NCBI RefSeq assembly: GCF_900114915.1
Contig: NZ_FOUS01000020.1
Location: 62,001-126,000, forward strand
Origin: Bradyrhizobium sp. Rc3b
Lineage (GTDB): Bacteria; Pseudomonadota; Alphaproteobacteria; Rhizobiales; Xanthobacteraceae
Direction: 5' to 3'
DNA length: 64,000 bases
A model generated the notes under the pieces. The model was not told where the DNA came from, did no database searches, and saw only the letters and a list, made by a program, of their open reading frames with translations. Position 1 is the first letter of the stretch. Each line of letters starts with the position of its first letter. Position numbers and translations under genes: made by a program. This document shows positions 1-64,000 of the stretch, one piece after another.

Positions 1-874
1 AATCGTCACGGAACGCGCTGGTGATGCCGGGCGAGAGGCCGGCGGCTTCCGCGGCGAGCAGCGTGCGGAACAGCTTCCGCTTGAAGCTCTTGTCCATGCC
101 GCCGATGACGTAGTCCACCATCGACATGCCGGCGTGCTCGGCGGCCTTCGGATCCTTCCATGTGAAATCCTGGTCGACCAGCTTGGTGAAGCTGCGCATC
201 ACCGTGACCGTCTTGCCCTTGCGCTTGATGGTGACGGCGCGGCGCTCCTGGACCTTGATCGAGTCCTCTTTTGCGGTGCGCTGATAGAGCGCCCAGAGGT
301 AGCGGTCGATGCAGGCATCCATGACGAAGCATTCGTCGAGCACGGCGACGGTGTCGGCCGGCGGCGATGCCTTGCTCGCAGGCGTGACGGGGCCGCTCGC
401 GATCGCCGCGGGGGACAGCGCGTCGGTCGTCACGATCTCGGTGGGATCGGCAGATGCGAGCTTGACGGGCGCCGGCGCCGCAACTGGAGCAGTCTCGCTG
501 ATGACGGGCTCTGGTTCAGGCGATATCTGCGGCGCGGGCGCCGTCTCCGTCGGAAGGATCAGCGCCGGATCTGCCGAGGCGAGCTTCATGGCGGGAGGCT
601 CGGGTACCGCTTCAGTGATCATCGGGGCCGGGGCCGCAGCGACGGCAGCCGCGATGTCGGCGGTCAAGGCGATGCCGTCCTCGATCGTCGCAGCGTGCGG
701 CACGTCCGCGAGGTCGAGCCGGCTGAGATCTTTCGCGCGCGACACGGCAGCGGCATTGGCGCCGCTGTTCTCGATGAGGGCAGGGGCATAGGCGGAGAGG
801 GAAAGTGCCAGCCAGCCGGCGAGAACGGCCGAGGGGCACGCGACCGCCACCAGAAGAGACCGCCGATCGTTCAT
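1..874 (-). CDS. Exported hypothetical protein with possible M15-peptidase-like domain (3' end outside window)
   Basis: The reading frame opens with ATG at 874 behind GGAGG eight bases upstream and runs without a stop to the window edge, so the C-terminus is missing. The N-terminus carries a hydrophobic stretch (about residues 6-28) that looks like a signal peptide or anchor. A long Ala/Pro-rich linker follows in which the motif KLASADP occurs twice. A conserved-looking part begins near residue 185 (VLDECFVMDACIDRYLW) and ends at the edge with GLSPGITSAFRDD, which resembles the start of D-Ala-D-Ala carboxypeptidase/M15-like domains. That resemblance is a guess because the catalytic part is off the window. 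Divergent from the Flp pilin gene. Confidence 0.7.
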   Translation of the reverse strand, partial: MNDRRSLLVAVACPSAVLAGWLALSLSAYAPALIENSGANAAAVSRAKDLSRLDLADVPHAATIEDGIALTADIAAAVAAAPAPMITEAVPEPPAMKLASADPALILPTETAPAPQISPEPEPVISETAPVAAPAPVKLASADPTEIVTTDALSPAAIASGPVTPASKASPPADTVAVLDECFVMDACIDRYLWALYQRTAKEDSIKVQERRAVTIKRKGKTVTVMRSFTKLVDQDFTWKDPKAAEHAGMSMVDYVIGGMDKSFKRKLFRTLLAAEAAGLSPGITSAFRDD

Positions 875-1199
875 GATCCCTGCCTCCAAACGGTTCTGTT
901 CGGACACGCTCTGTCGGAACAGTCATGATGCAAAAACAATCTTGCACGGAAAGGCACGCAGCGCCTCGATTGTTCGGAGGACCGTGTGGCGACGCAATGG
1001 CGTAATTCGGCGAAATCGGGCTTTTCGCGGAGGTGTTGCCAAGCTGCAACGCGAGTTCCCACCGCAGTTTTCAAGGGAATCGTCGGCAAATGCAGCGTTC
1101 ATTGTCGTCAACTTGAAGCCATTGGATTTACTCAATCTTGGATTGTAGGCGCGCATTTCTCGTGCCGGCCGTTCCGGCAGAGTTGGGAAGGACACGATT
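875..1199. other. Intergenic region between divergent genes, no gene seen
   Basis: These 325 bases separate the exported protein (minus) from the Flp pilin (plus). I see no credible coding frame. The one structured element is a GTTGC-CAAGCT-GCAAC inverted repeat at 1035-1050, which belongs to a set of similar palindromes ahead of the next small genes. Confidence 0.5.
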
Positions 1200-1370
1200 G
1201 TGAAGTTGAAATGCAAATGGGCTGAATTCGCCGCCGATGAATCCGGCGCCACCGCGATCGAATACGGCCTGATCGCTGCCGGCATCGCGCTCGCGATCAT
1301 CGAGATCATCTATGCGCTCGGCACCGATCTGGTCGCAAAGCTGCAATCGCTGGCGACCGCTTTGAAATAG
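1200..1370 (+). CDS. Flp/Fap-type pilin (56 aa)
   Basis: GTG start with GGAAGG nine bases upstream. The 56-residue product has the Flp pilin layout: a short charged leader (KLKCKWAEFAADESGAT), then AIEYGLIAAGIALAIIEIIYALG, a hydrophobic helix with the Glu-Tyr pair expected near the prepilin peptidase cleavage site. Flp pilins are assembled by Tad-type secretion machinery for adhesion. No tad/cpa genes are in the window, so this is an isolated pilin copy whose assembly system must lie elsewhere, if it is used. Length fits the family. Confidence 0.88.
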   Translation: MKLKCKWAEFAADESGATAIEYGLIAAGIALAIIEIIYALGTDLVAKLQSLATALK

Positions 1371-1450
1371 GGCGTCGCGCCACGGCATCGATGATGGAGT
1401 GCGGGGGGCCAGCATCATCTTCTTGATGAGGGCATCTTGCCCGATGCGTT

Positions 1451-1469
1451 GCCGCAACTTTGTTGCGGC
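1451..1469. promoter_or_regulatory. Perfect 8-3-8 palindrome upstream of small gene
   Basis: GCCGCAAC-TTT-GTTGCGGC ends 18 bases before the start codon at 1488. It could be an operator or a small hairpin in the 5' leader. Related GTTGC/GCAAC palindromes precede the neighbouring small genes. Confidence 0.4.
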
Positions 1470-1487
1470 TGGCGCGTTTGGTGGGCC

Positions 1488-1691
1488 ATGACGCATTCCT
1501 CGCTTCGTCCCATGGACGCCTTCGATCCCACCGAGCCCGCCATTCTGCACGATCGCATCACGGACACGATCATCACCTGGACCGCTGACCAGGCCGACGA
1601 TTACCGCCAGGCCAGCCGCCCGGGTGAGGACGGAACCGTGGCCTGGAAGGCCTACCTGTTCGATGGCTGGGGCAATGTGCTCGGTGGCTGA
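1488..1691 (+). CDS. Small hypothetical protein (67 aa)
   Basis: The ATG at 1488 is chosen because the perfect palindrome lies directly upstream; the frame is also open to 1437 and an internal ATG exists at 1512. The product is acidic and soluble (DAFDPTEPAILHDRIT, then TADQADDYRQASRPGEDG) with a C-terminal AWKAYLFDGWGNVLGG. No signal peptide, membrane segment or domain is recognisable. No function can be given. The spaced conserved-looking Trp/Asp residues suggest a real protein. Confidence 0.5.
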   Translation: MTHSSLRPMDAFDPTEPAILHDRITDTIITWTADQADDYRQASRPGEDGTVAWKAYLFDGWGNVLGG

Positions 1692-1781
1692 GCACCGTCC
1701 ATAAAACCGTCATGTCGCGGCCGGCGGTGATTCGGCCAACGCCTTGTACGCATTAAACATATCGCCATGCATAACACGCGC

Positions 1782-1816
1782 TGTTGCAATGCAACAAAGC
1801 ATGTCGCATTGCAGCA
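1782..1816. promoter_or_regulatory. Tandem palindromic operator-like sites
   Basis: Two 15-base palindromes stand with centres 20 bases apart: TGTTGCA-A-TGCAACA (1782-1796, perfect) and TGTCGCA-T-TGCAGCA (1802-1816, one mismatched pair). They lie 48 bases before the ATG at 1864. Two sites on the same face of the helix are typical for a dimeric regulator. The regulator is unknown. Confidence 0.5.
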
Positions 1817-1863
1817 AAACGCGCCTAAATATGCTCCGACTCTTCCACTCAGGAGCATCACCA

Positions 1864-2112
1864 ATGAACAAGAAGACTCTGTCGATCGCCGCCACCATCC
1901 TGACGATCGCGGGCAGCACCGCGGCTTTCGCCGCCGAACTGCCGACTTACGAGACCAACGGATTTCCGGTCTCGCCCTTGCAGGTTCGCGTCCTCGGCGC
2001 CGCGCATGTCGAGCAGCAGACCGCTGCGCCGACCACGCTGGCCTCGGTCCACCAGGCGAAGGCGCTCAGCCCGCGCAAGGTGAAGACCGCGACCGTTGGC
2101 GTGGCCCACTAA
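1864..2112 (+). CDS. Small secreted protein (82 aa)
   Basis: The ATG at 1864 has AGGAG nine to ten bases upstream. Residues 1-23 form a clear signal peptide (MNKKTLSIAATILTIAGSTA then AFAAE) with an AXA cleavage site. The mature protein of about 59 residues has no cysteines and no recognisable domain. It is preceded by the tandem palindromes at 1782-1816, so it is probably under specific transcriptional control. Function unknown; periplasmic or extracellular location is inferred. Confidence 0.7.
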   Translation: MNKKTLSIAATILTIAGSTAAFAAELPTYETNGFPVSPLQVRVLGAAHVEQQTAAPTTLASVHQAKALSPRKVKTATVGVAH

Positions 2113-2358
2113 GCTGACATCGTGAACGGCAGATGGGTTCCGCGGAGAGGCGGGACCCATCTGCATCACGTGATCGAAGTCGACGCTGCTCGCGCATCGC
2201 ATCGTGCAAGGTCTCGGCACGATGAATTGGCACCGATGCGCTGATTGAGAATCCGGCCGCGAACAAGTTCGCGTGAATGTGCCGGTGATGTATGCCCGTT
2301 CATAACGGGCTTGATCCTTTTAACAGTTGCTTTGCACGTCGCATTGCTTGATGCGGCC

Positions 2359-2374
2359 GCCGCATTGTTGCGGC
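2359..2374. promoter_or_regulatory. GCCGCA-TTGT-TGCGGC palindrome
   Basis: Inverted repeat 29 bases before the start of the 48-residue membrane protein at 2403. It is related in sequence to the palindromes upstream of the genes at 1200, 1488 and 1864. Possible operator. Confidence 0.3.
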
Positions 2375-2402
2375 CAATTTTGAAATCATAATGGAGGCCA
2401 TT

Positions 2403-2549
2403 ATGCCCGTTGCGCAGAAAGTCGTTGCCCCCACCACGTCGCCGCGTGCGTTCATTCTCAAGCAGACAGCTTTGTTCGCCGCCGCCGCTTTGTTCGCGTT
2501 CGTGCTGAGCCTGACCTACGGCCTCGATCTCAGCCCCGGATTTTTCTGA
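2403..2549 (+). CDS. Small single-pass membrane protein (48 aa)
   Basis: ATG at 2403 is preceded by TGGAGGCC with ideal spacing. The 48-residue product has a short cytosolic-looking N-terminus (MPVAQKVVAPTTSPRA), then one strongly hydrophobic helix (TALFAAAALFAFVLSLTYG) and a short polar tail. It is too small to show a domain. The Shine-Dalgarno and the clean membrane helix argue that it is real. Function unknown. Confidence 0.6.
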   Translation: MPVAQKVVAPTTSPRAFILKQTALFAAAALFAFVLSLTYGLDLSPGFF

Positions 2550-2567
2550 GCGATCTTCCGCCGCGCG

Positions 2568-3128
2568 CTAAGCTCTTCGCGCGCGCAGGCTTGACGGCGC
2601 GCGGCCGTAGAGTTCGGCGAAGGCGGCGTTGAATCTGCGCAGGCTGCCGAAGCCGGCCTGGAATGCAATATCGGTCATGCTGTCGTCGCCGGCATCGAGC
2701 AGGCGCTTGGCGCGCTGGACCCGCAGCGTCCTGGCGAGCTGATGCGGCGTGGCGCCGACGTGGCGCTCGAACAGGCGCGCCAGATGACGCGAGGAGATGC
2801 CGAGCCGCATCGCCAGATCGACCACCGAGCCTTGGTCGAGCGCGCCGTCATCGATCAGCTTCATGGCCCGCGCCACCGTGGAGCGCGTGCCGTTCCAGGC
2901 CGGGCAGAACGGCGCGGTTTCGGGCCGGCAGCGCAGGCAGGGCCGGAAGCCGGCGGCCTCGGCCGCCGCTGCCGTCGGATAATAGGCGACGTTGCGCGTC
3001 AGCGGCTGCTTGGCCGGACAGACCGGGCGGCAATAGATGCCCGTGGTCTTCACCGCCGTGAAGAAGCGGCCGTCATACCGGGGATCACGGCGCAGGCGCG
3101 CGGCGTTGCAGACATCGAAGCTCAGCAT
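2568..3128 (-). CDS. Ada-type regulator: Zn/methyl-acceptor domain plus AraC-type HTH
   Basis: The 186-residue product starts with an Ada N-terminal domain in which all four zinc cysteines are visible (GIYCRPVC at 33/37 and PCLRC at 64/67). It continues directly into an AraC/XylS-type double HTH (about 90-183, with RLFERHVGATPHQLART and DIAFQAGFGSLRRFN). In Ada/AdaA the first Cys accepts a methyl group from DNA phosphotriesters and turns the protein into an activator of alkylation-repair genes. The O6-methylguanine methyltransferase domain of full Ada is absent, so this resembles AdaA. No alkA or ogt neighbour is present. An in-frame ATG at 3146 is the alternative start. Divergent from the SnoaL-like gene. 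Confidence 0.85.
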   Translation of the reverse strand: MLSFDVCNAARLRRDPRYDGRFFTAVKTTGIYCRPVCPAKQPLTRNVAYYPTAAAAEAAGFRPCLRCRPETAPFCPAWNGTRSTVARAMKLIDDGALDQGSVVDLAMRLGISSRHLARLFERHVGATPHQLARTLRVQRAKRLLDAGDDSMTDIAFQAGFGSLRRFNAAFAELYGRAPSSLRARRA

Positions 3129-3253
3129 GGCCGGATCATAACGCATGAGGGCAGGGGTGGAAGGGTTGCGGGATGACCGAGTCCGATTGTGGCGAGCTGC
3201 AAGGCGCATCGCGGCCTAGAAGGCGCCCCTCAACGAAAACGAGGAAGCGCATC

Positions 3254-3661
3254 ATGTCCAGCCCAAAAGATATCGTCCTGAACGCGTGGAAGATCTTTTC
3301 GACGCGCGATGCCGAGCGCATCGCCGCATTGTTCACCGATGACGCCGAATGGATCGCGCCGAAGGGCAATGCCACCGCCGTCGCGCTCGATCACACCGAC
3401 CACATGGTGGGACCGCACCAGATCGCGCGCTTCATCGCGCAGGAGATGCACAGGATGTTCTCGAACATCGATATCGCGTTCCGCGGCGTCTATGCCGACG
3501 GCGATGTCGTGATCGTGGAGGAACGGATGCGCGCCACGCTGCCCGGCGGCAAGCCCTACGAGAACGACTATTGCTTCGTGTTCACGGTGGCGGGCGACCG
3601 GATCAGGCAGGTTCGGGAATACATGGACACGCGCAAGGGATGGCGGATGGTCTTCGAATAG
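3254..3661 (+). CDS. SnoaL-like/NTF2-fold protein (135 aa)
   Basis: The product has the SnoaL-like pattern: N-terminal helix DIVLNAWKIFSTRDAERIAALF, then TDDAEWIAPKG, a central MVGPHQIARFIAQEM and C-terminal strands NDYCFVFTVAGDRIRQVREYMD. This fold forms a small ligand pocket used by hydratases, isomerases and binding proteins; the substrate cannot be told. Length (135) is usual for the family. It starts 125 bases from the Ada-type regulator on the other strand, so the two may share a control region. Confidence 0.75.
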   Translation: MSSPKDIVLNAWKIFSTRDAERIAALFTDDAEWIAPKGNATAVALDHTDHMVGPHQIARFIAQEMHRMFSNIDIAFRGVYADGDVVIVEERMRATLPGGKPYENDYCFVFTVAGDRIRQVREYMDTRKGWRMVFE

Positions 3662-3756
3662 GAGGCTGATGCGTGAGCCCCACAATCACCGCCGCGTGCC
3701 AGCCCTGCAGCCGCGTGGGTTGAGCCGATATACGCGCTGACATAAGGCTTGACCCC

Positions 3757-4677
3757 ATGGACCAGCGAACGAGCGGCGCCGACGCTCTATCTCAGAACCA
3801 GATTGCGGCGCCGGCACTGCTCGGCGTCACTTGCGGCCTTGCCGCGGCGCTGTTCTGGGCGCTCGGCTTTGCCGCCACGCGGCATGGCCTCAAGCTCGGC
3901 TTCACGCCGGTCGATCTCCTGGTGCATCGCTATGTCTGGTCGGGGATCGCGTTCCTGCCGCTGGTGTTCCGCGCCGGCATCTCCGATCTCTGCGGCATCG
4001 GCTGGAGCAGGGGCCTTGTGCTGATGGTGCTCGGCGGCCCCGTGATGTCGCTGATCTCCTACACCGGCTTCCTGTTCGTGCCGCTCGGCCACGGCAGCGT
4101 GATCCAGCCCTCCTGCGCGACGCTGGGCGGCCTGCTGCTCGCGGCGGTCGTGCTGAAGGAGCACATCTCCGCCTCGCGCCTTGCCGGCGCGGTCGTCATC
4201 GTCGGCGGCCTCGGCGTGATCGGGGCGGAATCAATCGGCCATATCGGGGCCGACGGCGTGCTCGGCGATTTGATCTTCGTGCTCACCGGATTGATGTTCG
4301 CCGGCTTCGGCGCAGCTCTGCGCCACTGGCGCGTCTCGGCCGTGTCGGCTGCGCTGGTGATCAACGTGCTGTCGCTGCTGCTGCTGCCGGTCTACATCGC
4401 AACCGTCGGGCTCGCCCATGTTGCGGCGATCGGCGTGACCGAGAACGCGATCCAGGCGCTGGCGCAGGGCGTGCTCGCCGGCCCGGCCGCGCTCTATCTC
4501 TACGCCGTCTCGGTCCAGCGCCTCGGCGTTGCCCGCGCGGCGGTGTTTCCGGCCTGCGTGCCGGCGCTGACACTGCTCACCGGCTGGCTGCTGCTCGGCG
4601 AGCCGCCGACGATGCTGCAGGCGGCGGGACTGGTGACGGTGCTGTGCGGGTTCTATCTGGCGCAGCGGCAAAGGTAA
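3757..4677 (+). CDS. DMT-superfamily (EamA) transporter
   Basis: The 306-residue protein has about ten hydrophobic helices arranged as two EamA repeats. The first includes GLAAALFWALGFAATRHGLK and an LGGLLLAAVVLKEHIS turn. The second ends with LTGWLLLGEPPTMLQAAGLVTV, the standard EamA C-terminal motif. The substrate of such drug/metabolite exporters cannot be predicted. Single gene, followed after seven bases by the convergent yjdM-like gene. Confidence 0.85.
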   Translation: MDQRTSGADALSQNQIAAPALLGVTCGLAAALFWALGFAATRHGLKLGFTPVDLLVHRYVWSGIAFLPLVFRAGISDLCGIGWSRGLVLMVLGGPVMSLISYTGFLFVPLGHGSVIQPSCATLGGLLLAAVVLKEHISASRLAGAVVIVGGLGVIGAESIGHIGADGVLGDLIFVLTGLMFAGFGAALRHWRVSAVSAALVINVLSLLLLPVYIATVGLAHVAAIGVTENAIQALAQGVLAGPAALYLYAVSVQRLGVARAAVFPACVPALTLLTGWLLLGEPPTMLQAAGLVTVLCGFYLAQRQR

Positions 4678-4684
4678 GCGCGAG

Positions 4685-5035
4685 CTACGCCTTCTTCACG
4701 AACTCCGACTTCAGGTTCATCGCGCCGATGCCGTCGATCTTGCAGGCGATGTTGTGACCGTCGCTGGCGTCCTGCAGGCGGATGTTGCGCACCTTGGTGC
4801 CGCCCTTGACCACCGAGGAGGAGCCCTTGATCTTGAGATCCTTGATCACGATGACGCTGTCGCCGTCCGCGAGCACATTGCCGTTGGCATCGCGCACGCT
4901 TGCGTCCTGCGCGGTGTCCGCGGCCGCCTCCGCCGCACCGCTCCATTCATGGCCGCATTCCGGGCAGACCCAGAGATCGCGGTCCTGATAGGCGTGCTCG
5001 GAGCTGCAGGCGGGGCATTTCATCGTGTCGGTCAT
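4685..5035 (-). CDS. yjdM: YjdM/PhnA-like zinc-ribbon protein
   Basis: 116 residues. An N-terminal zinc ribbon (CPAC at 8-11, CPEC at 24-27) precedes a compact beta domain with the family motifs [17 protein letters not shown] and [11 protein letters not shown]. Length and layout match E. coli YjdM (formerly PhnA). The family name comes from a historic link to alkylphosphonate use; the true biochemical role is not settled. Monocistronic and tail-to-tail with the EamA transporter. Confidence 0.85.
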
Positions 5036-5151
5036 GGCAAGTCTGGTCTAACCCTTCGCTCGTCTCAACGCTTCGTTCGCGGCGCGACCGTAGGGGCAGG
5101 ATTTGGGAAAGCAAGGGAAAGCTGCGGCCTGCGATCGCTGCCGGTGCGATA

Positions 5152-5325
5152 TCACCGAAACAGCGCGACGAAGATCACGTAGAACCAGCCCAGGATGCCG
5201 TGGATGATCGCCCACAGGATGGAATGGTTGTTGGTGTAGGAGATCGCGATGGCGAGCGCCGAGCCGAAGCCGACGCCGTATTTCGCGCCCTCGACGCGGA
5301 CGCCGTAAGAGCGATTGCCGTTCAT
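5152..5325 (-). CDS. Small membrane protein (57 aa)
   Basis: ATG at 5325 with GGAGG nine bases upstream decides the start, although the frame stays open further upstream. The product has a basic N-terminus (MNGNRSYGVRVEGAKYG), a Gly/Ala segment (VGFGSALAIAISYT) and a strong hydrophobic helix (ILWAIIHGILGWFYVIFVAL). It is probably an inner-membrane protein; function unknown. Confidence 0.6.
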   Translation of the reverse strand: MNGNRSYGVRVEGAKYGVGFGSALAIAISYTNNHSILWAIIHGILGWFYVIFVALFR

Positions 5326-5603
5326 GGTGATGCCTCCGTGAGTCGTTGACGGGCGCGAGCCTATGCGGTTGCCGCGATCCTGGCGACCGGCTTGATCCAT
5401 GAGGCAATGTCGCCCTTGCGAGTTGACTGCCTCAACACCTCCGACACATCGAATCGCGAAAACAACCCCATGCACAGTAGAGACAGCCTTGATAAGGCTC
5501 GTGTTTTCGGTTGTGCCGAATAATGTTCTGATGCGTCGGGAAAACAGTGGCATGATGCGATGGTGCCGCTCGTCCGCGAGGCGCTTTGAGCGGAGTGCGC
5601 AGC

Positions 5604-5684
5604 ACGGATGGAGCGCAAGCGTAATCCGGGATTTCATCCTTCCGAGACAAGACCCGGATTGCGCTTCGCTCCATCCGGGCTACG
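5604..5684. repeat. Palindromic intergenic repeat, copy 1 (CCGGATGGAGCG type)
   Basis: The two ends are inverted repeats: CGGATGGAGCGCAAGCGTAA at the left and GATTGCGCTTCGCTCCATCC at the right, enclosing about 25 bases of less conserved sequence. Two further copies lie at 7080-7163 and 11305-11387. The rest of the 5326-5714 gap shows no gene. Confidence 0.8.
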
Positions 5685-5714
5685 CTGCGCCGGCAGTCGA
5701 GATAACGGGACGAC

Positions 5715-6362
5715 ATGCCGGCAAAACCGAAACGAAAACTGAAGACCTACCAGACCTCGCTCGGCTTCTATGACCAGGCCATCGCCGCGCCTTCGATGAA
5801 GGCGGCGCTGGAGGCCTGGGGGGCGAGCTCCAATCTGTTCCATCAGGGCGCGGCGAAAGAGACTGACGATCCCGACATCGTCGCGGCGACCATGGCAAAG
5901 CCAGGCGTCGTGCTCAGGCGCCCCGTGGGATCGGACGGGCGGTTCACCGAAAGCGCCGAGCTGCCCACCGATCTCGTCGATGACGACGCCAGGCCCAGAC
6001 GCAAGGCCAAGAGCAAGACGCGATCGACGAAGGCTCCCTCCAAGGCCGCCAACAAATCATCCGGCAAGATCGACGATCAGGCCGCCCGCAAGGCCGCCGC
6101 GGCATTCGAGAAGGAGGAGCGGCGGCGCGAGGCCGAGCGCCGCAAGGAGGAGGCCGCCCGCGCCAAAGAGCGCGCGCGCCGCGACAAGGCGGTCGCCCTC
6201 GCCGAGGCGGCGCTGGACAAAGCGAGACGGGAGCACGACGCGAAGGCGGAGGAGATCGACGCCGAGCGGGCCGCGCTGGATGAGCGCGCCGCGGCGGAGG
6301 AGGCGCGTTGGGACAAGCAGCGGGCGAAGCTGGAGCAGAGCCTGCGCCGCGCGCGGGAGTAG
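5715..6362 (+). CDS. Coiled-coil hypothetical protein (215 aa)
   Basis: The N-terminal 60 residues (KRKLKTYQTSLGFYDQAIA, then MKAALEAWGASSNLFHQGAA) look like a conserved small domain that is common in rhizobia but has no assigned function. A basic linker follows (about 90-120). The C-terminal half (about 125-215) is a charged Ala/Glu/Arg/Lys heptad region that should form a long coiled coil, similar in composition to TolA-like segments. No membrane helix is present, so a TolA function is not supported. Confidence 0.7.
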   Translation: MPAKPKRKLKTYQTSLGFYDQAIAAPSMKAALEAWGASSNLFHQGAAKETDDPDIVAATMAKPGVVLRRPVGSDGRFTESAELPTDLVDDDARPRRKAKSKTRSTKAPSKAANKSSGKIDDQAARKAAAAFEKEERRREAERRKEEAARAKERARRDKAVALAEAALDKARREHDAKAEEIDAERAALDERAAAEEARWDKQRAKLEQSLRRARE

Positions 6363-6524
6363 GGCCTTGCTACGATCCAAGAGATCGCGAGAGCAATTCC
6401 TTTACCATGCCATCCAGTCCCGGCTGAGGCGGCTGCCGTTTAGGAGTTGCAGGAAAGTTCTGCGCTATCTTCGCCCCGATTTCGGCAGCGTTGGAAACGC
6501 CGCCGCAAGTTTTCGGGAGCTGTC

Positions 6525-7061
6525 ATGAGCGATCATCGCGCCGCAGTCAGGCATCACACCTTGCGCACCGGCATGGTCGAGTTCGACAACGGCACCGGCA
6601 GCATCGTCAGCGTGCCCTGCACGATCCGCGATGTCTCCGGCACCGGCGCGCGCGTGGCTCTGAACAGCTCGGCATGGGTGCCGGAGCAATTTTCGCTGGT
6701 CTTCTCGAACGGTCTGCGCAAGGGCTGCCGGCTCGCCTGGCGCAAGGAGCGGCTGATCGGCGGCGCGTTCGCGGACGGCTATGCGAGCGTGGACGAGCAG
6801 GCGGCCATGATGACCGCGGACGAGCAGGCCCGGCATAGGCTCGGGATCGGCGCGCGCGTCAAGGCCGCACGCGAGACCCGCGGCTATACCGCGGCCCAGC
6901 TCGCCGAGCGCCTCAGCGTCACGCCTGCCTTCGTGGCACTGGCCGAGCAGGGCGAGGCGGACATTCCTCTGTACCAGCTGATGCACATCGCCGATTTGCT
7001 GATGGTCAGTCTCGACGGGCTCGTCGCGGGGCCGGTGCCTGAGGATGTTGATGCGGGGTAG
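6525..7061 (+). CDS. PilZ-domain protein fused to XRE-type HTH (178 aa)
   Basis: ATG at 6525 has GGGAGC upstream. Residues 1-85 fit a PilZ domain: the N-terminal RRAAVRHHTLRTG-like part carries Arg residues before CTIRDVSGTGARVAL (the D-x-S-x-x-G-x part of the c-di-GMP motif). Residues 105-170 form an XRE/Cro-type HTH (GARVKAARETRGYTAAQLAE, RLSVTPAFVALAEQGEADIP). The combination suggests a DNA-binding protein that responds to cyclic di-GMP, but the usual RxxxR motif is only partly recognisable. Monocistronic. Confidence 0.72.
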   Translation: MSDHRAAVRHHTLRTGMVEFDNGTGSIVSVPCTIRDVSGTGARVALNSSAWVPEQFSLVFSNGLRKGCRLAWRKERLIGGAFADGYASVDEQAAMMTADEQARHRLGIGARVKAARETRGYTAAQLAERLSVTPAFVALAEQGEADIPLYQLMHIADLLMVSLDGLVAGPVPEDVDAG

Positions 7062-7079
7062 GGTTTCGCAAGCCTCCCG

Positions 7080-7163
7080 TAGCCCGGATGGAGCGAAGCG
7101 CAATCCGGGATGTTGCCACCGAATTCACTGGTCCCGGATTACGCTGCGCTCCATCCGGCTACG
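7080..7163. repeat. Palindromic intergenic repeat, copy 2 (CCGGATGGAGCG type)
   Basis: Starts TAGCCCGGATGGAGCGAAGC and ends with the inverted complement GCTGCGCTCCATCCGGCTAC. Same family as 5604-5684 and 11305-11387. The remaining bases to 7306 show no gene apart from the leader of the next one. Confidence 0.85.
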
Positions 7164-7306
7164 CGCGCTGAAGCGCCCAAGCGCGCGCCTCGTCGCTGAG
7201 GAGCCCGCTCTAAGCGGGCGTCTCGAAGCATGGCCGCAAAGTCGCGCGAAATTTGCTTGCCTTGCCCCGAGTCCTTTTGCACTCTTGCCGCGAAGGAGAC
7301 CACCGC

Positions 7307-7588
7307 ATGACAAAAATGACCGCCGCCTGCGCGCTCGGAACCGCCCTGGTGCTGAGCAGCCTTGCAACATCAGGCGCGGAAGCGCGGACGCGGAAAGCCG
7401 TCGTCGTTCGAGCCCCACAAGAGCGGCTCATCGTCACGGCGCCGGTGCTGAGGCCGACGCCGTGGGATTACAATGTCGTTCCACGCTATCGCTATCGCCC
7501 CGAGGACGACAAGGTCGATCCCTACGGCCCGCCGCTGGTGCCGTCCTATGTTCGCTATGAGGGATGGCGCTGGCCGTATTGGTGGTAG
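7307..7588 (+). CDS. Small secreted Tyr/Pro-rich protein (93 aa)
   Basis: AAGGAG stands nine bases before the ATG at 7307. Residues 1-26 form a signal peptide (MTKMTAACALGTALVLSSLA, cleavage after SGAEA). The mature part is rich in Pro, Tyr, Arg and Trp (VVPRYRYRPEDDKVDPYGPP, then YEGWRWPYWW). Such short Tyr/Trp-rich secreted proteins are frequent in Bradyrhizobium relatives, with unknown function. Confidence 0.65.
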   Translation: MTKMTAACALGTALVLSSLATSGAEARTRKAVVVRAPQERLIVTAPVLRPTPWDYNVVPRYRYRPEDDKVDPYGPPLVPSYVRYEGWRWPYWW

Positions 7589-7610
7589 TGATCGACGCTT
7601 CGCCGTTCGG

Positions 7611-7740
7611 AGCTTCGTAGGGTGGGCAAAGGCGCACTTGCGCCGTGCCCACGTCTTCTCCTCGATCAGCCAAGACGTGGGCACGCTTCCGCCTTCGCTC
7701 TTCGAGCTACGGCGGACAAGTCGCTTTGCCCACCCTACGG
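7611..7740. repeat. 130-bp palindromic repeat, copy A
   Basis: Outer inverted ends CGTAGGGTGGGCAAAG / CTTTGCCCACCCTACG and an inner inverted pair CGTGCCCACGTCTT / AAGACGTGGGCACG make a nested hairpin. The whole unit recurs at 8564-8693 in the same orientation with one difference in 130 bases. It contains no coding frame of its own and could act as a mobile miniature element or a strong mRNA hairpin. Confidence 0.9.
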
Positions 7741-8037
7741 CACTGCGCGTGCGCCGGCCCTCGATTCCGCCACGCTCGATCGGGGCCAGGCTCGTTCAGC
7801 AATTCGGACCGGTTCATTTGTGTTTGACAGGTCCGGAGCTTGAGAAAACGACATCTCCTCCAACTGATACGCCGATAAGTTGAAGTTTGATTGCTCGTCA
7901 TCTCTGCGTGCAGAGGTGACGATTAGGAAAAAATGGCAAAGTGGGGGCTGTCAAGAGTACATCGAGGTAGAACGACACTTATCCCCGTAATAAACCCGAT
8001 GCTGTTTGGGGTTCTGGGCGTATCGGGAGGATCAGTC

Positions 8038-8544
8038 GTGGCAAGTGTTGAACAATTGCACAGACGAGAGGGAGTGAACTTGGTCCAACTCGAAGCGGAC
8101 ATCACGTCGATCCGCTCGGGAAGCTCCATTACTTCAATTAATTTGCCTGATTACGTCGAGCACACCGCGGGCGTGTCGCGCGTCGGTGCGCTCAGTGCAG
8201 AGGCGGTCGTTCGCGACTATGAGTCCGCTGCAAAAGAGATCGAGGCCATGGGCACCGAGTTGATCGACGCCGCGCGAAAATGCGAGGCGCTGACGGCTCA
8301 GGTTCATGATGCGATCGCCTTCATGCGAGAAACGGCGGCGGGGTATCGTGAAGAGGGACGGAAGATCTTCCAACGCATCGAAGAATGCGCGCTGTTCACC
8401 GAAGACGTGCGCAAGACCTGCGAACAGGTCAAACGCAGAATGGCTGGAGTTTCATTTGGCCCATCTTCCGATGAGGAGCTTGCGCCGCAAGATCCCGAGC
8501 TGACGGGGATCGCGGCCAAGGTGACGATGAGCGAGATACGGTAA
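8038..8544 (+). CDS. Hypothetical protein with central helical region (168 aa)
   Basis: GTG at 8038 is preferred because GGGAGG stands eight bases upstream; the frame is open back to an ATG at 7933, but that stretch (MAKWGLSRVHRG...) shows no ribosome site. The product lacks signal and membrane segments. Residues 50-145 are strongly helical and charged (ESAAKEIEAMGTELIDAARK, then REEGRKIFQRIEECALF), as in coiled-coil proteins. No known domain is recognised. It lies between the two 130-bp repeats. Confidence 0.6.
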   Translation: MASVEQLHRREGVNLVQLEADITSIRSGSSITSINLPDYVEHTAGVSRVGALSAEAVVRDYESAAKEIEAMGTELIDAARKCEALTAQVHDAIAFMRETAAGYREEGRKIFQRIEECALFTEDVRKTCEQVKRRMAGVSFGPSSDEELAPQDPELTGIAAKVTMSEIR

Positions 8545-8563
8545 GGCGAGCGGAGAGCATAGT

Positions 8564-8693
8564 AGCTTCGTAGGGTGGGCAAAGGCGCACTTGCGCCGTG
8601 CCCACGTCTTCTCCTCGATCAGCCAAGACGTGGGCACGCTTCCGCCTTCGCTCTTCGAGCTACGGCGGACAAGTCGCTTTGCCTACCCTACGG
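8564..8693. repeat. 130-bp palindromic repeat, copy B
   Basis: Same orientation and length as 7611-7740; the only difference I find is CCTACCC in place of CCCACCC near the right end. It begins 19 bases after one gene stops and ends eight bases before the stop codon of the convergent gene, so it fills the whole gap between them. Confidence 0.9.
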
Positions 8694-8701
8694 CAGCTCG
8701 C

Positions 8702-9709
8702 TCACCAATCCGGATCGCCGTAATAAGGATCGTAGGGCGGCGGCATCCACGGGCCGCGCGGGGGCGGCCTCGGCCGCCGTGGCGCGGCGTCTGGTACGTG
8801 CGCCCGGGCACGCGCAGCCGAATCGTTGTTCACCACGCTGCGCGCGACCGGCTTGGCGGCTGCAGAAGCGGATGACGCCGGTGACGCGGTCAGTTGCGTT
8901 TGCAGCGCCTGGACCTGCGCGGCGAGGCGCGCATTGTCCGCCGCATCCTTCTCTTGCGCTGTCTTGAGCTGTTGAATGGTGTCGGCCTGCTCGCGCAGGG
9001 TCTGCTCGCTCCGGCTTTTCAGTTGCTCGAGCTTGCCGTTGATGCTCGCAAGCTCGCTGGTGATGGCCTTGAGCGATTGCGCCAGCTCCGATGACGACGC
9101 CTCAGGCGCCGCGGCGCCGGACTTTGGGGCGCTGTCCGTTTCCTTGGGCACTGGCGGCGCGGCCACCGGGCTCGGTTCATCCGCAGCAGCCAGCAGCACG
9201 ACGGGCGGCTGCACCGGGTTTTCCACCGCGGACGCCTGCGGGGGCGTGCTCGCGGCCGGCGGAGCCCATCGCGCCATGATCGACTGGCCGATCGATTGGG
9301 CCTCATCGCGATATTGCGAAGCGACGGCGGCACCGAGCAGGGCGATCGCCAGCACGAGAATGACCAAGGCGCGCATCATGGCCGGATCTTTCTTCAAGCC
9401 GCGATCGCGACCCCCGGTATTCGGAACGTAGGGGCTCGGAACCCTGGCATCGGGCTTCGGCGCCTCGTCTCCGGGAGTGGCGGCTGCCGCCGGCGCGGCG
9501 CTTGCACGTGAGGCCCGCGGGCTCTCGCTCTCGCGTTCCATTCCGGAAACCAGTCGGTCCAGCCGCGCCAGGTCCTGCTCCGCGCTCTTGATCCGGTCGT
9601 AGGCCTGCGCGAACCCGCTATCGGCGCGCGCCTCGTCCGGCTTGGGGGCATCAGGCTTGCTGGTGTCAGGTTTGGGGTCGTTCGTGTCAGGCACCGATGC
9701 GCTCTCCAT
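8702..9709 (-). CDS. Membrane protein with periplasmic coiled coil (335 aa)
   Basis: A Pro/Asp/Lys-rich cytosolic N-terminus (about 1-110) precedes one transmembrane helix (ALVILVLAIALLGAAVA, about residue 118-136). Then comes a Pro/Ala-rich segment, a coiled coil (about 210-275: LAQSLKAITSELASINGKLE, then TLREQADTIQQLKTAQEKDA) and a Pro/Arg/Tyr-rich tail (PPPYDPYYGDPDW). The architecture suggests an envelope-spanning structural protein. No domain name is justified. A TTG at 9724 is an alternative start with no clear ribosome site for either. Confidence 0.65.
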   Translation of the reverse strand: MESASVPDTNDPKPDTSKPDAPKPDEARADSGFAQAYDRIKSAEQDLARLDRLVSGMERESESPRASRASAAPAAAATPGDEAPKPDARVPSPYVPNTGGRDRGLKKDPAMMRALVILVLAIALLGAAVASQYRDEAQSIGQSIMARWAPPAASTPPQASAVENPVQPPVVLLAAADEPSPVAAPPVPKETDSAPKSGAAAPEASSSELAQSLKAITSELASINGKLEQLKSRSEQTLREQADTIQQLKTAQEKDAADNARLAAQVQALQTQLTASPASSASAAAKPVARSVVNNDSAARARAHVPDAAPRRPRPPPRGPWMPPPYDPYYGDPDW

Positions 9710-9826
9710 CCGGTCGGGCGTCAATGGGAGGCAGTCCGATCAAGGGAAGGATAGGTCTCGCCACTGTCCAACACAACGCGCGTGCAAAGGAAAAATTATG
9801 GCGGGACGGGAGCGGGGCTGTGCTCT

Positions 9827-10621
9827 TCAATGATCCTGGTCCGCCGCCAGCCGCGCAAACTGCCGCTTCATCGTATTGACCCTGGCGACATACCCCGCGA
9901 CGAGATGATCGCCGCAGCGTGTCCCGGCGATCATCACAAACTTGCGCCGCGCATAGGCCGCCGCGGGACCTGCGCCGCAGAGATGGATGAAGGCGGCCAG
10001 ATCCTGCTTCTGCTGCGCGCTCGGCTTCACATCGCCGGCGAGGGTGAGAACCAGCGCCACCTGGCGGTCCAGATATACCGAAGCCAGCTCGATGGCGTGG
10101 CTCGGGATCGCGCGGATGTAGAGGAAGGGAGACCCGCAGCCGGTTTGCGTGACCGCGTTGCCTCGGATACAGAACCGTGCGGCCTCCGCGAAGGCCGGAT
10201 CGGTCATCTGGAAGAGGCCGACCGCGCTGGAGGCGGGCTTGTAAATCGCCAGCGGATTAAGACTCCACCGCCAGCGCCAATAGGTGCGCGCCACCGGATT
10301 GCCCGAACTCTCGACCTGCGCCAGCGCGGCCAGCAATTCCGGCGTGATCGCAGCCGTGGAATAGGTGTGGAAGAGCGGCCCGTATCTCGCCCAGGTCTCG
10401 GCCGGCTCCTTGTCGAGGGCGTGACCGACGACGGCGAAGAGTTCGGTTGGCTTGCGGATGATGTGATAGGCGATGTTGAGGAGCGCGAGGGTTGCCAGAA
10501 GGATCAAGACGATGCCCGCGATCCGGACCATCCGCGGCGCGCGCGCAAACTTCTTTCGCGCCCACTGGACGCTCCGCCGGACACTGCGAAGGCGGAGGAG
10601 GAGCTTGCTTTTCCTTGGCAT
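9827..10621 (-). CDS. Membrane-anchored lytic transglycosylase-like protein (264 aa)
   Basis: A basic N-terminus and one membrane helix (MVRIAGIVLILLATLALLNI, about 31-51) tether a periplasmic domain. This domain carries the lysozyme-fold pattern of SLT transglycosylases: ALAQVESSGNPVA with the putative catalytic Glu, then SSAVGLFQMTDPAFAEA, the usual GLMQ-like motif. Cys residues in the C-terminal half (FCIRGN, QTGCGSP, HLCGAG, GTRCGD) may form disulphides. It probably cleaves peptidoglycan locally. Divergent from the SUKH gene. Confidence 0.75.
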   Translation of the reverse strand: MPRKSKLLLRLRSVRRSVQWARKKFARAPRMVRIAGIVLILLATLALLNIAYHIIRKPTELFAVVGHALDKEPAETWARYGPLFHTYSTAAITPELLAALAQVESSGNPVARTYWRWRWSLNPLAIYKPASSAVGLFQMTDPAFAEAARFCIRGNAVTQTGCGSPFLYIRAIPSHAIELASVYLDRQVALVLTLAGDVKPSAQQKQDLAAFIHLCGAGPAAAYARRKFVMIAGTRCGDHLVAGYVARVNTMKRQFARLAADQDH

Positions 10622-10770
10622 GGGCGCTGTGGGCGTAAATCGCGGAGACGATGATGCATGGCGCCACCATCAAGACATGAAGACCATGCAGCTGGGATCA
10701 CGTAGCATAGACGGAGCGCTCGGCCACAGTGGCGGCGACTTCATGACCACGGGACAGGACGCCTAGGCCC

Positions 10771-11241
10771 ATGAACTATCTCGATCTCATGGACAATCGA
10801 CGCCCACCGGCGTCCGCCGACGCCATCCGCGCGCTGGAACAACATATCGGCGCGCCGCTGCCCGCGCCCTACAAGGCGCTGCTGGCGCAATCCGACGGCG
10901 GCGGCTTCGAGCCCTGCGGCGTCGAGCTGCCCTGGCGCAACGACCGCACCGTTCTGGACCTGCTGTTCACGACCCATCCGACCGACAGCTACGGCGTCAT
11001 CGACAATTACGACATGTATCGGAGCATGAACCGAATCCCCCGCCTGAGCTGCCCCTTCGCGCCCGATCCCGGCGGCGACCTGTTCCTGCTGAGCCTCGAG
11101 CCGGACAGCTATGGCCAGGTGTTCTACTGGGAGCACGAGCGTGAGCCGCCGGACGGTGGCGAAGAGTTCGCCGATTTCGCGAATACGAACCAACTGGCGC
11201 CTGATCTTGAGAGCTTTATTCTCGGGTTGGGGGAGGCGTGA
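10771..11241 (+). CDS. SMI1/KNR4 (SUKH) family protein (156 aa)
   Basis: The product fits the SUKH fold: N-terminal ADAIRALEQHIGAPLPAPYK, then ALLAQSDGGGFEP, a central VLDLLFTTHPTD and the late YGQVFYWEHE motif followed by FADFANTNQLAPDLESFILG. SUKH proteins include many immunity proteins against contact-dependent or polymorphic toxins, but no toxin-like gene is adjacent here. Length is typical. A solitary copy may be an orphan immunity protein or a housekeeping family member. Confidence 0.82.
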   Translation: MNYLDLMDNRRPPASADAIRALEQHIGAPLPAPYKALLAQSDGGGFEPCGVELPWRNDRTVLDLLFTTHPTDSYGVIDNYDMYRSMNRIPRLSCPFAPDPGGDLFLLSLEPDSYGQVFYWEHEREPPDGGEEFADFANTNQLAPDLESFILGLGEA

Positions 11242-11304
11242 GTTCGGAGATTAGTCCGCAAAGATCAGACCCAAGGAGTTGAGTGCACTGTCACTGAAAT
11301 TTGG

Positions 11305-11387
11305 TAGCCCGGATGGAGCGCAGTGCAATCCGGGATGTTGCCACAGGATATACCGCCCCGGATTTCGCTGCGCTCCATCCGGCTACG
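11305..11387. repeat. Palindromic intergenic repeat, copy 3 (CCGGATGGAGCG type)
   Basis: TAGCCCGGATGGAGCGCAGT at the left and TGCGCTCCATCCGGCTACG at the right are inverted complements. It shares the internal GGGATGTTGCCAC with the copy at 7080-7163, so those two are the closest pair. It fills most of the 11242-11412 gap. Confidence 0.85.
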
Positions 11388-11412
11388 CGCTCCATGAGCT
11401 AATTGCCGGCCA

Positions 11413-11928
11413 TCAATAGCGGCCGCCGCTGCCCTTTTGCTGCGTGATCCAGGCCGACAATGATTTCGGTGCCGCCTTCGCAGTCCGGCCCGGTGATGCC
11501 TTCGGATTGTCGCGGACGCCTTTCGCCAGACGGGTGCGCGGCGATTCCGTTGCGCCAGCGCCCTTCAAGGCAGCCGTCGATGCCTCTGCGGCTTCCTTTT
11601 CCAGGCGCAACTGTTTCAATCGCGCCATCTTGATGCGCTCTGCCTCGACTTCAGGTCTTTCGGCGAGCAGCGGCTTGGCTTGAGCAAGCTCTGCCGGGAC
11701 CAGGACACCGAGAATGGTCGTCTCGCCGAGCGCCTTGCAGGCCTCTAACCGATGCAGTCCCTCGACCAGAACGAGGCGGTCTCCGTCGAGCCGAACGGAA
11801 ATGGGCTCCTGTTGTCCGATCTCCATAATACTTTCCGCGACCTCCGCGACGGTCTCGGGCTTGATGGCCTTCTTCTGCTTCGTGGGAACGAAGATCTTCT
11901 CGATCGGGAAGCTTTCCGGTTTGGGCAT
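11413..11928 (-). CDS. ParB-like nuclease-domain protein (171 aa)
   Basis: ATG at 11928 has GGAG eight bases upstream. Residues 5-90 match the ParB N-terminal/sulfiredoxin-like fold: FPIEKIFVPTKQKKAIKPET, then VAEVAESIMEIGQQEPISV and the signature LVEGLHRLEACKALGE (GxxRxxA type). A basic low-complexity tail (about 100-171, Ala/Lys/Arg/Pro-rich) follows in place of a ParB HTH or dimer domain, so this is not a chromosome-partition ParB. It lies 102 bases downstream of the retron on the same strand and could share its transcript, though it has host-like GC content. Confidence 0.78.
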   Translation of the reverse strand: MPKPESFPIEKIFVPTKQKKAIKPETVAEVAESIMEIGQQEPISVRLDGDRLVLVEGLHRLEACKALGETTILGVLVPAELAQAKPLLAERPEVEAERIKMARLKQLRLEKEAAEASTAALKGAGATESPRTRLAKGVRDNPKASPGRTAKAAPKSLSAWITQQKGSGGRY

Positions 11929-12029
11929 ACCTGTACTCCGCTTCTACCGGGCCCGACGGAACCTATGCCGGTGAGGTCGGAGTTTAGGAGGGAAGGGCTC
12001 GACCGCAAAGGCAATTCGAGTTCAGGCTC

Positions 12030-13835
12030 TCATGGCTTCGCGGCCACAACCGCTCGCTTGGCGCGCGAAGCTGTTGGACGAACTGCGGCAAGTGGAGGTG
12101 GCGGCCGCGTTGCTGTTCGTTTCGAATAATCTTCGATTACTGCCTCGATCCGCGCAAGTAAAGGCTCGAAACCCGAGAAGTCGATACTACCGGCTAGCGG
12201 GCGGATAACCTTTTCTGCAAAAATGACCTTACCGTATTCTCCAGGAGCATCGTGTTCTTTATCGGGATTGAAGATCTTGCCATCAACTTTCGTCGCTAGC
12301 ACGTGAGATTCAAAAAAATCTTCAGGGCACGATTTGTGATCAGCGCCCCTAGTCGGAGTTTTAACGAGGTACAGCGGACCGTCGAGATGATAGAATGGTA
12401 GGTCCGTTGCGAGGCCAATGCTCTGCCCAAATTTGCCTCTCAAGATTCCGAATATCGACTTTGCTCCATCGTCATTATCGATCAGCACAATTATCGGATG
12501 CTTCATTGGACGATGCTTGTGCCTTGCCAGTTCTTCTTTCCAGCCTTCGAGGAAGTATTTCAGATCGCCAGAGCCGCCGCGCATTTGGAGGAGGTCCCGC
12601 GACTGCTTCGAATATTTGAAAAATGCCACGTTTAAAAGGATGTCGCTGCCTCTAACGGAGGTCAATTTTGGATGAGCGCTCGCGAGTCTGCGGATCGCAC
12701 TTTTCAAATAAACAGGATCAGTTGGCCCCTCGCAGATGATGAGTGGCTTTGTTGGGTCTACAAAATGTTTGAAGAATACAAGTCGGTAGTAAATCTTGCG
12801 AATAGCCGAAGGATATTCGTTCGTGTGTTCGACTCGGTCTGATAGCAGCTTTTTGCGTTTTGCCGCGTCCTTCTCTGCGGATAGCGCAATGTCGATCTGC
12901 CGCTCCCTAATATTATAGATATAGTCCAAGATACCCTCGAGACGTTGTACGGACGTCTCAGAGATGCCGTCGCGCAAATAGCTTCCTGTCGAAAGAAGCG
13001 AATGCGTCATTGCACGCGCTAACTTGTAATAGCGTTGCGGCACGTTGACTTTCTCGTTCACGGTTAGCCCCGTTACAGTCTGACAACTTCCGCGTACCTG
13101 CATCCTTGTTTTGGACTCGTTTATCGAGAAGCCTGCATCTTCAATACGGGATCGCAATTCGTCGCCGAGACTCCATCCCTCAGCGACCGCAACAGCAAGT
13201 GCCTCGGGAAATTCTTTTTGGTTCGTGGAGAAGGTGATGTCGTCCGCGTAGCGCGTATAGGAGCACTTGTTTCTCCCGGCTAGTCGAACAAGGCGCATGT
13301 CGAGAAAATGAGTCAGCAGTTCCGATATTATCGGAGAGCACGGACTTCCCTGGGGAAGGGTACCATTGTTGCACGCGATCTGGGCGATTAGCGTCGCGAT
13401 TGGGCGTGCCAACTTAAAGTGATTGTTTGTAAGAAAGAAGCCGCGCACCCGGCCGAAATTGAGGCTAGGAAAGAAACCTTCGAGATCAAGGTTCAGTACG
13501 TATCGCCTCGATTTGTGTGACTTGGCATTGGTGATAATCGAGAACTGCTTGCGATACGCGTGCGAAAGCTTGTTTTTTCGTGGTTCGGACTCCTCTATCT
13601 CGCGAAGGCATTCGTACAGCAAATCAGCGAGTCGTTTTTGCAGCCCTTTGAGACGCGGAGTCGGCGCATCGATTCGCCGTGTCCCGCCTCCCTTCTTTGC
13701 TATGTCAAATGTCGTGTATTTTGCGGTGGGCGGTGTCAGGTAGACTATAAACGACAGTGCACTAGGTTTGTAACCGAGGAGAACTGCCAGATCATTCCTG
13801 GTTGTTGCTGCGCGGAGCGCGTGTAGGCTGGACAA
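12030..13835 (-). CDS. Retron reverse transcriptase fused to TOPRIM domain (Ec67 type, 601 aa)
   Basis: The RT part (about 1-350) carries the retron NAxxH motif (NAKSH, 103-107), catalytic Asp in LNLDLEGFFPS (D117), PQGSPCSP (161-168), YADD (196-199) and the VTG motif that retron RTs use to recognise their RNA (VTGLTVNEKVNV, 254-265). The C-terminal part has TOPRIM signatures: IICEGPTD (E369) and IVLIDNDDG (D453, D455). This fusion and phrases such as LNFGRVRGFFL match what I recall of retron Ec67. The RT makes msDNA from the RNA encoded just upstream; the TOPRIM part is the presumed toxic effector in phage defence. TTG start; an in-frame stop lies nine bases upstream. Codon use is AT-richer than neighbours, suggesting transfer. 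The last 30 residues form a basic Pro/Ala tail of host-like GC. Confidence 0.95.
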   Translation of the reverse strand: MSSLHALRAATTRNDLAVLLGYKPSALSFIVYLTPPTAKYTTFDIAKKGGGTRRIDAPTPRLKGLQKRLADLLYECLREIEESEPRKNKLSHAYRKQFSIITNAKSHKSRRYVLNLDLEGFFPSLNFGRVRGFFLTNNHFKLARPIATLIAQIACNNGTLPQGSPCSPIISELLTHFLDMRLVRLAGRNKCSYTRYADDITFSTNQKEFPEALAVAVAEGWSLGDELRSRIEDAGFSINESKTRMQVRGSCQTVTGLTVNEKVNVPQRYYKLARAMTHSLLSTGSYLRDGISETSVQRLEGILDYIYNIRERQIDIALSAEKDAAKRKKLLSDRVEHTNEYPSAIRKIYYRLVFFKHFVDPTKPLIICEGPTDPVYLKSAIRRLASAHPKLTSVRGSDILLNVAFFKYSKQSRDLLQMRGGSGDLKYFLEGWKEELARHKHRPMKHPIIVLIDNDDGAKSIFGILRGKFGQSIGLATDLPFYHLDGPLYLVKTPTRGADHKSCPEDFFESHVLATKVDGKIFNPDKEHDAPGEYGKVIFAEKVIRPLAGSIDFSGFEPLLARIEAVIEDYSKRTATRPPPPLAAVRPTASRAKRAVVAAKP

Positions 13836-13856
13836 TGCGTTTCACCAGAACAAATG

Positions 13857-13982
13857 GCTTACAGGCACTCCTACGCGCCGCGCAGGCCATCATACCTGGA
13901 GATCATTGAGCATCGCTCAGGAGCAGCGCTCCTGCCGTTGGATCATATATCGCGAAACACGATAACAAATCTGCCTGTAAGC
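13857..13982 (-). ncRNA. Retron msr-msd RNA (Ec67-like)
   Basis: The 126-base stretch is closed by a perfect 11-bp inverted repeat (a1/a2): 13972-13982 and 13857-13867, reading GCTTACAGGCA at the RNA 5' end and TGCCTGTAAGC at the 3' end. The msr begins AGGCAGATTTGTT and has a hairpin TATCGTG-TTT-CGCGATA with the UUU loop usual in retrons. By comparison with remembered Ec67 RNA, which shares AGGCAGATTTGTT, GGCAGGAG and AGGAGTGCCTG, the branching G should be at 13971 and the msDNA should span 13871-13936 (66 nt; Ec67 makes 67). The msd holds two adjacent hairpins, TGAGC-ATC-GCTCA and CAGGAGC-AGC-GCTCCTG. The RNA ends 21 bases before the RT start codon. Confidence 0.92.
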
Positions 13983-14070
13983 TTCCGGTGAGCTCAGAAC
14001 AGATTCATATTTGTGCAAGCCTAGCGTGTTGAATCGGAGAGGTGCACGGCTTGTACTTTCGTCGACACGT

Positions 14071-14106
14071 CAAAGGAAAGGCGGCCTCTCGGCCGCCTTT
14101 CCTGGA
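14071..14106 (-). terminator. Rho-independent terminator of nrdJ
   Basis: Perfect 12-bp stem GGAAAGGCGGCC / GGCCGCCTTTCC with a 4-base loop, followed on the minus strand by TTTG. It lies about 40 bases after the nrdJ stop codon and before the retron RNA, so it should insulate the retron from nrdJ transcription. Confidence 0.85.
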
Positions 14107-14143
14107 TGCTCGGGTATAATGATGATCGTCGAGATCTATCCCC

Positions 14144-17100
14144 TCACGAACACCCCGTCGTGCTGCCGCAAGTATCGCACTTCATGCAGGTCCCATTCCG
14201 CACCAGCGTGAAGTTGCCGCACTCGCTGCACATCTCGCCTTCGTAGCCCTTGGCCTTGGCTTCGGCGCGACGCTCGGCCTTGGTGGGGACGAGGGTCTGG
14301 GCGGTGCTGCCGGCTTTGCTCCATTGCAGCGCCTCGAGTTTCTCCGTGGGGGAGAGGTCGTGGGCTGCCTCCTGCTTCAGGGCGACGGCGCCTTCGAGGG
14401 CGTCGCCGACGCGGGCGCTGGTGCCGTGCGAGGCGAGCGCGGTGACCTTGCTGCCGCCGGTGGGGGCGCCGTCATTGCCCGGCGCGATCGCGGCGCTGCC
14501 GCCGCGCATCACGACGAGGTTGTCGGTCCGCGAGCGGGTGAGGCCGCGCGAGACCAGGCGGGTGGCGTGGTGGCCGCCGTCCTCGTCCGGCTCCTTGCCT
14601 TCCTCGACGCCCTTGCCGAGCGCGTCGAAGCCGGTCTCGTTGGGATCGACATGGGCGAGGTCGAAGCGCGACATGTAGCTCACCGCGAGCTCGCGGAAGA
14701 CGTAGTCGAGGATCGAGGTCGCGTACTTGATGCTGTCGTTGCCCTGCACGGGACCCGCCGGCTCGAAGCGGGTGAAGGTGAAGGCGTCGACATATTCGTC
14801 CAGCGGCACGCCGTATTGCAGGCCGAGCGACACCGCGATGGCGAAGTTGTTGATGAAGGAGCGGAGCGCCGCGCCTTCCTTGTGCATGTCGATGAAGATC
14901 TCGCCGAGACGGCCATCGTCATATTCGCCGGTGCGCAAGTACACCTTGTGGCCGCCGACGACCGCCTTCTGGGTGTAGCCCTTGCGGCGATCCGGCATCT
15001 TCTCGCGCTCGCGCATCACGATGATGCGCTCGACCAGCTTCTCGACGATCTTCTCCGAGACCTGGGTCGCGCGTGCGGCCATCGGCTTCTCGTAGAGGCT
15101 CTCGACCGCATCGTCCTCGTCCTCATCATCGCTGATGAGCTGCGAGTTGAGCGGCTGGGAGAGTTTCGAGCCGTCGCGATAGAGCGCGTTGGCCTTCAGC
15201 GCCAGCTTCCACGACAGCATGTAGGCGGACTTGCAGTCCTCCACAGTTGCATCGTTCGGCATGTTGATGGTCTTGGAGATCGCACCCGAGATGAAGGGCT
15301 GCGCCGCCGCCATCATGCGGATGTGGCTCTCGACCGACAGATAGCGCTTGCCGATCTTGCCGCAGGGATTGGCGCAGTCGAACACCGCATAGTGCTCGGC
15401 CTTGAGGTGCGGCGCACCTTCCACCGTCATGGCGCCGCAGATGTGGACGTTGGCCGCCTCGATCTCGCGCTTGGTGAAGCCGACCGCCTGGAGCAGGTCG
15501 AAGCCGGGGGCCGCGATCGCCTCGGCGCCGATGCCGAGCTGGTCGCGAATGAAATCTTCGCCAAACGTCCACTTGTTGAAGGCGAACTTGATGTCGAAGG
15601 CGGTCGGCAGGGCCTTTTCGACCTTGGCGATGGCTTCATCGGTGAAGCCTTTTGCCTTCAGCGTCGAGGCGTTGATGCCGGGGGCGTTGGAGAGCGAGCC
15701 GTGGCCGACGGCGTAGGCCTCGATCTCCGCGATATCAGCTTCGCGATAGCCGAGCGCGCGCAGCGCTGCGGGGACCGCGCGGTTGATGATCTTGAAGTAG
15801 CCGCCGCCGGCGAGCTTCTTGAACTTCACCAGCGCGAAGTCGGGCTCGATGCCAGTGGTGTCGCAGTCCATCACGAGGCCGATCGTGCCGGTCGGCGCGA
15901 TCACCGTGGTCTGGGCGTTGCGATAGCCGTGCTGCTCGCCGAGCGCGAGCGCCGCATCCCAGGCCGCCTTGGCATGGGTGACGAGGTCTTGTTGCGGGCA
16001 GGAGGCGTGGTCGAGCGGCACCGGGTTGACGCTGAGCGCCTCGTAACCGGAGGCCTCGCCGTGCGCGGCGCGGCGGTGGTTGCGGATCACGCGCAGCATG
16101 TGCGCGGCGTTCTTCTTGTAGCCGGGGAAGGTGCCGAGCTCGGCCGCCATCTCCGCGGAGGTCTTGTAGGTGATGCCGGTCATCACAGCGGTGAGGGCGC
16201 CGCAGAGCGCGCGGCCTTCCTTGCTGTCATACGACAGGCCCATGGTCATCAGGAGGCCACCGATATTGGCGTAGCCGAGGCCGAGCGTGCGGAACTCATA
16301 GGAGAGCTCGGCGATCGCCTTCGACGGGAACTGCGCCATCATCACCGAGATTTCGAGCACGATGGTCCAGAGCTGGCAGAGGTGCTCATAACCCCTGACG
16401 TCGAACTGCTTGGTCTCGGCGTTGTAGAACGTCAGCAGGTTCGCGGAGGCCAGGTTGCACGCCGTGTCGTCCAGGAACATGTATTCCGAGCACGGATTGG
16501 ACGCGCGGATGTCGCCGGACGCCTTGCAGGTGTGCCAGTCGTTCATCGTGGTGTTGAAGTGCAGGCCCGGGTCGGCCGACGCCCAGGCGGCGTAGCCAAT
16601 CTTCTCCCAGAGGTCGCGCGCCTTCAGCGTCTTCGTCACCTTCTTGGAGGTGCGGGCGTTGAGATTCCAGTCGCCATCGGTCTCGACGGCGCGGAGGAAG
16701 TCGTCCTTCAGCGAGACCGAGTTGTTGGAGTTCTGGCCGGAGACGGTGAGATAGGCTTCGCTGTCCCAGTCGGTGTCGTAGGTGTCGAACTGGATGTCCT
16801 TGTAGCCTTGCTTGGCAAACTGGATGACGCGCTTGATGTAATTGTCAGGCACGAGGCTGCGGCGCGCGAGCTTGATCTCGCGGCGGAGGGCAGGGTTCTT
16901 CTCGGGGTCGAAGCAGTCGTCGCCCGAGCCTTCGCAGTTGACGCAGGCCTTGAGCACCAGCTTGAGGTGCTTCTGGTTGATCTTGGATCCCGTGACGAGG
17001 GCGGCGACCTTCTGCTCCTCCTTCACCTTCCAGTCGATATAGGTCTCGATGTCGGGGTGATCGACGTCGACCACGACCATCTTGGCGGCGCGGCGGGTGG

Positions 17101-17917
17101 TGCCGCCCGACTTGATCGCGCCGGCGGCGCGGTCGCCGATCTTGAGGAAGCTCATCAGGCCGGATGAGCGGCCGCCGCCGGAGAGCTTTTCGCCTTCGCC
17201 GCGCAGACGCGAGAAGTTGGAGCCGGTGCCGGAGCCGTATTTGAACAGGCGCGCTTCGCGGACCCAGAGGTCCATGATGCCGCCCTCGTTGACGAGGTCG
17301 TCACCGACGCCCTGGATGAAGCAGGCGTGCGGCTGCGGGTGCTCGTAGGACGATTTCGAGCGGGTCAGCTTGCCGGTGAAGGGGTCGACGTAATAATGGC
17401 CCTGGCCGGGGCCGTCGATGCCATAGGCCCAGTGCAGGCCGGTGTTGAACCATTGCGGCGAGTTCGGCGCGACCATCTGCATGGCGAGCATGTAGCGGAG
17501 CTCGTCGTAGAACGCCTGGGCGTCCTCGTCGGTCGAGAAGTACTTGCCCTTCCAGCCCCAATAGGTCCAGCAGCCGGCGAGGCGGTCGAACACCTGCTTT
17601 GCGCTGAGCTCGCTGACATAGCGCTCCTTCTCGGGCAGCGCGGCGAGTGCGTCAGTATCGGGCACGGAGCGCCACAGGAAGGAGGGGACGGATTCCTCCT
17701 CGACCTTCTTCAGGCGCGCGGCGACGCCGGCTTTGCGGAAATACTTCTGGGCGAGCACGTCGGAGGCGACCTGCGACCACTCGGTCGGGACCTCGACGCC
17801 ATCAAGTTTAAACACGACCGAGCCGTCGGGATTCCTGATCTCCGACGTGGTCTGGCGGAAATCGATTCCCGCGTAAGGTGACTGTCCTGCCGTGGTGTGG
17901 CGCCGCTCAATCCGCAT
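14144..17917 (-). CDS. nrdJ: Vitamin B12-dependent (class II) ribonucleoside-diphosphate reductase
   Basis: The 1257-residue protein converts ribonucleotides to deoxyribonucleotides using adenosylcobalamin. Visible family features are the N-terminal [15 protein letters not shown] region, [15 protein letters not shown], the barrel segments [20 protein letters not shown] and [20 protein letters not shown], and the C-terminal TSCPD/zinc part ending [20 protein letters not shown] (four Cys). Length matches the large alphaproteobacterial form. Monocistronic, with a strong terminator at the 3' end. Possible NrdR boxes lie far upstream at 18360-18404. Confidence 0.96.
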
Positions 17918-18359
17918 CGTCTTGCCCCGTCCTTAAGTTTTGACCGGTCCCGCCTCCGTTCAGGCGTGCCGGTCGACATTTCGTTTCGCGGCGCTGTCAG
18001 CCATTCGGCCTTTGGCGCCGCAGTTCAGCCGGTGGATCCGGCTCTTGTTCTCCCGACGCGATGGCTCGATGCGCGCACCGATCATCCGCCGGCATGTCCA
18101 GACACATCCGCCCCCAAGGGGATGAGCCCGACATGCGTTCAACGCCCCACAACGTCACTTCTACCGATGCCATTCGAGCCTTTTGCCGGCCCGTTCTGGC
18201 GCCCGAAAAGTCCGCCTTTCGCGGGCAGACAAGCCCTCATCCGCTGCCTTTGGCTGGCTTGGCGGAGTTGAGATTTGCGAGACCCTTTGGGGGAGTGCCG
18301 GCGGGACGCAAACTCACTCGCGCCGAACGGACCGAAAGCTAGGACTCTCCGTTGCGCCC
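17918..18359. other. Long nrdJ leader/intergenic region, no gene recognised
   Basis: About 440 bases between the nrdJ start codon and the putative NrdR boxes. Short frames on both strands look like chance. I searched by eye for a B12-box (GCCACTG type) of a cobalamin riboswitch and for RNase P or tmRNA signatures and found none. Confidence 0.4.
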
Positions 18360-18404
18360 GTCAAGAACTAGTGCGAGTTCCTGAATCAAATACTAAATAT
18401 GGTG
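18360..18404 (-). promoter_or_regulatory. Candidate pair of NrdR boxes upstream of nrdJ
   Basis: On the minus strand CACCATATTTAGTA (18404-18391) matches the NrdR consensus cACTATATATAGTG at 11 of 14 positions. CACTAGTTCTTGAC (18373-18360) matches more weakly (8 of 14). Their starts are 31 bases apart, the three-turn spacing typical of NrdR operators. The 440-base distance to nrdJ is a weakness. Bases 18405-18679 beyond show no gene. Confidence 0.35.
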
Positions 18405-18679
18405 GATTGCGGGGGATAACAGGGGGCAAGCCCGCGCCTGTTGTGGAGGCAAGTATCAGTGAGTCCTCACAGATTCCCAACCGAAAAAATTTGCATCCCG
18501 TGGTGCTGCGGATGCTTCATCCAGCTGTTCACAGGGCAGGTATATTTTTGAGCAATGGGATTGCGTCAGCGGGACTCACGTAGCCCTACGGAAGGTGAGG
18601 GCAGGCATGCCCGCCGAGGTGGTGGTGAGAGGGGCGAATCCGGGCCAAGCTGAGGGTCGATTTTTGCCGGACCACCCAC

Positions 18680-19576
18680 ATGCTTGATTCGACCCGCCGG
18701 GCTGCGCGGCCGCGCATCGCCCCGGCCGGCCTGATGTTCCTTGCCATCACCTCGATCGGCTGGGGCTTCAATTGGCCGGTGACGAAATTCCTGCTCTCCG
18801 AGCTGCCGCCGCTGACGCTGCGCGGGGTGACCGGCGTGCTGGGGGCGGTGCTGCTGGCGGCGCTGGCGGTCCTCCGCCGGCAGAGCCTCACGGTGGACCC
18901 CGCGATCTGGCCGCGCCTCCTCACCGCCGCCGTGCTCAACGTCACCGGCTGGATGGTGCTGATGGGCCTGGCGCTGCTCTGGCTGCCGGCGAGCGAGGCG
19001 GCGCTGATCGCCTATACGATGCCGGTCTGGGCCTCGATCATCGCCTGGCCGGTGCTCGGCGAGCGGCCGACCGTGCCGCGCACGCTGGGGCTGGTGATGG
19101 CCTTCGTCGGCCTCGCCTCGATCATGGGCGGCAACGGCATCGCCGCCAGCGTTGAGAAGCTGCCTGGCATCATCATGGCGCTGTGCGGCGCGCTGGGCTT
19201 TGCCGTCGGCACGGTGTTCTCGAAGAAGTACCCGATCCATCTGCCGCCGATCACGGCCGCGGCCTGGCAGATCGGGATCGGCTGCCTACCGATCTCGATC
19301 ATCGGCCTCCTGGTCGAGACCACGCATCTGTCCCAGGTGACGCCGGTCGGCTGGTGGCTCCTGGTCTATTCGACCGTGGTGCAGTTCTGCATCGCCTATG
19401 TCAGCTGGTTCGCAGCACTGGCCCGCCTGCCGGCCTCGGTCGCCGCGATCGGCACCATGGCGGTGCCCGTCATCGGCGTCGTCGCCTCCGCGATCGCGCT
19501 CGGCGAGCCGCTGGGGGCAGGGCAGATCGCGGCGCTGATCTTCACGCTGGCGGCGGTGGTGCTGGCGACGCGTTAG
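18680..19576 (+). CDS. DMT-superfamily (EamA) transporter
   Basis: 298 residues with ten predicted membrane helices in two EamA repeats. Repeat one contains AITSIGWGFNWPVTKFLLSE and ends MPVWASIIAWPVLGERPTVP. Repeat two ends GTMAVPVIGVVASAIALGEP. It differs clearly from the other EamA protein at 3757-4677, so it is not a local duplicate. Substrate unknown. It is tail-to-tail with the cyclase gene. Confidence 0.85.
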   Translation: MLDSTRRAARPRIAPAGLMFLAITSIGWGFNWPVTKFLLSELPPLTLRGVTGVLGAVLLAALAVLRRQSLTVDPAIWPRLLTAAVLNVTGWMVLMGLALLWLPASEAALIAYTMPVWASIIAWPVLGERPTVPRTLGLVMAFVGLASIMGGNGIAASVEKLPGIIMALCGALGFAVGTVFSKKYPIHLPPITAAAWQIGIGCLPISIIGLLVETTHLSQVTPVGWWLLVYSTVVQFCIAYVSWFAALARLPASVAAIGTMAVPVIGVVASAIALGEPLGAGQIAALIFTLAAVVLATR

Positions 19577-19595
19577 CCCCCCGGACGCCGGGGTA

Positions 19596-21395
19596 TCAGT
19601 GGTCCTGAGGCTCTTTCTCCCGCCGGCGTTGTCCGGAGCCCGGCGGTTTCAACCGCAGGTCAGCAGGTGCGACAGCAAAGACTTCGAGGGCCTGGTCGTA
19701 GCCTTTGATGGTCCGCTGTCCGAGCGATGCCAACGGAACGCTATCCCTTACCCTTCCAGCGATAGTGGGATCAGCCAGGATCTGCGCGTCCTTCGCGAGA
19801 TTGCAGAGCCGCGACGCCAAATTCACCACGGCTCCCATCGCCGTGTAGTCCAGCCGACCGTTATAACCAACCGTTCCGACCGTTGCCGGTCCCATGGCAA
19901 CGCCCACACCAAAGCCGATCGCGTGGCCGGCGTCGCACCATTTGCCGGCAAGGGACTGCACCGTCATTTGCAGGTCGATCGCGAGTCGGACCGCTTGAGT
20001 TGCCGGCTGTTCGCATGCGACCGGGGCATTGACCAGGAGCATGACTCCGTCGCCATCAAAGCCGATGAGCGTTGCCTCGTGACGAGTCGTCACGGCGCCG
20101 ACGGCCTCGTAGTATTCGCGCATGACGGCCATGATGACATCGGGCTCATTGCGCGTGGAGAACGCCGTGAAGCCGCGTAAGTCGCCAAAAATGACGGCTA
20201 CTTCACGTCGCTGCCCTTCGAGCAGTTCATGAGAATGCTCGACCAGTTCGGCGACCTGTGACGGCAGGAACTGCTTCAGCCGTTCGATCCGCACAGATTT
20301 CTGCTGCGAGATCGCCAGTTCAGAAGCCATTTCATTGAAGCGCAACGCCAGTTGCTGCAACTCGTCACCGCTGAAGATCTTGATGCGATGCTCGAATTGT
20401 CCAGTTCTGATCCGCTCCACGCCCTCTTCAAGTTGCTTGATCGGGCCGGACATTCTGTGCGCGCGCCAATAGGCGAGCGCCAGCGCGATGAGAACACCAA
20501 AGACAATGAGAATTGACGAGCGCCACAACGCCGCGCGAATTGATGCAAAGGCTTCCGAGACCGGCTGCATCGCGATCACCGTCCATCCCACATCGGCGGC
20601 CTGAACGGATAGTGCCACCACCGGGTTGCCTCGGTCCCCGGTTATCGCCGCCGCTCCGCTCGCCGCGCCGGCGAGATGCTTGATCCGGCCGAAGCTGCCC
20701 GAGCTGGCGCGGCCGCGCAGGACCAGACTGATATCGGGATGTGCGATCAGATGACCGGAATCATCGACAACAATGGCGTAGCCGGTCTCGCCAATTCTAA
20801 TGGCTGCGATGACATCCCAGATCAGCTTCAGATTGACCTCGGCGATCGCAACCCCCGCGGCCGGCAGGCTCCCGGCAACCGCGATCCTCATGTAGGGCTC
20901 TGAATCTCGCTGGTACTGAACCGGTCCGTACCAAACCTTGTTGGCGCGTGCGCCCAGAACAGCGGGATCCGTAGACATATCAATGCCGCGCCCGGTCCTG
21001 TTCAGATGCAGCCTGGAAACAAAGACCCGTTCGGCACCGGTCTCATCCAGCAGCGAAACCGAAACGATTGCGGGCACCTGCTGGAGGAGGCGCAAGGCAT
21101 CGATCTTGTGTTGCGCATCGTCTCCGACAGACCAGGGAAGCTGCACCATCCAACCCAGCTGATCTCGGATGCCATCCGTGAACGCCTCGATCCTGTCGGA
21201 CGCCGACCGAGCATCGGCCTGCAGCACCGCGCTGATCTGGCGGCGCTGGTCTCGGTAACCGAAAGAAGCCTCGACGGCCGCGCCGAGTATCAGAGGCACG
21301 ACCGCAGCGACAAACAACGTCGCGAAGTACTTGCAGAACAGCGAGCGACGCGGGGGCATCGTACACGAAGAGGACTGCGCAGCACCGTCCGTCAT
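19596..21395 (-). CDS. Membrane sensor class III adenylate/guanylate cyclase
   Basis: 599 residues: TM1 (about 22-42), an extracytoplasmic sensor of dCache type (45-290), TM2 (about 293-310), HAMP (310-365) and a class III cyclase domain (395-575). The metal-binding Asp residues are present (VIFGDLRGFTAFS, D405; FDGDGV, D448), as is the late DYTAMGAVVNLASRL motif. The substrate-selecting Lys usually four residues before GDG is replaced by Gly, so nucleotide specificity is unclear. It starts eight bases after the stop of the substrate-binding protein gene, so binding protein and cyclase form an operon. Confidence 0.88.
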   Translation of the reverse strand: MTDGAAQSSSCTMPPRRSLFCKYFATLFVAAVVPLILGAAVEASFGYRDQRRQISAVLQADARSASDRIEAFTDGIRDQLGWMVQLPWSVGDDAQHKIDALRLLQQVPAIVSVSLLDETGAERVFVSRLHLNRTGRGIDMSTDPAVLGARANKVWYGPVQYQRDSEPYMRIAVAGSLPAAGVAIAEVNLKLIWDVIAAIRIGETGYAIVVDDSGHLIAHPDISLVLRGRASSGSFGRIKHLAGAASGAAAITGDRGNPVVALSVQAADVGWTVIAMQPVSEAFASIRAALWRSSILIVFGVLIALALAYWRAHRMSGPIKQLEEGVERIRTGQFEHRIKIFSGDELQQLALRFNEMASELAISQQKSVRIERLKQFLPSQVAELVEHSHELLEGQRREVAVIFGDLRGFTAFSTRNEPDVIMAVMREYYEAVGAVTTRHEATLIGFDGDGVMLLVNAPVACEQPATQAVRLAIDLQMTVQSLAGKWCDAGHAIGFGVGVAMGPATVGTVGYNGRLDYTAMGAVVNLASRLCNLAKDAQILADPTIAGRVRDSVPLASLGQRTIKGYDQALEVFAVAPADLRLKPPGSGQRRREKEPQDH

Positions 21396-21403
21396 AACTA
21401 CTC

Positions 21404-22375
21404 TCAGGAGATCACCTTGCTGGCGCGAAACAGGATCGACGACACATCCAGGTCGATACCCAGAAGCCTGGCTGTCTTCAGATTGACTGCCAGTTCAAAC
21501 TTCTCGGGGCGCATCACCGGAAGATCTGACGGATTTTCACCGCGCAGGATGCGATCGGCATAAGTGGCAAGCCGAAAATAGGTCGTGCGCTGGTTTGCGC
21601 CGTAACTCAAGAGACCTCCAGCGTCACAATATTCAGACCAGCCAAACATCGAAGGCAGCCGGTGCGCGATTGCAAACTCCGCAATCTTCGCACGATGCAC
21701 CAGCGTCACGACATCGGGAAACACGAGGAGAGCATCCGCGTCCACTTTGCCGGCGGCCATCAACCCATTCTCGATTTCGCGAGCGCCACAGAACGGAACG
21801 TAGGCTGCCTCAATGCCGAGCTTCCGGCACGACTCCAAAGTCGCACGCCATTCCAGTGGCTCTCCCGGATGATCCGTGTTGGAGAGAACCGCCAGTTTTC
21901 GCAGCTTTGGATAAATGTCCTTGAGCAGCTCAACGCGCTTTCCTGCCAGCTCGAGCGACAGGAATGTGCTGCCGGTGAAATTGGTGCCGGGGTGAGCAAG
22001 GCTCTTCACCACACCCAAAGCGACGGGGTCACCGCTCAATGCAAACAGCACGGGGATGTCGGTGACCGCAGTCATGACGCGTGTCGCCGGACCGCTCGAG
22101 ACCACAAGGTCGATATCCCCTCGCTGCAACTCGGAGACGATCTTGCGCAGTGCCTGCGGATCTCCGGGGGCATAATGCGTCTCGAAGGTCACGGTCTTGC
22201 CCTCGACGTATCCCAGCGCGCGCATTCCCTCGCGAAAGCCGTCCAGGAAGGGATCTGGTTGGGACTCGGTGGAGACCCAGAAGATTCGATGCAGCTTGGC
22301 TCCGCCCTGCGCCCGTGCGATCGCAGGCCAGGCCAGTCCTCCACCAATCAACAAGATGAACTCTCGTCTTTTCAT
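21404..22375 (-). CDS. Orphan ABC-type substrate-binding protein (PF04392 type)
   Basis: 323 residues. The start at MKRREFILLIGGGLAWPAIA is chosen because it gives a signal peptide with an RR motif (possible Tat) and a cleavage site ARAQ. The protein fits the TrpX-like ABC_sub_bind family: FREGMRALGYVEGKTV, RGDIDLVVSSGPATRVM, GDPVALGVVKSLAHPGTNFT and the C-terminal VNLKTARLLGIDL. No permease or ATPase gene is near. It sits directly upstream of the sensor cyclase and may present a ligand to it. Confidence 0.85.
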   Translation of the reverse strand: MKRREFILLIGGGLAWPAIARAQGGAKLHRIFWVSTESQPDPFLDGFREGMRALGYVEGKTVTFETHYAPGDPQALRKIVSELQRGDIDLVVSSGPATRVMTAVTDIPVLFALSGDPVALGVVKSLAHPGTNFTGSTFLSLELAGKRVELLKDIYPKLRKLAVLSNTDHPGEPLEWRATLESCRKLGIEAAYVPFCGAREIENGLMAAGKVDADALLVFPDVVTLVHRAKIAEFAIAHRLPSMFGWSEYCDAGGLLSYGANQRTTYFRLATYADRILRGENPSDLPVMRPEKFELAVNLKTARLLGIDLDVSSILFRASKVIS

Positions 22376-22750
22376 GCGAGCACCTGTCGAAGCTGCGCCG
22401 TCAATTCCGGCCGCAGACCAAGATCCTAGCTGTGCATCTGATGACTGCGCTCGGTATCGCGCTCCGCAAGCGGACTGTCGCGACACCGGCTCCAACATTT
22501 GTCGCTGAGAGCATGCTCAGAGATTGGGCTGGTGGGACGATTTGTCCTTGAGGTGCGCTTGAGTTTTGCTTGAGACCGGCCCGATCGAGATCAAAACGGC
22601 CTTACTTGGTGCATAGCGCGGTGTCAGAACACCTCGGCGGCGGATCCGGGCGGGCTACGCGTCTTAAGAGGACAACCGGAACTCACATCCTGAGCCAGTG
22701 CCCTTGACCCGTTACAGGGTGTGACTGCAGCGCGCCTTCGGCAGTTCACG

Positions 22751-22870
22751 CCCTAGAGCCTGTACTCATAAAAGGCAATGTCCGCTGCTGAGGGACGAGC
22801 GGAGATCTTCTGATCGGCCGGAATACTACGGCTTGTGACCCAAAGCGGTCCTGCGCCCACACGCCCCGCA
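22751..22870. repeat. Dispersed repeat, GTACTCATAAA/GACCCAAAGCGG type
   Basis: Contains CCTAGAGCCTGTACTCATAA followed by GGCAATGTCCGC and, at the far end, GTGACCCAAAGCGGTCC. Related in inverted form to 27137-27202 and 28925-28966. The rest of the 573-base gap 22376-22948 shows no gene. Confidence 0.6.
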
Positions 22871-22948
22871 TCTACCCGCAGTGAGTGCAACAACTATCGA
22901 GACGTGATACTCTGCGTTCCATCGTCCTCAATCTGCGATGAGGATCGA

Positions 22949-23923
22949 ATGAAGCGGCGGGAGTTCATAGCGGGCACTGCGGCGCTGCTCGTTCCGCCGA
23001 GCCATTTGCATGCCCAAACGAAGCCTCGGCGGATGGGTTTCCTTGGCGTTTGGGCAGATGAGCCGGCTCGCGATCCGATTCATGCCGCATGGCTCAGCGG
23101 CTTGCGGGAGAAGGGTTGGATCGAGGGCAAGAACCTGCTTGTCGAATATCGTTATGCCCCGGATCGTCTGCCAGCTTTGGCCGCCGAGTTGGTTGCCTTA
23201 ATTCCCGATGTGCTCGTCGCCCCGGGACCGCAGGCAGCGCAAGCCCTGAAATCAGCAACCTCCACCATTCCGATTGTCTTCGTGGCTGTGGCCGATCCGC
23301 TGGGGCTCGACATCGTGCCAAGCCTCTCGCGACCAAGCGGCAACATAACAGGCCTTGCGACCATGGTTCCCGATGACTTCGGCGCGAAACGCCTCGAGAT
23401 CCTCAGGGAACTCGTCCCCAGCGCCTCGAAAATCGCGCTCTTGGTCAATCCGAACAATCCGATGCACAGACTTAACTTCGGAGAATTTTTGTCTCGCACG
23501 GCCCAGAGGCTCGGTGTGGCCTTGCTGACAGTTGAAGCGACGACGGCCGAGGAACTCGACGTCGGCTTTGCATCGGCCGCCGCCCAACATGCCGATGCCG
23601 TCCTCGATCTGGGTGATGGTCTAACTTTTTTCCAGGCTCCGCGAATTGTCGCGCTCGCCGCGAAACATCATCTGCCGACAAGCTACTTGTTCCGACGATG
23701 CGCCGACCTCGGGGGGTTAATCGTCTACGGCCCCGATTTTGCCGATCTGTACCGCCGTGCAGCCGGCTATGTCGACAAAATCCTCAGAGGCACCAAGCCC
23801 GCCGACCTGCCGGTAGAACAGCCGAGCAAATTCGACCTGGTGATCAATTTGAAGACTGCGAAAGCGCTCGGCCTCACCGTGCCGCCCTCGTTGCTTATCC
23901 GCGCCGACGAGGTGATCGAATAG
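22949..23923 (+). CDS. Orphan ABC-type substrate-binding protein (PF04392 type)
   Basis: 324 residues, start chosen at MKRREFIAGTAALLVPPSHL, a signal peptide with RR motif and HAQ cleavage site; AGGA lies upstream. Same family as the protein at 21404-22375 (GLREKGWIEGKNLLVEYRYA, then DVLVAPGPQAAQALK, DPLGLDIVPSLSRPSGNITG and VINLKTAKALGLTVP) but clearly diverged, so not a recent duplicate. No transporter partners are adjacent. Ligand unknown. This family is greatly expanded in Bradyrhizobium. Confidence 0.88.
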   Translation: MKRREFIAGTAALLVPPSHLHAQTKPRRMGFLGVWADEPARDPIHAAWLSGLREKGWIEGKNLLVEYRYAPDRLPALAAELVALIPDVLVAPGPQAAQALKSATSTIPIVFVAVADPLGLDIVPSLSRPSGNITGLATMVPDDFGAKRLEILRELVPSASKIALLVNPNNPMHRLNFGEFLSRTAQRLGVALLTVEATTAEELDVGFASAAAQHADAVLDLGDGLTFFQAPRIVALAAKHHLPTSYLFRRCADLGGLIVYGPDFADLYRRAAGYVDKILRGTKPADLPVEQPSKFDLVINLKTAKALGLTVPPSLLIRADEVIE

Positions 23924-23944
23924 CGACGAAAATTGCGGCGGTGC

Positions 23945-24030
23945 ATGAGTCCGTTCATGGCCCGTAGCGGACGTTCACGGTGACGCCGCCTGAGGGCTGC
24001 TTTTGACCCAAAGCCGACATTTCTCCCACA
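23945..24030. repeat. Dispersed repeat, TAGCGGACGTTCACGGTGAC type
   Basis: Bases 23959-24009 are identical to 27040-27090 except for one T/C change, in the same orientation (51 bases). The unit ends TTTTGACCCAAAGCCGACAT. Confidence 0.85.
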
Positions 24031-24109
24031 CAACCGGAGACTGCTGCGAATATTGACACAATCTTACTATGTTGCTTGCCGCAGTAGGTTTATCGATTGG
24101 GGTCATTTA

Positions 24110-25075
24110 GTGATCACGAAGTATTTGTCTTGCTTTCTCATCCTGTGTTCTTTGTCCATTCCTGCGCGAGGGGCTGGGCTTCAGCTCCTACAGGGGCCGG
24201 GGCTTGAAGGCGCTATTTGGTATCCGTGCTCAGCCGACCCGAGCGATGTACCACTCGGCGAGCTTGCACCACCGGCAGTTATGAGTCTTAGGGGCGTAAA
24301 GGATTGTTCGATATCGCCGGCAAAGTTGCCATTGGTCATTTTCTCCCACGGCCGAGGTGCGTGGTTCGGAGCGCATCACGACACCGCGGAAGCATTAGCG
24401 GACGCTGGTTTTGCAGTTGCTGCCATCAATCATCCCGGAGACAACGCCAACGATTCGTCACGACGCGATACTTTGTCGGTATGGGGATCGCGACCGGCCG
24501 ACATGGTCCGCTTATTGAACTTCCTACTAAAGGATTGGAAAGACCGAGATGTCGTCGACCATGACAGAATAGGTCTCTTCGGCTTCTCTCTAGGCGGCTA
24601 CACCGGACTAGTGCTCGCAGGCGCCAATCCAGATACGGAGCGCTTTGCTGCCCGATGCACATCGAAGATTGGCTCCTGTGCGGAACTCCATAGCGGCGCA
24701 AGCTTGCCCAGCCTGCCGCGGGATACGAGGATCAAAGCGGCTGTGCTGGCCGATGCTGCCTTGTCGACAGCCTTCACCCAGGAAAGCGTGAAAGGCGTAC
24801 AAATTCCATTGCAAGTCTGGCGGTCCGAGTTGGGTGGATACGGTGTGGATGCGGGAGGCACGAGCCGCTTGGCCGGTATCCTACCGGGGCCACCCGAAAT
24901 TCACGTTGTCCCGGCCGATCACTACGCATTTTTGGCGCCTTGCTCACCTGCGCTGGCGGAGGCCAATCCGCGCATCTGCATCGACACCCCGCCAACTTTC
25001 GATAGGCAAGCCTTTCATCGCGACTTCGATACGAGCGTCATTCGGTTCTTTCGGAAGCATCTCGTTAGCCAGTGA
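24110..25075 (+). CDS. Secreted alpha/beta hydrolase (dienelactone-hydrolase-like, 321 aa)
   Basis: GTG at 24110 with GGGGT upstream begins a signal peptide (VITKYLSCFLILCSLSIPARG). The body is an alpha/beta hydrolase: oxyanion-hole strand LPLVIFSHGRGAWFG, nucleophile elbow GLFGFSLGGYTG (Ser in GFSLG) and a late His in VVPADHYAF. Cys residues around 205-220 and 290-305 (RCTSKIGSCAE, then APCSP and RICID) may form disulphides, fitting a periplasmic enzyme. Substrate not predictable. The GC content is a little lower than in neighbours. An upstream ATG-like start at 24053 would mask the signal peptide. Confidence 0.75.
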   Translation: MITKYLSCFLILCSLSIPARGAGLQLLQGPGLEGAIWYPCSADPSDVPLGELAPPAVMSLRGVKDCSISPAKLPLVIFSHGRGAWFGAHHDTAEALADAGFAVAAINHPGDNANDSSRRDTLSVWGSRPADMVRLLNFLLKDWKDRDVVDHDRIGLFGFSLGGYTGLVLAGANPDTERFAARCTSKIGSCAELHSGASLPSLPRDTRIKAAVLADAALSTAFTQESVKGVQIPLQVWRSELGGYGVDAGGTSRLAGILPGPPEIHVVPADHYAFLAPCSPALAEANPRICIDTPPTFDRQAFHRDFDTSVIRFFRKHLVSQ

Positions 25076-25084
25076 CTGAAGGCC

Positions 25085-25180
25085 GAGGATGACCGCTTCT
25101 GGCCCAAAGCTGACGTTTGTCGATGCTTGGTCGAAAGTCCGCAAGTGACCCAAAGCGGACCTTTGCGCTGGCAGTTCTCG
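25085..25180. repeat. Dispersed repeat, degenerate copy
   Basis: Contains CTTCTGGCCCAAAGCTGACG and GTGACCCAAAGCGGACC, two versions of the same GACCCAAAGCGGAC unit 50 bases apart. Lies in the gap 25076-25239. Confidence 0.6.
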
Positions 25181-25239
25181 GCAGCTATGATCCCAGCCCA
25201 TGAAGACAGCATCTGACATAGCAACGAGGCTTGTCGTCG

Positions 25240-25638
25240 ATGAGACTAGTGTGCGTGTTCCTGTTGCTTGCATCGATGCAGTCCGTCGGTGCGCAGCAGC
25301 AAAGCTCGAAAATAACTTTACGCTGCACTGGAACGAGTAGGTTGGTGGGTAAGCCCGGAGCAGAGTTGGAATTTACGCCCCTCTCCAATCTCAGCATCAT
25401 TGTGAACGACGTCGATCAAACAGTGTCGTTCCAGGATAAGATCGTACCGATCACGAAGATTACTCCCTTGCTTGTCGGGTTCAGCAGCCAATACGCGAAT
25501 GGGAGGCCGACCATCTCTGGCCGGATCGATCGGCTGACCGAGAGCGTCGAAATCGATTGGAAGTACGAAAACGTCAGCGAGAACACCCATTGGGAGCTTA
25601 AATGCCGTCCCGAAGCTCCCTTTCGTGATTGGGGGTGA
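25240..25638 (+). CDS. Small secreted hypothetical protein (132 aa)
   Basis: ATG at 25240 begins a signal peptide (MRLVCVFLLLASMQSVGAQQ). The mature protein looks beta-rich (KITLRCTGTSRL, then LSIIVNDVDQTVSFQDKIVP, then RIDRLTESVEIDWKYE) with two Cys (LRC near the start, ELKCRP near the end) that may be bridged. No family name is recognised. Flanked on both sides by dispersed repeats. Confidence 0.6.
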   Translation: MRLVCVFLLLASMQSVGAQQQSSKITLRCTGTSRLVGKPGAELEFTPLSNLSIIVNDVDQTVSFQDKIVPITKITPLLVGFSSQYANGRPTISGRIDRLTESVEIDWKYENVSENTHWELKCRPEAPFRDWG

Positions 25639-25920
25639 GCAGCCTTACCTAGAGAGTCGGTTCATCCTGACCGGGCACCATAGGGCGCGGCTTATCGATG
25701 ATATCTGGGCCGACGTGCCACTTTCCGTTTCTGGCCCGTGGCTGACTTCCCCTGTTGGCTTCGCACGGTCCGCTTCCGAGGGCTGAGCGGAAAGCCATTG
25801 TGGAGTCGCCGAAGGCAGCCTTTGACCCATTGCGGTCATCGCGGAACGCAGGCAAGGTCGATTGTGATTTATGAGGGCGATCGTCAAGTGTCGCCTGTCT
25901 GGCCTGCCACGGGGAATGAG
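25639..25920. other. Intergenic region, only a degenerate repeat seen
   Basis: No convincing coding frame. Around 25815 the text CAGCCTTTGACCCATTGCGG resembles the GACCCAAAGCGG repeat unit found throughout 22.7-29.0 kb. Confidence 0.4.
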
Positions 25921-26193
25921 ATGACAGGCGAAAGCATTGCGGCAGCAGGCAATACAGAAGTCCCAGCATACCTTACGCTAATCGAACATGGATATTCGGT
26001 TGATCGTATCGATAAGGACGGTGAGGAGCGCTGGATAGCGAAGAAAGGAGCGCTCCAGCTTATGGCCGGCTGTCCGTTAGAACTCCTCGGTCTGTCCCTG
26101 TTGAGAAGCGAACGTGGGCCACGTTGGCAGGCAAGCGACAACGAGATTGATGAGTTTTTGAAGCGGTTCTATCCGTCTGCTGGACGACCATGA
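25921..26193 (+). CDS. Small hypothetical protein (90 aa)
   Basis: ATG at 25921 is preceded by GGGGAATGAG. The product is soluble and mixed alpha/beta: VPAYLTLIEHGYSVDRID, then GEERWIAKKGALQLMAGCPL and SDNEIDEFLKRFYP. The composition looks like a real globular protein. No domain recognised; the frame is open further upstream but without a ribosome site. Confidence 0.55.
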   Translation: MTGESIAAAGNTEVPAYLTLIEHGYSVDRIDKDGEERWIAKKGALQLMAGCPLELLGLSLLRSERGPRWQASDNEIDEFLKRFYPSAGRP

Positions 26194-26209
26194 TCGTCAT
26201 CGTGCCATT

Positions 26210-26289
26210 TAGCAATGTCGGTTTATGGCCCATAGCTGGCCTTTACGGCGGCGTCGCGGAGGACTGCTTCTGACCCGAAGCGGACGTTA
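26210..26289. repeat. Dispersed repeat, degenerate copy overlapping a stop codon
   Basis: ATGGCCCATAGCTGGCC, GGCGTCGCGGAGGACTGC and CTTCTGACCCGAAGCGGACG correspond in order to the parts of the 51-base repeat at 23959 and 27040. Its right end supplies the stop codon (26287-26289) of the minus-strand membrane protein gene. Confidence 0.55.
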
Positions 26290-26658
26290 GCTGCCTCGTC
26301 GGCGGCCTTTCCCGGCGAAGAGTATCAGTAGCGGATACGCCAGCGCGAGAATGAAGATCCCGTCGAACAAATAGATCGCCACTCCGCGTCCAGACGGCGC
26401 TTGAGGCCCAAACGTAAACTCTCGTGCGTCACTGAACAGGATCGGCAGGTTGAGAACGGGCGACGTGAAGCCACCGATCCAGCCGTCGCAGGTGAAGCCT
26501 TGCTGTCCATCGGACAAACTGCACCCGATGGATTTCAGGAAGGGATAAAAGAGAAGCTCCAAGGGGGCTACAACGACGGCGACCACCACGATGCATAAGC
26601 AAGTCAGGCTCACGCCCCGGGAGACTTTGAGAAAGATCGACCGGGCCATTTGGCTCAT
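26287..26658 (-). CDS. Membrane hypothetical protein (123 aa)
   Basis: Two strong membrane helices (GVSLTCLCIVVVAVVVAPLE near 15-34 and YLFDGIFILALAYPLLILFA near 95-115) flank a loop with two Cys (IGCSLSDGQQGFTCDGWIGG), which may form a disulphide in the periplasm. The start ATG overlaps the stop of the preceding 50-residue frame (ATGA), which indicates translational coupling. Function unknown. Confidence 0.6.
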   Translation of the reverse strand: MSQMARSIFLKVSRGVSLTCLCIVVVAVVVAPLELLFYPFLKSIGCSLSDGQQGFTCDGWIGGFTSPVLNLPILFSDAREFTFGPQAPSGRGVAIYLFDGIFILALAYPLLILFAGKGRRRGS

Positions 26659-26807
26659 CGATAGTCTGCAAGCAAAAGAGCGAGTTTCGCGCCTTCGGCA
26701 TAGGTCAAATTGGGATCTATGCTGATGGCATAACTTCTAACTTCATCGATCACGGCGCGTACTCGAGCTTCGTCGTTACAGCCGACAGTCTCTCGAAACC
26801 TTTTCAT
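26655..26807 (-). CDS. Short hypothetical protein coupled to membrane gene (50 aa)
   Basis: ATG at 26807; a stop codon lies nine codons upstream, so few other starts are possible. The sequence MKRFRETVGCNDEARVRAVI and then SYAISIDPNLTYAEGAKLAL looks like a helical soluble protein. Its TGA overlaps the ATG of the membrane protein gene in an ATGA arrangement. No Shine-Dalgarno is obvious, so confidence is moderate. Confidence 0.42.
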   Translation of the reverse strand: MKRFRETVGCNDEARVRAVIDEVRSYAISIDPNLTYAEGAKLALLLADYR

Positions 26808-27504
26808 CAGGGGGCATTGGCCACGACCTGCCTAACGAGCGGATCAAGTTCGGCGCTGCTACGCATCGTCTCATGCGCGACTATCGGCGCCGGGTCGTGC
26901 GAGGGGCCGGCCTTGCCGCTGACGAGTTTAAGAACTCCCCTTGGCTTTTCATCTCTCATGGAGTTGGTCTCGACTTGAGCCCGAACGCATCCCGCGTAAC
27001 ATTACCACGATAGCGCGCCACTTGGCGAGGTCGGCTATTGGCCCGTAGCGGACGTTCACGGTGACGCCGCCTGAGGGCCGCTTTTGACCCTTAGCGGACA
27101 TGGCCGCCAAACCGTCTGTTGTCTGGTCTTGCAGCAAAAAGCGGACATCAGCTGAAGTCGGCGATTGCCGAATAAACGCAATTTATGAGTACGCCTCCTA
27201 GCCATGACGGGCACGCTGTTCTGGCTTGAGTCTCCCTCAACTCGCGCGACGATTGGCGGCCACTGCCATATCATTCGCGACACGCTTGTCGTCGATCGTG
27301 AGACCCGGTTGCAGTTAGTGCCCCAGGAATGTCGACCGCCAAGCGCTTTACGTGCGGCACTCTCGACTTCGAAAATGCTAGGCGTCGCATCTTCGACGGC
27401 GCGATCGAAGCCAAGTTTCCGTTGGATGCGCTGCCTATCGAAGTGGAATGGAAGTCCATCCGACAAACCGCGGCCGCGCCACGGCCAATTCCAGATGGTC
27501 GCGC
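26808..27504. other. Intergenic region with repeats, no secure gene
   Basis: About 700 bases. Two overlapping plus-strand frames exist (27204-27548 and 27329-27613), but both run into the 3' end of the convergent gene that stops at 27505, and neither has a ribosome site. The second begins MSTAKRFTCGTLDFENARRR and faintly resembles DUF1488 proteins; it may be a decayed remnant. Confidence 0.35.
27031..27205. repeat. Two dispersed repeat units side by side
   Basis: Bases 27040-27090 repeat 23959-24009 with one change. Bases 27137-27202 contain AGCGGACATCAGCTGAAGTC and end ATTTATGAGTACGCCTCCTA, an inverted relative of the element at 22751 and parallel to that at 28925. Confidence 0.75.
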
Positions 27505-28683
27505 CTACTCCGGGTATAATTCAACCCCGCCCGAAGTCGGACGGTTGAAGAGAATGAAGGCAAGCACATTTCCGGGCTCTGAAGTGGCGTCGCTGCGAAG
27601 TCCGCCGATCTGACCATCGATCGGGCTTGTATATTCCGCGACGACCTCACCGAAAATGTTGCGCTGGATCGCAATTTTTTGGCCCGATTTGACGTTGTCT
27701 GTCAGCTTCGTCAGATGCTCGACAATTCCGCCCGAGGTCGCAACAACAGGCATGAGACCATTGGCTACGAAGACATTTGTATCGCGTCCCGTCCGTCCCA
27801 TCGGGCTCTTGATGATGCCGTGCAGCCTGAGCACGTTCATTGTGCCCTCCACGAAGCGAGGGATCATTGCCAGGTCGAGTTTTCGGGCACTGCCTATCTC
27901 CGGCGTGAACGCCGGAATGCCCACCTTGAACAGCGCGTCCGAGAGAAGCCCAGGATAGCCGGGGTTGTCAAAGATCTGGGAGATCGGGAAGAGTTCCGCC
28001 ATGGCCTTGATCTCGGGGACGTCCATTTTCGCCAGGTGGAAGTCGGCGGCATCGAGGCCGGTCGCGCCGGTATGGAAATCAAGAACGTAGTCCGAGTTCG
28101 GACGGATCAGGTGATTGAACAGGAGACCCGCATGCCGCGCCGGCGCGCTCGGGGCGTTCTCGTCGCCAGGCCAAACCCGGTTCATATCGACCAGGTCCGT
28201 GCCTCGGCCGGAATTTGGCCAGCGTCGGTTCATGCTTTCTATCGCCGGGCGCGAAATATCGAATATCGCCATGACGGCGCCGCTCATGGCGGCAGGGTCG
28301 AGGCCGTTGATGATGGCTTGCACCGCATAGATCGAGCTCATTTCATCGCCGTGGACGCCGCTCGTGAGAGTGATCCGTTTGCCTGGGCTTGTTCCGCGCA
28401 TGACGGTGACAGATACAAGCCACGGCTGGCCTGATGGACCTTCGACGCCGCGGAAAAAGAGCCGATGAACCTTTCCCGCCTCGAGGTCGGCAATACCGAG
28501 CGCGCTGACTACCGGTTTTCCGTCCACAGTACTGCCGGTGTAGACCGTTCCTCCCGGCAGCTTGGTGGCGGCGGTTTGTGCCGCAGCATGATTGGAAGAC
28601 ATGACCGATGATGCAGCCCCCACGGCTGCAAGGGTAGTTGCACGCATGAAGTCGCGACGATCGGTGCTCCGCTGATCTGTCAT
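27505..28683 (-). CDS. Tat-exported succinylglutamate desuccinylase/aspartoacylase-family protein
   Basis: 392 residues. The N-terminus RRDFMRATTLAAVGAASSV is a twin-arginine signal with an AAAQ cleavage site. The catalytic part fits the AstE/AspA zinc carboxypeptidase-like family: TSGVHGDEMSS (zinc His and Glu), MNRVWPGDENAPSAPARHAG and YVLDFHTGATG (zinc His). These enzymes cleave N-acyl amino acids or related amides; the periplasmic location suggests processing of an external substrate. TGGAG precedes the start. Flanked by repeat elements; monocistronic. Confidence 0.85.
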   Translation of the reverse strand: MTDQRSTDRRDFMRATTLAAVGAASSVMSSNHAAAQTAATKLPGGTVYTGSTVDGKPVVSALGIADLEAGKVHRLFFRGVEGPSGQPWLVSVTVMRGTSPGKRITLTSGVHGDEMSSIYAVQAIINGLDPAAMSGAVMAIFDISRPAIESMNRRWPNSGRGTDLVDMNRVWPGDENAPSAPARHAGLLFNHLIRPNSDYVLDFHTGATGLDAADFHLAKMDVPEIKAMAELFPISQIFDNPGYPGLLSDALFKVGIPAFTPEIGSARKLDLAMIPRFVEGTMNVLRLHGIIKSPMGRTGRDTNVFVANGLMPVVATSGGIVEHLTKLTDNVKSGQKIAIQRNIFGEVVAEYTSPIDGQIGGLRSDATSEPGNVLAFILFNRPTSGGVELYPE

Positions 28684-28958
28684 GGCATTGCTCCAGTTGA
28701 TGCTGGCGGACCGCCCTTGCGGCGCGCAACGAGCATTCTGGAACGGCTCTATGGGTTTGTCGAACGACGGGCTCGCTGTAGCTCGGTATCGGCCCGACTC
28801 GCGCCTGCCAGCGTGTCTGCTCGATGGTCGCTAACGTGGGCAAACCGGGCGTGCCATCGCCAAGGCGACACTTCTGGCCCTTCTCGGACCTCCTGCTACG
28901 TCCGCTACTGCACCGTTGTTGGGGATAGGCGGACATCGCCGATTTATGAGTACACGCC
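28684..28958. repeat. Intergenic region ending in a dispersed repeat
   Basis: No gene seen. Bases 28850-28958 contain CTTCTGGCCCTTCTCGGACC and GGATAGGCGGACATCGCCG followed by ATTTATGAGTACACGCCCTA, the same element as at 27137-27202. Its last bases (to 28966) overlap the stop codon of the histidine kinase gene. Confidence 0.6.
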
Positions 28959-31217
28959 CTAGCTCGCCGTCATTGTCCCGCCGCCCAGCGCCTTCCTGAT
29001 CATCTCGGCGAGCTGGTTTCTCCGATAGGGCTTGGTCAGCAGCATCACGCCGTCGTCGAGCTTGCCGTGATGGACGATGGCGTTGTCGGTGTAGCCGGAG
29101 GTGTAGAGCACTTTCACGCCGGGCCGCAGCTTGGCCACCTCGTCGGCGAGGTCGCGTCCGCTCATGCCGCCGGGGATGACGACGTCGGTGAAGAGGAGAT
29201 CGAACGGCTGGCCGGCCGCGATCAATTCCAGCGCGGATTTGCCGTCGGGCGCGGCAACCGTCTTGTAGCCGAGGCTCTCGAGCTGCGCAGTGACGAAGTT
29301 GCGCACGAGATTGTCGTCCTCGACGACGAAGATGGTCTCGGCGCCGCCTTCGACCTGCGGCGCGGCGGCGGCTGCGACGTCCGCCGCGCCTTCGCCCGGC
29401 GGGAGATAGAGCTTGATCGTGGTGCCGTGGTTTTCTTCGCTGTAGATCTTGATGTGGCCGCCGGACTGCTTGACGAAGCCGTAGACCATGGAAAGGCCGA
29501 GGCCTGATCCCTTGCCGACTTCCTTGGTGGTGAAGAAGGGCTCGAACGCCTTCTGCTGGATGTCGGGCGACATGCCGGTGCCGGTGTCGCTGACGGCGAG
29601 CATGACGTAGGGGCCGGCCACCACGTCCGCATGGGCCTGTGCATAGGCCTCATCCAGCACGACGCGGTGGGTCTCCAGCAGCAGCTTGCCGCCGTTCGGC
29701 ATGGCGTCGCGCGCGTTGATCGCCATGTTGAGCACGGCATTGGTGAGCCGGGACGGATCGATATGCGCGGTCATCGGCCCCTGTTCAAGCACGGTCTCGA
29801 TCTGGATCTGCTCGCCGAGGGTGGGACGCAGAAGTTTCGCGATGTCCGCGATCGCGGCGTTGATCTCGACGTTGCGCGGCTGCAGCGGCTGCCTGCGCGC
29901 AAACGCGAGCAGATGCTGGATCAGCTCGGCGCAGCGCTCGGCAGCATCGTCGATCAGCCGCGCCGCGCGCTGGAGCTCGGGCTGCTGCTTCAGGCTCGCC
30001 ACCAGCGTCTCGGTGTTGCCGGAGATCACGGTCAGCATGTTGTTGAAGTCGTGCGCGACGCCGCCGGTCAGCTTGCCGATCGCGTCCAGCTTCTGCGACT
30101 GGTACAGCTGCCGCTCGGTCTCGCGCGACATGGTGGCGTCGTGATAGACCAGCACCGCGCCCGTGATGTCGCCTTGCCCGTCCAGCATCGGCCGGCCGCT
30201 GATCATGAGATGGCGGGGAGCATTGCCGCTGTGCGGGCGGACGATCATCTCCAGATCCTCGAACTTCTCGCCGCGCAGCACGCGCACCGAGGGCAGCTCG
30301 TCGGCCTTCATCGGCGTGACCCCGTCGCCGTGAAACACATCTGACAGCGCGCGCAGATTGCGCAGGTTCATGCCGGCGCGATGCAGCAGCATGCGCTCCG
30401 CGGCCGGATTGGACAGCAGGACGTTGCCCTCGGCGTCGATGACCAGCACCGCCTCCGCCATGCTGTGAAACGTGCTTTGCAGCACGTTGACCGACAGGCG
30501 CAGTTCGTCGTGCGCGGTCACCAGATGCTCGGTGCGCTCGGCCACCGCCGCTTCGAGGGCGTGCTTGGCGGCTTGTGTTTGCTCGAGCGTGCTCTGCAGC
30601 TGCACCGTGGCGCGCTGGCTCTCGCGCATCACCAGCGCCACTAGCAGCAGGATCAGCACGGCGCCGGCGACGTCGATGCCCAGCAGCACGATGCCGGTGC
30701 GGCGTGAATCCTGGGAGCGCGCGGTGAGCAGGCGTTCTTCATCCGCGCTCAGATGGTCGAGATTGCCCATCACCGTGTCCATCAGGCCGCGGCCCTCGGC
30801 CTTGCTGTTGAGCGCGGCAATGCCGGCCTGGTCATTCGCCGCGCGCAGGCGCATCGCTTCGGCGGCGATCTCGACCCGGCGCAGCGCCAGCGGTTCGGTG
30901 CCCTCCAGCAGCGTGACCTGATCGGGATTGTCGCGCACGCCGCGCTTCAGCTCGGCCAGCGCCGGTGCGATCTGGACCCGCACGCCCTGAAACTCGTCGG
31001 CGAGCGTCTGGCTGCGATAGAGTTCATAGCCGCGGGCGGCGCTCTCGGCGCGGCGCAGCAGCACGCGCAGATCGGAGATCTTCTTCTGCACCTGGACGGT
31101 GTGGTTGACCCACGCCGCGTCGGACCGCGACTTGACGTCGAGGGCGATCGAGGCCGCGGTGATGATCAGGAGGATGGCAAGTCCAGCACCGAGAATGACG
31201 CGCTGCGTTGGGATCAA
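28959..31217 (-). CDS. Hybrid sensor histidine kinase (CHASE3-PAS-HisKA-HATPase-REC)
   Basis: About 752 residues from the TTG at 31217. That start overlaps the stop of the response-regulator gene (TTGA) and has GAAAGAAG upstream; an open frame reaches 31271. Order: TM (7-27), CHASE3 sensor (30-170), TM (175-197), coiled coil, PAS (245-360), HisKA with GGVAHDFNNMLTV (phospho-acceptor H389), HATPase with GTGMSPDIQQKAFEPFFTT and GSGLGLSMVYGF, and a C-terminal receiver with LLFTDVVIPGGMSG (phospho-acceptor Asp). It senses an unknown periplasmic or membrane signal. It is paired with the preceding receiver protein. Confidence 0.92.
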   Translation of the reverse strand: MIPTQRVILGAGLAILLIITAASIALDVKSRSDAAWVNHTVQVQKKISDLRVLLRRAESAARGYELYRSQTLADEFQGVRVQIAPALAELKRGVRDNPDQVTLLEGTEPLALRRVEIAAEAMRLRAANDQAGIAALNSKAEGRGLMDTVMGNLDHLSADEERLLTARSQDSRRTGIVLLGIDVAGAVLILLLVALVMRESQRATVQLQSTLEQTQAAKHALEAAVAERTEHLVTAHDELRLSVNVLQSTFHSMAEAVLVIDAEGNVLLSNPAAERMLLHRAGMNLRNLRALSDVFHGDGVTPMKADELPSVRVLRGEKFEDLEMIVRPHSGNAPRHLMISGRPMLDGQGDITGAVLVYHDATMSRETERQLYQSQKLDAIGKLTGGVAHDFNNMLTVISGNTETLVASLKQQPELQRAARLIDDAAERCAELIQHLLAFARRQPLQPRNVEINAAIADIAKLLRPTLGEQIQIETVLEQGPMTAHIDPSRLTNAVLNMAINARDAMPNGGKLLLETHRVVLDEAYAQAHADVVAGPYVMLAVSDTGTGMSPDIQQKAFEPFFTTKEVGKGSGLGLSMVYGFVKQSGGHIKIYSEENHGTTIKLYLPPGEGAADVAAAAAPQVEGGAETIFVVEDDNLVRNFVTAQLESLGYKTVAAPDGKSALELIAAGQPFDLLFTDVVIPGGMSGRDLADEVAKLRPGVKVLYTSGYTDNAIVHHGKLDDGVMLLTKPYRRNQLAEMIRKALGGGTMTAS

Positions 31218-31636
31218 GGGGCTTCTTTCTTGTCCTTCGGCTGTGCGCTCTCGCCCGGACCGGCGAGGCATTCCCGGATCGTGGTCAGCAGCGCTTCCGG
31301 CGTGAACGGCTTGCGCAGGCAGCGCGTTGCCCCGAGCTCCAGCGCCATGCGGAGGAAATCGGGAGAGGGCGAGGCGGATGAGGCGAAGGCATAGCCGGAC
31401 ATCGCGATCAGCGGAGTAGCCGGCGCGCGCTCGTGAAAGATGCGGATGGATTCGAAGCCGCGCATATGCGGCATGAATATATCAACGAGCATCACCTCAA
31501 AGGCCTGCGCTTCCAGCGCAGCCAGTCCTGTTTCGCCGCCGTCGGCCAGCGTGACGTCGAAGCCCTGACGTTGGAGGAGGACCTCGATGGTCGCGCCGAC
31601 CATCGGATCGTCATCAACCACGAGAATACGCGGCAT
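31214..31636 (-). CDS. Single-domain response regulator (140 aa)
   Basis: ATG at 31636 with GGGAAG upstream is chosen; the frame stays open to 31702 without support. Receiver domain only: LVVDDDPMV acidic pocket (D8-D10), phospho-acceptor D52 in VMLVDIFMPHMRG, conserved Thr/Ser replaced in PLIAMSGYAF, Lys in CLRKPFTPE. No output domain, so it works as a phosphorelay shuttle or by protein contact. It is translated together with the hybrid kinase through a TTGA overlap. Confidence 0.92.
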   Translation of the reverse strand: MPRILVVDDDPMVGATIEVLLQRQGFDVTLADGGETGLAALEAQAFEVMLVDIFMPHMRGFESIRIFHERAPATPLIAMSGYAFASSASPSPDFLRMALELGATRCLRKPFTPEALLTTIRECLAGPGESAQPKDKKEAP

Positions 31637-32003
31637 GACACTTCCCAGTAATCGAAGTCCCCACTGTGATTGGTGATATCCGCGAATCGTGCCTCGGGTC
31701 AATTTTGGATTGGATCGGGGTAGATATGCACGGTGCGGTGCATAGGCTGCGGCGCGTGTTCCGTGCCTTATCTTGGGCCACGCGTCATCTATGCGTCATG
31801 ATTCGCCCGTGAGCGCACGCGGCACGCGAAGTGGGAGCGGCTTCGATGAAAGGTTGAAGCAAAGTCGAGGGATCGCGAGGCCGAACGCGATCGGCAAGAC
31901 GACTGGCGAAACTGCAGCGGCTCGCAGAACAGACATGGGCGGCGCCCGGCCATCACCGGCGCCGCCCATGGGGTTTGTTGCATCGTCGATTGTTCAGACC
32001 GTC
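31637..32003. other. Intergenic region, terminator hairpin only
   Basis: This 367-base gap holds the promoter side of the response-regulator operon and a hairpin at 31935-31969 behind the BA14K gene. No credible coding frame. Confidence 0.5.
31935..31969 (-). terminator. Hairpin downstream of BA14K-type gene
   Basis: ATGGGCGGCGCC and GGCGCCGCCCAT form a perfect 12-bp stem with an 11-base loop, 35 bases past the stop codon at 32004. There is no strong T run on the minus strand, so it may be a weak terminator or an mRNA-stabilising hairpin. Confidence 0.5.
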
Positions 32004-32669
32004 TTACGGGCAGGGATGCCGCTGGCCGTCATAACCGAGATAGGTGCCCGAAGCCGGGTCGTATGACTTGTAGCGCCGCGCGCAATAGGCAGAGTCGCCG
32101 CCGCTATCCGGCACCACCGCCACGGTCGGCTCATCATAGTAGCTGTCGCCATAGTAGTAGGGGTCATCGTAATAGCCGCCGCCGTAATAGGCATACGAGC
32201 CGAGCCCGCCGATCGCCGCACCGGCCGCGAAGCCCGGCCAGAAGCCGCCGCGACGATGATGATGATGCCAGCCTCCGCCGCTCCAGTTGCCACCGCGGCC
32301 TTGCCAGGTGCCGCTGTTGGCGGCTGCAAAGTTACGGCTGACGCCGCCGGTAAAGGACGTGCCGCCGCCCGGACGGACCGCTGGGCCGGCCGCGAAGCTG
32401 CCGCCACCTCCCTGCAACGCAGGGCCGCCGCCAACCCGTGCTCCGCCACCGAAGCCGCCACCACCCATGCGCGCGCCGCCGCCACCACCGAAGTGAGCGC
32501 CGCCGCCACCGCCACCGCCGATGTGAGCACCACCACCGCCACCGCCGACGTGGCCGCCACCACCGCCGCCACGGCCACCGCCGCCGGGCCCCTGTGCAAA
32601 GCTCGGTGAAGTCATGGGTAGAACGAGCGCCAGCGCTGCGGCGGCACTCAAAACTTTCAGACTTTTCAT
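32004..32669 (-). CDS. Secreted Gly-rich BA14K-family protein (221 aa)
   Basis: AAGGAG nine bases before ATG. Signal peptide (MKSLKVLSAAAALALVLPMT, cleavage at SFAQ). Residues 26-105 are nearly pure Gly with regularly spaced His, Ala, Arg and Phe. Then WHHHHRRGGFWPGFAAGAAI, a Tyr/Asp/Gly-rich stretch, and a C-terminal BA14K-like motif (YCARRYKSYDPASGTYLGYD, ending RHPCP) whose two Cys probably pair. BA14K was described as an immunoreactive lectin-like protein in Brucella. The role here is unknown, probably in the cell envelope. Confidence 0.82.
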   Translation of the reverse strand: MKSLKVLSAAAALALVLPMTSPSFAQGPGGGGRGGGGGGHVGGGGGGAHIGGGGGGGAHFGGGGGARMGGGGFGGGARVGGGPALQGGGGSFAAGPAVRPGGGTSFTGGVSRNFAAANSGTWQGRGGNWSGGGWHHHHRRGGFWPGFAAGAAIGGLGSYAYYGGGYYDDPYYYGDSYYDEPTVAVVPDSGGDSAYCARRYKSYDPASGTYLGYDGQRHPCP

Positions 32670-32912
32670 GATAAAACTCCTTTCCCGGAAGCAAACCCTA
32701 TGAAAGGGCTGGAGTTCCTGGGATCACGCCGGTTTGCGCGTGAACGGAGCCTCGCTCTCAATGGCTGTACCCCGCATGAACGGATCGCGTCCGATTTGCG
32801 GCAGCGTTCATGGCGAGGCCGGCGCATTTGCCGAGGGCACCGCCGCCCCGCCGAACTGGACATTTCGCCGCCCGGATGGCATCAGGACCCGACGAAGCAG
32901 GGCCCTTGCCGC

Positions 32913-33320
32913 ATGAAACAATTCTTCCTCAAGTTCTTCACCTGGTGGAACGGCCAGACTTTTGGCACCCAACTCTGGACCAAGCGGTACGGAGAGCTGG
33001 TCGGCCAGGACGAGCAGGGCAATCTCTACTATCGCACCCGCGGCGGGGCGGTCGATCCCACGCTCGGCTTCGAGCGACGCTGGGTGGTCTATAACGGCTA
33101 TGCGGAAGCCAGCCGGATCCCGCCGTCCTGGCACGGCTGGATTCATCACGTTGTCGATGTGCCGCCGACCGAGGCCAACTATCAGCCGCGCGAATGGGAA
33201 AAGCCGCACCAGCCGAATCTTACCGGCACGGTAAAGGCCTATCGGCCCTCGGGCTCGACCCTTGCCAGCGGCAGGCGTCCGAAGGCGACCGGCGATTATC
33301 AGCCCTGGACGCCTGGCTAG
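32913..33320 (+). CDS. NADH:ubiquinone oxidoreductase NDUFA12-like subunit
   Basis: 135 residues. Family motifs visible: FFTWWNGQTFGTQLWTKRYG, LVGQDEQGNLYYRTR, ERRWVVYNGYAEASRIPPSW, HGWIHHVVD and QPREWEKPHQPNLTGT. This supernumerary complex I subunit (B17.2 in mitochondria) is typical of alphaproteobacteria and binds the peripheral arm. Length matches bacterial homologues. In related genomes it usually stands close to the DUF2155 gene; here about 5 kb of accessory genes separate them. Confidence 0.93.
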   Translation: MKQFFLKFFTWWNGQTFGTQLWTKRYGELVGQDEQGNLYYRTRGGAVDPTLGFERRWVVYNGYAEASRIPPSWHGWIHHVVDVPPTEANYQPREWEKPHQPNLTGTVKAYRPSGSTLASGRRPKATGDYQPWTPG

Positions 33321-33684
33321 GCTTTCGGTCCTTCCTCGAATCTCGATCGTTCGGTTGGATGCACGCGCATCCGCCTCACCCTGCTGTGGACAACGGGAAC
33401 AGCGGGGACGGCGCCTGCGCGGACATTGCGGCCACGCAAGCCATGCGGCTCAATGATTCCATCTTACGGAGATGGGAAACCATCGCGTTCGGTTCGGGCA
33501 ACAGCTCGCGACTGTCCCGAAATGCAGCGGCCGCCGACAAGGACTCGATCGGGAGATAGGCCCCCGGTCTGGAAGGTCCGAAATCGCCCGATGTGAATGT
33601 GCAGCCGCCGTAAGACAGGAAAGGCCGCTTGGGAAACCGAGCGGCCTTTTTCTTTGAGGCGCTTCGTCGGCCGGTTTGTGCGCC
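33321..33684. other. Gap with strong terminator; possible small RNA or decayed gene
   Basis: A plus-strand frame 33359-33559 (starts MHAHPPHPAVDNGNSGD) is open but shows no ribosome site and no recognisable fold. A strong plus-strand terminator closes the gap at 33619-33655, about 300 bases after the NDUFA12-like gene. Confidence 0.35.
33619..33655 (+). terminator. Rho-independent terminator
   Basis: AAAGGCCGCTTGGG and CCGAGCGGCCTTT form a stem with short loop, followed by TTCTTT on the plus strand. It could end the NDUFA12-like transcript or an unannotated RNA between 33321 and 33619. Confidence 0.75.
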
Positions 33685-34404
33685 TCAGTCGTAGCGCACC
33701 TTCGGGAAGAAGTCGCCGCGGCCTTCAGGTGTCATGTCGAGCAGGCCCCAGAGCGGATCGACCAGATCACCGGCGCGATGATGCTGCTTCGGCGCGGGCG
33801 GCGCGAAACTCATCTCCGAGCCCCAGAAGTGCCTGATCTTGCCGTTCGCTCTCCTGAAGACGTTGAAGATCGTTTCGTCCCAGTTCTGCCCCTCGGGAAC
33901 GTGGTGCTGCGCGCGCATACCCTTGGAGAACTTCGATGTGTCGCCGAAGTAATCCGCGTCAAAGGAGTTGCCAGCGGTGGACAGCAGCGACAGATGCTCC
34001 CAACCGCGTTCGTGGGCCCAGGCGGCAAGACGCGCGATCGGCGATTTTGCAACGATGTGAAGCGCGGCACGCTCGCCGACATGCCTTGCGGCGCCGTCGA
34101 GCCCGTCAAGCAAATGGGTGCAGCCGGGGCACGGCAGCTCGCGCTCCGGCCCATACATGAAGCTGTACAGGATCAGCGTGTCATTCGGGCCGAACAGCTC
34201 CGACATCCTGACCTGTTCCGGCATGCTCGTTTTGCCGATGCGTTCGAAGACGTAATCCTGGGGCACCTCGCCACCGAGCGGCAGCGCGCGACGCCTGGCA
34301 GAAACGACCTCAATCTGAGCCCGGAGGGCAATCTCCTCATCCAGCAATGCATTTCGCGCGGCACGATACTCAGTGCTTTCGTTGGGGTAGTGGAGATGCT
34401 CCAT
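33685..34404 (-). CDS. DUF899 (thioredoxin-like) family protein (239 aa)
   Basis: ATG at 34404 has GGAG eight bases upstream; a TTG at 34443 is the other option. The sequence fits DUF899: EEIALRAQIEVVSARRRALP, VPQDYVFERIG, LYSFMYGPERELPCPGCTHL and DETIFNVFRRANGKIRHFW. The fold is predicted to be thioredoxin-like, with CPGC in the active-site position. Exact role unknown, probably a redox or stress enzyme. It faces the NDUFA12-like gene tail-to-tail. Confidence 0.85.
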   Translation of the reverse strand: MEHLHYPNESTEYRAARNALLDEEIALRAQIEVVSARRRALPLGGEVPQDYVFERIGKTSMPEQVRMSELFGPNDTLILYSFMYGPERELPCPGCTHLLDGLDGAARHVGERAALHIVAKSPIARLAAWAHERGWEHLSLLSTAGNSFDADYFGDTSKFSKGMRAQHHVPEGQNWDETIFNVFRRANGKIRHFWGSEMSFAPPAPKQHHRAGDLVDPLWGLLDMTPEGRGDFFPKVRYD

Positions 34405-34486
34405 GATTGCGCTCCGGATGCTGTGAGTTTCGTGCGCATTCAACTCGTCCCCCGAAACCTCGGTTCCGTCGCCGAAAGTGGAACGT

Positions 34487-35173
34487 CTACACCACCCGGT
34501 CCGCAGCGCGCTTCACCGCCTCGAGCCGCCGTGCATGGTTTTGCGCGCCGCGCTCCCGGAGCAAGGTCATCACTTCGGCCGGCGCCGTATCGGGCGAGCC
34601 CGAATTGAACGGCGGGGCGGGGTTATATTCCATCTGGAGCTGGATCGCTTCCGCGGTGGTGCGATTGACGAGGATCGACACCAGCGTCAGCGCGAAATCG
34701 ATTCCTGCGGTGACGCCGCCGCCGGTGATGCGGTTGCGGTCGATGCAGACACGCGCCTTGGTCGGCGTGGCGCCAAATTGGGCCAGCATCTCCATCGCGC
34801 TCCAATGGGTGGCGGCGCGGTAGCCCTTGAGCAGACCGGCAGCGCCGAGCGCCAGCGATCCCGTGCAGACGGAGGTGACGTATTTTGCGCCCTCGGCCTG
34901 CCGGCGCAGGAAGTCGAGCACCTCCTCGTCATTGAGCAGGTCGTCAGTGCCGCGGCCGCCGGGTACGCAGATCACGTCCAGTTGCGGGCAGTCGGCGAAT
35001 GTCGTGGTCGGCGTCAGCGTCAGCACGGAATCGCTCGGCACCGGCTCGATCCGCTTCCAGATCAAATGCAGCTGTGCGCCGGGCACCATGGCGAACACCT
35101 GCAAGGGACCGGTGAAGTCGAGCTGGGTGACGCGCGGGAACACCAAAAGTCCAATCTGGAGCGGTGACGACAT
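34487..35173 (-). CDS. DJ-1/PfpI family protein, isonitrile hydratase-like (228 aa)
   Basis: TGGAGG precedes the ATG at 35173. The chain has the DJ-1/PfpI fold: IGLLVFPRVTQLDFTGPLQV, DVICVPGGRGTDDLL (Glu/Gly elbow), SVCTGSLALGAAGLL with the nucleophilic Cys, and GATPTKARVCIDRNRITGGG. Length and motifs resemble Pseudomonas isonitrile hydratase InhA (228 residues), which adds water to isonitriles. Other members of the family are not enzymes of this type, so substrate is uncertain. It is divergent from a GlxA-type regulator that probably controls it. Confidence 0.8.
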   Translation of the reverse strand: MSSPLQIGLLVFPRVTQLDFTGPLQVFAMVPGAQLHLIWKRIEPVPSDSVLTLTPTTTFADCPQLDVICVPGGRGTDDLLNDEEVLDFLRRQAEGAKYVTSVCTGSLALGAAGLLKGYRAATHWSAMEMLAQFGATPTKARVCIDRNRITGGGVTAGIDFALTLVSILVNRTTAEAIQLQMEYNPAPPFNSGSPDTAPAEVMTLLRERGAQNHARRLEAVKRAADRVV

Positions 35174-35268
35174 CGGCAGATCCTCCAAAGACGAGCTTGA
35201 CGGGCGAAGATTGGCATGGTGCGGTTGTGTCTGAAATGGCGTAATTCCCTCTATTTCGGACATACCCT
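35174..35268. promoter_or_regulatory. Divergent promoter region of DJ-1 gene and GlxA-type regulator
   Basis: The 95 bases between the two start codons must hold both promoters. An AraC-type regulator often acts on such a shared region. No exact operator can be named. Confidence 0.35.
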
Positions 35269-36206
35269 ATGATCGGCATCCTGATCTTCCCGGACTTCCA
35301 GCTGCTCGATGCGGCCGGCCCGATCTCGGTGTTCGAGGTCGCGGCGCGCTGCACTGGCAAGACGCTTGCGCTGCGCGTGCTGGCCGCGGGCGCGGGACTG
35401 GTGCGCAGCTCGTCGGGCGTCGAGATGATGGCGCGTGATTTCAAGTCGGCGAATGCGATCACGACGCTGGTGATCGCGGGCGGCGCGGGCGTTGCGGATG
35501 CCGCGCGCTGCGAGGTCACGCGCGCCTTCGTGCAGCGGCTGGCGCGGCGCGGCGTGCGGGTCGCAAGCGTGTGCTCGGGCGCCTATGTGCTTGCCGAGGC
35601 GGGACTGCTCGACGGCCGCCGTGCCACCACGCATTGGGGACGGACGCGCGATTTCGTCGCGCGCTATCCGAAGGTGAAGTTCGAGCCGGACCAGATCTTC
35701 ACCCGCGACGGCAATGTCTGGACGTCAGCCGGCATCACCGCGGGCATCGATCTGGCGCTCGCGATGGTCACCGAGGACCATGGCGAGGAGATCGCGCAGC
35801 AGGCCGCGCGGCAGCTCGTGCTCTACCATCGCCGCAGCGGCGGCCAGTCGCAGTTCTCCTCGCTGCTGGAGCTGAAGCACCGACCGGCCGCTTCGGCGCG
35901 CTGTTGTCCTGGGCGCGCGAAAATCTCGACGCGCCGCTGACGGTGGAGGACCTCGCCGATCGCGCCGGCATGAGCGCACGGCATTTCGCCCGCGCGTTCG
36001 CCGCCGAGACCGGCGCGACGCCGTCGAAAGCGATCGAGCGGCTGCGGCTCGAAGTCGCGCGCGAGCGCGTGCAGTCCTCGCGCGAAGCGATCGAGCTGGT
36101 CGCAGAGGCGACCGGGTTTGGCGATCCCGAAAGAATGCGCCGCGCCTTCATCCGCGCTTTCGGCCAGCCGCCGCAGGCGCTGCGGCGCGCGGCGCGGGCG
36201 GGTTAG
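35269..36206 (+). pseudogene. GlxA-family transcriptional regulator (DJ-1 domain plus AraC HTH) with frameshift
   Basis: Frame one encodes the DJ-1/PfpI-like ligand domain (GILIFPDFQLLDAAGPISVF, ASVCSGAYVLAEAGLLDGRR). Frame three encodes the AraC HTH pair (SWARENLDAPLTVEDLADRA, FARAFAAETGATPSKAIERL, ATGFGDPERMRRAFIRAFGQ). The switch falls at about 35878-35884: the text CACCGACCGGC would stay in frame as CACCCGACCGGC, giving the expected PTGRFGALLSW, so one C appears to be lost from a C run. The frame-one reading would end at 35940 without any HTH. This is either a real inactivating mutation or a sequencing error. It would have regulated the divergent DJ-1 gene. Confidence 0.8.
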
Positions 36207-37213
36207 GGGATGCTCGTCGCAGCAGAGCTGGAGGTGTTCGCGCGTGCCGTCAGGCGCCGCGCGATCGGCATCAGCATGTAGGGCGCGAGATGGATCGGAA
36301 ACTGCGTCATCGCGAAATAGAGCCAGGTGGTAGGCGGCAATGCGCCGGCCGTGGCCGCCAGCATCAAGCCGAGATTGCGCTGTGACACCATCAGCCCGAG
36401 TGCGAGCGCGCGCTCGGTGCCGATGCGGCGGAATAGCAGCGTGGTGATCGCGAGCAGCGTGAAATAGATCGCGAATGAGAGAGCTGCGAGGCCGAGGGTG
36501 AACAGCGGCTGTGCGAGAAGGTCGCTGACGACATCGCCCATGATCGCGGCAGCGAAGATGAAGAGGATGATGATGTTGAGGCCGTCGATCGGCGTCTTGT
36601 GACGCTGGATCGCCTCCGCGCCGAAGATCCATCGGATCGCTGTGGCGGCCAGCAGCGATGCTGCGAGGATGCCGAGCAGTTTCAGGCCCAGCGTCAGCGG
36701 TGTGACGCTCAGCATGTCGCCGAGGAAGAGGCCGGCGAATAGCGAGGCCGTGAAGGGCACCAGCGCGGTCGAGGTCACCAGCGTGATCAGCACGAGCGTG
36801 GCATCGAGACCCATCAGTGCGGCCAGTGCTGGAGAGGCCATCATCGGCGAGGCCATGCTCTGGAGCATCAGCGCGAGCGAAAGTCCGGGGGCGCGAGCCG
36901 TGAGGCCGGTTGCGTGGGCGATCAATCCGACGATCAGCGGCACGCCGATCGTGGTCCAGGCCGTGGCGGTTGCAACCAGCGCCGGTCGGCGCAGATGGCC
37001 GTAGAGGGCGGCCAGATCGACCCGCATGAAGGAGATGCAGAGCAGGCAGAGGATTGCCTCGGTGAGATAGGGACGCAGCAGCGCGCCGAGCGGTGGCACC
37101 GCAGCCGCGATGAACACGACAGCCGCGACTCCGCGCGTGCCCTGGCTGCCGAGCCATGTCAGGACGCGCAGCGGGAAGGTGATGATGGTTTGGAGAAGGA
37201 CAGGCATCGGCAT
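36203..37213 (-). CDS. Bile acid:sodium symporter-like membrane protein (336 aa)
   Basis: Nine to ten membrane helices. The pattern fits the BASS/SBF superfamily: FIAAAVPPLGALLRPYLTEA, CISFMRVDLAALYGHL, SPMMASPALAALMGLD (conserved Ser/Pro segment), and a second-half ALALGLMVSQRNLGLMLAAT, which matches the xGxxxxQNxxLA-type crossover motif. Substrate unknown. Its stop overlaps the last bases of the convergent regulator by four bases. Confidence 0.78.
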   Translation of the reverse strand: MPMPVLLQTIITFPLRVLTWLGSQGTRGVAAVVFIAAAVPPLGALLRPYLTEAILCLLCISFMRVDLAALYGHLRRPALVATATAWTTIGVPLIVGLIAHATGLTARAPGLSLALMLQSMASPMMASPALAALMGLDATLVLITLVTSTALVPFTASLFAGLFLGDMLSVTPLTLGLKLLGILAASLLAATAIRWIFGAEAIQRHKTPIDGLNIIILFIFAAAIMGDVVSDLLAQPLFTLGLAALSFAIYFTLLAITTLLFRRIGTERALALGLMVSQRNLGLMLAATAGALPPTTWLYFAMTQFPIHLAPYMLMPIARRLTARANTSSSAATSIP

Positions 37214-37239
37214 CGTTGGTGCGTCGGGCTACGGGACTG

Positions 37240-38187
37240 TCATCCCAATCCCTTCAACCATGCGCCGATCTCGCCGACGGCGACATTGGCCTGCTGCAAC
37301 AACTTGCCCATCGTGAAGAAGCCATGGAATTGGCCGGGATAGTGCTTGTGCGTGACGGGTACGCCGGCCTGCTTGAGCCGCGCGGCATATTCGTCGCCTT
37401 CGTCGCGCAGCGGATCGGCGCCGGCGGTCAGCACATAGGCGGGCGGCAGGCCCGCCAGGTTTTGCGCACGTGCCGGTGAAGCGCGCCAGTCATGGATGTC
37501 AGCGGCGCCATTGAGGTAGTGGTCGCGAAACCAGCGGATCACCGAATGCGTCAGCAGCACGCTGGTCTCGGGCTCGCTGTGAGAGCCGTGCGTCATGGTG
37601 AAATCGGTGGCGGGATAGATCAACGCCTGGCCCGCGAGCGCGGGGCCCCCAGCGTCACGCGCGGCGAGCGCCACGACCGCGGCGAGGTTGCCGCCGGCGC
37701 TGTCGCCGCCGATCGACAGGCGCGAGGCATCGATGCCGAGCTCGCGCGCGTTCGCGGCGATCCATTGGGTCGCGGCAATGGCGTCCTCAATGGCCGCGGG
37801 AAACTTGTGCTCCGGTGCGAGACGGTAGTCGACCGAGATCACGATCAGCGCGCCCTCAACCGCGAGCTGGCGGCAGACGACGTCGTGGGAGTCGAGATCG
37901 CCGATCACCCAGCCGCCGCCATGGAAGAACACCAGCGCCGGCGACAGGCCGTCGTGCCTGCGTGGCTCCTTGGGAACGTAGAGGCGGGTGGGGATCACCC
38001 CGTGCGGCGCCGGGATCGATAGCGGCGTGACGCGCGCGAGCTCCGGCGGCTCTGGGTTGGTGGCAAAGCGGGCCTGAGCGTAATAGGCGCGCGCTTGGTC
38101 CGCCGTCAGGGTCTCGTAGGCGGGGCGGCCGGCCTCCTGGAACGCCCTATAGACGGCGGCGGCATCGGGATCGAGCATAACGGGCAT
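37240..38187 (-). CDS. HSL-family alpha/beta hydrolase/esterase (315 aa)
   Basis: Hormone-sensitive-lipase features: oxyanion motif FFHGGGWVIGDLDSHD, nucleophile elbow IGGDSAGGNLAAVVALAA, DYRLAPEHKFPAAIED, catalytic Asp in ADPLRDEG and His in GQFHGFF. Such enzymes hydrolyse short-chain esters. No signal peptide. It stops 26 bases before the start of the symporter-like gene on the same strand, so the two probably form an operon. ATG 38178 is an alternative start. Confidence 0.88.
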   Translation of the reverse strand: MPVMLDPDAAAVYRAFQEAGRPAYETLTADQARAYYAQARFATNPEPPELARVTPLSIPAPHGVIPTRLYVPKEPRRHDGLSPALVFFHGGGWVIGDLDSHDVVCRQLAVEGALIVISVDYRLAPEHKFPAAIEDAIAATQWIAANARELGIDASRLSIGGDSAGGNLAAVVALAARDAGGPALAGQALIYPATDFTMTHGSHSEPETSVLLTHSVIRWFRDHYLNGAADIHDWRASPARAQNLAGLPPAYVLTAGADPLRDEGDEYAARLKQAGVPVTHKHYPGQFHGFFTMGKLLQQANVAVGEIGAWLKGLG

Positions 38188-38396
38188 GGAACGGCGCACC
38201 TCGGGGTTTCCGGTTATCGTTGAATGTGATTTTCGGGGCGATGCCCGCCGCGCGCCCCCAAGGAGGGGCCCTCCGACTATCCCACCCGTCAGCCGCCCTG
38301 GCCAGCGGGCGGCGGGCAGGGCAGGGATGCCGCCCTTCCCCCGCCGTATTCCCCGTGTTAACCGGAGGGCCTGCGAGCGGCGGTATCCCCTGTAGA

Positions 38397-39431
38397 ATGT
38401 CCAACAAGCCCGATTCGCTGTTGAAGCCGCGCGAGATGTTTCGAACCATTACCCTGACAGGTCTTGCGGCGCTTTTGGCCGCCACCGCACTGACGGTTGC
38501 GACGCCGGCTCAGGCGCAGATCGGCACGATTTTTTCCGATCCACCGCCGCTGCGGCCGCCCGGCAACATTCCGCGCGGCCAGCCCCAGCCGCAGCAGATT
38601 CCCGATGACGACGAAGAGGTGCCGGAGCTGCCGCCGCAGGGCCGCGTGCTGCCGTCGCGCCCGATGCCTCCGCCGCCGGGCCGGCAGGGCAATGTGATGC
38701 CAGGGCCGGTCGAGACCCAGCCGCTGGCGCCGCCGCCGGGCTCCACCGTCGCCCCGCCAAACCAGCCGCCGCCTGTGGCGGTCGTGCCGCCGGGCGCCGG
38801 CCAGCCGGGTGCGCCGGGTCGCCAGCCGCAGCAGAAGGGCGGGCCGGGTGGCGCCGTGCCGCAGACCCCGGCGAGCCTGCAGCCGGGCGACGAGGTCGTC
38901 ACCGAGCCGCCGGCCCAGAAGATCGTGAACAAGAAGGCGACCTTCTCGGGGCTCGACAAGATCACCGGGCGCATCATCAATTTCGACGAGGAGATCGGCG
39001 AGACCGTCCAGTTCGGCGCGCTCAGGGTCAAGACCGACGCCTGCTACACGCGACCGGCGACCGAGGCCACCAACACCGACGCCTTCGTCGAGGTCGACGA
39101 GATCACCTTGCAGGGCGAGGTGAAGCGGATCTTCTCGGGCTGGATGTACGCGGCAAGCCCGGGCCTGCACGGCGTCGAGCATCCGATCTACGACATCTGG
39201 CTCACCGACTGCAAAGAGCCGCAGCAGACCATTGCGACCGCAGCGCCGGATCCCGCGACCAAGCCTGCACCGCCGCCGCCGCCCGCGCAGAAGAAGGCCG
39301 CGCCGAAGCAGGTGCAGCAGCGTCCGCCGCAGCCTCTGCCGCCGATCCAGCAGCAGCAATCGGCACCGCCGCCGCCTCCGCCGCCGGAGCAGCGACCAGG
39401 TCTGTTCGGTATCCCGGGGTTTGGCCGCTAG
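38397..39431 (+). CDS. DUF2155 exported Pro-rich protein (344 aa)
   Basis: ATG at 38397 or 38436 (MFRTITLTGLAALLAATALT) begins a signal peptide ending PAQAQ. A long Pro/Gln-rich segment follows (residues 45-165). The DUF2155 domain is at about 185-280 (KATFSGLDKITGRIINFDEE, then TDACYTRPATEATNTDAFVE, GWMYAASPGLHGVEHPIYD and WLTDCK). A second Pro/Gln-rich tail ends FGIPGFGR. The two Cys of DUF2155 (DACYT, TDCK) are present. Periplasmic, function unknown; conserved next to aat in Rhizobiales. Confidence 0.88.
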   Translation: MSNKPDSLLKPREMFRTITLTGLAALLAATALTVATPAQAQIGTIFSDPPPLRPPGNIPRGQPQPQQIPDDDEEVPELPPQGRVLPSRPMPPPPGRQGNVMPGPVETQPLAPPPGSTVAPPNQPPPVAVVPPGAGQPGAPGRQPQQKGGPGGAVPQTPASLQPGDEVVTEPPAQKIVNKKATFSGLDKITGRIINFDEEIGETVQFGALRVKTDACYTRPATEATNTDAFVEVDEITLQGEVKRIFSGWMYAASPGLHGVEHPIYDIWLTDCKEPQQTIATAAPDPATKPAPPPPPAQKKAAPKQVQQRPPQPLPPIQQQQSAPPPPPPPEQRPGLFGIPGFGR

Positions 39432-39442
39432 GCCTGGCTAGA

Positions 39443-40123
39443 TTATTGCCGCGCGGCGATGATCTCGAGCGCGCGTGCGCCTGGGATCACCTCACCCGCC
39501 GAGAGCTTCAGGAAATCGCCCGGCTCGCCCGCGAGCGCCTTGTCGAGCAGCGCGGTGTAGCGCCGCCGCGAGATCTCGGCCGCACCAAAGCTCTTCAGAT
39601 GTTCGGTGACATATTGGGTGTCGAGCAGCTCGAAGCCGCCATGGATGAGCCGCGCGACCAGATGCACCAGAGCGACCTTCGAGGCATCGCGCGCGGTGTG
39701 GAACATGCTCTCGCCGAAGAAGGCCCGTCCGAGGCTGACGCCGTACAGCCCGCCGACGAGGTCCTCGCCCTGCCAGGCCTCGACGCTGTGGCAATGGCCG
39801 AGCTCGAACAGGCCGCCATAGAGGTCACGGATGCGCTTGTTGATCCAGGTGTCCTCGCGTCCGGCCTGCGGCGCGGCGCAGCCGGCGATCGTCGCCTTGA
39901 ACGCGGTGTTGACGGTTACGCGAAACACATCCGAGCGCACGGTGCGCGCGAGCCGCGAGGCGACGCGAAATCCGTCGAGGGGGATGACGCCGCGCAGCTC
40001 CGGCTCGACCCAGAACAGGGTCGGATCTTCGGCGCTTTCGGCCATCGGAAAGATGCCGCAGGCATAGGCGCGCAGCAGCACGGCCGGTGTGATTTCAGAC
40101 GGGGCGGAGTCGCGCGAAGTCAT
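39443..40123 (-). CDS. aat: Leucyl/phenylalanyl-tRNA--protein transferase
   Basis: 226 residues. It attaches Leu or Phe from charged tRNA to N-terminal Arg/Lys, marking proteins for ClpS/ClpAP degradation. Signatures: [99 protein letters not shown] and [17 protein letters not shown] 40123 is chosen; a TTG three codons upstream is possible. Tail-to-tail with the DUF2155 gene. Confidence 0.95.
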
Positions 40124-40183
40124 GGTTCGCAACCATAGCAGGATCGCGACGCGGTTGCGATGGGGGTGAGCAGGGCAGCGAGA

Positions 40184-41287
40184 TCAGCTCGCGGCTGCGG
40201 TGCTGGTCCTGCCGGGGGCTGCCGGCATGCGCGCGAATTTCAGCACGATCCGGGTTCCGGAATGGGCGGGATCGCGCTCGACCGTGGCGTCGAGCTTCGA
40301 GGCCATGGCCGCGACGATGCGCTGGCCCATGCCGGTTGAGCGCGGATCGGCCTTGACGTTGTCGCCGACGCCGTTGTCGGTGATCGACAGCAGGACATCC
40401 TCGCCCTGCGCGTGCAGCTCGACGTGGATCGGGCCGGCGCCGTCGGGATAGGCGTATTTCACCGCGTTCATCACCAGCTCGTTGACGATGATGCCGACGG
40501 CGACCGCGCGGTCGGGATCGATCTCGATCGGCTCGGCCTTCAGCGTCAGGCGCGACATCCGGTTGCCTTCGGCGGAGCGGCGGAGATCCTCGAGCAGCGA
40601 GTCTAGATACTGGTTCAGGACCACGCTCTTCAGATCCTGCGAGGTATAGAGGCGGCGGTGCACTTGCGCGACCGCGGCGACTCGGCCCATCGCGTTGGTC
40701 AGTGCCGCCTTGACCTCGTCCTGCGCGGCGGAGCTTGCCTGAAGGTGCAGCAACGAGGCGATGATCTGGAGCGAGTTGCCGACGCGGTGGTTGACCTCGC
40801 GCAGCAGCAGCTCGCGTTCGGCGGCAAGGGCGGCGTAGCGGTCGCGCGAGGCATGGATCTCGGCCTCGGCTTCCTCGCGCGCCTTCTGCAGTTCGGCCTG
40901 GCGCAGCGCGCCCTCGGTTGCGACGTGGAGCAGGGGGATGAAATCGCCCGTGACGTCCTTGACGAGATAGTCGGCCGCGCCGGCCTTCAGCGCGGTCACC
41001 GCGATGCTGGAATCCTGCGAGGCCGTGACGAACACCACGGGCGGCGCACCCGGGATGGCCATGATCTGCTCCAGCGTCTCCAGCCCGTCGAGGCCGGGCA
41101 TGTACTGGTCGAGCGCCACCACGTCGATGCCGCCCTCGACCGCGGCGCGGCGGATGCGCTCCAGGCCTTCCTCGCCGCTCGCGGCATGGACGACCCTGTA
41201 GCCGCGCCGCGTCAGGCCGCGATCGACCAGGCGCGCCAGCGCACTGTCGTCGTCGATGTAGAGCAGTGTTGGCGTGCGCTGGTTCAT
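40184..41287 (-). CDS. Receiver plus HisKA_2-type histidine kinase (367 aa)
   Basis: An N-terminal receiver (LLYIDDDSALARLV acidic pocket, phospho-acceptor D60 in VALDQYMPGLDG, Lys in YLVKDVTG) is followed by a coiled coil and a HisKA_2 kinase core with LLREVNHRVGNSLQIIASLL (H167). The HATPase part has VGIIVNELVMNAVKYAYPDG and SITDNGVGDN. Such receiver-kinase proteins act in phosphorelays, often of the general stress response. Its ATG overlaps the TGA of the preceding response-regulator gene (ATGA), showing coupling. Confidence 0.92.
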   Translation of the reverse strand: MNQRTPTLLYIDDDSALARLVDRGLTRRGYRVVHAASGEEGLERIRRAAVEGGIDVVALDQYMPGLDGLETLEQIMAIPGAPPVVFVTASQDSSIAVTALKAGAADYLVKDVTGDFIPLLHVATEGALRQAELQKAREEAEAEIHASRDRYAALAAERELLLREVNHRVGNSLQIIASLLHLQASSAAQDEVKAALTNAMGRVAAVAQVHRRLYTSQDLKSVVLNQYLDSLLEDLRRSAEGNRMSRLTLKAEPIEIDPDRAVAVGIIVNELVMNAVKYAYPDGAGPIHVELHAQGEDVLLSITDNGVGDNVKADPRSTGMGQRIVAAMASKLDATVERDPAHSGTRIVLKFARMPAAPGRTSTAAAS

Positions 41288-41724
41288 GGGGCGGCGGGAG
41301 GGACCTGGATGACCGAGAAGAACAGGCCAAGCTGCCGGATGGCATTGGCGAAATTCTCGTAGTTGACGGGCTTGGTGATGTAGACGTTGCAGCCGAGCTC
41401 GTAGCAACGCTTGATTTCCTGGGAATCGTCAGTGGTGGTCAGCACCACCACGGGCGAAGCCTTCAGATATTTGTTTTCCTTGATCTGCCTCAGGATGTCG
41501 ATCCCGGTCATGTCGGGCAGGTTGAGGTCGAGCAGGATCAGCAGCGCATTACCCTTCTGCACGAGCCCTGAGCCGTCGGCGCCGAACAAATGCTGCATTG
41601 CGTCCGTGCCGTTGGGGAACGAGACGATCTCGTTGTTGACTCCCGAGCGGCGGATGTTGCGCTCGATCAAGCGGGCGTGGCCCTCATCGTCCTCGATCAT
41701 GATGATGGTGACAGGCTGGGTCAT
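41284..41724 (-). CDS. Rcp1-type single-domain response regulator (146 aa)
   Basis: Receiver only: IIMIEDDEGHARLIERNIRR acidic pocket, D66 in LLILLDLNLPDMTG, Thr in VVLTTTDD and Lys in YITKPVNYENF. The insert after the second helix (FGADGSGLVQKGNALL) is typical for Rcp1 partners of phytochrome-like kinases. It sits between two kinase genes: five bases after the upstream kinase stop and overlapping the downstream kinase start, so all three are one transcript. Confidence 0.93.
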   Translation of the reverse strand: MTQPVTIIMIEDDEGHARLIERNIRRSGVNNEIVSFPNGTDAMQHLFGADGSGLVQKGNALLILLDLNLPDMTGIDILRQIKENKYLKASPVVVLTTTDDSQEIKRCYELGCNVYITKPVNYENFANAIRQLGLFFSVIQVPPAAP

Positions 41725-41729
41725 CGATC

Positions 41730-43247
41730 TCAGTTCCGGTTGCTCACATTCCAGGCGATCGGCAGCGTGATCGTGAAGGTGCTGCCCGCGTCCAGTTCCG
41801 ACGATACCGACATGGTGCCGCCGAGGCGACGCACAAGTGCACGCACATGCGCGAGACCAATGCCCTGGCCGGGCTTGTCCTGGGTTCCCGCACGGCGGAA
41901 CAGGTCAAATATCCGCTGATGGTCCTTCGGATCGATGCCGCGGCCATTGTCGCTGATCTCGAAGATAGCGTAGCCGAGCTTGGTGCGCCCGCGGATTCTA
42001 ATTTCGCCGGGCACCCCGCGCTTCAGGTACTTGATCGCATTGTCGATCAGATTGGAGAAGATCTGCTCGAGTGCGAGCCGGTCGCTGACGATGTCAGGCA
42101 GCGGCTCGAGGTGGATCTCGGCCTGCGCCTCGGCCGCCTGGTGTGCCAGCGTCGACACGATGGCCTCGATCAGCTCGCTGGTGTCGATCTTCACCGGCTG
42201 GAATTCGCGTCGGCCCTCGCGGGTGAGGTTGAGGATGGCCGAAATCAGCCGGTCCATCTTGGCGATCGACGTCTTGATGAAGCCGAGCGCCTCGGAAAAA
42301 TCCTCCGAGAGCTGCTTGTCGGCGCCTTCGAGCACGATCTCGCCGGGCGCGCCTGGCGCCAGCGGCGGCCCGCCGGCGGGGACGTGGGTGAGGCTGCCGA
42401 TGCGGCGGAAGACATCGCCGCTGAGCTCTTCGAGTTCGCTGGTGAAGCCCATGATGTTGACGAGCGGCGAGCGCAGATCGTGGCTGACGATATAGGCAAA
42501 GCGCTGGATCTCTGCGTTGGCTTCGCGCAGATCCGCAGTGCGCTCGTCGACGACGGACTCCAGATTGACGTTGGCATCGCGCAGGCGCGCTTCGGCCTCG
42601 TCACGAGCGCGGGCCGAGCGCCGCACCAGCCAGGTCGAGATCAGGGCCAGCAGCACGACGAGGCCGGAGCCGATGCCGGTCATCGATGCAGCCAGGGTCT
42701 GGCTCCGGTCGGAGTTGGCCGTTCGGACCCGGAACAGCCGCTCCTCCTCGCGGATCATCGCGTTGGCCAAATTGCTGATGGTAGTTGTGGTGTTGCCGGC
42801 CGCGGCCTCGCGGATCAGCGCCGTGGCCCTGTCCGGTTGGCCGTCCTTCACGAACTTCATTTCGCGCGAGAACTGGTCGAGTCGGGTCTCGATCGCCGCG
42901 CTCAGTTTTTCGATGCTGTCGCGTTGCGCCGGATTGTCGCCGATCTGGCGCGTGAGCTTGTCGAGTGCCGGAATGATCGCTGCGACGGCCTTCTCGTGGT
43001 CCGACTGGAAATCCGGTCCCTGCGTCAGCAGAAAGCCGCGGGCGCTGCTCTCGGCGCGGCGGATTTCAAGCAGTAGGGCGTTGATCTGGCTCTCAGCCTC
43101 GATCGTGTGAAGCACCCATGTGCTGTCTTCCCTCGCCTTGTTGACGAGATAGACCGAGCCGGCGCTGATCACGGTCAGAATCAGAAGACCCGCCGAAATC
43201 AGCAGGATCTGCCAAAATGCGCGCCGTCGATGGGCCTCGGCCGTCAC
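41730..43247 (-). CDS. CHASE3 sensor histidine kinase (505 aa)
   Basis: GTG start. TM1 (about 11-33), CHASE3 periplasmic sensor (40-185), TM2 (about 190-208), coiled coil, HisKA with FAYIVSHDLRSPLVNIMGF (H256) and HATPase with QIFSNLIDNAIKYLKRG, FEISDNGRGI and GQGIGLAHVRALV. No PAS domain and no receiver. Closest in layout to cyanobacterial/rhizobial kinases that phosphorylate Rcp1-like regulators; the gene for such a regulator follows directly. Confidence 0.93.
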   Translation of the reverse strand: MTAEAHRRRAFWQILLISAGLLILTVISAGSVYLVNKAREDSTWVLHTIEAESQINALLLEIRRAESSARGFLLTQGPDFQSDHEKAVAAIIPALDKLTRQIGDNPAQRDSIEKLSAAIETRLDQFSREMKFVKDGQPDRATALIREAAAGNTTTTISNLANAMIREEERLFRVRTANSDRSQTLAASMTGIGSGLVVLLALISTWLVRRSARARDEAEARLRDANVNLESVVDERTADLREANAEIQRFAYIVSHDLRSPLVNIMGFTSELEELSGDVFRRIGSLTHVPAGGPPLAPGAPGEIVLEGADKQLSEDFSEALGFIKTSIAKMDRLISAILNLTREGRREFQPVKIDTSELIEAIVSTLAHQAAEAQAEIHLEPLPDIVSDRLALEQIFSNLIDNAIKYLKRGVPGEIRIRGRTKLGYAIFEISDNGRGIDPKDHQRIFDLFRRAGTQDKPGQGIGLAHVRALVRRLGGTMSVSSELDAGSTFTITLPIAWNVSNRN

Positions 43248-43353
43248 GACGGCCTCGCTCTGTCACGTTCAGCGGAAGTCAAAACGCCCCCTTGGAACTG
43301 TCCCCGCGTCGAGAACGCGATGGGGGCCAAAGGGTTCCACGACGAAAGTGGAT

Positions 43354-44712
43354 TTATCGCGGAGCGGGTTCCGTCTTGCCGGCCAGATATTGTTCCAGCC
43401 AGTGGATGTGATAATCGCCGTTGATGATGTCGTCTTCACGCACCAGCGCGCGGAACAGCGGCAGCGTGGTCTCGATGCCTTCCACGACCATCTCGTCCAG
43501 CGCCCGGCGCAGCCGCATCAGGCATTCGGCGCGGGTCTTGCCGTGCACGATCAGCTTGCCGACCAGGGAATCGTAATAGGGCGGGATCGTGTAGCCCTGG
43601 TAGACCGCGGAATCGATCCGGACCCCGAGTCCGCCGGGCGGATGGTATTGCAGTATGCGGCCGGGCGAGGGACGGAAGGTCTGGGGATTCTCGGCGTTGA
43701 TGCGGCACTCGATCGCATGGCCGATGACCTGGACCTCTTCCTGCCTTGCCGGCAAGTCGCCGCCGGCGGCGATGCGGATCTGCTCCAGCACGAGGTCGAT
43801 GTCGGTGATGCTCTCGGTGACGGGATGCTCGACCTGGATGCGGGTGTTCATCTCGATGAAGTAGAACTCGCCGTCCTCGAACAGGAACTCGATGGTGCCG
43901 ACGCCGAGATATTTCATCTCGCGCATGGCTTTCGCACAGGTCTCGCCGATCTTGGCCCGCGCGGCGGCGGCAAGGACAGGCGAGGGGCCCTCTTCCCAGA
44001 CCTTCTGGTGGCGGCGTTGCAGCGAACAGTCGCGTTCGCCGAGATGGATCGCGCCGCCGCGGCCGTCGCCGAGAATCTGGATCTCGATGTGACGCGGCTT
44101 CTGGAGGTATTTTTCCAGATAGACCGAGGCATCGCCGAAGGCCGATTTGGCCTCGTTGGCCGCCGTCGACAGCGCCACCTGCAGGTCGGCCTCGCTGTGC
44201 GCCACCTTCATGCCGCGGCCGCCGCCGCCGGCCGCCGCCTTCACCAGCACCGGAAAGCCGATCTTCCTGGCGATCGCCAGCGCGTCGTCATCGGGACCGA
44301 CCGCGCCGTCGGAGCCGGGCACCACGGGGATGCCGAGCCGCCTGGCGGTCTTCTTCGCCTCGATCTTGTCGCCCATCAGGCGGATGTGCTCGGCCTTGGG
44401 GCCGATGAAATGCAGATTGTGCTCGGCCAGGATCTCCGCAAAGCGTGCATTCTCGGACAAGAAGCCGTAACCGGGATGCACGGCATCGGCGCCGGTGATC
44501 TCGCAGGCCGCGAGCAGCGCGGGCACGTTGAGATAGCTGTCCTTGGATGCCGGCGGTCCGATGCAGACGCTCTCGTCCGACAGGCGCACATGCATGGCAT
44601 CGGCGTCGGCGGTGGAGTGCACGGCGACGGTCGCGATGCCGAGCTCCTTGCAGGCCCTGAGGATGCGAAGGGCGATCTCGCCGCGATTGGCTATGAGGAT
44701 CTTGTCGAACAT
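43354..44712 (-). CDS. accC: Biotin carboxylase subunit of acetyl-CoA carboxylase
   Basis: 452 residues. It carboxylates biotin on AccB with ATP and bicarbonate, the first step of fatty-acid synthesis. Signatures: [35 protein letters not shown], the Gly-rich ATP lid [49 protein letters not shown] and [17 protein letters not shown]. Full length. It follows accB on the same strand, with about 97 bases holding a palindromic repeat between them. Confidence 0.97.
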
Positions 44713-44741
44713 GGTGCCTCAGCGGGCAAACAGGAAGGTGC

Positions 44742-44811
44742 GAATGACGAGTGGCGAATAGCGAGCAGAGAACGGTGACACCATTCGCTATTCGCTATTC
44801 CCCATTCGCTT
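44742..44811. repeat. Palindromic repeat between accB and accC (GAATAGCGA type)
   Basis: GGCGAATAGCGAG is answered by TCGCTATTCGCTATTCCCCA further on, giving inverted arms around a loop of about 20 bases. Its end overlaps the accB stop codon. In an operon such a hairpin may attenuate or stabilise the message. Confidence 0.65.
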
Positions 44812-45298
44812 ACTCAATAATCACCAGCGGCTCGCCGTACTCGACCGGCTGGCCGTCCTCGACCAGGATCTGCGTCACCGTGCCGGCGCGCGGCGAGGGG
44901 ATCTGGTTCATGGTCTTCATGGCTTCGATGATCAGCAGGGTCTGTCCGACCGAGACCTTGCTGCCGACCTCGATGAACGGCTTGGCGCCGGGCTCCGGTG
45001 CCCAATAGGCGGTGCCGACCATCGGTGAGCTGACCGCGCCAGGATGCTTCGACAGGTCGGGTCCGGCGGCGACAGGCGCGGCGGAGGCGACCGGCAGGGC
45101 GGCGGGAGCGGCTGCCATCTGCATCGGCATGGTCGCAGCAACGCTGACGTTGCGGGCGACGCGCAGGCGCAGGCCCGCACGTTCGATCTCGATCTCGGTG
45201 AGACTGGTCTCATCGAGCAGCAAAGCGAGCTCGCGGACGAGCGCGGAATCCTCGCTGGAAAACTTTGCGGCTGCTTTGTCGTCTGGCTGGCGCGCCAT
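44810..45298 (-). CDS. accB: Biotin carboxyl carrier protein of acetyl-CoA carboxylase
   Basis: 162 residues. N-terminal helical part ([20 protein letters not shown]), an Ala/Pro-rich hinge (52-85) and the C-terminal biotinyl domain with [20 protein letters not shown] and the biotin attachment motif EAMKTMNQI (K128). It carries carboxybiotin between AccC and the AccAD transferase. Start at [10 protein letters not shown]; the frame is open upstream into the aroQ end but without support. Gene order aroQ-accB-accC on the minus strand. Confidence 0.96.
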
Positions 45299-45335
45299 GT
45301 TGTTTGATCCGAATGTTCTGTTTGATGAGGGGGCT

Positions 45336-45803
45336 TCAGGCTTTGGGCTTGATGGCAAGCTTGGCGGCAAGGCCCTGGATGGCGAGGCGGTAGCCCTCGA
45401 TGCCGAAACCGCAGAGCGAGGCGAAAGCGGCGCGTGCGGTGTAGGAGTGGTGACGAAAGCTCTCGCGGGCGTGGATGTTGGTCACATGCACTTCGACCGT
45501 CGGGATCTGCACCGCGAGCAGCGCGTCGTGCAGCGCGATCGAGGTGTGCGAATAGCCGCCGGCATTGACGATGATGCCCTTCATCTTGCGCGCATGCGCC
45601 TCGTGGATGAAGTCGATCAGCTCGCCCTCGCGGTTGGACTGCCGGCAATCGGCCTTGAGGCCGAACGTTGCCGCGGTCTCCCGGCACAGTGCCTCGACGT
45701 CGGCCAGCGTGGCGTGGCCGTACTTCTCGGGCTCGCGCGTTCCCAACATGTTGAGGTTCGGCCCGTTCAGGACGAGGATCGTATCGGTTGCAGGTTCTGC
45801 CAT
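45336..45803 (-). CDS. aroQ: 3-dehydroquinate dehydratase, type II
   Basis: 155 residues, third step of the shikimate pathway. Signatures: [20 protein letters not shown] (catalytic Tyr), [36 protein letters not shown], and [20 protein letters not shown] (catalytic His and the Glu-Ser-Phe-Arg part). Length is typical for type II. Start chosen at MAEPATD. It precedes accB by 37 bases, the conserved order in alphaproteobacteria. Confidence 0.96.
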
Positions 45804-46010
45804 TCCAATCCCGGGAAGAGGTGCTCGGCGTGGCGGGGTTATAGGTAACAAAGCGGCCTAGGGGAAGCCTTGAAGGGCCTGCCAGGGGCCTTCAAGTACC
45901 TCATCCCCGGTGCAAAAACCTGTGCGGAAGCTACGGAAATCGCTTGTTAACCAGTTCTAATCGTGGCTGCCGGAGGGAGGCTCGCAGGGGAGGGCGACGC
46001 ATAGGCCAAA

Positions 46011-46039
46011 GGCCCCTGCCGATCTCTCGGCAAGGGCCC
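46011..46039 (-). terminator. Terminator of DUF1236 gene
   Basis: GGCCCCTGCCGA and TCGGCAAGGGCC pair over 12 bases with one wobble and a 4-base loop; CTTTGG follows on the minus strand. It is 22 bases after the stop codon. The rest of the 45804-46061 gap shows no gene. Confidence 0.7.
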
Positions 46040-46061
46040 ATTTGGGGATCAGCGAAGCAGC

Positions 46062-46862
46062 TTAGCCTTCGATGATGTAGACGATCTCGCGCGTCTGCGG
46101 ACGGACGATCACGTACTGACCGCGGACGAAGATCACCTCATAGCCACGCCACTCCGGGTAGATCTCCACGATCCGGGGCGGAAGCGGATGGACTCGGACG
46201 GAGGCCGGGATCGCGGTGCCGACCGAGATGTTGAAGTTGACGTTCGTCGTCTCTTCGATCTTGGTCGACTTGATCGCCGTCGAGATTTCAGACCGCTTTT
46301 CGGCCGGCGGCGCGGAAGCCGTCGCGGAGGCGGTGCCGGTCGTGGTCTGGGACTTGTCGGTCGTAGCCGCATTGTTGGTCTTGGCAGCGCCGCCCGCCTT
46401 GTTGTCCTCAGCCTTCATGTCCTTGGCAGACTTGGCGGGGTCCGACTTTGTCGTCGAGTCCGAGCTCATGCTCTTCGACTTGTCCTGCTGGGACTTGTCC
46501 TGCGCACGTTCGTCGGTGCGCTGGCCCTTGGTGGCGCCGGCCTTGTCCTCGGCCGCGTTCTTGTTCATCGCGCCGCCCGGGGAGCGCTCGTCCTTCATCG
46601 CGCCGGATTTGTCTTCGGAAGCCCGATCGGACTTCATGGTGCCAGCGCCACCGGCCTGGCCGACGGTGCCCTTCTCATGGCTCATGGAATCGCGGCCGCT
46701 CGCGCCGCGCTCCGCGGCGCCGCCGGAAGGCTGCGAATGCTGCATCTGCGCGCCACCGGCGCCGCCGCCGCTGTCACGGCCCATGGTGTTCTGTGCGTTC
46801 GCCAGACCGGCGCCGGCGACGAGCGCGAGCGTGGCAACCGAAATCATAAAGCGGTTCAACAT
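46062..46862 (-). CDS. DUF1236 exported low-complexity protein (266 aa)
   Basis: GGAGA precedes ATG. Signal peptide (MLNRFMISVATLALVAGAGL, cleavage at ANAQ). Residues 25-185 are low complexity, rich in Gly, Ala, Lys, Asp, Ser and Thr (DKSGAMKDERSPGG, QDKSQQDKSKSMSSDS). The C-terminal DUF1236 part reads INFNISVGTAIPASVRVHPL-like, then PPRIVEIYPEWRGYEVIFVR and QYVIVRPQTREIVYIIEG. It is probably periplasmic; function unknown, with a desiccation- or stress-type composition. Confidence 0.85.
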   Translation of the reverse strand: MLNRFMISVATLALVAGAGLANAQNTMGRDSGGGAGGAQMQHSQPSGGAAERGASGRDSMSHEKGTVGQAGGAGTMKSDRASEDKSGAMKDERSPGGAMNKNAAEDKAGATKGQRTDERAQDKSQQDKSKSMSSDSTTKSDPAKSAKDMKAEDNKAGGAAKTNNAATTDKSQTTTGTASATASAPPAEKRSEISTAIKSTKIEETTNVNFNISVGTAIPASVRVHPLPPRIVEIYPEWRGYEVIFVRGQYVIVRPQTREIVYIIEG

Positions 46863-47010
46863 CGAATTCTCCTCACGTGTTTCTTTGCGTCATTGCCCGC
46901 GCCGACAACGAAAGGAGATTTGAGTTGTTCCGGAACTTCGCCTGTTCCGCGGCATTTGTTTGTTGAATGCCAGATGAATGATTTTGCACGAAGACGCCAA
47001 CGTTCGGCGC

Positions 47011-47045
47011 AAGAAAAAGGCCGGCTTGTCAGCCGGCCTTTTCGG
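47011..47045 (-). terminator. Rho-independent terminator of DsbA-like gene
   Basis: AAAAGGCCGGCT and AGCCGGCCTTTT form a perfect stem with TGTC loop, and on the minus strand TTTTTCTT follows. It lies 25 bases after the stop codon at 47071. Confidence 0.9.
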
Positions 47046-47070
47046 GTTTTCAGGATCGTAAAACGTATGA

Positions 47071-47838
47071 TCAGCAGGTTGCCTTGCCGCAGCGGGCAAT
47101 GCCGATCTTTTCCTTGAGGCTTTCGACGCCGACCGCGCCGATCACGATCTGCTTGCCGATGACATAGCTCGGCGTGCCGTTCATGCCCATCGCTTCCGCG
47201 AGCTTGAAGTTCTCCTCGATGGTGGCGCGCACCTCGGGGCTGGCGATGTCCTTCTCGATCTTTGCGGTGTCGAGGCCGGCTTCCTTGGCGGCTTGAAGCG
47301 CGCGCGCCTTGTCGGCCGCGCCGCGGCCGCCGAGCAGCTTCTGGTGGAAGTCGAGATATTTCTTGCCCGAGGGATCCTGCATGCGCACGGCGACCGCGAC
47401 CTGCGCAGCCTCCACCGAGCCCTGGCTCAGCACCGGAAATTCCTTCAGCACCACCTTCAGCTTCGGATCGGCCTTCATGATGGTGAGCATGTCGTCCATC
47501 GCGCGCTTGCAGTAACCGCAATTGTAATCGAAGAACTCGACGAAGGTGACATCGCCGTCCTTGTTGCCGAGCACGACCTGGCGCGGCGAGTTGAAGATCG
47601 CGTCCGCATTCTGCGCGATGCTGGCCTCGTGCTTCTGCGTCTCGGCCGCGGCCTGCCGCTTGCTGAGCTCGGCCATCGCCTCCTCGAGCACCTCGGGATG
47701 GCTGATGAGATAGTTCTTGATGATCTTCTCGATCTCGGTGCGCTGGGTGTCGGAGAAACTGTCGGCCGACGCGGGCACGGCTGCGCCGAACAGGGCGAGC
47801 GCAAACAACGCGGGAGCAAGCAGGCGCAGCGAAGGCAT
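47071..47838 (-). CDS. DsbA-family thiol:disulphide oxidoreductase (255 aa)
   Basis: Signal peptide (MPSLRLLAPALFALALFGAA, cleavage at ASAD). An N-terminal helical extension (TQRTEIEKIIKNYLISHPEV) typical of Com1/BdbD-like members comes before the thioredoxin fold with active site CGYC (107-110) in FFDYNCGYCKRAM. The cis-Pro loop is MNGTPSYVIG. Two further Cys near the end (IARCGKATC) may form a structural bond. It introduces or shuffles disulphides in the periplasm. Confidence 0.92.
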   Translation of the reverse strand: MPSLRLLAPALFALALFGAAVPASADSFSDTQRTEIEKIIKNYLISHPEVLEEAMAELSKRQAAAETQKHEASIAQNADAIFNSPRQVVLGNKDGDVTFVEFFDYNCGYCKRAMDDMLTIMKADPKLKVVLKEFPVLSQGSVEAAQVAVAVRMQDPSGKKYLDFHQKLLGGRGAADKARALQAAKEAGLDTAKIEKDIASPEVRATIEENFKLAEAMGMNGTPSYVIGKQIVIGAVGVESLKEKIGIARCGKATC

Positions 47839-47936
47839 AGGTAAATCCTCTTATCCAAAGCAGGTTTCGGAATACGTCCCGGCGGACTTAAGCTCGGTGT
47901 CGTGACGTCGTGGTATCGGGCGTCGTTCGAGTTACG

Positions 47937-49337
47937 TCAGTTGCGCGGCGGCTTCGCCGCCACGATGTCGTCGGCCTTGACCCATCCGGGTGTGCCGACG
48001 GCGAAACGGGTTTTCGCGCGCGTGGCGAGCTCGCGGGCGGTCTTGTTGTCGCCGCGCAGGTAAGCGGCTTGCGCCGAGGCGAGATCCGCTTCGGCATAGT
48101 CGCCCTTCCGGCCATAGGCCATCGCGAGCTGGGTATAGCCGAGCACCGCTTCCGGTTCTCGCGCCACCGCGGCGCGGAGAATCCGAACGGCGTCGTCGGT
48201 GTAGGCCTTATTATCGGTTCCAACCAGAGCTTGCCCAAGTAACATCTCGATGAGGGGCGCGTTGTTGGAAAGCTGTGCGGCCTTGCGCAGCGGAGCGACC
48301 GCATCGGCCGGCTTGCCGCTCTCCAACAGGGCCTGGCCGCGCACCTCGTAAAAGTACGGGTTGTTGGGCTGCACCTGGATCAGCGCGTCGATCTGGGCCA
48401 GCGCGCTGCGCAGATCGCCGTGCAGATAGGTGCTGATGGCGCGGGCATAGCGCGCCGGCATGCTGTCGTTGGTCTGGGGATAGCGTCGGTACACCGTCTC
48501 GGGCCGCTCCATGAACGCGGAGATCTTGGCGCGCACCATGTCGTGGCGGAGCTGGAGCGCGGGATCGTCCTTCTTGTTCCAGTAGGGGCTGGAGCTGGCG
48601 AATTCCTGAAGCGCGGCGACGCGCTCGGCCGGCATTGGATGCGACTGGAGATAGGGATCGGCGCCGCGCGCGGCGAACAGGCTCTCACCGGTGAAGCGCT
48701 TGAAGGTCTCGTACATGCCCTTCGGCGATTGCTGGGTCGCGGTCAGGAATTTCACGCCGGCGCGGTCGGCGTTCTCCTCCTGCTGGCGCTGGTAGGACAG
48801 CAGCGTCCGGCGGATCACCTCCTGCGGAGCGGAGATCGCGGCGGCGCCGGCATTGGCGAGCCCGTTGTTGCCTGCGCTGCTGCGCTGGGTGCTGCCCGCG
48901 GCGATCGCGCCGGCGCCGAGCAGCATCGCAATGATCATCTGGGTCTGGGCGGCGGCGAGCTGCTCGCGCAGCTTGGACAGATGGCCACCGGCCAGATGCC
49001 CGGTCTCGTGCGCGAGCACGCCGATGATCTGGTTCGGCGTTTCCGATTGAAGGATCGCGCCGTAATTGACGAAGATGCGGCGGCCGTCGGCGACGAACGC
49101 GTTGAACGAGCTGTCGTTCAGGATCACCATCTGGATGTTCTGCTTCTCCAGACCCGCGGCGCGCAGGATCGGGCGCGTATATTCGCGCAGCAGCTGCTCG
49201 GTCTCGGTGTCGCGCAGGACAGGCGGCCCCTTTTGCTGCGCCCGCGCCGCCGGGAGCGGCAGCAGCGCGATCGCCGCAGCCGTGACGAGGGCGGTGAGGG
49301 CGGAGGCCTTCTTGCGCAATGAGATCTGAAGCAACAT
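47937..49337 (-). CDS. M48 metalloprotease with TPR repeats (BepA-like, 466 aa)
   Basis: Start at MLLQISLRKKASALT, which opens a signal peptide ending ARAQ; the frame continues upstream without support. The zinc motif HETGH (110-114) lies in GVLAHETGHLAGGHL, and the third zinc ligand Glu is in ENADRAGVKFL. The C-terminal half (about 290-450) has TPR-like repeats (FYEVRGQALLESGKPADAVA, then LGYTQLAMAYGRKGDYAEAD). This matches periplasmic BepA-type proteases, which check outer-membrane protein assembly. Divergent from the aminotransferase. Confidence 0.93.
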   Translation of the reverse strand: MLLQISLRKKASALTALVTAAAIALLPLPAARAQQKGPPVLRDTETEQLLREYTRPILRAAGLEKQNIQMVILNDSSFNAFVADGRRIFVNYGAILQSETPNQIIGVLAHETGHLAGGHLSKLREQLAAAQTQMIIAMLLGAGAIAAGSTQRSSAGNNGLANAGAAAISAPQEVIRRTLLSYQRQQEENADRAGVKFLTATQQSPKGMYETFKRFTGESLFAARGADPYLQSHPMPAERVAALQEFASSSPYWNKKDDPALQLRHDMVRAKISAFMERPETVYRRYPQTNDSMPARYARAISTYLHGDLRSALAQIDALIQVQPNNPYFYEVRGQALLESGKPADAVAPLRKAAQLSNNAPLIEMLLGQALVGTDNKAYTDDAVRILRAAVAREPEAVLGYTQLAMAYGRKGDYAEADLASAQAAYLRGDNKTARELATRAKTRFAVGTPGWVKADDIVAAKPPRN

Positions 49338-49513
49338 CAAACGGTCTGGAGAGCAGTTTCGTGTTTGGTTTTGGCGATTGGCGGCGGACCGGATACGCGA
49401 TATGCCCTTATGAGCCTCACCCCTTATGAGCCGTACAATGCGGCCAGTCTGGGGCGCAAGCGCCCCGTTTCCCGGACCGGAGGCACCGGCCCGCCAGCGA
49501 ATAGCAGAAATCG
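49338..49513. promoter_or_regulatory. Divergent promoter region with a direct repeat
   Basis: CCCTTATGAGCC occurs twice (49405-49416 and 49421-49432), 16 bases apart. This could be a binding site or chance duplication. No coding frame. Confidence 0.3.
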
Positions 49514-50701
49514 ATGCACGATGCGACATTGAGGAACCGGTTGGGGCAGTGGCTCGAGCCCTCCCGCCGCAGTGATGTTCCCCCGTTCATGGTGATGGAC
49601 GTCATGGCCGCGGCAGCCCGAATCGAGGCCGCCGGCGGCCATGTCATCCATATGGAGGTCGGCCAGCCCGCGGCCGGGGCGCCCAGCACCGCGATTGCGG
49701 CCGCCCACGCGGCGCTCGAGGCCGGGCGGATCGATTATACCTCCGCACTCGGTCTTCCCGGTCTGCGCGAGCGCATCGCGCGCCATTATCGCGATGCCTA
49801 TGGCTGCGACGTCAGCCCTGACAGGATCGTCGTGACCACCGGCTCCTCCGGCGGGTTCATCCTGGCCTTCCTGTCGATGTTCGAGCCCGGCGACCGCGTC
49901 GCGGTGACGGTGCCGGGCTATCCGCCTTATCGCCATATCCTCACCGCGCTCGGTTGCGAGCCGGTGCTGATCGAGACCACGAACGAGACGCGCCATGCGC
50001 TCACCGGCGAGGCGTTGCTCGCGGCGCATCTCAAGATGCCGTTGAAGGGCGTGCTGGTCGGCAGCCCCGCCAATCCGACGGGGACGATGATGTCCCGCGA
50101 AGCGCTCGCCGGCTTGATGGCGGCCGCCGAAGACGCAGGCATCCGCTTCATCTCGGACGAGATTTATCACGGGCTCGATTATGCGTTTCCGGCGGTCACC
50201 GCGGCCGCGCTCTCCAAGCACGCACTCGTGATCAACTCGTTCTCGAAATATTTCTGTATGACCGGCTGGCGTGTTGGCTGGATGGTCGTGCCCGAAATTC
50301 TGGTGCGGCCGATCGAGCGGCTGCAGCAGAACCTATCGATCTCGGTGCAGTCGCTGTCACAGATCGCGGCAGAGGCCGCCTTCGACGGCGCAGCCGAGAT
50401 GGAGACGATCAAGCACGGCTATCAGGAAAACCGGCGAATTCTGATCGAGGGATTGCCGAAAGCCGGCCTGAGCAAGTTCTTGCCGGCCGATGGTGCATTT
50501 TATCTCTATGCCGACGTCTCGGACTTCACCTCCGACAGTTTCGAGTTCGCCAAGCAGATGCTGGAGCAGGCACGCGTCGCGGCCACGCCCGGCGTCGATT
50601 TCGATCCCGTTCACGGCCGATCGTTCATTCGCTTTTCTTATGCACGCTCGCCCGGGGAGATGCGCGAGGCGGTTGACCGGATCGCTCACTGGCTTAAATA
50701 G
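49514..50701 (+). CDS. PLP-dependent class I/II aminotransferase (395 aa)
   Basis: Fold type I aminotransferase: HMEVGQPAAGAP, YTSALGLPGLRERIARHYRD, VGSPANPTGTMMSREALA, FISDEIYHGLDYA and the Schiff-base Lys in NSFSKYFCMTGWRVGWMV. C-terminal GVDFDPVHGRSFIRFSYAR carries the substrate-carboxylate Arg. Aspartate-aminotransferase-like subgroup; the amino acid used is uncertain. It is followed after 32 bases by bioY on the same strand. Confidence 0.9.
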   Translation: MHDATLRNRLGQWLEPSRRSDVPPFMVMDVMAAAARIEAAGGHVIHMEVGQPAAGAPSTAIAAAHAALEAGRIDYTSALGLPGLRERIARHYRDAYGCDVSPDRIVVTTGSSGGFILAFLSMFEPGDRVAVTVPGYPPYRHILTALGCEPVLIETTNETRHALTGEALLAAHLKMPLKGVLVGSPANPTGTMMSREALAGLMAAAEDAGIRFISDEIYHGLDYAFPAVTAAALSKHALVINSFSKYFCMTGWRVGWMVVPEILVRPIERLQQNLSISVQSLSQIAAEAAFDGAAEMETIKHGYQENRRILIEGLPKAGLSKFLPADGAFYLYADVSDFTSDSFEFAKQMLEQARVAATPGVDFDPVHGRSFIRFSYARSPGEMREAVDRIAHWLK

Positions 50702-50733
50702 CCGCCAGTTTTCGACCACCACCGGAGTTCAAC

Positions 50734-51348
50734 TTGTCTGACCGATCTGTCTCGACCGCTGCTGCGCCACATTCTTCTCTCGCCGCATTGATGTGGCCGA
50801 CCCGGCCGGGCGAAACCGTCGGCGCGATGCGTGCCGTCGTGCTGGTTGCGCTCGGCACCGCTTTGATGGCGCTATCAGCCAAGGTCAGCCTGCCGCTGCC
50901 CTATGTCCCGATGACATTACAGACGCTGGTCGTGCTGATGATCGGCGCGGCCTACGGCTGGCGTCTTGGCAGCGCAACCATGATCGCCTACCTCGCCGAG
51001 GGCGCGCTTGGCGTGCCGGTATTCGCCGGACCGGTGGGTGGGATTGCACCGCTGGTTGGCCCGACCGCGGGCTATCTGTTCGGCTTCGTCGCTGCCGCTT
51101 TCGTGACCGGCTGGCTCGCCGAGCGCGGCTGGGATCGCAGCGTGGCGCTGCTGTTTGCAGCGATGGCGGTTGGCCATATCGTCATTCTGGCCGCCGGGTT
51201 CGGCTGGCTGGCGTTCGGCCTCGGGCTGGGCGTTGGAAAAGCCTGGCAGGTCGGAATCGTGCCGTTCATTGCAGCTTCGCTGGTCAAGAATGCGCTTGGC
51301 GCGACGTTGATGCCGGCGGCGCGCAGGCTGATCGAGCGTCGCCGGTAA
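50734..51348 (+). CDS. bioY: Biotin transporter BioY
   Basis: 204 residues with six membrane helices. The BioY signature is clear: [58 protein letters not shown] and the late [18 protein letters not shown] start with GGAG nine bases upstream. BioY is the substrate-binding S component for biotin; no bioM/bioN genes follow, so it may work alone or with a distant ECF module. Biotin supply fits with accB/accC in the same window. Confidence 0.93.
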
Positions 51349-51380
51349 AGCGCGCAAAGAGTTCGCGGTTCCAATTGACA

Positions 51381-51416
51381 GGGCCGGCCAAGTTGATCTT
51401 GGCTGGCCCAGCGTTT
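51381..51416 (+). terminator. Hairpin between bioY and dctA
   Basis: GGGCCGGCCAAG and CTTGGCTGGCCC form a 12-bp stem (one G-T pair) with a TTGAT loop, followed by AGCGTTTTG. Likely terminator of the bioY transcript or part of the dctA leader. Confidence 0.65.
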
Positions 51417-51433
51417 TGAGGGGGAGTGAAACA

Positions 51434-52768
51434 ATGACGACGACAACGATGGCGGAGGCGCCGATCGCGCCGCCCGCAGCAAAGCCGTGGTACAAGGTTC
51501 TCTACGTCCAGGTGCTGATCGCCATCGTGCTCGGCGCCATCGTCGGCTGGCTGTGGCCACAATTCGCAACCAACGAATGGATCAAGGCGCTCGGTGACGG
51601 TTTCATCAAGCTGATCAAGATGGTGATCGCCCCGATCATCTTCTGCACCGTGGTCTCCGGCATTGCCCACATCCAGGACGCCAAGAAGGTCGGCCGCATC
51701 GGCGTCAAGGCGCTGGTCTATTTCGAGGTCGTCTCGACCTTCGCCCTGGTGATCGGCCTCGTCGTCGGCAATCTCGTCAAGCCGGGCGCAGGCTTTGGCA
51801 ATGCTGCGGCGAGCGAGGCGGCCGTTGCGAACTACGCCAAGCAGGCCGCCGGCCAGAAGTCCGTCGACTTCGTGCTGCACATCATTCCGGACACCGTGGT
51901 CGGCGCCTTCGCGCAAGGCGAGATCCTGCAGGTGCTGCTGTTCTCGGTGCTGTTCGGCTTCGCCATCATGAGCTTAGGTGAGCGCGGCCACACCATCCGC
52001 AGCTTCATCGACGATGCCGCGCATGCGGTGTTCGGCGTCATCTCGATCGTGATGCGCGCGGCACCGATCGGTGCGTTCGGTGCGATGGCCTACACCATCG
52101 GCAAGTTCGGGACCGGTGCGATCCTCAACCTGATCGGTCTGATCGCGACCTTCTATGCCACCGCGGCGCTGTTCGTGTTCGTCGTGCTCGGCATCATCGC
52201 GCGCCTGGCCGGCTTCTCGATCTTCAAGTTCCTGGCCTATATCAAGGACGAGTTGCTGATCGTGCTCGGCACCTCCTCCTCGGAGAGCGCGCTACCGTCC
52301 ATGATGGAGAAGCTGGAGCGGCTCGGCTGCTCCAAGTCGGTGGTCGGTCTGGTAGTGCCCACGGGCTACTCGTTCAACCTCGACGGCACCAACATCTACA
52401 TGACGCTGGCGACGCTGTTCATCGCGCAGGCGCTCGGCGTCGATCTCAGCTTCAGCCAGCAGCTCACCATCCTGGTCGTGGCGATGCTGACCTCGAAGGG
52501 CGCCTCCGGCATCACCGGCGCGGGCTTCATCACGCTGGCGGCGACGCTGGCCGTGGTCGATCCGCGCCTCGTGCCGGGCATGGCGATCGTGCTCGGCATC
52601 GACAAGTTCATGAGCGAGTGCCGCGCGCTGACCAATCTGTGCGGCAACGGCGTCGCCTGCGTGATCGTCGCCTGGTGGGAGGGTGAGCTCGACCGCGACA
52701 AGCTCAACGCCAACCTCTCCAAGCAGATCGATCCGACCGACATGGAGACGGCGATCACGACGGACTGA
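51434..52768 (+). CDS. dctA: C4-dicarboxylate:cation symporter (DctA/DAACS family)
   Basis: 444 residues. Features: [40 protein letters not shown], the re-entrant loop [38 protein letters not shown] (NLDGT-type cation/substrate site) and [20 protein letters not shown]. It takes up succinate, fumarate and malate with protons or sodium. In rhizobia DctA is needed in nodules. No dctBD regulators are adjacent, so this may be a paralogue; the symbol is by family. Confidence 0.92.
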
Positions 52769-52814
52769 TCTGGACCTGACGGCGCGAGCTGCGCTGTCAG
52801 ACCTTGAAGTCATA

Positions 52815-52848
52815 GGGCTGGTCGAGATGCTCGATCAGCCCTTTTTCT
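52815..52848 (+). terminator. Rho-independent terminator of dctA
   Basis: GGGCTGGTCGAG-ATG-CTCGATCAGCCC with one T-T mismatch, followed by TTTTTCTTT on the plus strand. It ends six bases before the stop of the convergent dehydrogenase gene. Confidence 0.85.
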
Positions 52849-52853
52849 TTCGG

Positions 52854-54086
52854 CTAGAACCGCTCCGGCCGGTACGGCATCGGATCGATCGCAGGCGTCT
52901 CGCCGCTCATCATCTCGGCGAGCAGGCGCCCGGTCGCGGGTCCGAGGGTAAAGCCCTGGTGGCCGTGGCCGAAATTCATCCAGAGCCCGAGATGCTGCGG
53001 AGCTTGCCCGAGCACCGGCAGCATGTCGGGCGTGCAGGGGCGGGTGCCGAACCACGGATCCGGCTCGACGCGCTTGCCGAGGTCGATCAGCTCGCGCGCG
53101 GATGCTTCGGCGCTGGCGAGCTGCACGGGCGTCGCGAGCGCATCCGGGCTCGTCAGCTCGGCTCCGGTGGTGATGCGAATGCCCTTGGCCATCGGCCCCA
53201 TGGCATAACCGCCGGCCTTGTCGATCAGCGGCAGGTCGAGCGAAGCGCCGCCGCTGTAATGCATGTGGTAGCCGCGCTTGCGCACCAGGGGAATGCGATA
53301 GCCGAATTTGTGGAGGAGATCGGGCGACCACGGCCCGAGGGTCACGACGGCGTTGGCGGCGTCGAGACGCCCCTGGTCCGTATCGACCGACCAGCCGGTC
53401 GCGGTCTGCCGCAGCGACTGCGCATCGCCGAGCACAATGGCGCCGCCGCGGCGCTCGAACAGCTCGGCATAGGCCGTGACCAGCGCGCCGGGATCGGACA
53501 CGGTCCAGGTGTCGAGCCAATGGATCGCGCCGGGAAGATCGTCGCGCAGGACCGGCTCGACCCTGGCAAGCTCGCTGCCGGAGAGCACGCGAAAATTCAC
53601 GCCGAACTCGCGGCGGTCTTCCTCCGCCGTCTTGATCGCCAGATCGAATGAAGCGGCATCGCGATGCAGCATGCGATAGCCGGCGCGGCGGATGAGATTG
53701 TCGGCATGGGCTTCGCGAATGAGGATGTCGTGCTCGCTCGTCGCGTAGGCGATCAGCCGCGCCCATGCATCGACGGCCTCGCGATGGCGCTTCGGGGCCG
53801 AATGCCACCAGTAGCGGAGCAGGGGCTCGATATGGAGATGAAGCGACGACAGGCTGTAGCGCACATCGTTGGTGCGGCCGGTCGCGATCTTCAGCAGCGT
53901 CGCAAGGTCGCGCGGCATCGGATAGGGGCGGACCGCTTCGGCCTGGATCATCCCGGCGTTGCCGTAGCTGGTCTCGCGGCCCGGCTCCCTGCGGTCGACG
54001 AGCCTGACGGCCCAGCCGCGCTGCTGGAGGTGCAGCGCCGCGCTCACGCCGATCATGCCGCCGCCGAGAACAATTGCGCTTTGCAT
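52854..54086 (-). CDS. FAD-dependent D-amino-acid dehydrogenase (DadA-like, 410 aa)
   Basis: ATG at 54086 starts MQSAIVLGGGMIGVSAALHL, the Rossmann FAD motif. RETSYGNAGMIQAEAVRPYP and YWWHSAPKRHREAVDAWARL are typical for DadA-type enzymes. The C-terminal GTRPCTPDMLPVLGQAP and NFGHGHQGFTLGPATGRLLA bind FAD. They oxidise D-amino acids to keto acids and pass electrons to the respiratory chain. An upstream start at 54104 is possible. Downstream of and codirectional with rne, but separated by the rne terminator. Confidence 0.92.
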   Translation of the reverse strand: MQSAIVLGGGMIGVSAALHLQQRGWAVRLVDRREPGRETSYGNAGMIQAEAVRPYPMPRDLATLLKIATGRTNDVRYSLSSLHLHIEPLLRYWWHSAPKRHREAVDAWARLIAYATSEHDILIREAHADNLIRRAGYRMLHRDAASFDLAIKTAEEDRREFGVNFRVLSGSELARVEPVLRDDLPGAIHWLDTWTVSDPGALVTAYAELFERRGGAIVLGDAQSLRQTATGWSVDTDQGRLDAANAVVTLGPWSPDLLHKFGYRIPLVRKRGYHMHYSGGASLDLPLIDKAGGYAMGPMAKGIRITTGAELTSPDALATPVQLASAEASARELIDLGKRVEPDPWFGTRPCTPDMLPVLGQAPQHLGLWMNFGHGHQGFTLGPATGRLLAEMMSGETPAIDPMPYRPERF

Positions 54087-54107
54087 TGGAACTGACCTCG
54101 CCAAATC

Positions 54108-54138
54108 AAAAAACGCCCGGCTTGACCCGGGCGTTTTC
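54108..54138 (-). terminator. Rho-independent terminator of rne
   Basis: AAAACGCCCGG and CCGGGCGTTTT pair around a short loop, with TTTTTTGATTT following on the minus strand. It is 17 bases after the rne stop codon. Confidence 0.9.
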
Positions 54139-54154
54139 TCTTGAGTGTTCGGCT

Positions 54155-57100
54155 TTATTCACCGCCGCCGAAGCGGCGCGACCACCAGCCGGCGCGGCGT
54201 GGCGCCGCCGGTGTTTCGCTTGCAGGTTCCGGCACGGGTTCAGCTGCCGGCGGGGCGGCCGGCTCAGGCGCCTGCGCAACCGGGGCTGCGGGCTCGATTG
54301 GGCTGCTCGACAGGAAGCTCACCTTTTCCCGGACCGTGGAGCGGCGCCGCGCGGTCTTGTCGTCGGCGGGCTCTTCCTCCGCGGCAACCGGCTGAGGCTG
54401 GGCCGGCACCGCCTCGGTCTGCACCTCGGCGCGCTGCTCAGGCTGCGAGACCTCAGGCTCAGCGGTGTGTTCGGCCTGGGCAATCGAGGGCGCAGCCTCG
54501 CCGCCGAAGCCGTCGAAATCGGCGACTGCGTCGGACGCTTCCGACGGCGCATTTGCCGCGAGCTCGTCGCTGATGGAGCCGGCGAGACCGTCCTCGCCGC
54601 CACCACGCCGACGGCGTCCGCCGCGGCGACCACGCCGGCGGCGACGGTCACCGCTGCCCTGCTGCTCGCCGCGGGCCGCCTGTTCCTCACCTTCTTCGCC
54701 ATCCTGCTCGGACTCGGCATCCTCTTCGCCTTCGCCGGCCGCAACGGCCGCCTCGGGGAGGGCGGCAGGGCTATCCTCACGCAACTCGCCGTCGCGCTGG
54801 CCACCGCGGCCGCGCCGGCGACGGCGGCGCTTGCGGCGCTGGCCGTCCTGCTCGGAAGCTGCCTCGCCCGCAGCCTGCTCCTCGGTGAGACCTTCGGTCT
54901 CCTCGGTTTCGACCTCGGATTCGAGTTCGGAATCGAATTCCTCGTCGTCATAGGCGTCTTCAACGATCGGCGGCGGGCTTGCTGCCGCCTGCGCCGCCAG
55001 CAGCGCCTTGGCGGCTTCCAGCGTATGGACTTGCTCGCCGCGGTCGATGAGATAGGCCTGCGGCCCGCTGACGCTTGCGTCGGCGATGACCGACAGCGTC
55101 ACCTTGAAGCCGTTCTCGAGATCGCGCAGATGGCCGCGCTTGTGGTTCAGCACATACAGCGCGACGTCGGTGCGGGTGCGGACCACGAGATTGTGGGTCG
55201 CGCCCTTCATCAGGATCTCTTCGAGGCCGCGCAGCAGCTGCAGCGCCACCGAGGACACCGAGCGGACATGGCCGGTGCCGCCGCAATGCGGGCACGGATC
55301 GGTCGAGCTCTCGAGCACGCTGGCGCGGATGCGCTGGCGCGACATCTCGAGCAGGCCGAAATGCGAGATGCGGCCGACCTGGATGCGCGCGCGGTCCTGC
55401 CGCAGGCAATCGGACAGCTTGCGCTCGACCGCACGGTTGTTGCGCTTCTCGTCCATGTCGATGAAGTCGATGACGATCAGGCCGGCGAGGTCGCGCAGGC
55501 GAAGCTGGCGGGCGACCTCTTCGGCCGCCTCCAGATTGGTCTTGAGCGCGGTGTCCTCAATATGGTGCTCGCGGGTCGATCGTCCCGAGTTGACGTCGAT
55601 CGAGACCAGCGCCTCGGTCTGGTTGATCACGATGTAGCCGCCGGAGCGCAGCTGCACGGTCGGCGAGAACATCGCGTCGAGCTGGCTCTCGACGCCCATG
55701 CGCGAGAATAGCGGCTGGCCGTCGCGATACTGCTTCACCGCACTGACATTGGCGGGCATCAGCATCTTCATGAAGTCGCGGGCTTCGCGGTAACCGGCTT
55801 CACCGGCAACCGAGATCTCGTCGATCTCCTTGTTGTAAAGGTCGCGCAGCGAGCGCTTGATCAGCGAGCCTTCCTCGTAGACGAGGGTCGGGGCCTGCGA
55901 CTTCAGCGTCAGGTCGCGCACCGTCTCCCACATCCGGATCAGGTATTCGAAGTCGCGCTTGATCTCGGGCTTGGTGCGGGCGGCGCCGGCGGTGCGCAGG
56001 ATGATGCCCATGCCCTCGGGCACGTCGAGATCCTGCACCACTTCCTTCAGGCGCGAGCGGTCCTGAGCGCTGGTGATCTTGCGGCTGATGCCGCCACCGC
56101 GTGCGGTGTTCGGCATCAACACGGCATAGCGGCCGGCGAGCGAGAGGTAGGTGGTCAGCGCCGCGCCCTTGTTGCCGCGCTCTTCCTTGACGACCTGCAC
56201 CAGCATCACCTGGCGGCGCTTGATGACTTCCTGGATCTTGTACTGGCGGCGCGGGCGGAAGGTGCGCTCCGGCACTTCCTCCAGCACGTCGTCGCCGCCG
56301 ACGGATTCGACGACTTCCTCTTCGGCTTCCTCGCCGTCTTCGTCCTCGTCCTCGTCGTCTTCGCCGGTTGTTTCCGCAGCCTCGGCATGCGGCGCCTCGG
56401 CGCTCTCGACCGCAGCATACACGGCATCGGCAGGTTCAGCGGCGGAGGTCACGGCCTCAGCCAGAGCTTCCGCATGCGCTTCGGGGGCGGCGGTCTCCTG
56501 CAGCTCGGCGGCGACCACAGGCTCGGCGCCAATCGTTGCGACAGGCGCGGGCGTCTCGTCGGCGTGATCGTGGTCGTGATGATCATGCTCGCCATCGTGA
56601 CCATGGTCATGATCGTGAGCGTGAAGGTGCCCGTCATCATGGGCATGATGATCGTCGTGATCATGCTCGTCATGATCATGATCGTGGTGATCGTGAGCTT
56701 CGTGCTCGCCGCGATGCTCCGCGTCGGCGTGCAGATGCTCGCCTTCGTGCAGGGCGCCCTCGGCGTGCTCCGGCAGCGCCGCGCCTTCGATCGGCTGGGC
56801 CGCGGGATCTGCGCCTTCGACGATGTCGCTGCGCACGCGCTCGCCATGACCGCGGCGGCGGGCGTTGCGGTGGCGCGAACGGCGGCGGCCGTGGGAGCGG
56901 TTCTCGCTCTCTTCCTCGGCCTCGCGATGGGCCTGTTCCTCGGCCTCGATCAGTGCCTGACGGTCGGCGACCGGGATCTGGTAGTAGTCGGGATGGATTT
57001 CGCTGAAGGCGAGGAAGCCGTGGCGGTTGCCGCCATATTCGACGAAGGCGGCCTGGAGCGAGGGTTCAACCCTTGTGACCTTGGCGAGGTAGATATTCCC

Positions 57101-57217
57101 ACGCAGTTGCTTGCGTTGCGCGGTCTCGAAATCAAACTCTTCGACGCGATTGCCGCGGACCACGACGACCCGGGTCTCTTCCGGGTGGGTGGCATCGATC
57201 AACATCTTGTTGGGCAT
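54155..57217 (-). CDS. rne: Ribonuclease E with large insertion in the S1 domain
   Basis: 1020 residues. N-terminus MPNKMLIDATHPEETRVVVV starts the RNase H-like/S1 part. An insertion of about 230 residues (95-320) interrupts S1: Arg/Glu-rich, then His/Asp-rich (22 His in 171-220), then acidic. S1 resumes at VIKRRQVMLVQVVKEERGNK. Catalytic Asp residues are D541 (ALVSIDVNSG) and D584 (IVIDFIDMDE); the zinc-link Cys pair is CPHC (642/645). The C-terminal 290 residues are a disordered Glu/Arg/Ala-rich degradosome scaffold. RNase E starts mRNA decay and matures rRNA and tRNA. Monocistronic with a strong terminator. Confidence 0.96.
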   Translation of the reverse strand: MPNKMLIDATHPEETRVVVVRGNRVEEFDFETAQRKQLRGNIYLAKVTRVEPSLQAAFVEYGGNRHGFLAFSEIHPDYYQIPVADRQALIEAEEQAHREAEEESENRSHGRRRSRHRNARRRGHGERVRSDIVEGADPAAQPIEGAALPEHAEGALHEGEHLHADAEHRGEHEAHDHHDHDHDEHDHDDHHAHDDGHLHAHDHDHGHDGEHDHHDHDHADETPAPVATIGAEPVVAAELQETAAPEAHAEALAEAVTSAAEPADAVYAAVESAEAPHAEAAETTGEDDEDEDEDGEEAEEEVVESVGGDDVLEEVPERTFRPRRQYKIQEVIKRRQVMLVQVVKEERGNKGAALTTYLSLAGRYAVLMPNTARGGGISRKITSAQDRSRLKEVVQDLDVPEGMGIILRTAGAARTKPEIKRDFEYLIRMWETVRDLTLKSQAPTLVYEEGSLIKRSLRDLYNKEIDEISVAGEAGYREARDFMKMLMPANVSAVKQYRDGQPLFSRMGVESQLDAMFSPTVQLRSGGYIVINQTEALVSIDVNSGRSTREHHIEDTALKTNLEAAEEVARQLRLRDLAGLIVIDFIDMDEKRNNRAVERKLSDCLRQDRARIQVGRISHFGLLEMSRQRIRASVLESSTDPCPHCGGTGHVRSVSSVALQLLRGLEEILMKGATHNLVVRTRTDVALYVLNHKRGHLRDLENGFKVTLSVIADASVSGPQAYLIDRGEQVHTLEAAKALLAAQAAASPPPIVEDAYDDEEFDSELESEVETEETEGLTEEQAAGEAASEQDGQRRKRRRRRRGRGGQRDGELREDSPAALPEAAVAAGEGEEDAESEQDGEEGEEQAARGEQQGSGDRRRRRGRRGGRRRRGGGEDGLAGSISDELAANAPSEASDAVADFDGFGGEAAPSIAQAEHTAEPEVSQPEQRAEVQTEAVPAQPQPVAAEEEPADDKTARRRSTVREKVSFLSSSPIEPAAPVAQAPEPAAPPAAEPVPEPASETPAAPRRAGWWSRRFGGGE

Positions 57218-57861
57218 GTCTTAACTCTTGGCGGCGGCGGGCGCGATTCACCGTGGGCGCGAGCTGCGCTGCCGGGTGACGCGACGGTCCACCTGATTCG
57301 GGGGTGAGGGGAAGGCCGAAACGCCGTCTCTCGCGCCTTGCCGAACCGGAAGCTTCAGGACCAAGGCGGCGCGCGGGATTTTCACTCCGCAGCGTCGCGA
57401 ATGATCCTTCAGAATTCGTCGGCACAGTCTGGCGCATCAAGCGTCGGCCCGTATGAAACATTGGGCGGCGAGGCCGCCCTTCAATCAGTTGCTGCTGGCC
57501 AGGCATGGCGCGAGCGCGCTCGCCTTGATGATCACGAACCGCTCCCCTGGGATCAAGGGACCGGGTTAATGGGTTACGTCGCTGTCAGAACTGTCCCGGT
57601 AACGCGAGAGGTAACCCAGGACCGTCCGCCGCCGGCGCTTGACCCGTTCCACCTCGCTGCCGCGCACCGCGCTGGCCTTAGAGGGGAACGGAAAAACGCT
57701 GGAATTCCCAAACCTTGAGAGTTCCGGCGCTGCACCGGGAGGCTGAATGCGACACAACCGGAAATATCGGCCGTCAGCATTCCGTACATACGAGGAATGA
57801 GCCATCGGTGCAAGGGAGCGTCGCACGGCGGTCACAGTCAGCGAGTTTCGCGTTTCTGTCA
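57218..57861. other. Long divergent intergenic region between rne and amiC
   Basis: About 640 bases with short chance frames only. It probably holds the long rne 5' leader, which in other bacteria mediates feedback control by RNase E cleavage, and the amiC promoter. I see no conserved RNA motif by eye. Confidence 0.4.
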
Positions 57862-57877
57862 TTAAGGATCAATTAAC
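57862..57877 (+). promoter_or_regulatory. CtrA-type binding site upstream of amiC
   Basis: TTAAGGATCAATTAAC fits the full CtrA consensus TTAA-N7-TTAAC exactly, 47 bases before the amiC start codon. CtrA is the cell-cycle master regulator of alphaproteobacteria and often controls division and envelope genes. Confidence 0.55.
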
Positions 57878-57924
57878 CCTGTGGTTCTATTGCGTTAAAA
57901 GGGCTGCTCGGAGGCACGGAATCG

Positions 57925-59220
57925 GTGGCGAGCCGCACAAATCAACGGGTTTTGCTGGGATGCGCACTTCTGTGCGCCGCAGCGTTGCCGTGTGCTGATT
58001 CCTCGCGCCTGAGCGCCGCGGAAAGCCAGCCGCAACCCACTGTTGCGGTAGCGAATTTTCCAGTCGCCTCCGCCGCCCGGCTGGCCGGCGACGGCAAGCA
58101 GACCCGCTTCATTCTCGACATCGACCAGACCGTTACCTTCCGTGCGGTCACGCTCGCAGACCCGTACCGGGTCGTCGTTGACGTGCCGCAGGTCAATTTT
58201 CAGCTGCCCGCGGGCACGGGGGTCGGGGGGCGCGGCCTCGTCAAGGCTTTCCGCTACGGGCTCGTCATGCCCGGCGGCTCGCGAATCGTGTTCGACCTGA
58301 CGGGACCGGCCCGGATCGCCAATTCCTATGTGCTGGAGGCGGCCAACGGCCAGCCGGCCCGGCTCGTGCTGGAGCTGGAGGAGGTCGACCGGACGGCCTT
58401 CGTGCAGTCGCTCGCACCCGAGAACCGCCCCGAGCTGCGGCCCACGATCGCCGAGGCGCAGCCTGCAACGGCTCCCGCGACGACAACCCCGGACACGGCG
58501 CAGCAGAAGGCCGATGGCCGCCCGGTGGTCGTGATCGATCCCGGCCATGGCGGCATCGACAACGGCACGCAGTCGAGCGGTGAGAGCGAGAAGAACCTGG
58601 TGCTGGCCTTCGGACTGGCGCTCCGCGACAAGCTGGAGAAGGCCGGCAAATACCGTGTGGTCATGACGCGGGACGACGACACCTTCATTCCCCTCAATGA
58701 CCGCACCAAGATCGCCCGGAATCTGAAGGCCGCCTTGTTCGTCTCTATTCACGCTGATGCGCTGCCCCGTGCCGAGGGCGATGCGCAGGGCGCGACCATC
58801 TATACGCTGTCCGACAAGGCGTCCGATGCCGAAGCCCAGCGACTGGCGGACGCGGAAAACCGGGCGGACGCTATCGCAGGCTTCAATCTCGCCGAGGAGC
58901 CGACCGACGTCGCCGACATCCTGATCGACCTTACGCAGCGGGAAACCCGCACCTTTTCAAACCGTTTTGCCCGTCTTCTGATGGGCGAGATGAAGTCGAC
59001 GGTACGGATGCACAAGCATCCCCTGAAGTCGGCGGGTTTCCGGGTGCTGAAGGCGCCCGACGTGCCCTCGGTGCTGGTCGAGATCGGTTATGTCTCAAAT
59101 AAGGGCGACCTCGAGCATTTGGTCTCCGAGGGCTGGCGGTCGCGTGCCGTGGGCTCGATGGCGCAGGCGATCGACGGGTTCTTGACCAAGCGGATGGCCA
59201 CGGCGGGATCGTCAAATTGA
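57925..59220 (+). CDS. amiC: N-acetylmuramoyl-L-alanine amidase (AMIN plus Amidase_3)
   Basis: GTG start with GGAGG ten bases upstream. Signal peptide, then an AMIN domain (about 40-150: FILDIDQTVTFRAVTLADPY, AFRYGLVMPGGSRIVFDLTG). A Pro/Thr/Ala linker is followed by the zinc amidase: VVVIDPGHGGIDNGTQSSGE (zinc His), LFVSIHADALPRAEGD (zinc His) and PSVLVEIGYVSNKGDLEHL (catalytic Glu). It splits septal peptidoglycan for daughter-cell separation; AMIN targets it to the division site. A CtrA-like site lies upstream and PBP1A follows on the same strand. Confidence 0.94.
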   Translation: MASRTNQRVLLGCALLCAAALPCADSSRLSAAESQPQPTVAVANFPVASAARLAGDGKQTRFILDIDQTVTFRAVTLADPYRVVVDVPQVNFQLPAGTGVGGRGLVKAFRYGLVMPGGSRIVFDLTGPARIANSYVLEAANGQPARLVLELEEVDRTAFVQSLAPENRPELRPTIAEAQPATAPATTTPDTAQQKADGRPVVVIDPGHGGIDNGTQSSGESEKNLVLAFGLALRDKLEKAGKYRVVMTRDDDTFIPLNDRTKIARNLKAALFVSIHADALPRAEGDAQGATIYTLSDKASDAEAQRLADAENRADAIAGFNLAEEPTDVADILIDLTQRETRTFSNRFARLLMGEMKSTVRMHKHPLKSAGFRVLKAPDVPSVLVEIGYVSNKGDLEHLVSEGWRSRAVGSMAQAIDGFLTKRMATAGSSN

Positions 59221-59260
59221 CGACCGGGGGATCGTCAAATTGACGACTGGGGGGATCGTC
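59205..59260. repeat. Short tandem repeat across the amiC stop codon
   Basis: GGGATCGTCAAATTGACGAC occurs at 59205 and 59228, and a partial third GGGATCGTCGCATTGA at 59252 (period 23-24). The first copy contains the amiC TGA. GTCAAATTGAC is itself nearly palindromic. Confidence 0.8.
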
Positions 59261-59497
59261 GCATTGAAAGGGTTTTTCCGTCCCGCCGCAAAAGCCCTAG
59301 TTTGGCCACAGCCGGCGCTTTATAAAAATGCCGCAGGGGGTTCCGGAATCGGAGAGAATCCCGCTCGGCAAGCGTCTAAAGTCCGGCACTGATGGTATTG
59401 CGTAAGCCGGTGAATTCGTGACGTGAAGATTGGCCCCTGTTTGGGTGCCAAGGGGCTGATACTGAGCTGATCCAGAGATTGAACGGATAAACACATA

Positions 59498-62008
59498 ATG
59501 CGCTTGCTGGTGCGGTTCATGGGCTTCCTGTTCGCCGCGGGAACGGTGGTGTTCCTTGTTGGTGTCGGGGCCGTGGCAGGCCTGATCTGGCATTTCTCCA
59601 AGGACTTGCCCGACTACTCTCAGCTTCAGGATTACGAGCCGCCGGTGATGACCCGCGTGCACGCGGTCGACGGCTCGCTGCTCGGCGAGTACGCCAAGGA
59701 GCGGCGGCTGTATTTGCCGATCCAGGCGGTGCCGAAGCTCGTGATCAACGCGTTCCTCGCGGCCGAGGACAAGAATTTCTACGAGCATGGCGGCATCGAC
59801 TACACCGGCATGGCGCGCGCGGGCGTGGTCTACATCCAGAATTACGGCTCGAACCGGCGTCCGCAGGGTGCCTCCACCATCACCCAGCAGGTCGCCAAGA
59901 ACTTCCTTTTGACCAATGAGGTCTCCTTCGCCCGCAAGATCAAGGAAGCCTTGCTCGCGATGCGGATCGAGAAGACCTACTCGAAGGACAAGATTCTCGA
60001 GCTGTATCTGAACGAAATCTATCTCGGTCTGGGTGCCTACGGCATTGCTGCCGCCTCGCTGGTCTATTTCGACAAGTCGGTGAACGAGCTGACGGTGGCG
60101 GAAGCGTCCTATCTGGCCGCGCTGCCGAAGATGCCGGCGACGCTGCATCCGGTCCGCAACCGCGACCGCGCCATCGAGCGCCGCAACTACGTCATCGACC
60201 GTCTGGTGGAGAACGGCTGGATCAAGCAGGCCGACGCCGACAAGGCCCGCAAGGAGCCGCTGGCCGTCACCAACCGGTCCAACGGCGCCCACACCTTCGC
60301 CGGCGAATATTTTGCCGAGGAAGTCCGCCGCGACATCTTCGAGCGCTACGGCGAGAAGAAGCTGTATGAGGGCGGTCTGTCCGTCCGCACCACGCTGGAT
60401 CCGAAGATCCAGGTCATGGCGCGCAAGGCCATGGTCTCGGGCCTCGTGAACTATGACGAGCAGCAGGGCTATCGCGGCGCCATGAGCAAGCTCGATATTT
60501 CGGGCGATTGGGGCGTCAAGCTCGCCGAGATCAAATCGCTGTCCGACATCTCGCCGTGGCGCATGGCGGTGGTGCTGGAGACCAGCGACCAGTCGGCGCG
60601 GATCGGCTTCCAGCCGAACCGCGAGCTTGGCGGCGCCGTGAGCAAGCAGCGCGAGACCGGCATTGTCACGGTTGACGGCGTGCGGTGGGCGCGAGCCGTG
60701 CAGGGCGGAACCAAAGGCAAGACGCCGACGGCGGTGTCGCAGGTGCTGCAGCCCGGCGACGTCATCTATGCCGATCCGCTCTACAAGGATGGCCAGCCGG
60801 TCGAGGGCCAGTACCGGTTGCGCCAGATTCCCGAAGTGTCCGGCGCAATGGTGGCGATGGATCCCTGGACCGGCCGCGTGCTCGCCATGGTCGGCGGCTT
60901 CTCGTTCGACCAGAGCCAGTTCAACCGCGCCACTCAGGCCTATCGGCAGCCAGGTTCGTCGTTCAAGCCGATCGTCTATTCGGCCGCCCTCGACAACGGC
61001 TATACACCCTCGACCGTCGTGCTCGACGCCCCCATCGAAATCGACCAGGGGCAGGGCGCCGGCGTGTGGCGGCCTGAAAACTTCTCCTCGGGCAAATTCC
61101 AGGGACCGGTGACGCTGCGCAACGCGCTGCGGCAGTCGCTCAATACCGTGACGGTGCGGCTCGCGCAGGACATCGGCATGCCCCTGATCGGCGAATATGC
61201 CCGCCGTTTCGGTGTCTATGACGAGCTGCCGAACTATCTCTCCTATGCACTGGGCGCCGGCGAGACGACGGCGATGCGTATGGTCACGGCGTACTCGATG
61301 CTCGCCAATGGCGGCCGCCGGGTGAAGCCGACGCTGATCGATCGCATCCAGGACCGCTACGGACACACCATCTTCAAGCACGACCAGCGTGAATGCCGCG
61401 GCTGCGACGCGCCGGGCGGCTGGAAGAACCAGGCCGAGCCGCAGCTGATCGATCGCCGCGAGCAGGTGCTGGACTCCATGACCGCCTATCAGATCACAGA
61501 GCTGATGGAAGGCGTGGTGCAGGCCGGTACGGCCACGGTCATCAAGGAAGTCGGCAAACCCGTCGCCGGCAAGACCGGCACCACCAACGAGGCCAAGGAC
61601 GCCTGGTTCGTCGGCTTCTCGCCCGACGTCGCCGTCGCCATCTACATGGGCTACGACAAGCCGCGTCCGCTGGGTAAGGGCAATGCCGCAACCGGCGGCC
61701 ATCTGGCCGCGCCCATCGCGCGCGATTTCCTCAAGCTCGCGCTCGCCGACAAGCCCGCCGTTCCGTTCAAGGTGCCGGCTGGCATCAAGCTGGTCCGCGT
61801 CGTCTCCAAGACCGGCATGCGCGCCGGCCCCGGCGAGACCGGCGGAACCATTTTGGAGGCCTTCAAGCCGGGCACGGCGCCGCCGGATAATTATTCGGTC
61901 ATTGGCGTTGCCGACGCTGACGGGCGTGGCGGCGGCATGCCGGCCTCGCAGCAGCAGCAGCCGGATTCCGGCTTCTTCATGCAGCCGGGCACCGGCAGGC
62001 TGTACTGA
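59498..62008 (+). CDS. mrcA: Penicillin-binding protein 1A (bifunctional)
   Basis: 836 residues. N-terminal anchor (FMGFLFAAGTVVFLVGVGAV). Glycosyltransferase family 51 domain: LAAEDKNFYEHGGIDYTGMA (catalytic E90), GASTITQQVAKNFLLTNE and ILELYLNEIYLGLGAYGIAA. An OB-like insertion sits at about 330-420. Transpeptidase: PGSSFKPIVYSAALDNGYTP (Ser at about 487), SLN in LRQSLNTVTVRLAQ and KTGT (about 692). Builds and cross-links peptidoglycan. Follows amiC after 277 bases, a conserved neighbourhood. Confidence 0.96.
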   Translation: MRLLVRFMGFLFAAGTVVFLVGVGAVAGLIWHFSKDLPDYSQLQDYEPPVMTRVHAVDGSLLGEYAKERRLYLPIQAVPKLVINAFLAAEDKNFYEHGGIDYTGMARAGVVYIQNYGSNRRPQGASTITQQVAKNFLLTNEVSFARKIKEALLAMRIEKTYSKDKILELYLNEIYLGLGAYGIAAASLVYFDKSVNELTVAEASYLAALPKMPATLHPVRNRDRAIERRNYVIDRLVENGWIKQADADKARKEPLAVTNRSNGAHTFAGEYFAEEVRRDIFERYGEKKLYEGGLSVRTTLDPKIQVMARKAMVSGLVNYDEQQGYRGAMSKLDISGDWGVKLAEIKSLSDISPWRMAVVLETSDQSARIGFQPNRELGGAVSKQRETGIVTVDGVRWARAVQGGTKGKTPTAVSQVLQPGDVIYADPLYKDGQPVEGQYRLRQIPEVSGAMVAMDPWTGRVLAMVGGFSFDQSQFNRATQAYRQPGSSFKPIVYSAALDNGYTPSTVVLDAPIEIDQGQGAGVWRPENFSSGKFQGPVTLRNALRQSLNTVTVRLAQDIGMPLIGEYARRFGVYDELPNYLSYALGAGETTAMRMVTAYSMLANGGRRVKPTLIDRIQDRYGHTIFKHDQRECRGCDAPGGWKNQAEPQLIDRREQVLDSMTAYQITELMEGVVQAGTATVIKEVGKPVAGKTGTTNEAKDAWFVGFSPDVAVAIYMGYDKPRPLGKGNAATGGHLAAPIARDFLKLALADKPAVPFKVPAGIKLVRVVSKTGMRAGPGETGGTILEAFKPGTAPPDNYSVIGVADADGRGGGMPASQQQQPDSGFFMQPGTGRLY

Positions 62009-62115
62009 GGCTAGAACAATAGGGACGTTATCGCGTCAGCGGTTGCGCTTTGCAGCCGCCGCCGCTACATCCCCCACTCAATTGCACGCGGGATTCCGCG
62101 AGACCAGAGAACGAC

Positions 62116-63247
62116 ATGCGCGCCGAAATCGAACGGTTGGTAGAAGAGATCAAGCAGTCAGTCGGGCTGCTGAGGAGGCATCTTTGACGTCGAGAAATCG
62201 ACGGCACGCCTCGCCGAGCTGAACAAGCTCGCAGAAGATCCCAATCTCTGGAATGATCCCCAGAAAGCCCAGAAGCTGATGCAGGAGCGGACCTCGCTGG
62301 AGGATTCGCTCTCGGGCATCGGCAAGGTCGAGCAGGAGCTCGAAGACGATATCGGCATGATCGAGCTCGGCGAGGCCGAGGGCGATGCCGGCGTCGTCGC
62401 GGAAGCCGAAGCGGCTCTCAAGAATCTCAAGAAGGAAGTGGCGCGCCGCGAGCTCGAGGCGCTGCTGTCGGGCGAAGCCGACCGGTTCGATTCCTATCTC
62501 GAAGTCCACGCCGGCGCCGGCGGCACCGAGAGCCAGGACTGGGCGCAGATGCTGTTGCGCATGTACACGCGCTGGGCCGACACCCACGGCTTCAAGGTCG
62601 AGGTGCTGGAAGAGTCCGAGGGCGAAGAGGCCGGCATCAAGTCCGCGACGATCCAGGTCTCGGGCCACAACGCCTATGGCTGGCTGAAGACGGAAGCGGG
62701 CGTGCATCGCCTGGTGCGCATCTCGCCGTTCGATTCCAACGCGCGGCGGCACACCTCGTTCTCGAGCGTGCAGGTGTTCCCGGTCATCGACGACAGCATC
62801 AAGATCGACATCAAGGAAGCCGACGTCCGCGTCGACACCATGCGCTCGGGCGGCGCCGGCGGCCAGCACGTCAACAAGACCGAATCCGCGGTGCGGCTGA
62901 CGCACATTCCGACCGGTGTCGCCGTGGTCTGCCAGGCCGGCCGCTCCCAGCACAAGAACCGGGCGCAGGCCTGGGACATGCTGCGCGCGCGCCTGTATGA
63001 AATCGAGTTGAAGAAGCGCGAGGAGAAGGCCGCCGCCGACCAGGCCGCCAAGACCGATATCGGCTGGGGCCATCAGATCCGCTCCTACGTTCTCCAGCCC
63101 TACCAGATGGTGAAGGATCTGCGCACGGGCGTGCAGACCTCGGACACCTCGGGCGTGCTCGGCGGCGATCTCGACGACTTCATGGCCGCGACGCTGGCGC
63201 AGCGCGCCTTCGGCACCACGGGTGCCGACATCGAGGACGTGGACTAG
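62116..63247 (+). CDS. prfB: Peptide chain release factor 2, with programmed +1 frameshift
   Basis: The frame from ATG 62116 encodes 23 codons and then meets TGA at 62185-62187; translation resumes in the +1 frame at GAC 62186. The product is about 376 residues. RF2 marks: [16 protein letters not shown] (GGQ near residue 250) and the SPF tripeptide that reads stop codons in [17 protein letters not shown]2 ends translation at UGA and UAA. The in-frame UGA makes synthesis depend on RF2 level, an autoregulation known from E. coli. Three bases separate it from the next gene. Confidence 0.97.
62173..62188 (+). promoter_or_regulatory. prfB programmed frameshift site
   Basis: AGGAGG-CAT-CTT-TGA-C: an internal Shine-Dalgarno three bases before the CTT slippery codon, UGA stop and a following C. 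This is the classical RF2 frameshift arrangement. Confidence 0.97.
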
Positions 63248-63249
63248 CC

Positions 63250-64000
63250 ATGCCCCGCGTCGCCTTCATCGGATTGGGGCGAATGGGTCATGGCATGGCC
63301 GGGCGCTACCTCGATGCGGGCTTCACGGTGACGGTGTGGAATCGCAGCAAGGCCAAGGCTGAAGAGCTGATCGCGCGCGGCGCGCTTTGGGCGACCTCGC
63401 CCGAGGACGCCGCCATCGATGCCGACGCGGTCGTGACCATGGTGGCCGACGACGAGGCCTCGCGCGCGGTCTGGCTCGGACTGAAGGGCGCCGCGAAGAC
63501 CGCCAAGGCCGGCACGATCGCGATCGAATGCTCGACCGTCTCCTATGACCACGCTCGCGAGATGGGCCGCGAGCTCAACGCGCGCGGGCTGATCTACATC
63601 GATTGCCCCGTGACGGGATTGCCGGATGCGGCAGCCGCCGGGAAACTGACGCTGCTGGTCGGCGCCGACGCCGCCGATCTCGAACGCGCGCGGCCGTATC
63701 TGACGCCGATCGGCTCGACCACCCGTCATTTCGGCGCCGTCGGCTCGGGCACCGTCTACAAGCTCATCAACAATCTCATGGGCGCGATTCAGATCGCCGG
63801 CCTCGCAGAGGGCCTCGCCATCGCCGAGCAGGCCGGGCTCGACATGAACCTCGTGCTGGAGTCGATCCAGGCGGGCGTCGCCGCAAGCCCGCAGGTGCAG
63901 CGCCACTCCAAGCGCATGGTCGCCCGCGATTTTTCCGGCGCGACCTTCACCGCCGCGCTGCGGCACAAGGATGCCGCCTACGCCGTGAGACTCGCCGAGA
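63250..64000 (+). CDS. NAD(P)-dependent beta-hydroxyacid dehydrogenase (3' end outside window)
   Basis: ATG three bases after the prfB stop. The first 250 residues of a 3-hydroxyisobutyrate dehydrogenase-type protein: Rossmann FIGLGRMGHGMAGRYLDAGF, ECSTVSYDHAREMGRELNAR, substrate motif YIDCPVTGLPDAAAAGKLTL and the catalytic Lys in GSGTVYKLINNLMGAIQIAG. Related enzymes act on 3-hydroxyisobutyrate, tartronate semialdehyde or glyoxylate-type substrates; the exact one is unclear. Probably cotranscribed with prfB. The C-terminus is cut off. Confidence 0.9.
   Translation, partial: MPRVAFIGLGRMGHGMAGRYLDAGFTVTVWNRSKAKAEELIARGALWATSPEDAAIDADAVVTMVADDEASRAVWLGLKGAAKTAKAGTIAIECSTVSYDHAREMGRELNARGLIYIDCPVTGLPDAAAAGKLTLLVGADAADLERARPYLTPIGSTTRHFGAVGSGTVYKLINNLMGAIQIAGLAEGLAIAEQAGLDMNLVLESIQAGVAASPQVQRHSKRMVARDFSGATFTAALRHKDAAYAVRLAE

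Follow-up and report, generated by a model that had tools for sequence, protein, structure and literature searches.

In the 64,000-nt stretch of Bradyrhizobium sp. Rc3b DNA analysed here (the window), a perfect inverted repeat closes 126 bases just upstream of a gene that appears to encode a reverse transcriptase (RT) fused to a Toprim-like part. Is this segment the noncoding RNA (msr-msd) of a retron, which of its bases would be copied into msDNA, and does that msDNA form a sensor unlike that of Ec67 (Eco2), the known retron that it resembles? A sequence-only reading of this DNA had proposed an answer to each of these questions.

A conserved retron-type RNA upstream of the RT gene

Repeat finding recovered the 11-bp perfect a1/a2 repeat around 126 bases that the sequence-only reading had described (Table 1). 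The element ends 21 nt upstream of the RT-Toprim gene, with both on the minus strand, and structure prediction for the 126-nt RNA gave a fold with z −2.81, equalled in stability by 2 of 200 shuffles.

Relatives were sought by protein searches of genomes from the genus (242), the order (397) and the class (385), together with plasmids, genome contigs and E. coli genomes. Eighteen plasmid records matched over 80% or more of the protein length, and 10 of them were taken; plasmid matches in Listeria, Enterococcus, Staphylococcus and Lactiplantibacillus and the phage record H1 were left out. In each of the 37 type I-C loci retrieved (L001, L003–L017, L033–L053; others, including the Gram-positive plasmid matches, excluded) an RNA of this kind stands immediately before the RT gene. 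Thirty-six of these RNAs were found by an a1/a2 rule that tolerated at most one mismatch, and that of L038 by a looser rule, with one mismatch inside a1. Alignment A1 comprises 34 RNAs, i.e., the 36 minus the duplicates L014, L050 and L051, plus L038, and a non-redundant set of 29 rows was obtained by dropping the near-duplicates L005, L013, L015, L016 and L017.

Two-sided changes occur in A1 in 10 of the 11 a1/a2 pairs and in 6 of the 7 msr stem pairs; 98.7% of the cells pair (83.6% in shuffles), and the signal disappears when the partners are slid. Because the a1/a2 rule chose the rows of A1, pairing of a1 with a2 is partly by construction, and only the msr stem-loop is therefore an independent test of covariation. 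A covariance model, R1, built from 33 relatives with the window RNA excluded, has a sole match in the window, exactly 13857–13982 on the minus strand (95.5 bits, E 5.8e-23). This match and the covariation bear out the earlier claim of an Ec67-like msr-msd, and the 126-nt element is very probably a retron noncoding RNA of type I-C (Ec67/Eco2-like).

Run over 235 genomes of the genus, R1 gave 18 matches in 17 genomes, each adjoining a type I-C RT match: 13 are rows used to build it, one is the window RNA, another (in G005) duplicates a row, and three are new (in G117, in G129 and a second one in G005). There was no match of R1 in 16 other RT loci, 15 of which have similarity in the RT part only, while L020 is a type I-C fragment at a contig end; the match of L038 to R1 is by construction, since L038 is a row of the model. 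Rfam 15 at gathering thresholds had no match over the window, and at E up to 10 it gave 10 weak matches between 13700 and 14140, no retron family among them.

Several features of the relatives were noted in passing. G005 holds two type I-C retron RNAs (L063, L071), one of them beside a partial RT match, and L013 (G177) has the same RNA sequence as L014 (G005). Type I-C RT matches with a stop in the matched stretch, split by frame or contig, or fragmentary occur in L005, L006, L008, L017, L020, L034, L038 and L041 and likewise in G117, G129, G155 and G077.

Table 1 Features of the retron locus in the window and genes found at the corresponding spot of related genomes
Feature	Position or genome	Strand	Basis or comment
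Retron noncoding RNA (msr-msd), putative	13857..13982	-	126 nt counted a1 to a2; R1 match and alignment with 33 relatives
a1 arm, 5' in RNA	13972..13982	-	Perfect inverted repeat; double changes in 10/11 pairs (A1)
a2 arm, 3' in RNA	13857..13867	-	Perfect inverted repeat; double changes in 10/11 pairs (A1)
Predicted branch guanosine (Eco2 rG15)	13971	-	Invariant in 34/34 rows; rG15 from PMC12405507
msr stem-loop, 7 bp, UUU loop	13948..13964	-	Double changes in 6/7 pairs; 96.6% of cells paired
Predicted msDNA, 68 nt	13869..13936	reads as +	dT1 = 13869, last dC = 13936; Eco2 dT1/dC67 transferred via A1
Predicted 11-bp RNA:DNA hybrid kept at msDNA 3' end	13926..13936		From Eco2 rG52–rA62 (PMC12405507)
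RT-Toprim fusion gene, 601 aa, TTG start	12030..13835	-	PADLOC RT-Toprim_I-C, E 9.2e-220
C-terminal Toprim-like effector part, about residues 364–575, then low-confidence tail	12033..12746	-	Limits approximate; Eco2 residue matches
Exchangeable segment with the retron, flanked by ParB-like gene and nrdJ	12017..14142		Limits from G005 comparison
Spot gene: PARIS AriAB	G021		Match 2.1e-157
Spot gene: AbiTii	G009
Spot gene: nSTAND3 protein matching PDC-S73	G022
Spot genes: DRT-type reverse transcriptase and PIN protein	G018
Spot gene: bSEFIR match	G013
Spot gene: OLD-like AAA fragment	G005

The RT-Toprim protein

The 601-aa protein matches the PDB chain of Ec67 over residues 2–570 (E 5.8e-125). 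A Pfam search of it returned RVT_1 as the only family above the cut-off, one sub-threshold match and no Toprim family. In the Toprim-like part, E369, D373, D453, D455 and E505 correspond to Eco2 E374, D378, D460, D462 and E515, so that catalytic residues are kept at five of six comparable Eco2 positions. Eco2 S513 (metal B) is Cys503 in the window protein; Eco2 K562 (paper numbering) is D562 in the L052 copy and hence stands outside this count. In the RT part, the YADD motif is Y196-A-D-D199, F43, R181 and H278 correspond to Eco2 F46, R184 and H281, and N103, H107, T255 and G256 are invariant in alignment A4 (23 rows), which places the retron RT motifs named NAXXH and VTG in PMC12405507 in the protein. 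An AlphaFold2 model calculated from 15 rows (the window protein and 14 relatives) has a mean pLDDT of 82.9 and a pTM of 0.54, with pLDDT below 50 at residues 580–601; its five best PDB matches are all Eco2 chains (rmsd 6.5–6.7 Å; best, 9lm3: E 4.6e-50, 589 columns, rmsd 6.7 Å).

The same comparison bears on whether the retron is alive. RNA and gene could be present but not made or not active, as in a decayed or silent retron, a reading that is itself compatible with type I-C. The TTG start and the S513C exchange would fit it, as would the lack of a clear equivalent of R332, which is needed for Eco2 defence (PMC12405507) and aligns to K328 beside a gap in the trimer-interface loop; the promoter and terminator scan found no sigma-70-like promoter between 13700 and 14150, and no terminator. 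Yet the 601-aa frame is open, YADD and the five Toprim residues are kept, and the a1/a2 helix is still perfect; we regard decay or silence as unlikely.

Predicted msDNA ends

The ends of the msDNA were placed by alignment with Ec67 (Eco2), represented by L052 (E. coli NCTC8623, NZ_LR134234.1). Of the Eco2 letters taken by position from PMC12405507, 18 of 20 agree with L052; the two that do not, rC8 and rA9, are given there for IRa1, and numbering on the other arm is perhaps the cause. The msDNA predicted for L052, 67 nt from dT1 to dC67, matches the Eco2 msDNA published in PMC12405507. The blocks AGGCAGATTTGTT, GGCAGGAG and AGGAGTGCCTG, cited earlier as common to the window RNA and Ec67, are indeed present in both. 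As exact blocks they recur in 6 (AGGCAGATTTGTT), 13 (AGGAGTGCCTG) and only 2 (GGCAGGAG) of the 34 rows, and for GGCAGGAG it is thus the position rather than the block that is conserved.

The branch guanosine proposed earlier at 13971 agrees with that of Eco2; like A11 and A13 on either side, it is invariant in all 34 rows. In Eco2, dT1 copies the A directly 5' of the G that precedes a2; the equivalent in the window, the A two bases before a2, is at 13869 and invariant in 34/34 rows. The template of the 3' end (Eco2 rG52) aligns to 13936, a G in 32 of the 34 rows, in accord with the 3' end given earlier. Since the conserved template bases for dT1 and for the 3' end lie at these positions, we predict an msDNA of 68 nt. 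The sequence-only reading had come close to this size, which it compared with the 67 nt of Ec67, but its 66 nt began at 13871, two bases off. Such a start would lose dT1 and dC2, both part of an msDNA 5' end (dT1-dC2-N-dT4-N-N-dG7) that is invariant in 29/29 non-redundant rows. The spacer between the msr stem and the msDNA 3' end measures 11 nt in the window and 12 in Eco2, and an error of about 1 nt at the 3' end is therefore possible.

Folding of the msDNA

The start at 13871 had been part of a larger proposal, namely that a 66-nt msDNA, in which two adjacent hairpins replace one long stem, may constitute a sensor unlike that of Ec67. Computed folds do give separate small hairpins in the window msDNA, of which 13918–13934, near the 3' end, has the longest stem (7 bp), and cryo-EM work on Eco2 describes its msDNA as 'a single long DNA hairpin', with weak density over most of it (PMC12405507). 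A second study of Eco2 (eLife, PMC12956279) describes a single strand joining two predicted hairpin loops and a distal msd highly tolerant of insertions. The minimum-energy fold of the 68-nt window msDNA has four small hairpins rather than two and is not distinguishable from background (z −0.26; 77 of 200 shuffles at least as good). Ec67 msDNA, folded with DNA parameters, itself forms two side-by-side elements, and the 34 rows have one to four hairpins per msDNA at lengths of 58–84 nt. Moreover, the predicted RNA:DNA hybrid overlaps the 3' hairpin and should take up its 3' arm. With no fold signal, with hairpin counts that vary among relatives and with two elements in Ec67 as well, the suggestion of a different effector-sensing structure is unsupported, and the proposal as a whole, with its start beyond two invariant bases, is very improbable.

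Across the family there is at most a weak tendency toward a 3' hairpin, as fold z averages −0.39 over the 34 rows when the whole msDNA is folded and −0.52 when only the 3' 32 nt are (means overall −0.32 to −0.66). No consensus helix within the msd emerged from RNAalifold, which returned, in addition to a1/a2 and the msr stem, two nearly invariant pairs, columns 144–145/152–153, at the msd/a2 edge. A search for a motif within the msDNAs, run on 29 of the 34 rows at three widths, yielded a higher information content than six mono-shuffled controls per width, but the positions are scattered and no motif was established.

The interior of the msDNA appears free to vary, with no special hairpin arrangement needed. 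A tentative suggestion, which we hold to be possible though rather doubtful, is that the sensing part of the msDNA of type I-C retrons is not a hairpin at all, the conserved features being the 5' primary sequence and the last 3' base, around a free interior of variable length. If so, the msDNA would register a nuclease or binding protein of phage that acts on ssDNA through its ends or through any cut, regardless of fold. Equally, the 5' end might be conserved for no other reason than the demands of RT priming on the RNA template. Hairpin counts in type I-C msDNAs should not be read as differences between sensors without a background test.

Genomic setting

The retron lies between a small ParB-like gene (11413–11928; ParB_N match sub-threshold in Pfam) and nrdJ, which encodes a class II ribonucleotide reductase (14144–17917). 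In G005 and G008 both flanks align, and about 0.9–1 kb of other DNA stands between the ParB-like gene and nrdJ. Among the corresponding regions of 16 relatives, nrdJ lies within the stretch in 13, with a spot of 1.0–4.4 kb, and three are without it. The spot is exchangeable in this genus, as noted from loci L083, L084–L095 and L098. PADLOC was run on 20 of the 24 spot ORFs of at least 130 aa and, of the 13 relatives with both flanking genes, six have a defence-type match in the spot (Table 1). G029 has a weak match to PDC-M28B (1.6e-7) in a ParA-like protein, which was not counted as defence, and in the remaining six spots these ORFs gave no defence-type match. The content of the spot is consistent with a defence role of the retron.

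Two further observations concern the surroundings. A 10-bp inverted repeat (AAAGGCGGCC/GGCCGCCTTT, 14077–14100) just downstream of nrdJ, not flagged by the T-run rule of the scan, is perhaps the nrdJ terminator. A protein of the SUKH (SMI1/KNR4) family is encoded at 10771–11241, two genes from the retron; SUKH family proteins are often immunity proteins.

Discussion

Taken alone, the a1/a2 repeat is weak to modest evidence for an RNA. The window contains 8 such repeats (same length, span 100–160), while 30 Markov-1 simulated windows average 3.2 and two of them also reach 8; 17 of 5000 simulations place one within the 300 nt that precede the RT gene. Although a repeat of this length and span is accordingly not rare over 64 kb, the idea of a chance repeat with no RNA function is refuted by the R1 match, the covariation and the same RNA in 37/37 type I-C loci retrieved, and its probability is negligible. 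As judged by comparative analysis, it is homology and not the repeat that settles the identity of the RNA.

The best explanation, in which we have high confidence, is that the locus is a type I-C (Ec67/Eco2-like) retron of the toxin-fused anti-phage defence kind. The parts read from the sequence are an a1/a2 helix, a branch G followed by A, a 7-bp msr stem-loop, an msd template and a downstream RT-Toprim gene. According to PMC12405507, the Eco2 ribonucleoprotein is self-inhibited and its Toprim RNase is released after a phage ssDNA nuclease attacks the msDNA; the nuclease there is DenB, and a direct test was not possible in that study. By analogy with Eco2, the window RT would prime from the 2'-OH of G 13971 and copy the template from 13869 to 13936 into the 68-nt msDNA, and host RNase H would trim the template to leave a hybrid of about 11 bp. 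The resulting RNA-DNA would keep RT-Toprim in an inactive oligomer until the msDNA is damaged by a factor of the phage (for Eco2, a DenB-like ssDNA nuclease); the Toprim part might then be freed as an RNase and the infection stopped.

The retron RNA is, on sequence grounds, ordinary and well formed, and the earlier reading was right in kind in that it belongs to the known type I-C. From the analysis come exact predicted msDNA ends for one RT-Toprim retron of the Alphaproteobacteria, together with a covariance model for RNAs of type I-C; Rfam 15 had no match to such an RNA in the window. The spot beside nrdJ may yield further systems. Among the titles listed for retrons together with Bradyrhizobium or rhizobia none describes the window retron, which is no proof of absence, and the main text of a 2025 report on new environmental retrons (PMC12548924) does not contain the terms Toprim, I-C or Bradyrhizobium.

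Comparison with known retrons

Ec67/Eco2 (L052) shares with the window retron the fused RT-Toprim, a single msr stem-loop with a 3-nt loop, the branch G followed by A, the same end landmarks and a predicted 3' hairpin near the end, with an msDNA of 67 nt vs 68 nt here. The two differ in the msr loop, UUU in the window and AAU in the Eco2 RSL (PMC12405507), and in the sequences of a1/a2 and of the msd interior; protein identity is 235 of 569 aligned residues (41%), with the S513C exchange and a trimer loop that appears not to be conserved. Their settings also differ, as the window retron is chromosomal beside nrdJ whereas L052 lies beside phage portal and terminase genes. Closer at hand are the RT-Toprim loci L004–L007 of the genus (55–75% protein identity), which have the same anatomy and a nearly identical msr, but whose msd interiors and predicted folds differ (msDNA of 66–70 nt) and whose 1.5-kb flanks, unlike those in the window, hold neither the ParB-like gene nor nrdJ. 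Eco1/Ec86 (type II-A) has in common with the window retron the RT fold, as seen in the structure match, and branch chemistry is common to Eco1/Ec86 and retrons of the window type. The UUU loop of the window msr stem-loop is likewise a feature of Eco1 in PMC12405507, where, unlike in the window retron, the Eco1 effector has a gene of its own and the msr a further stem-loop.
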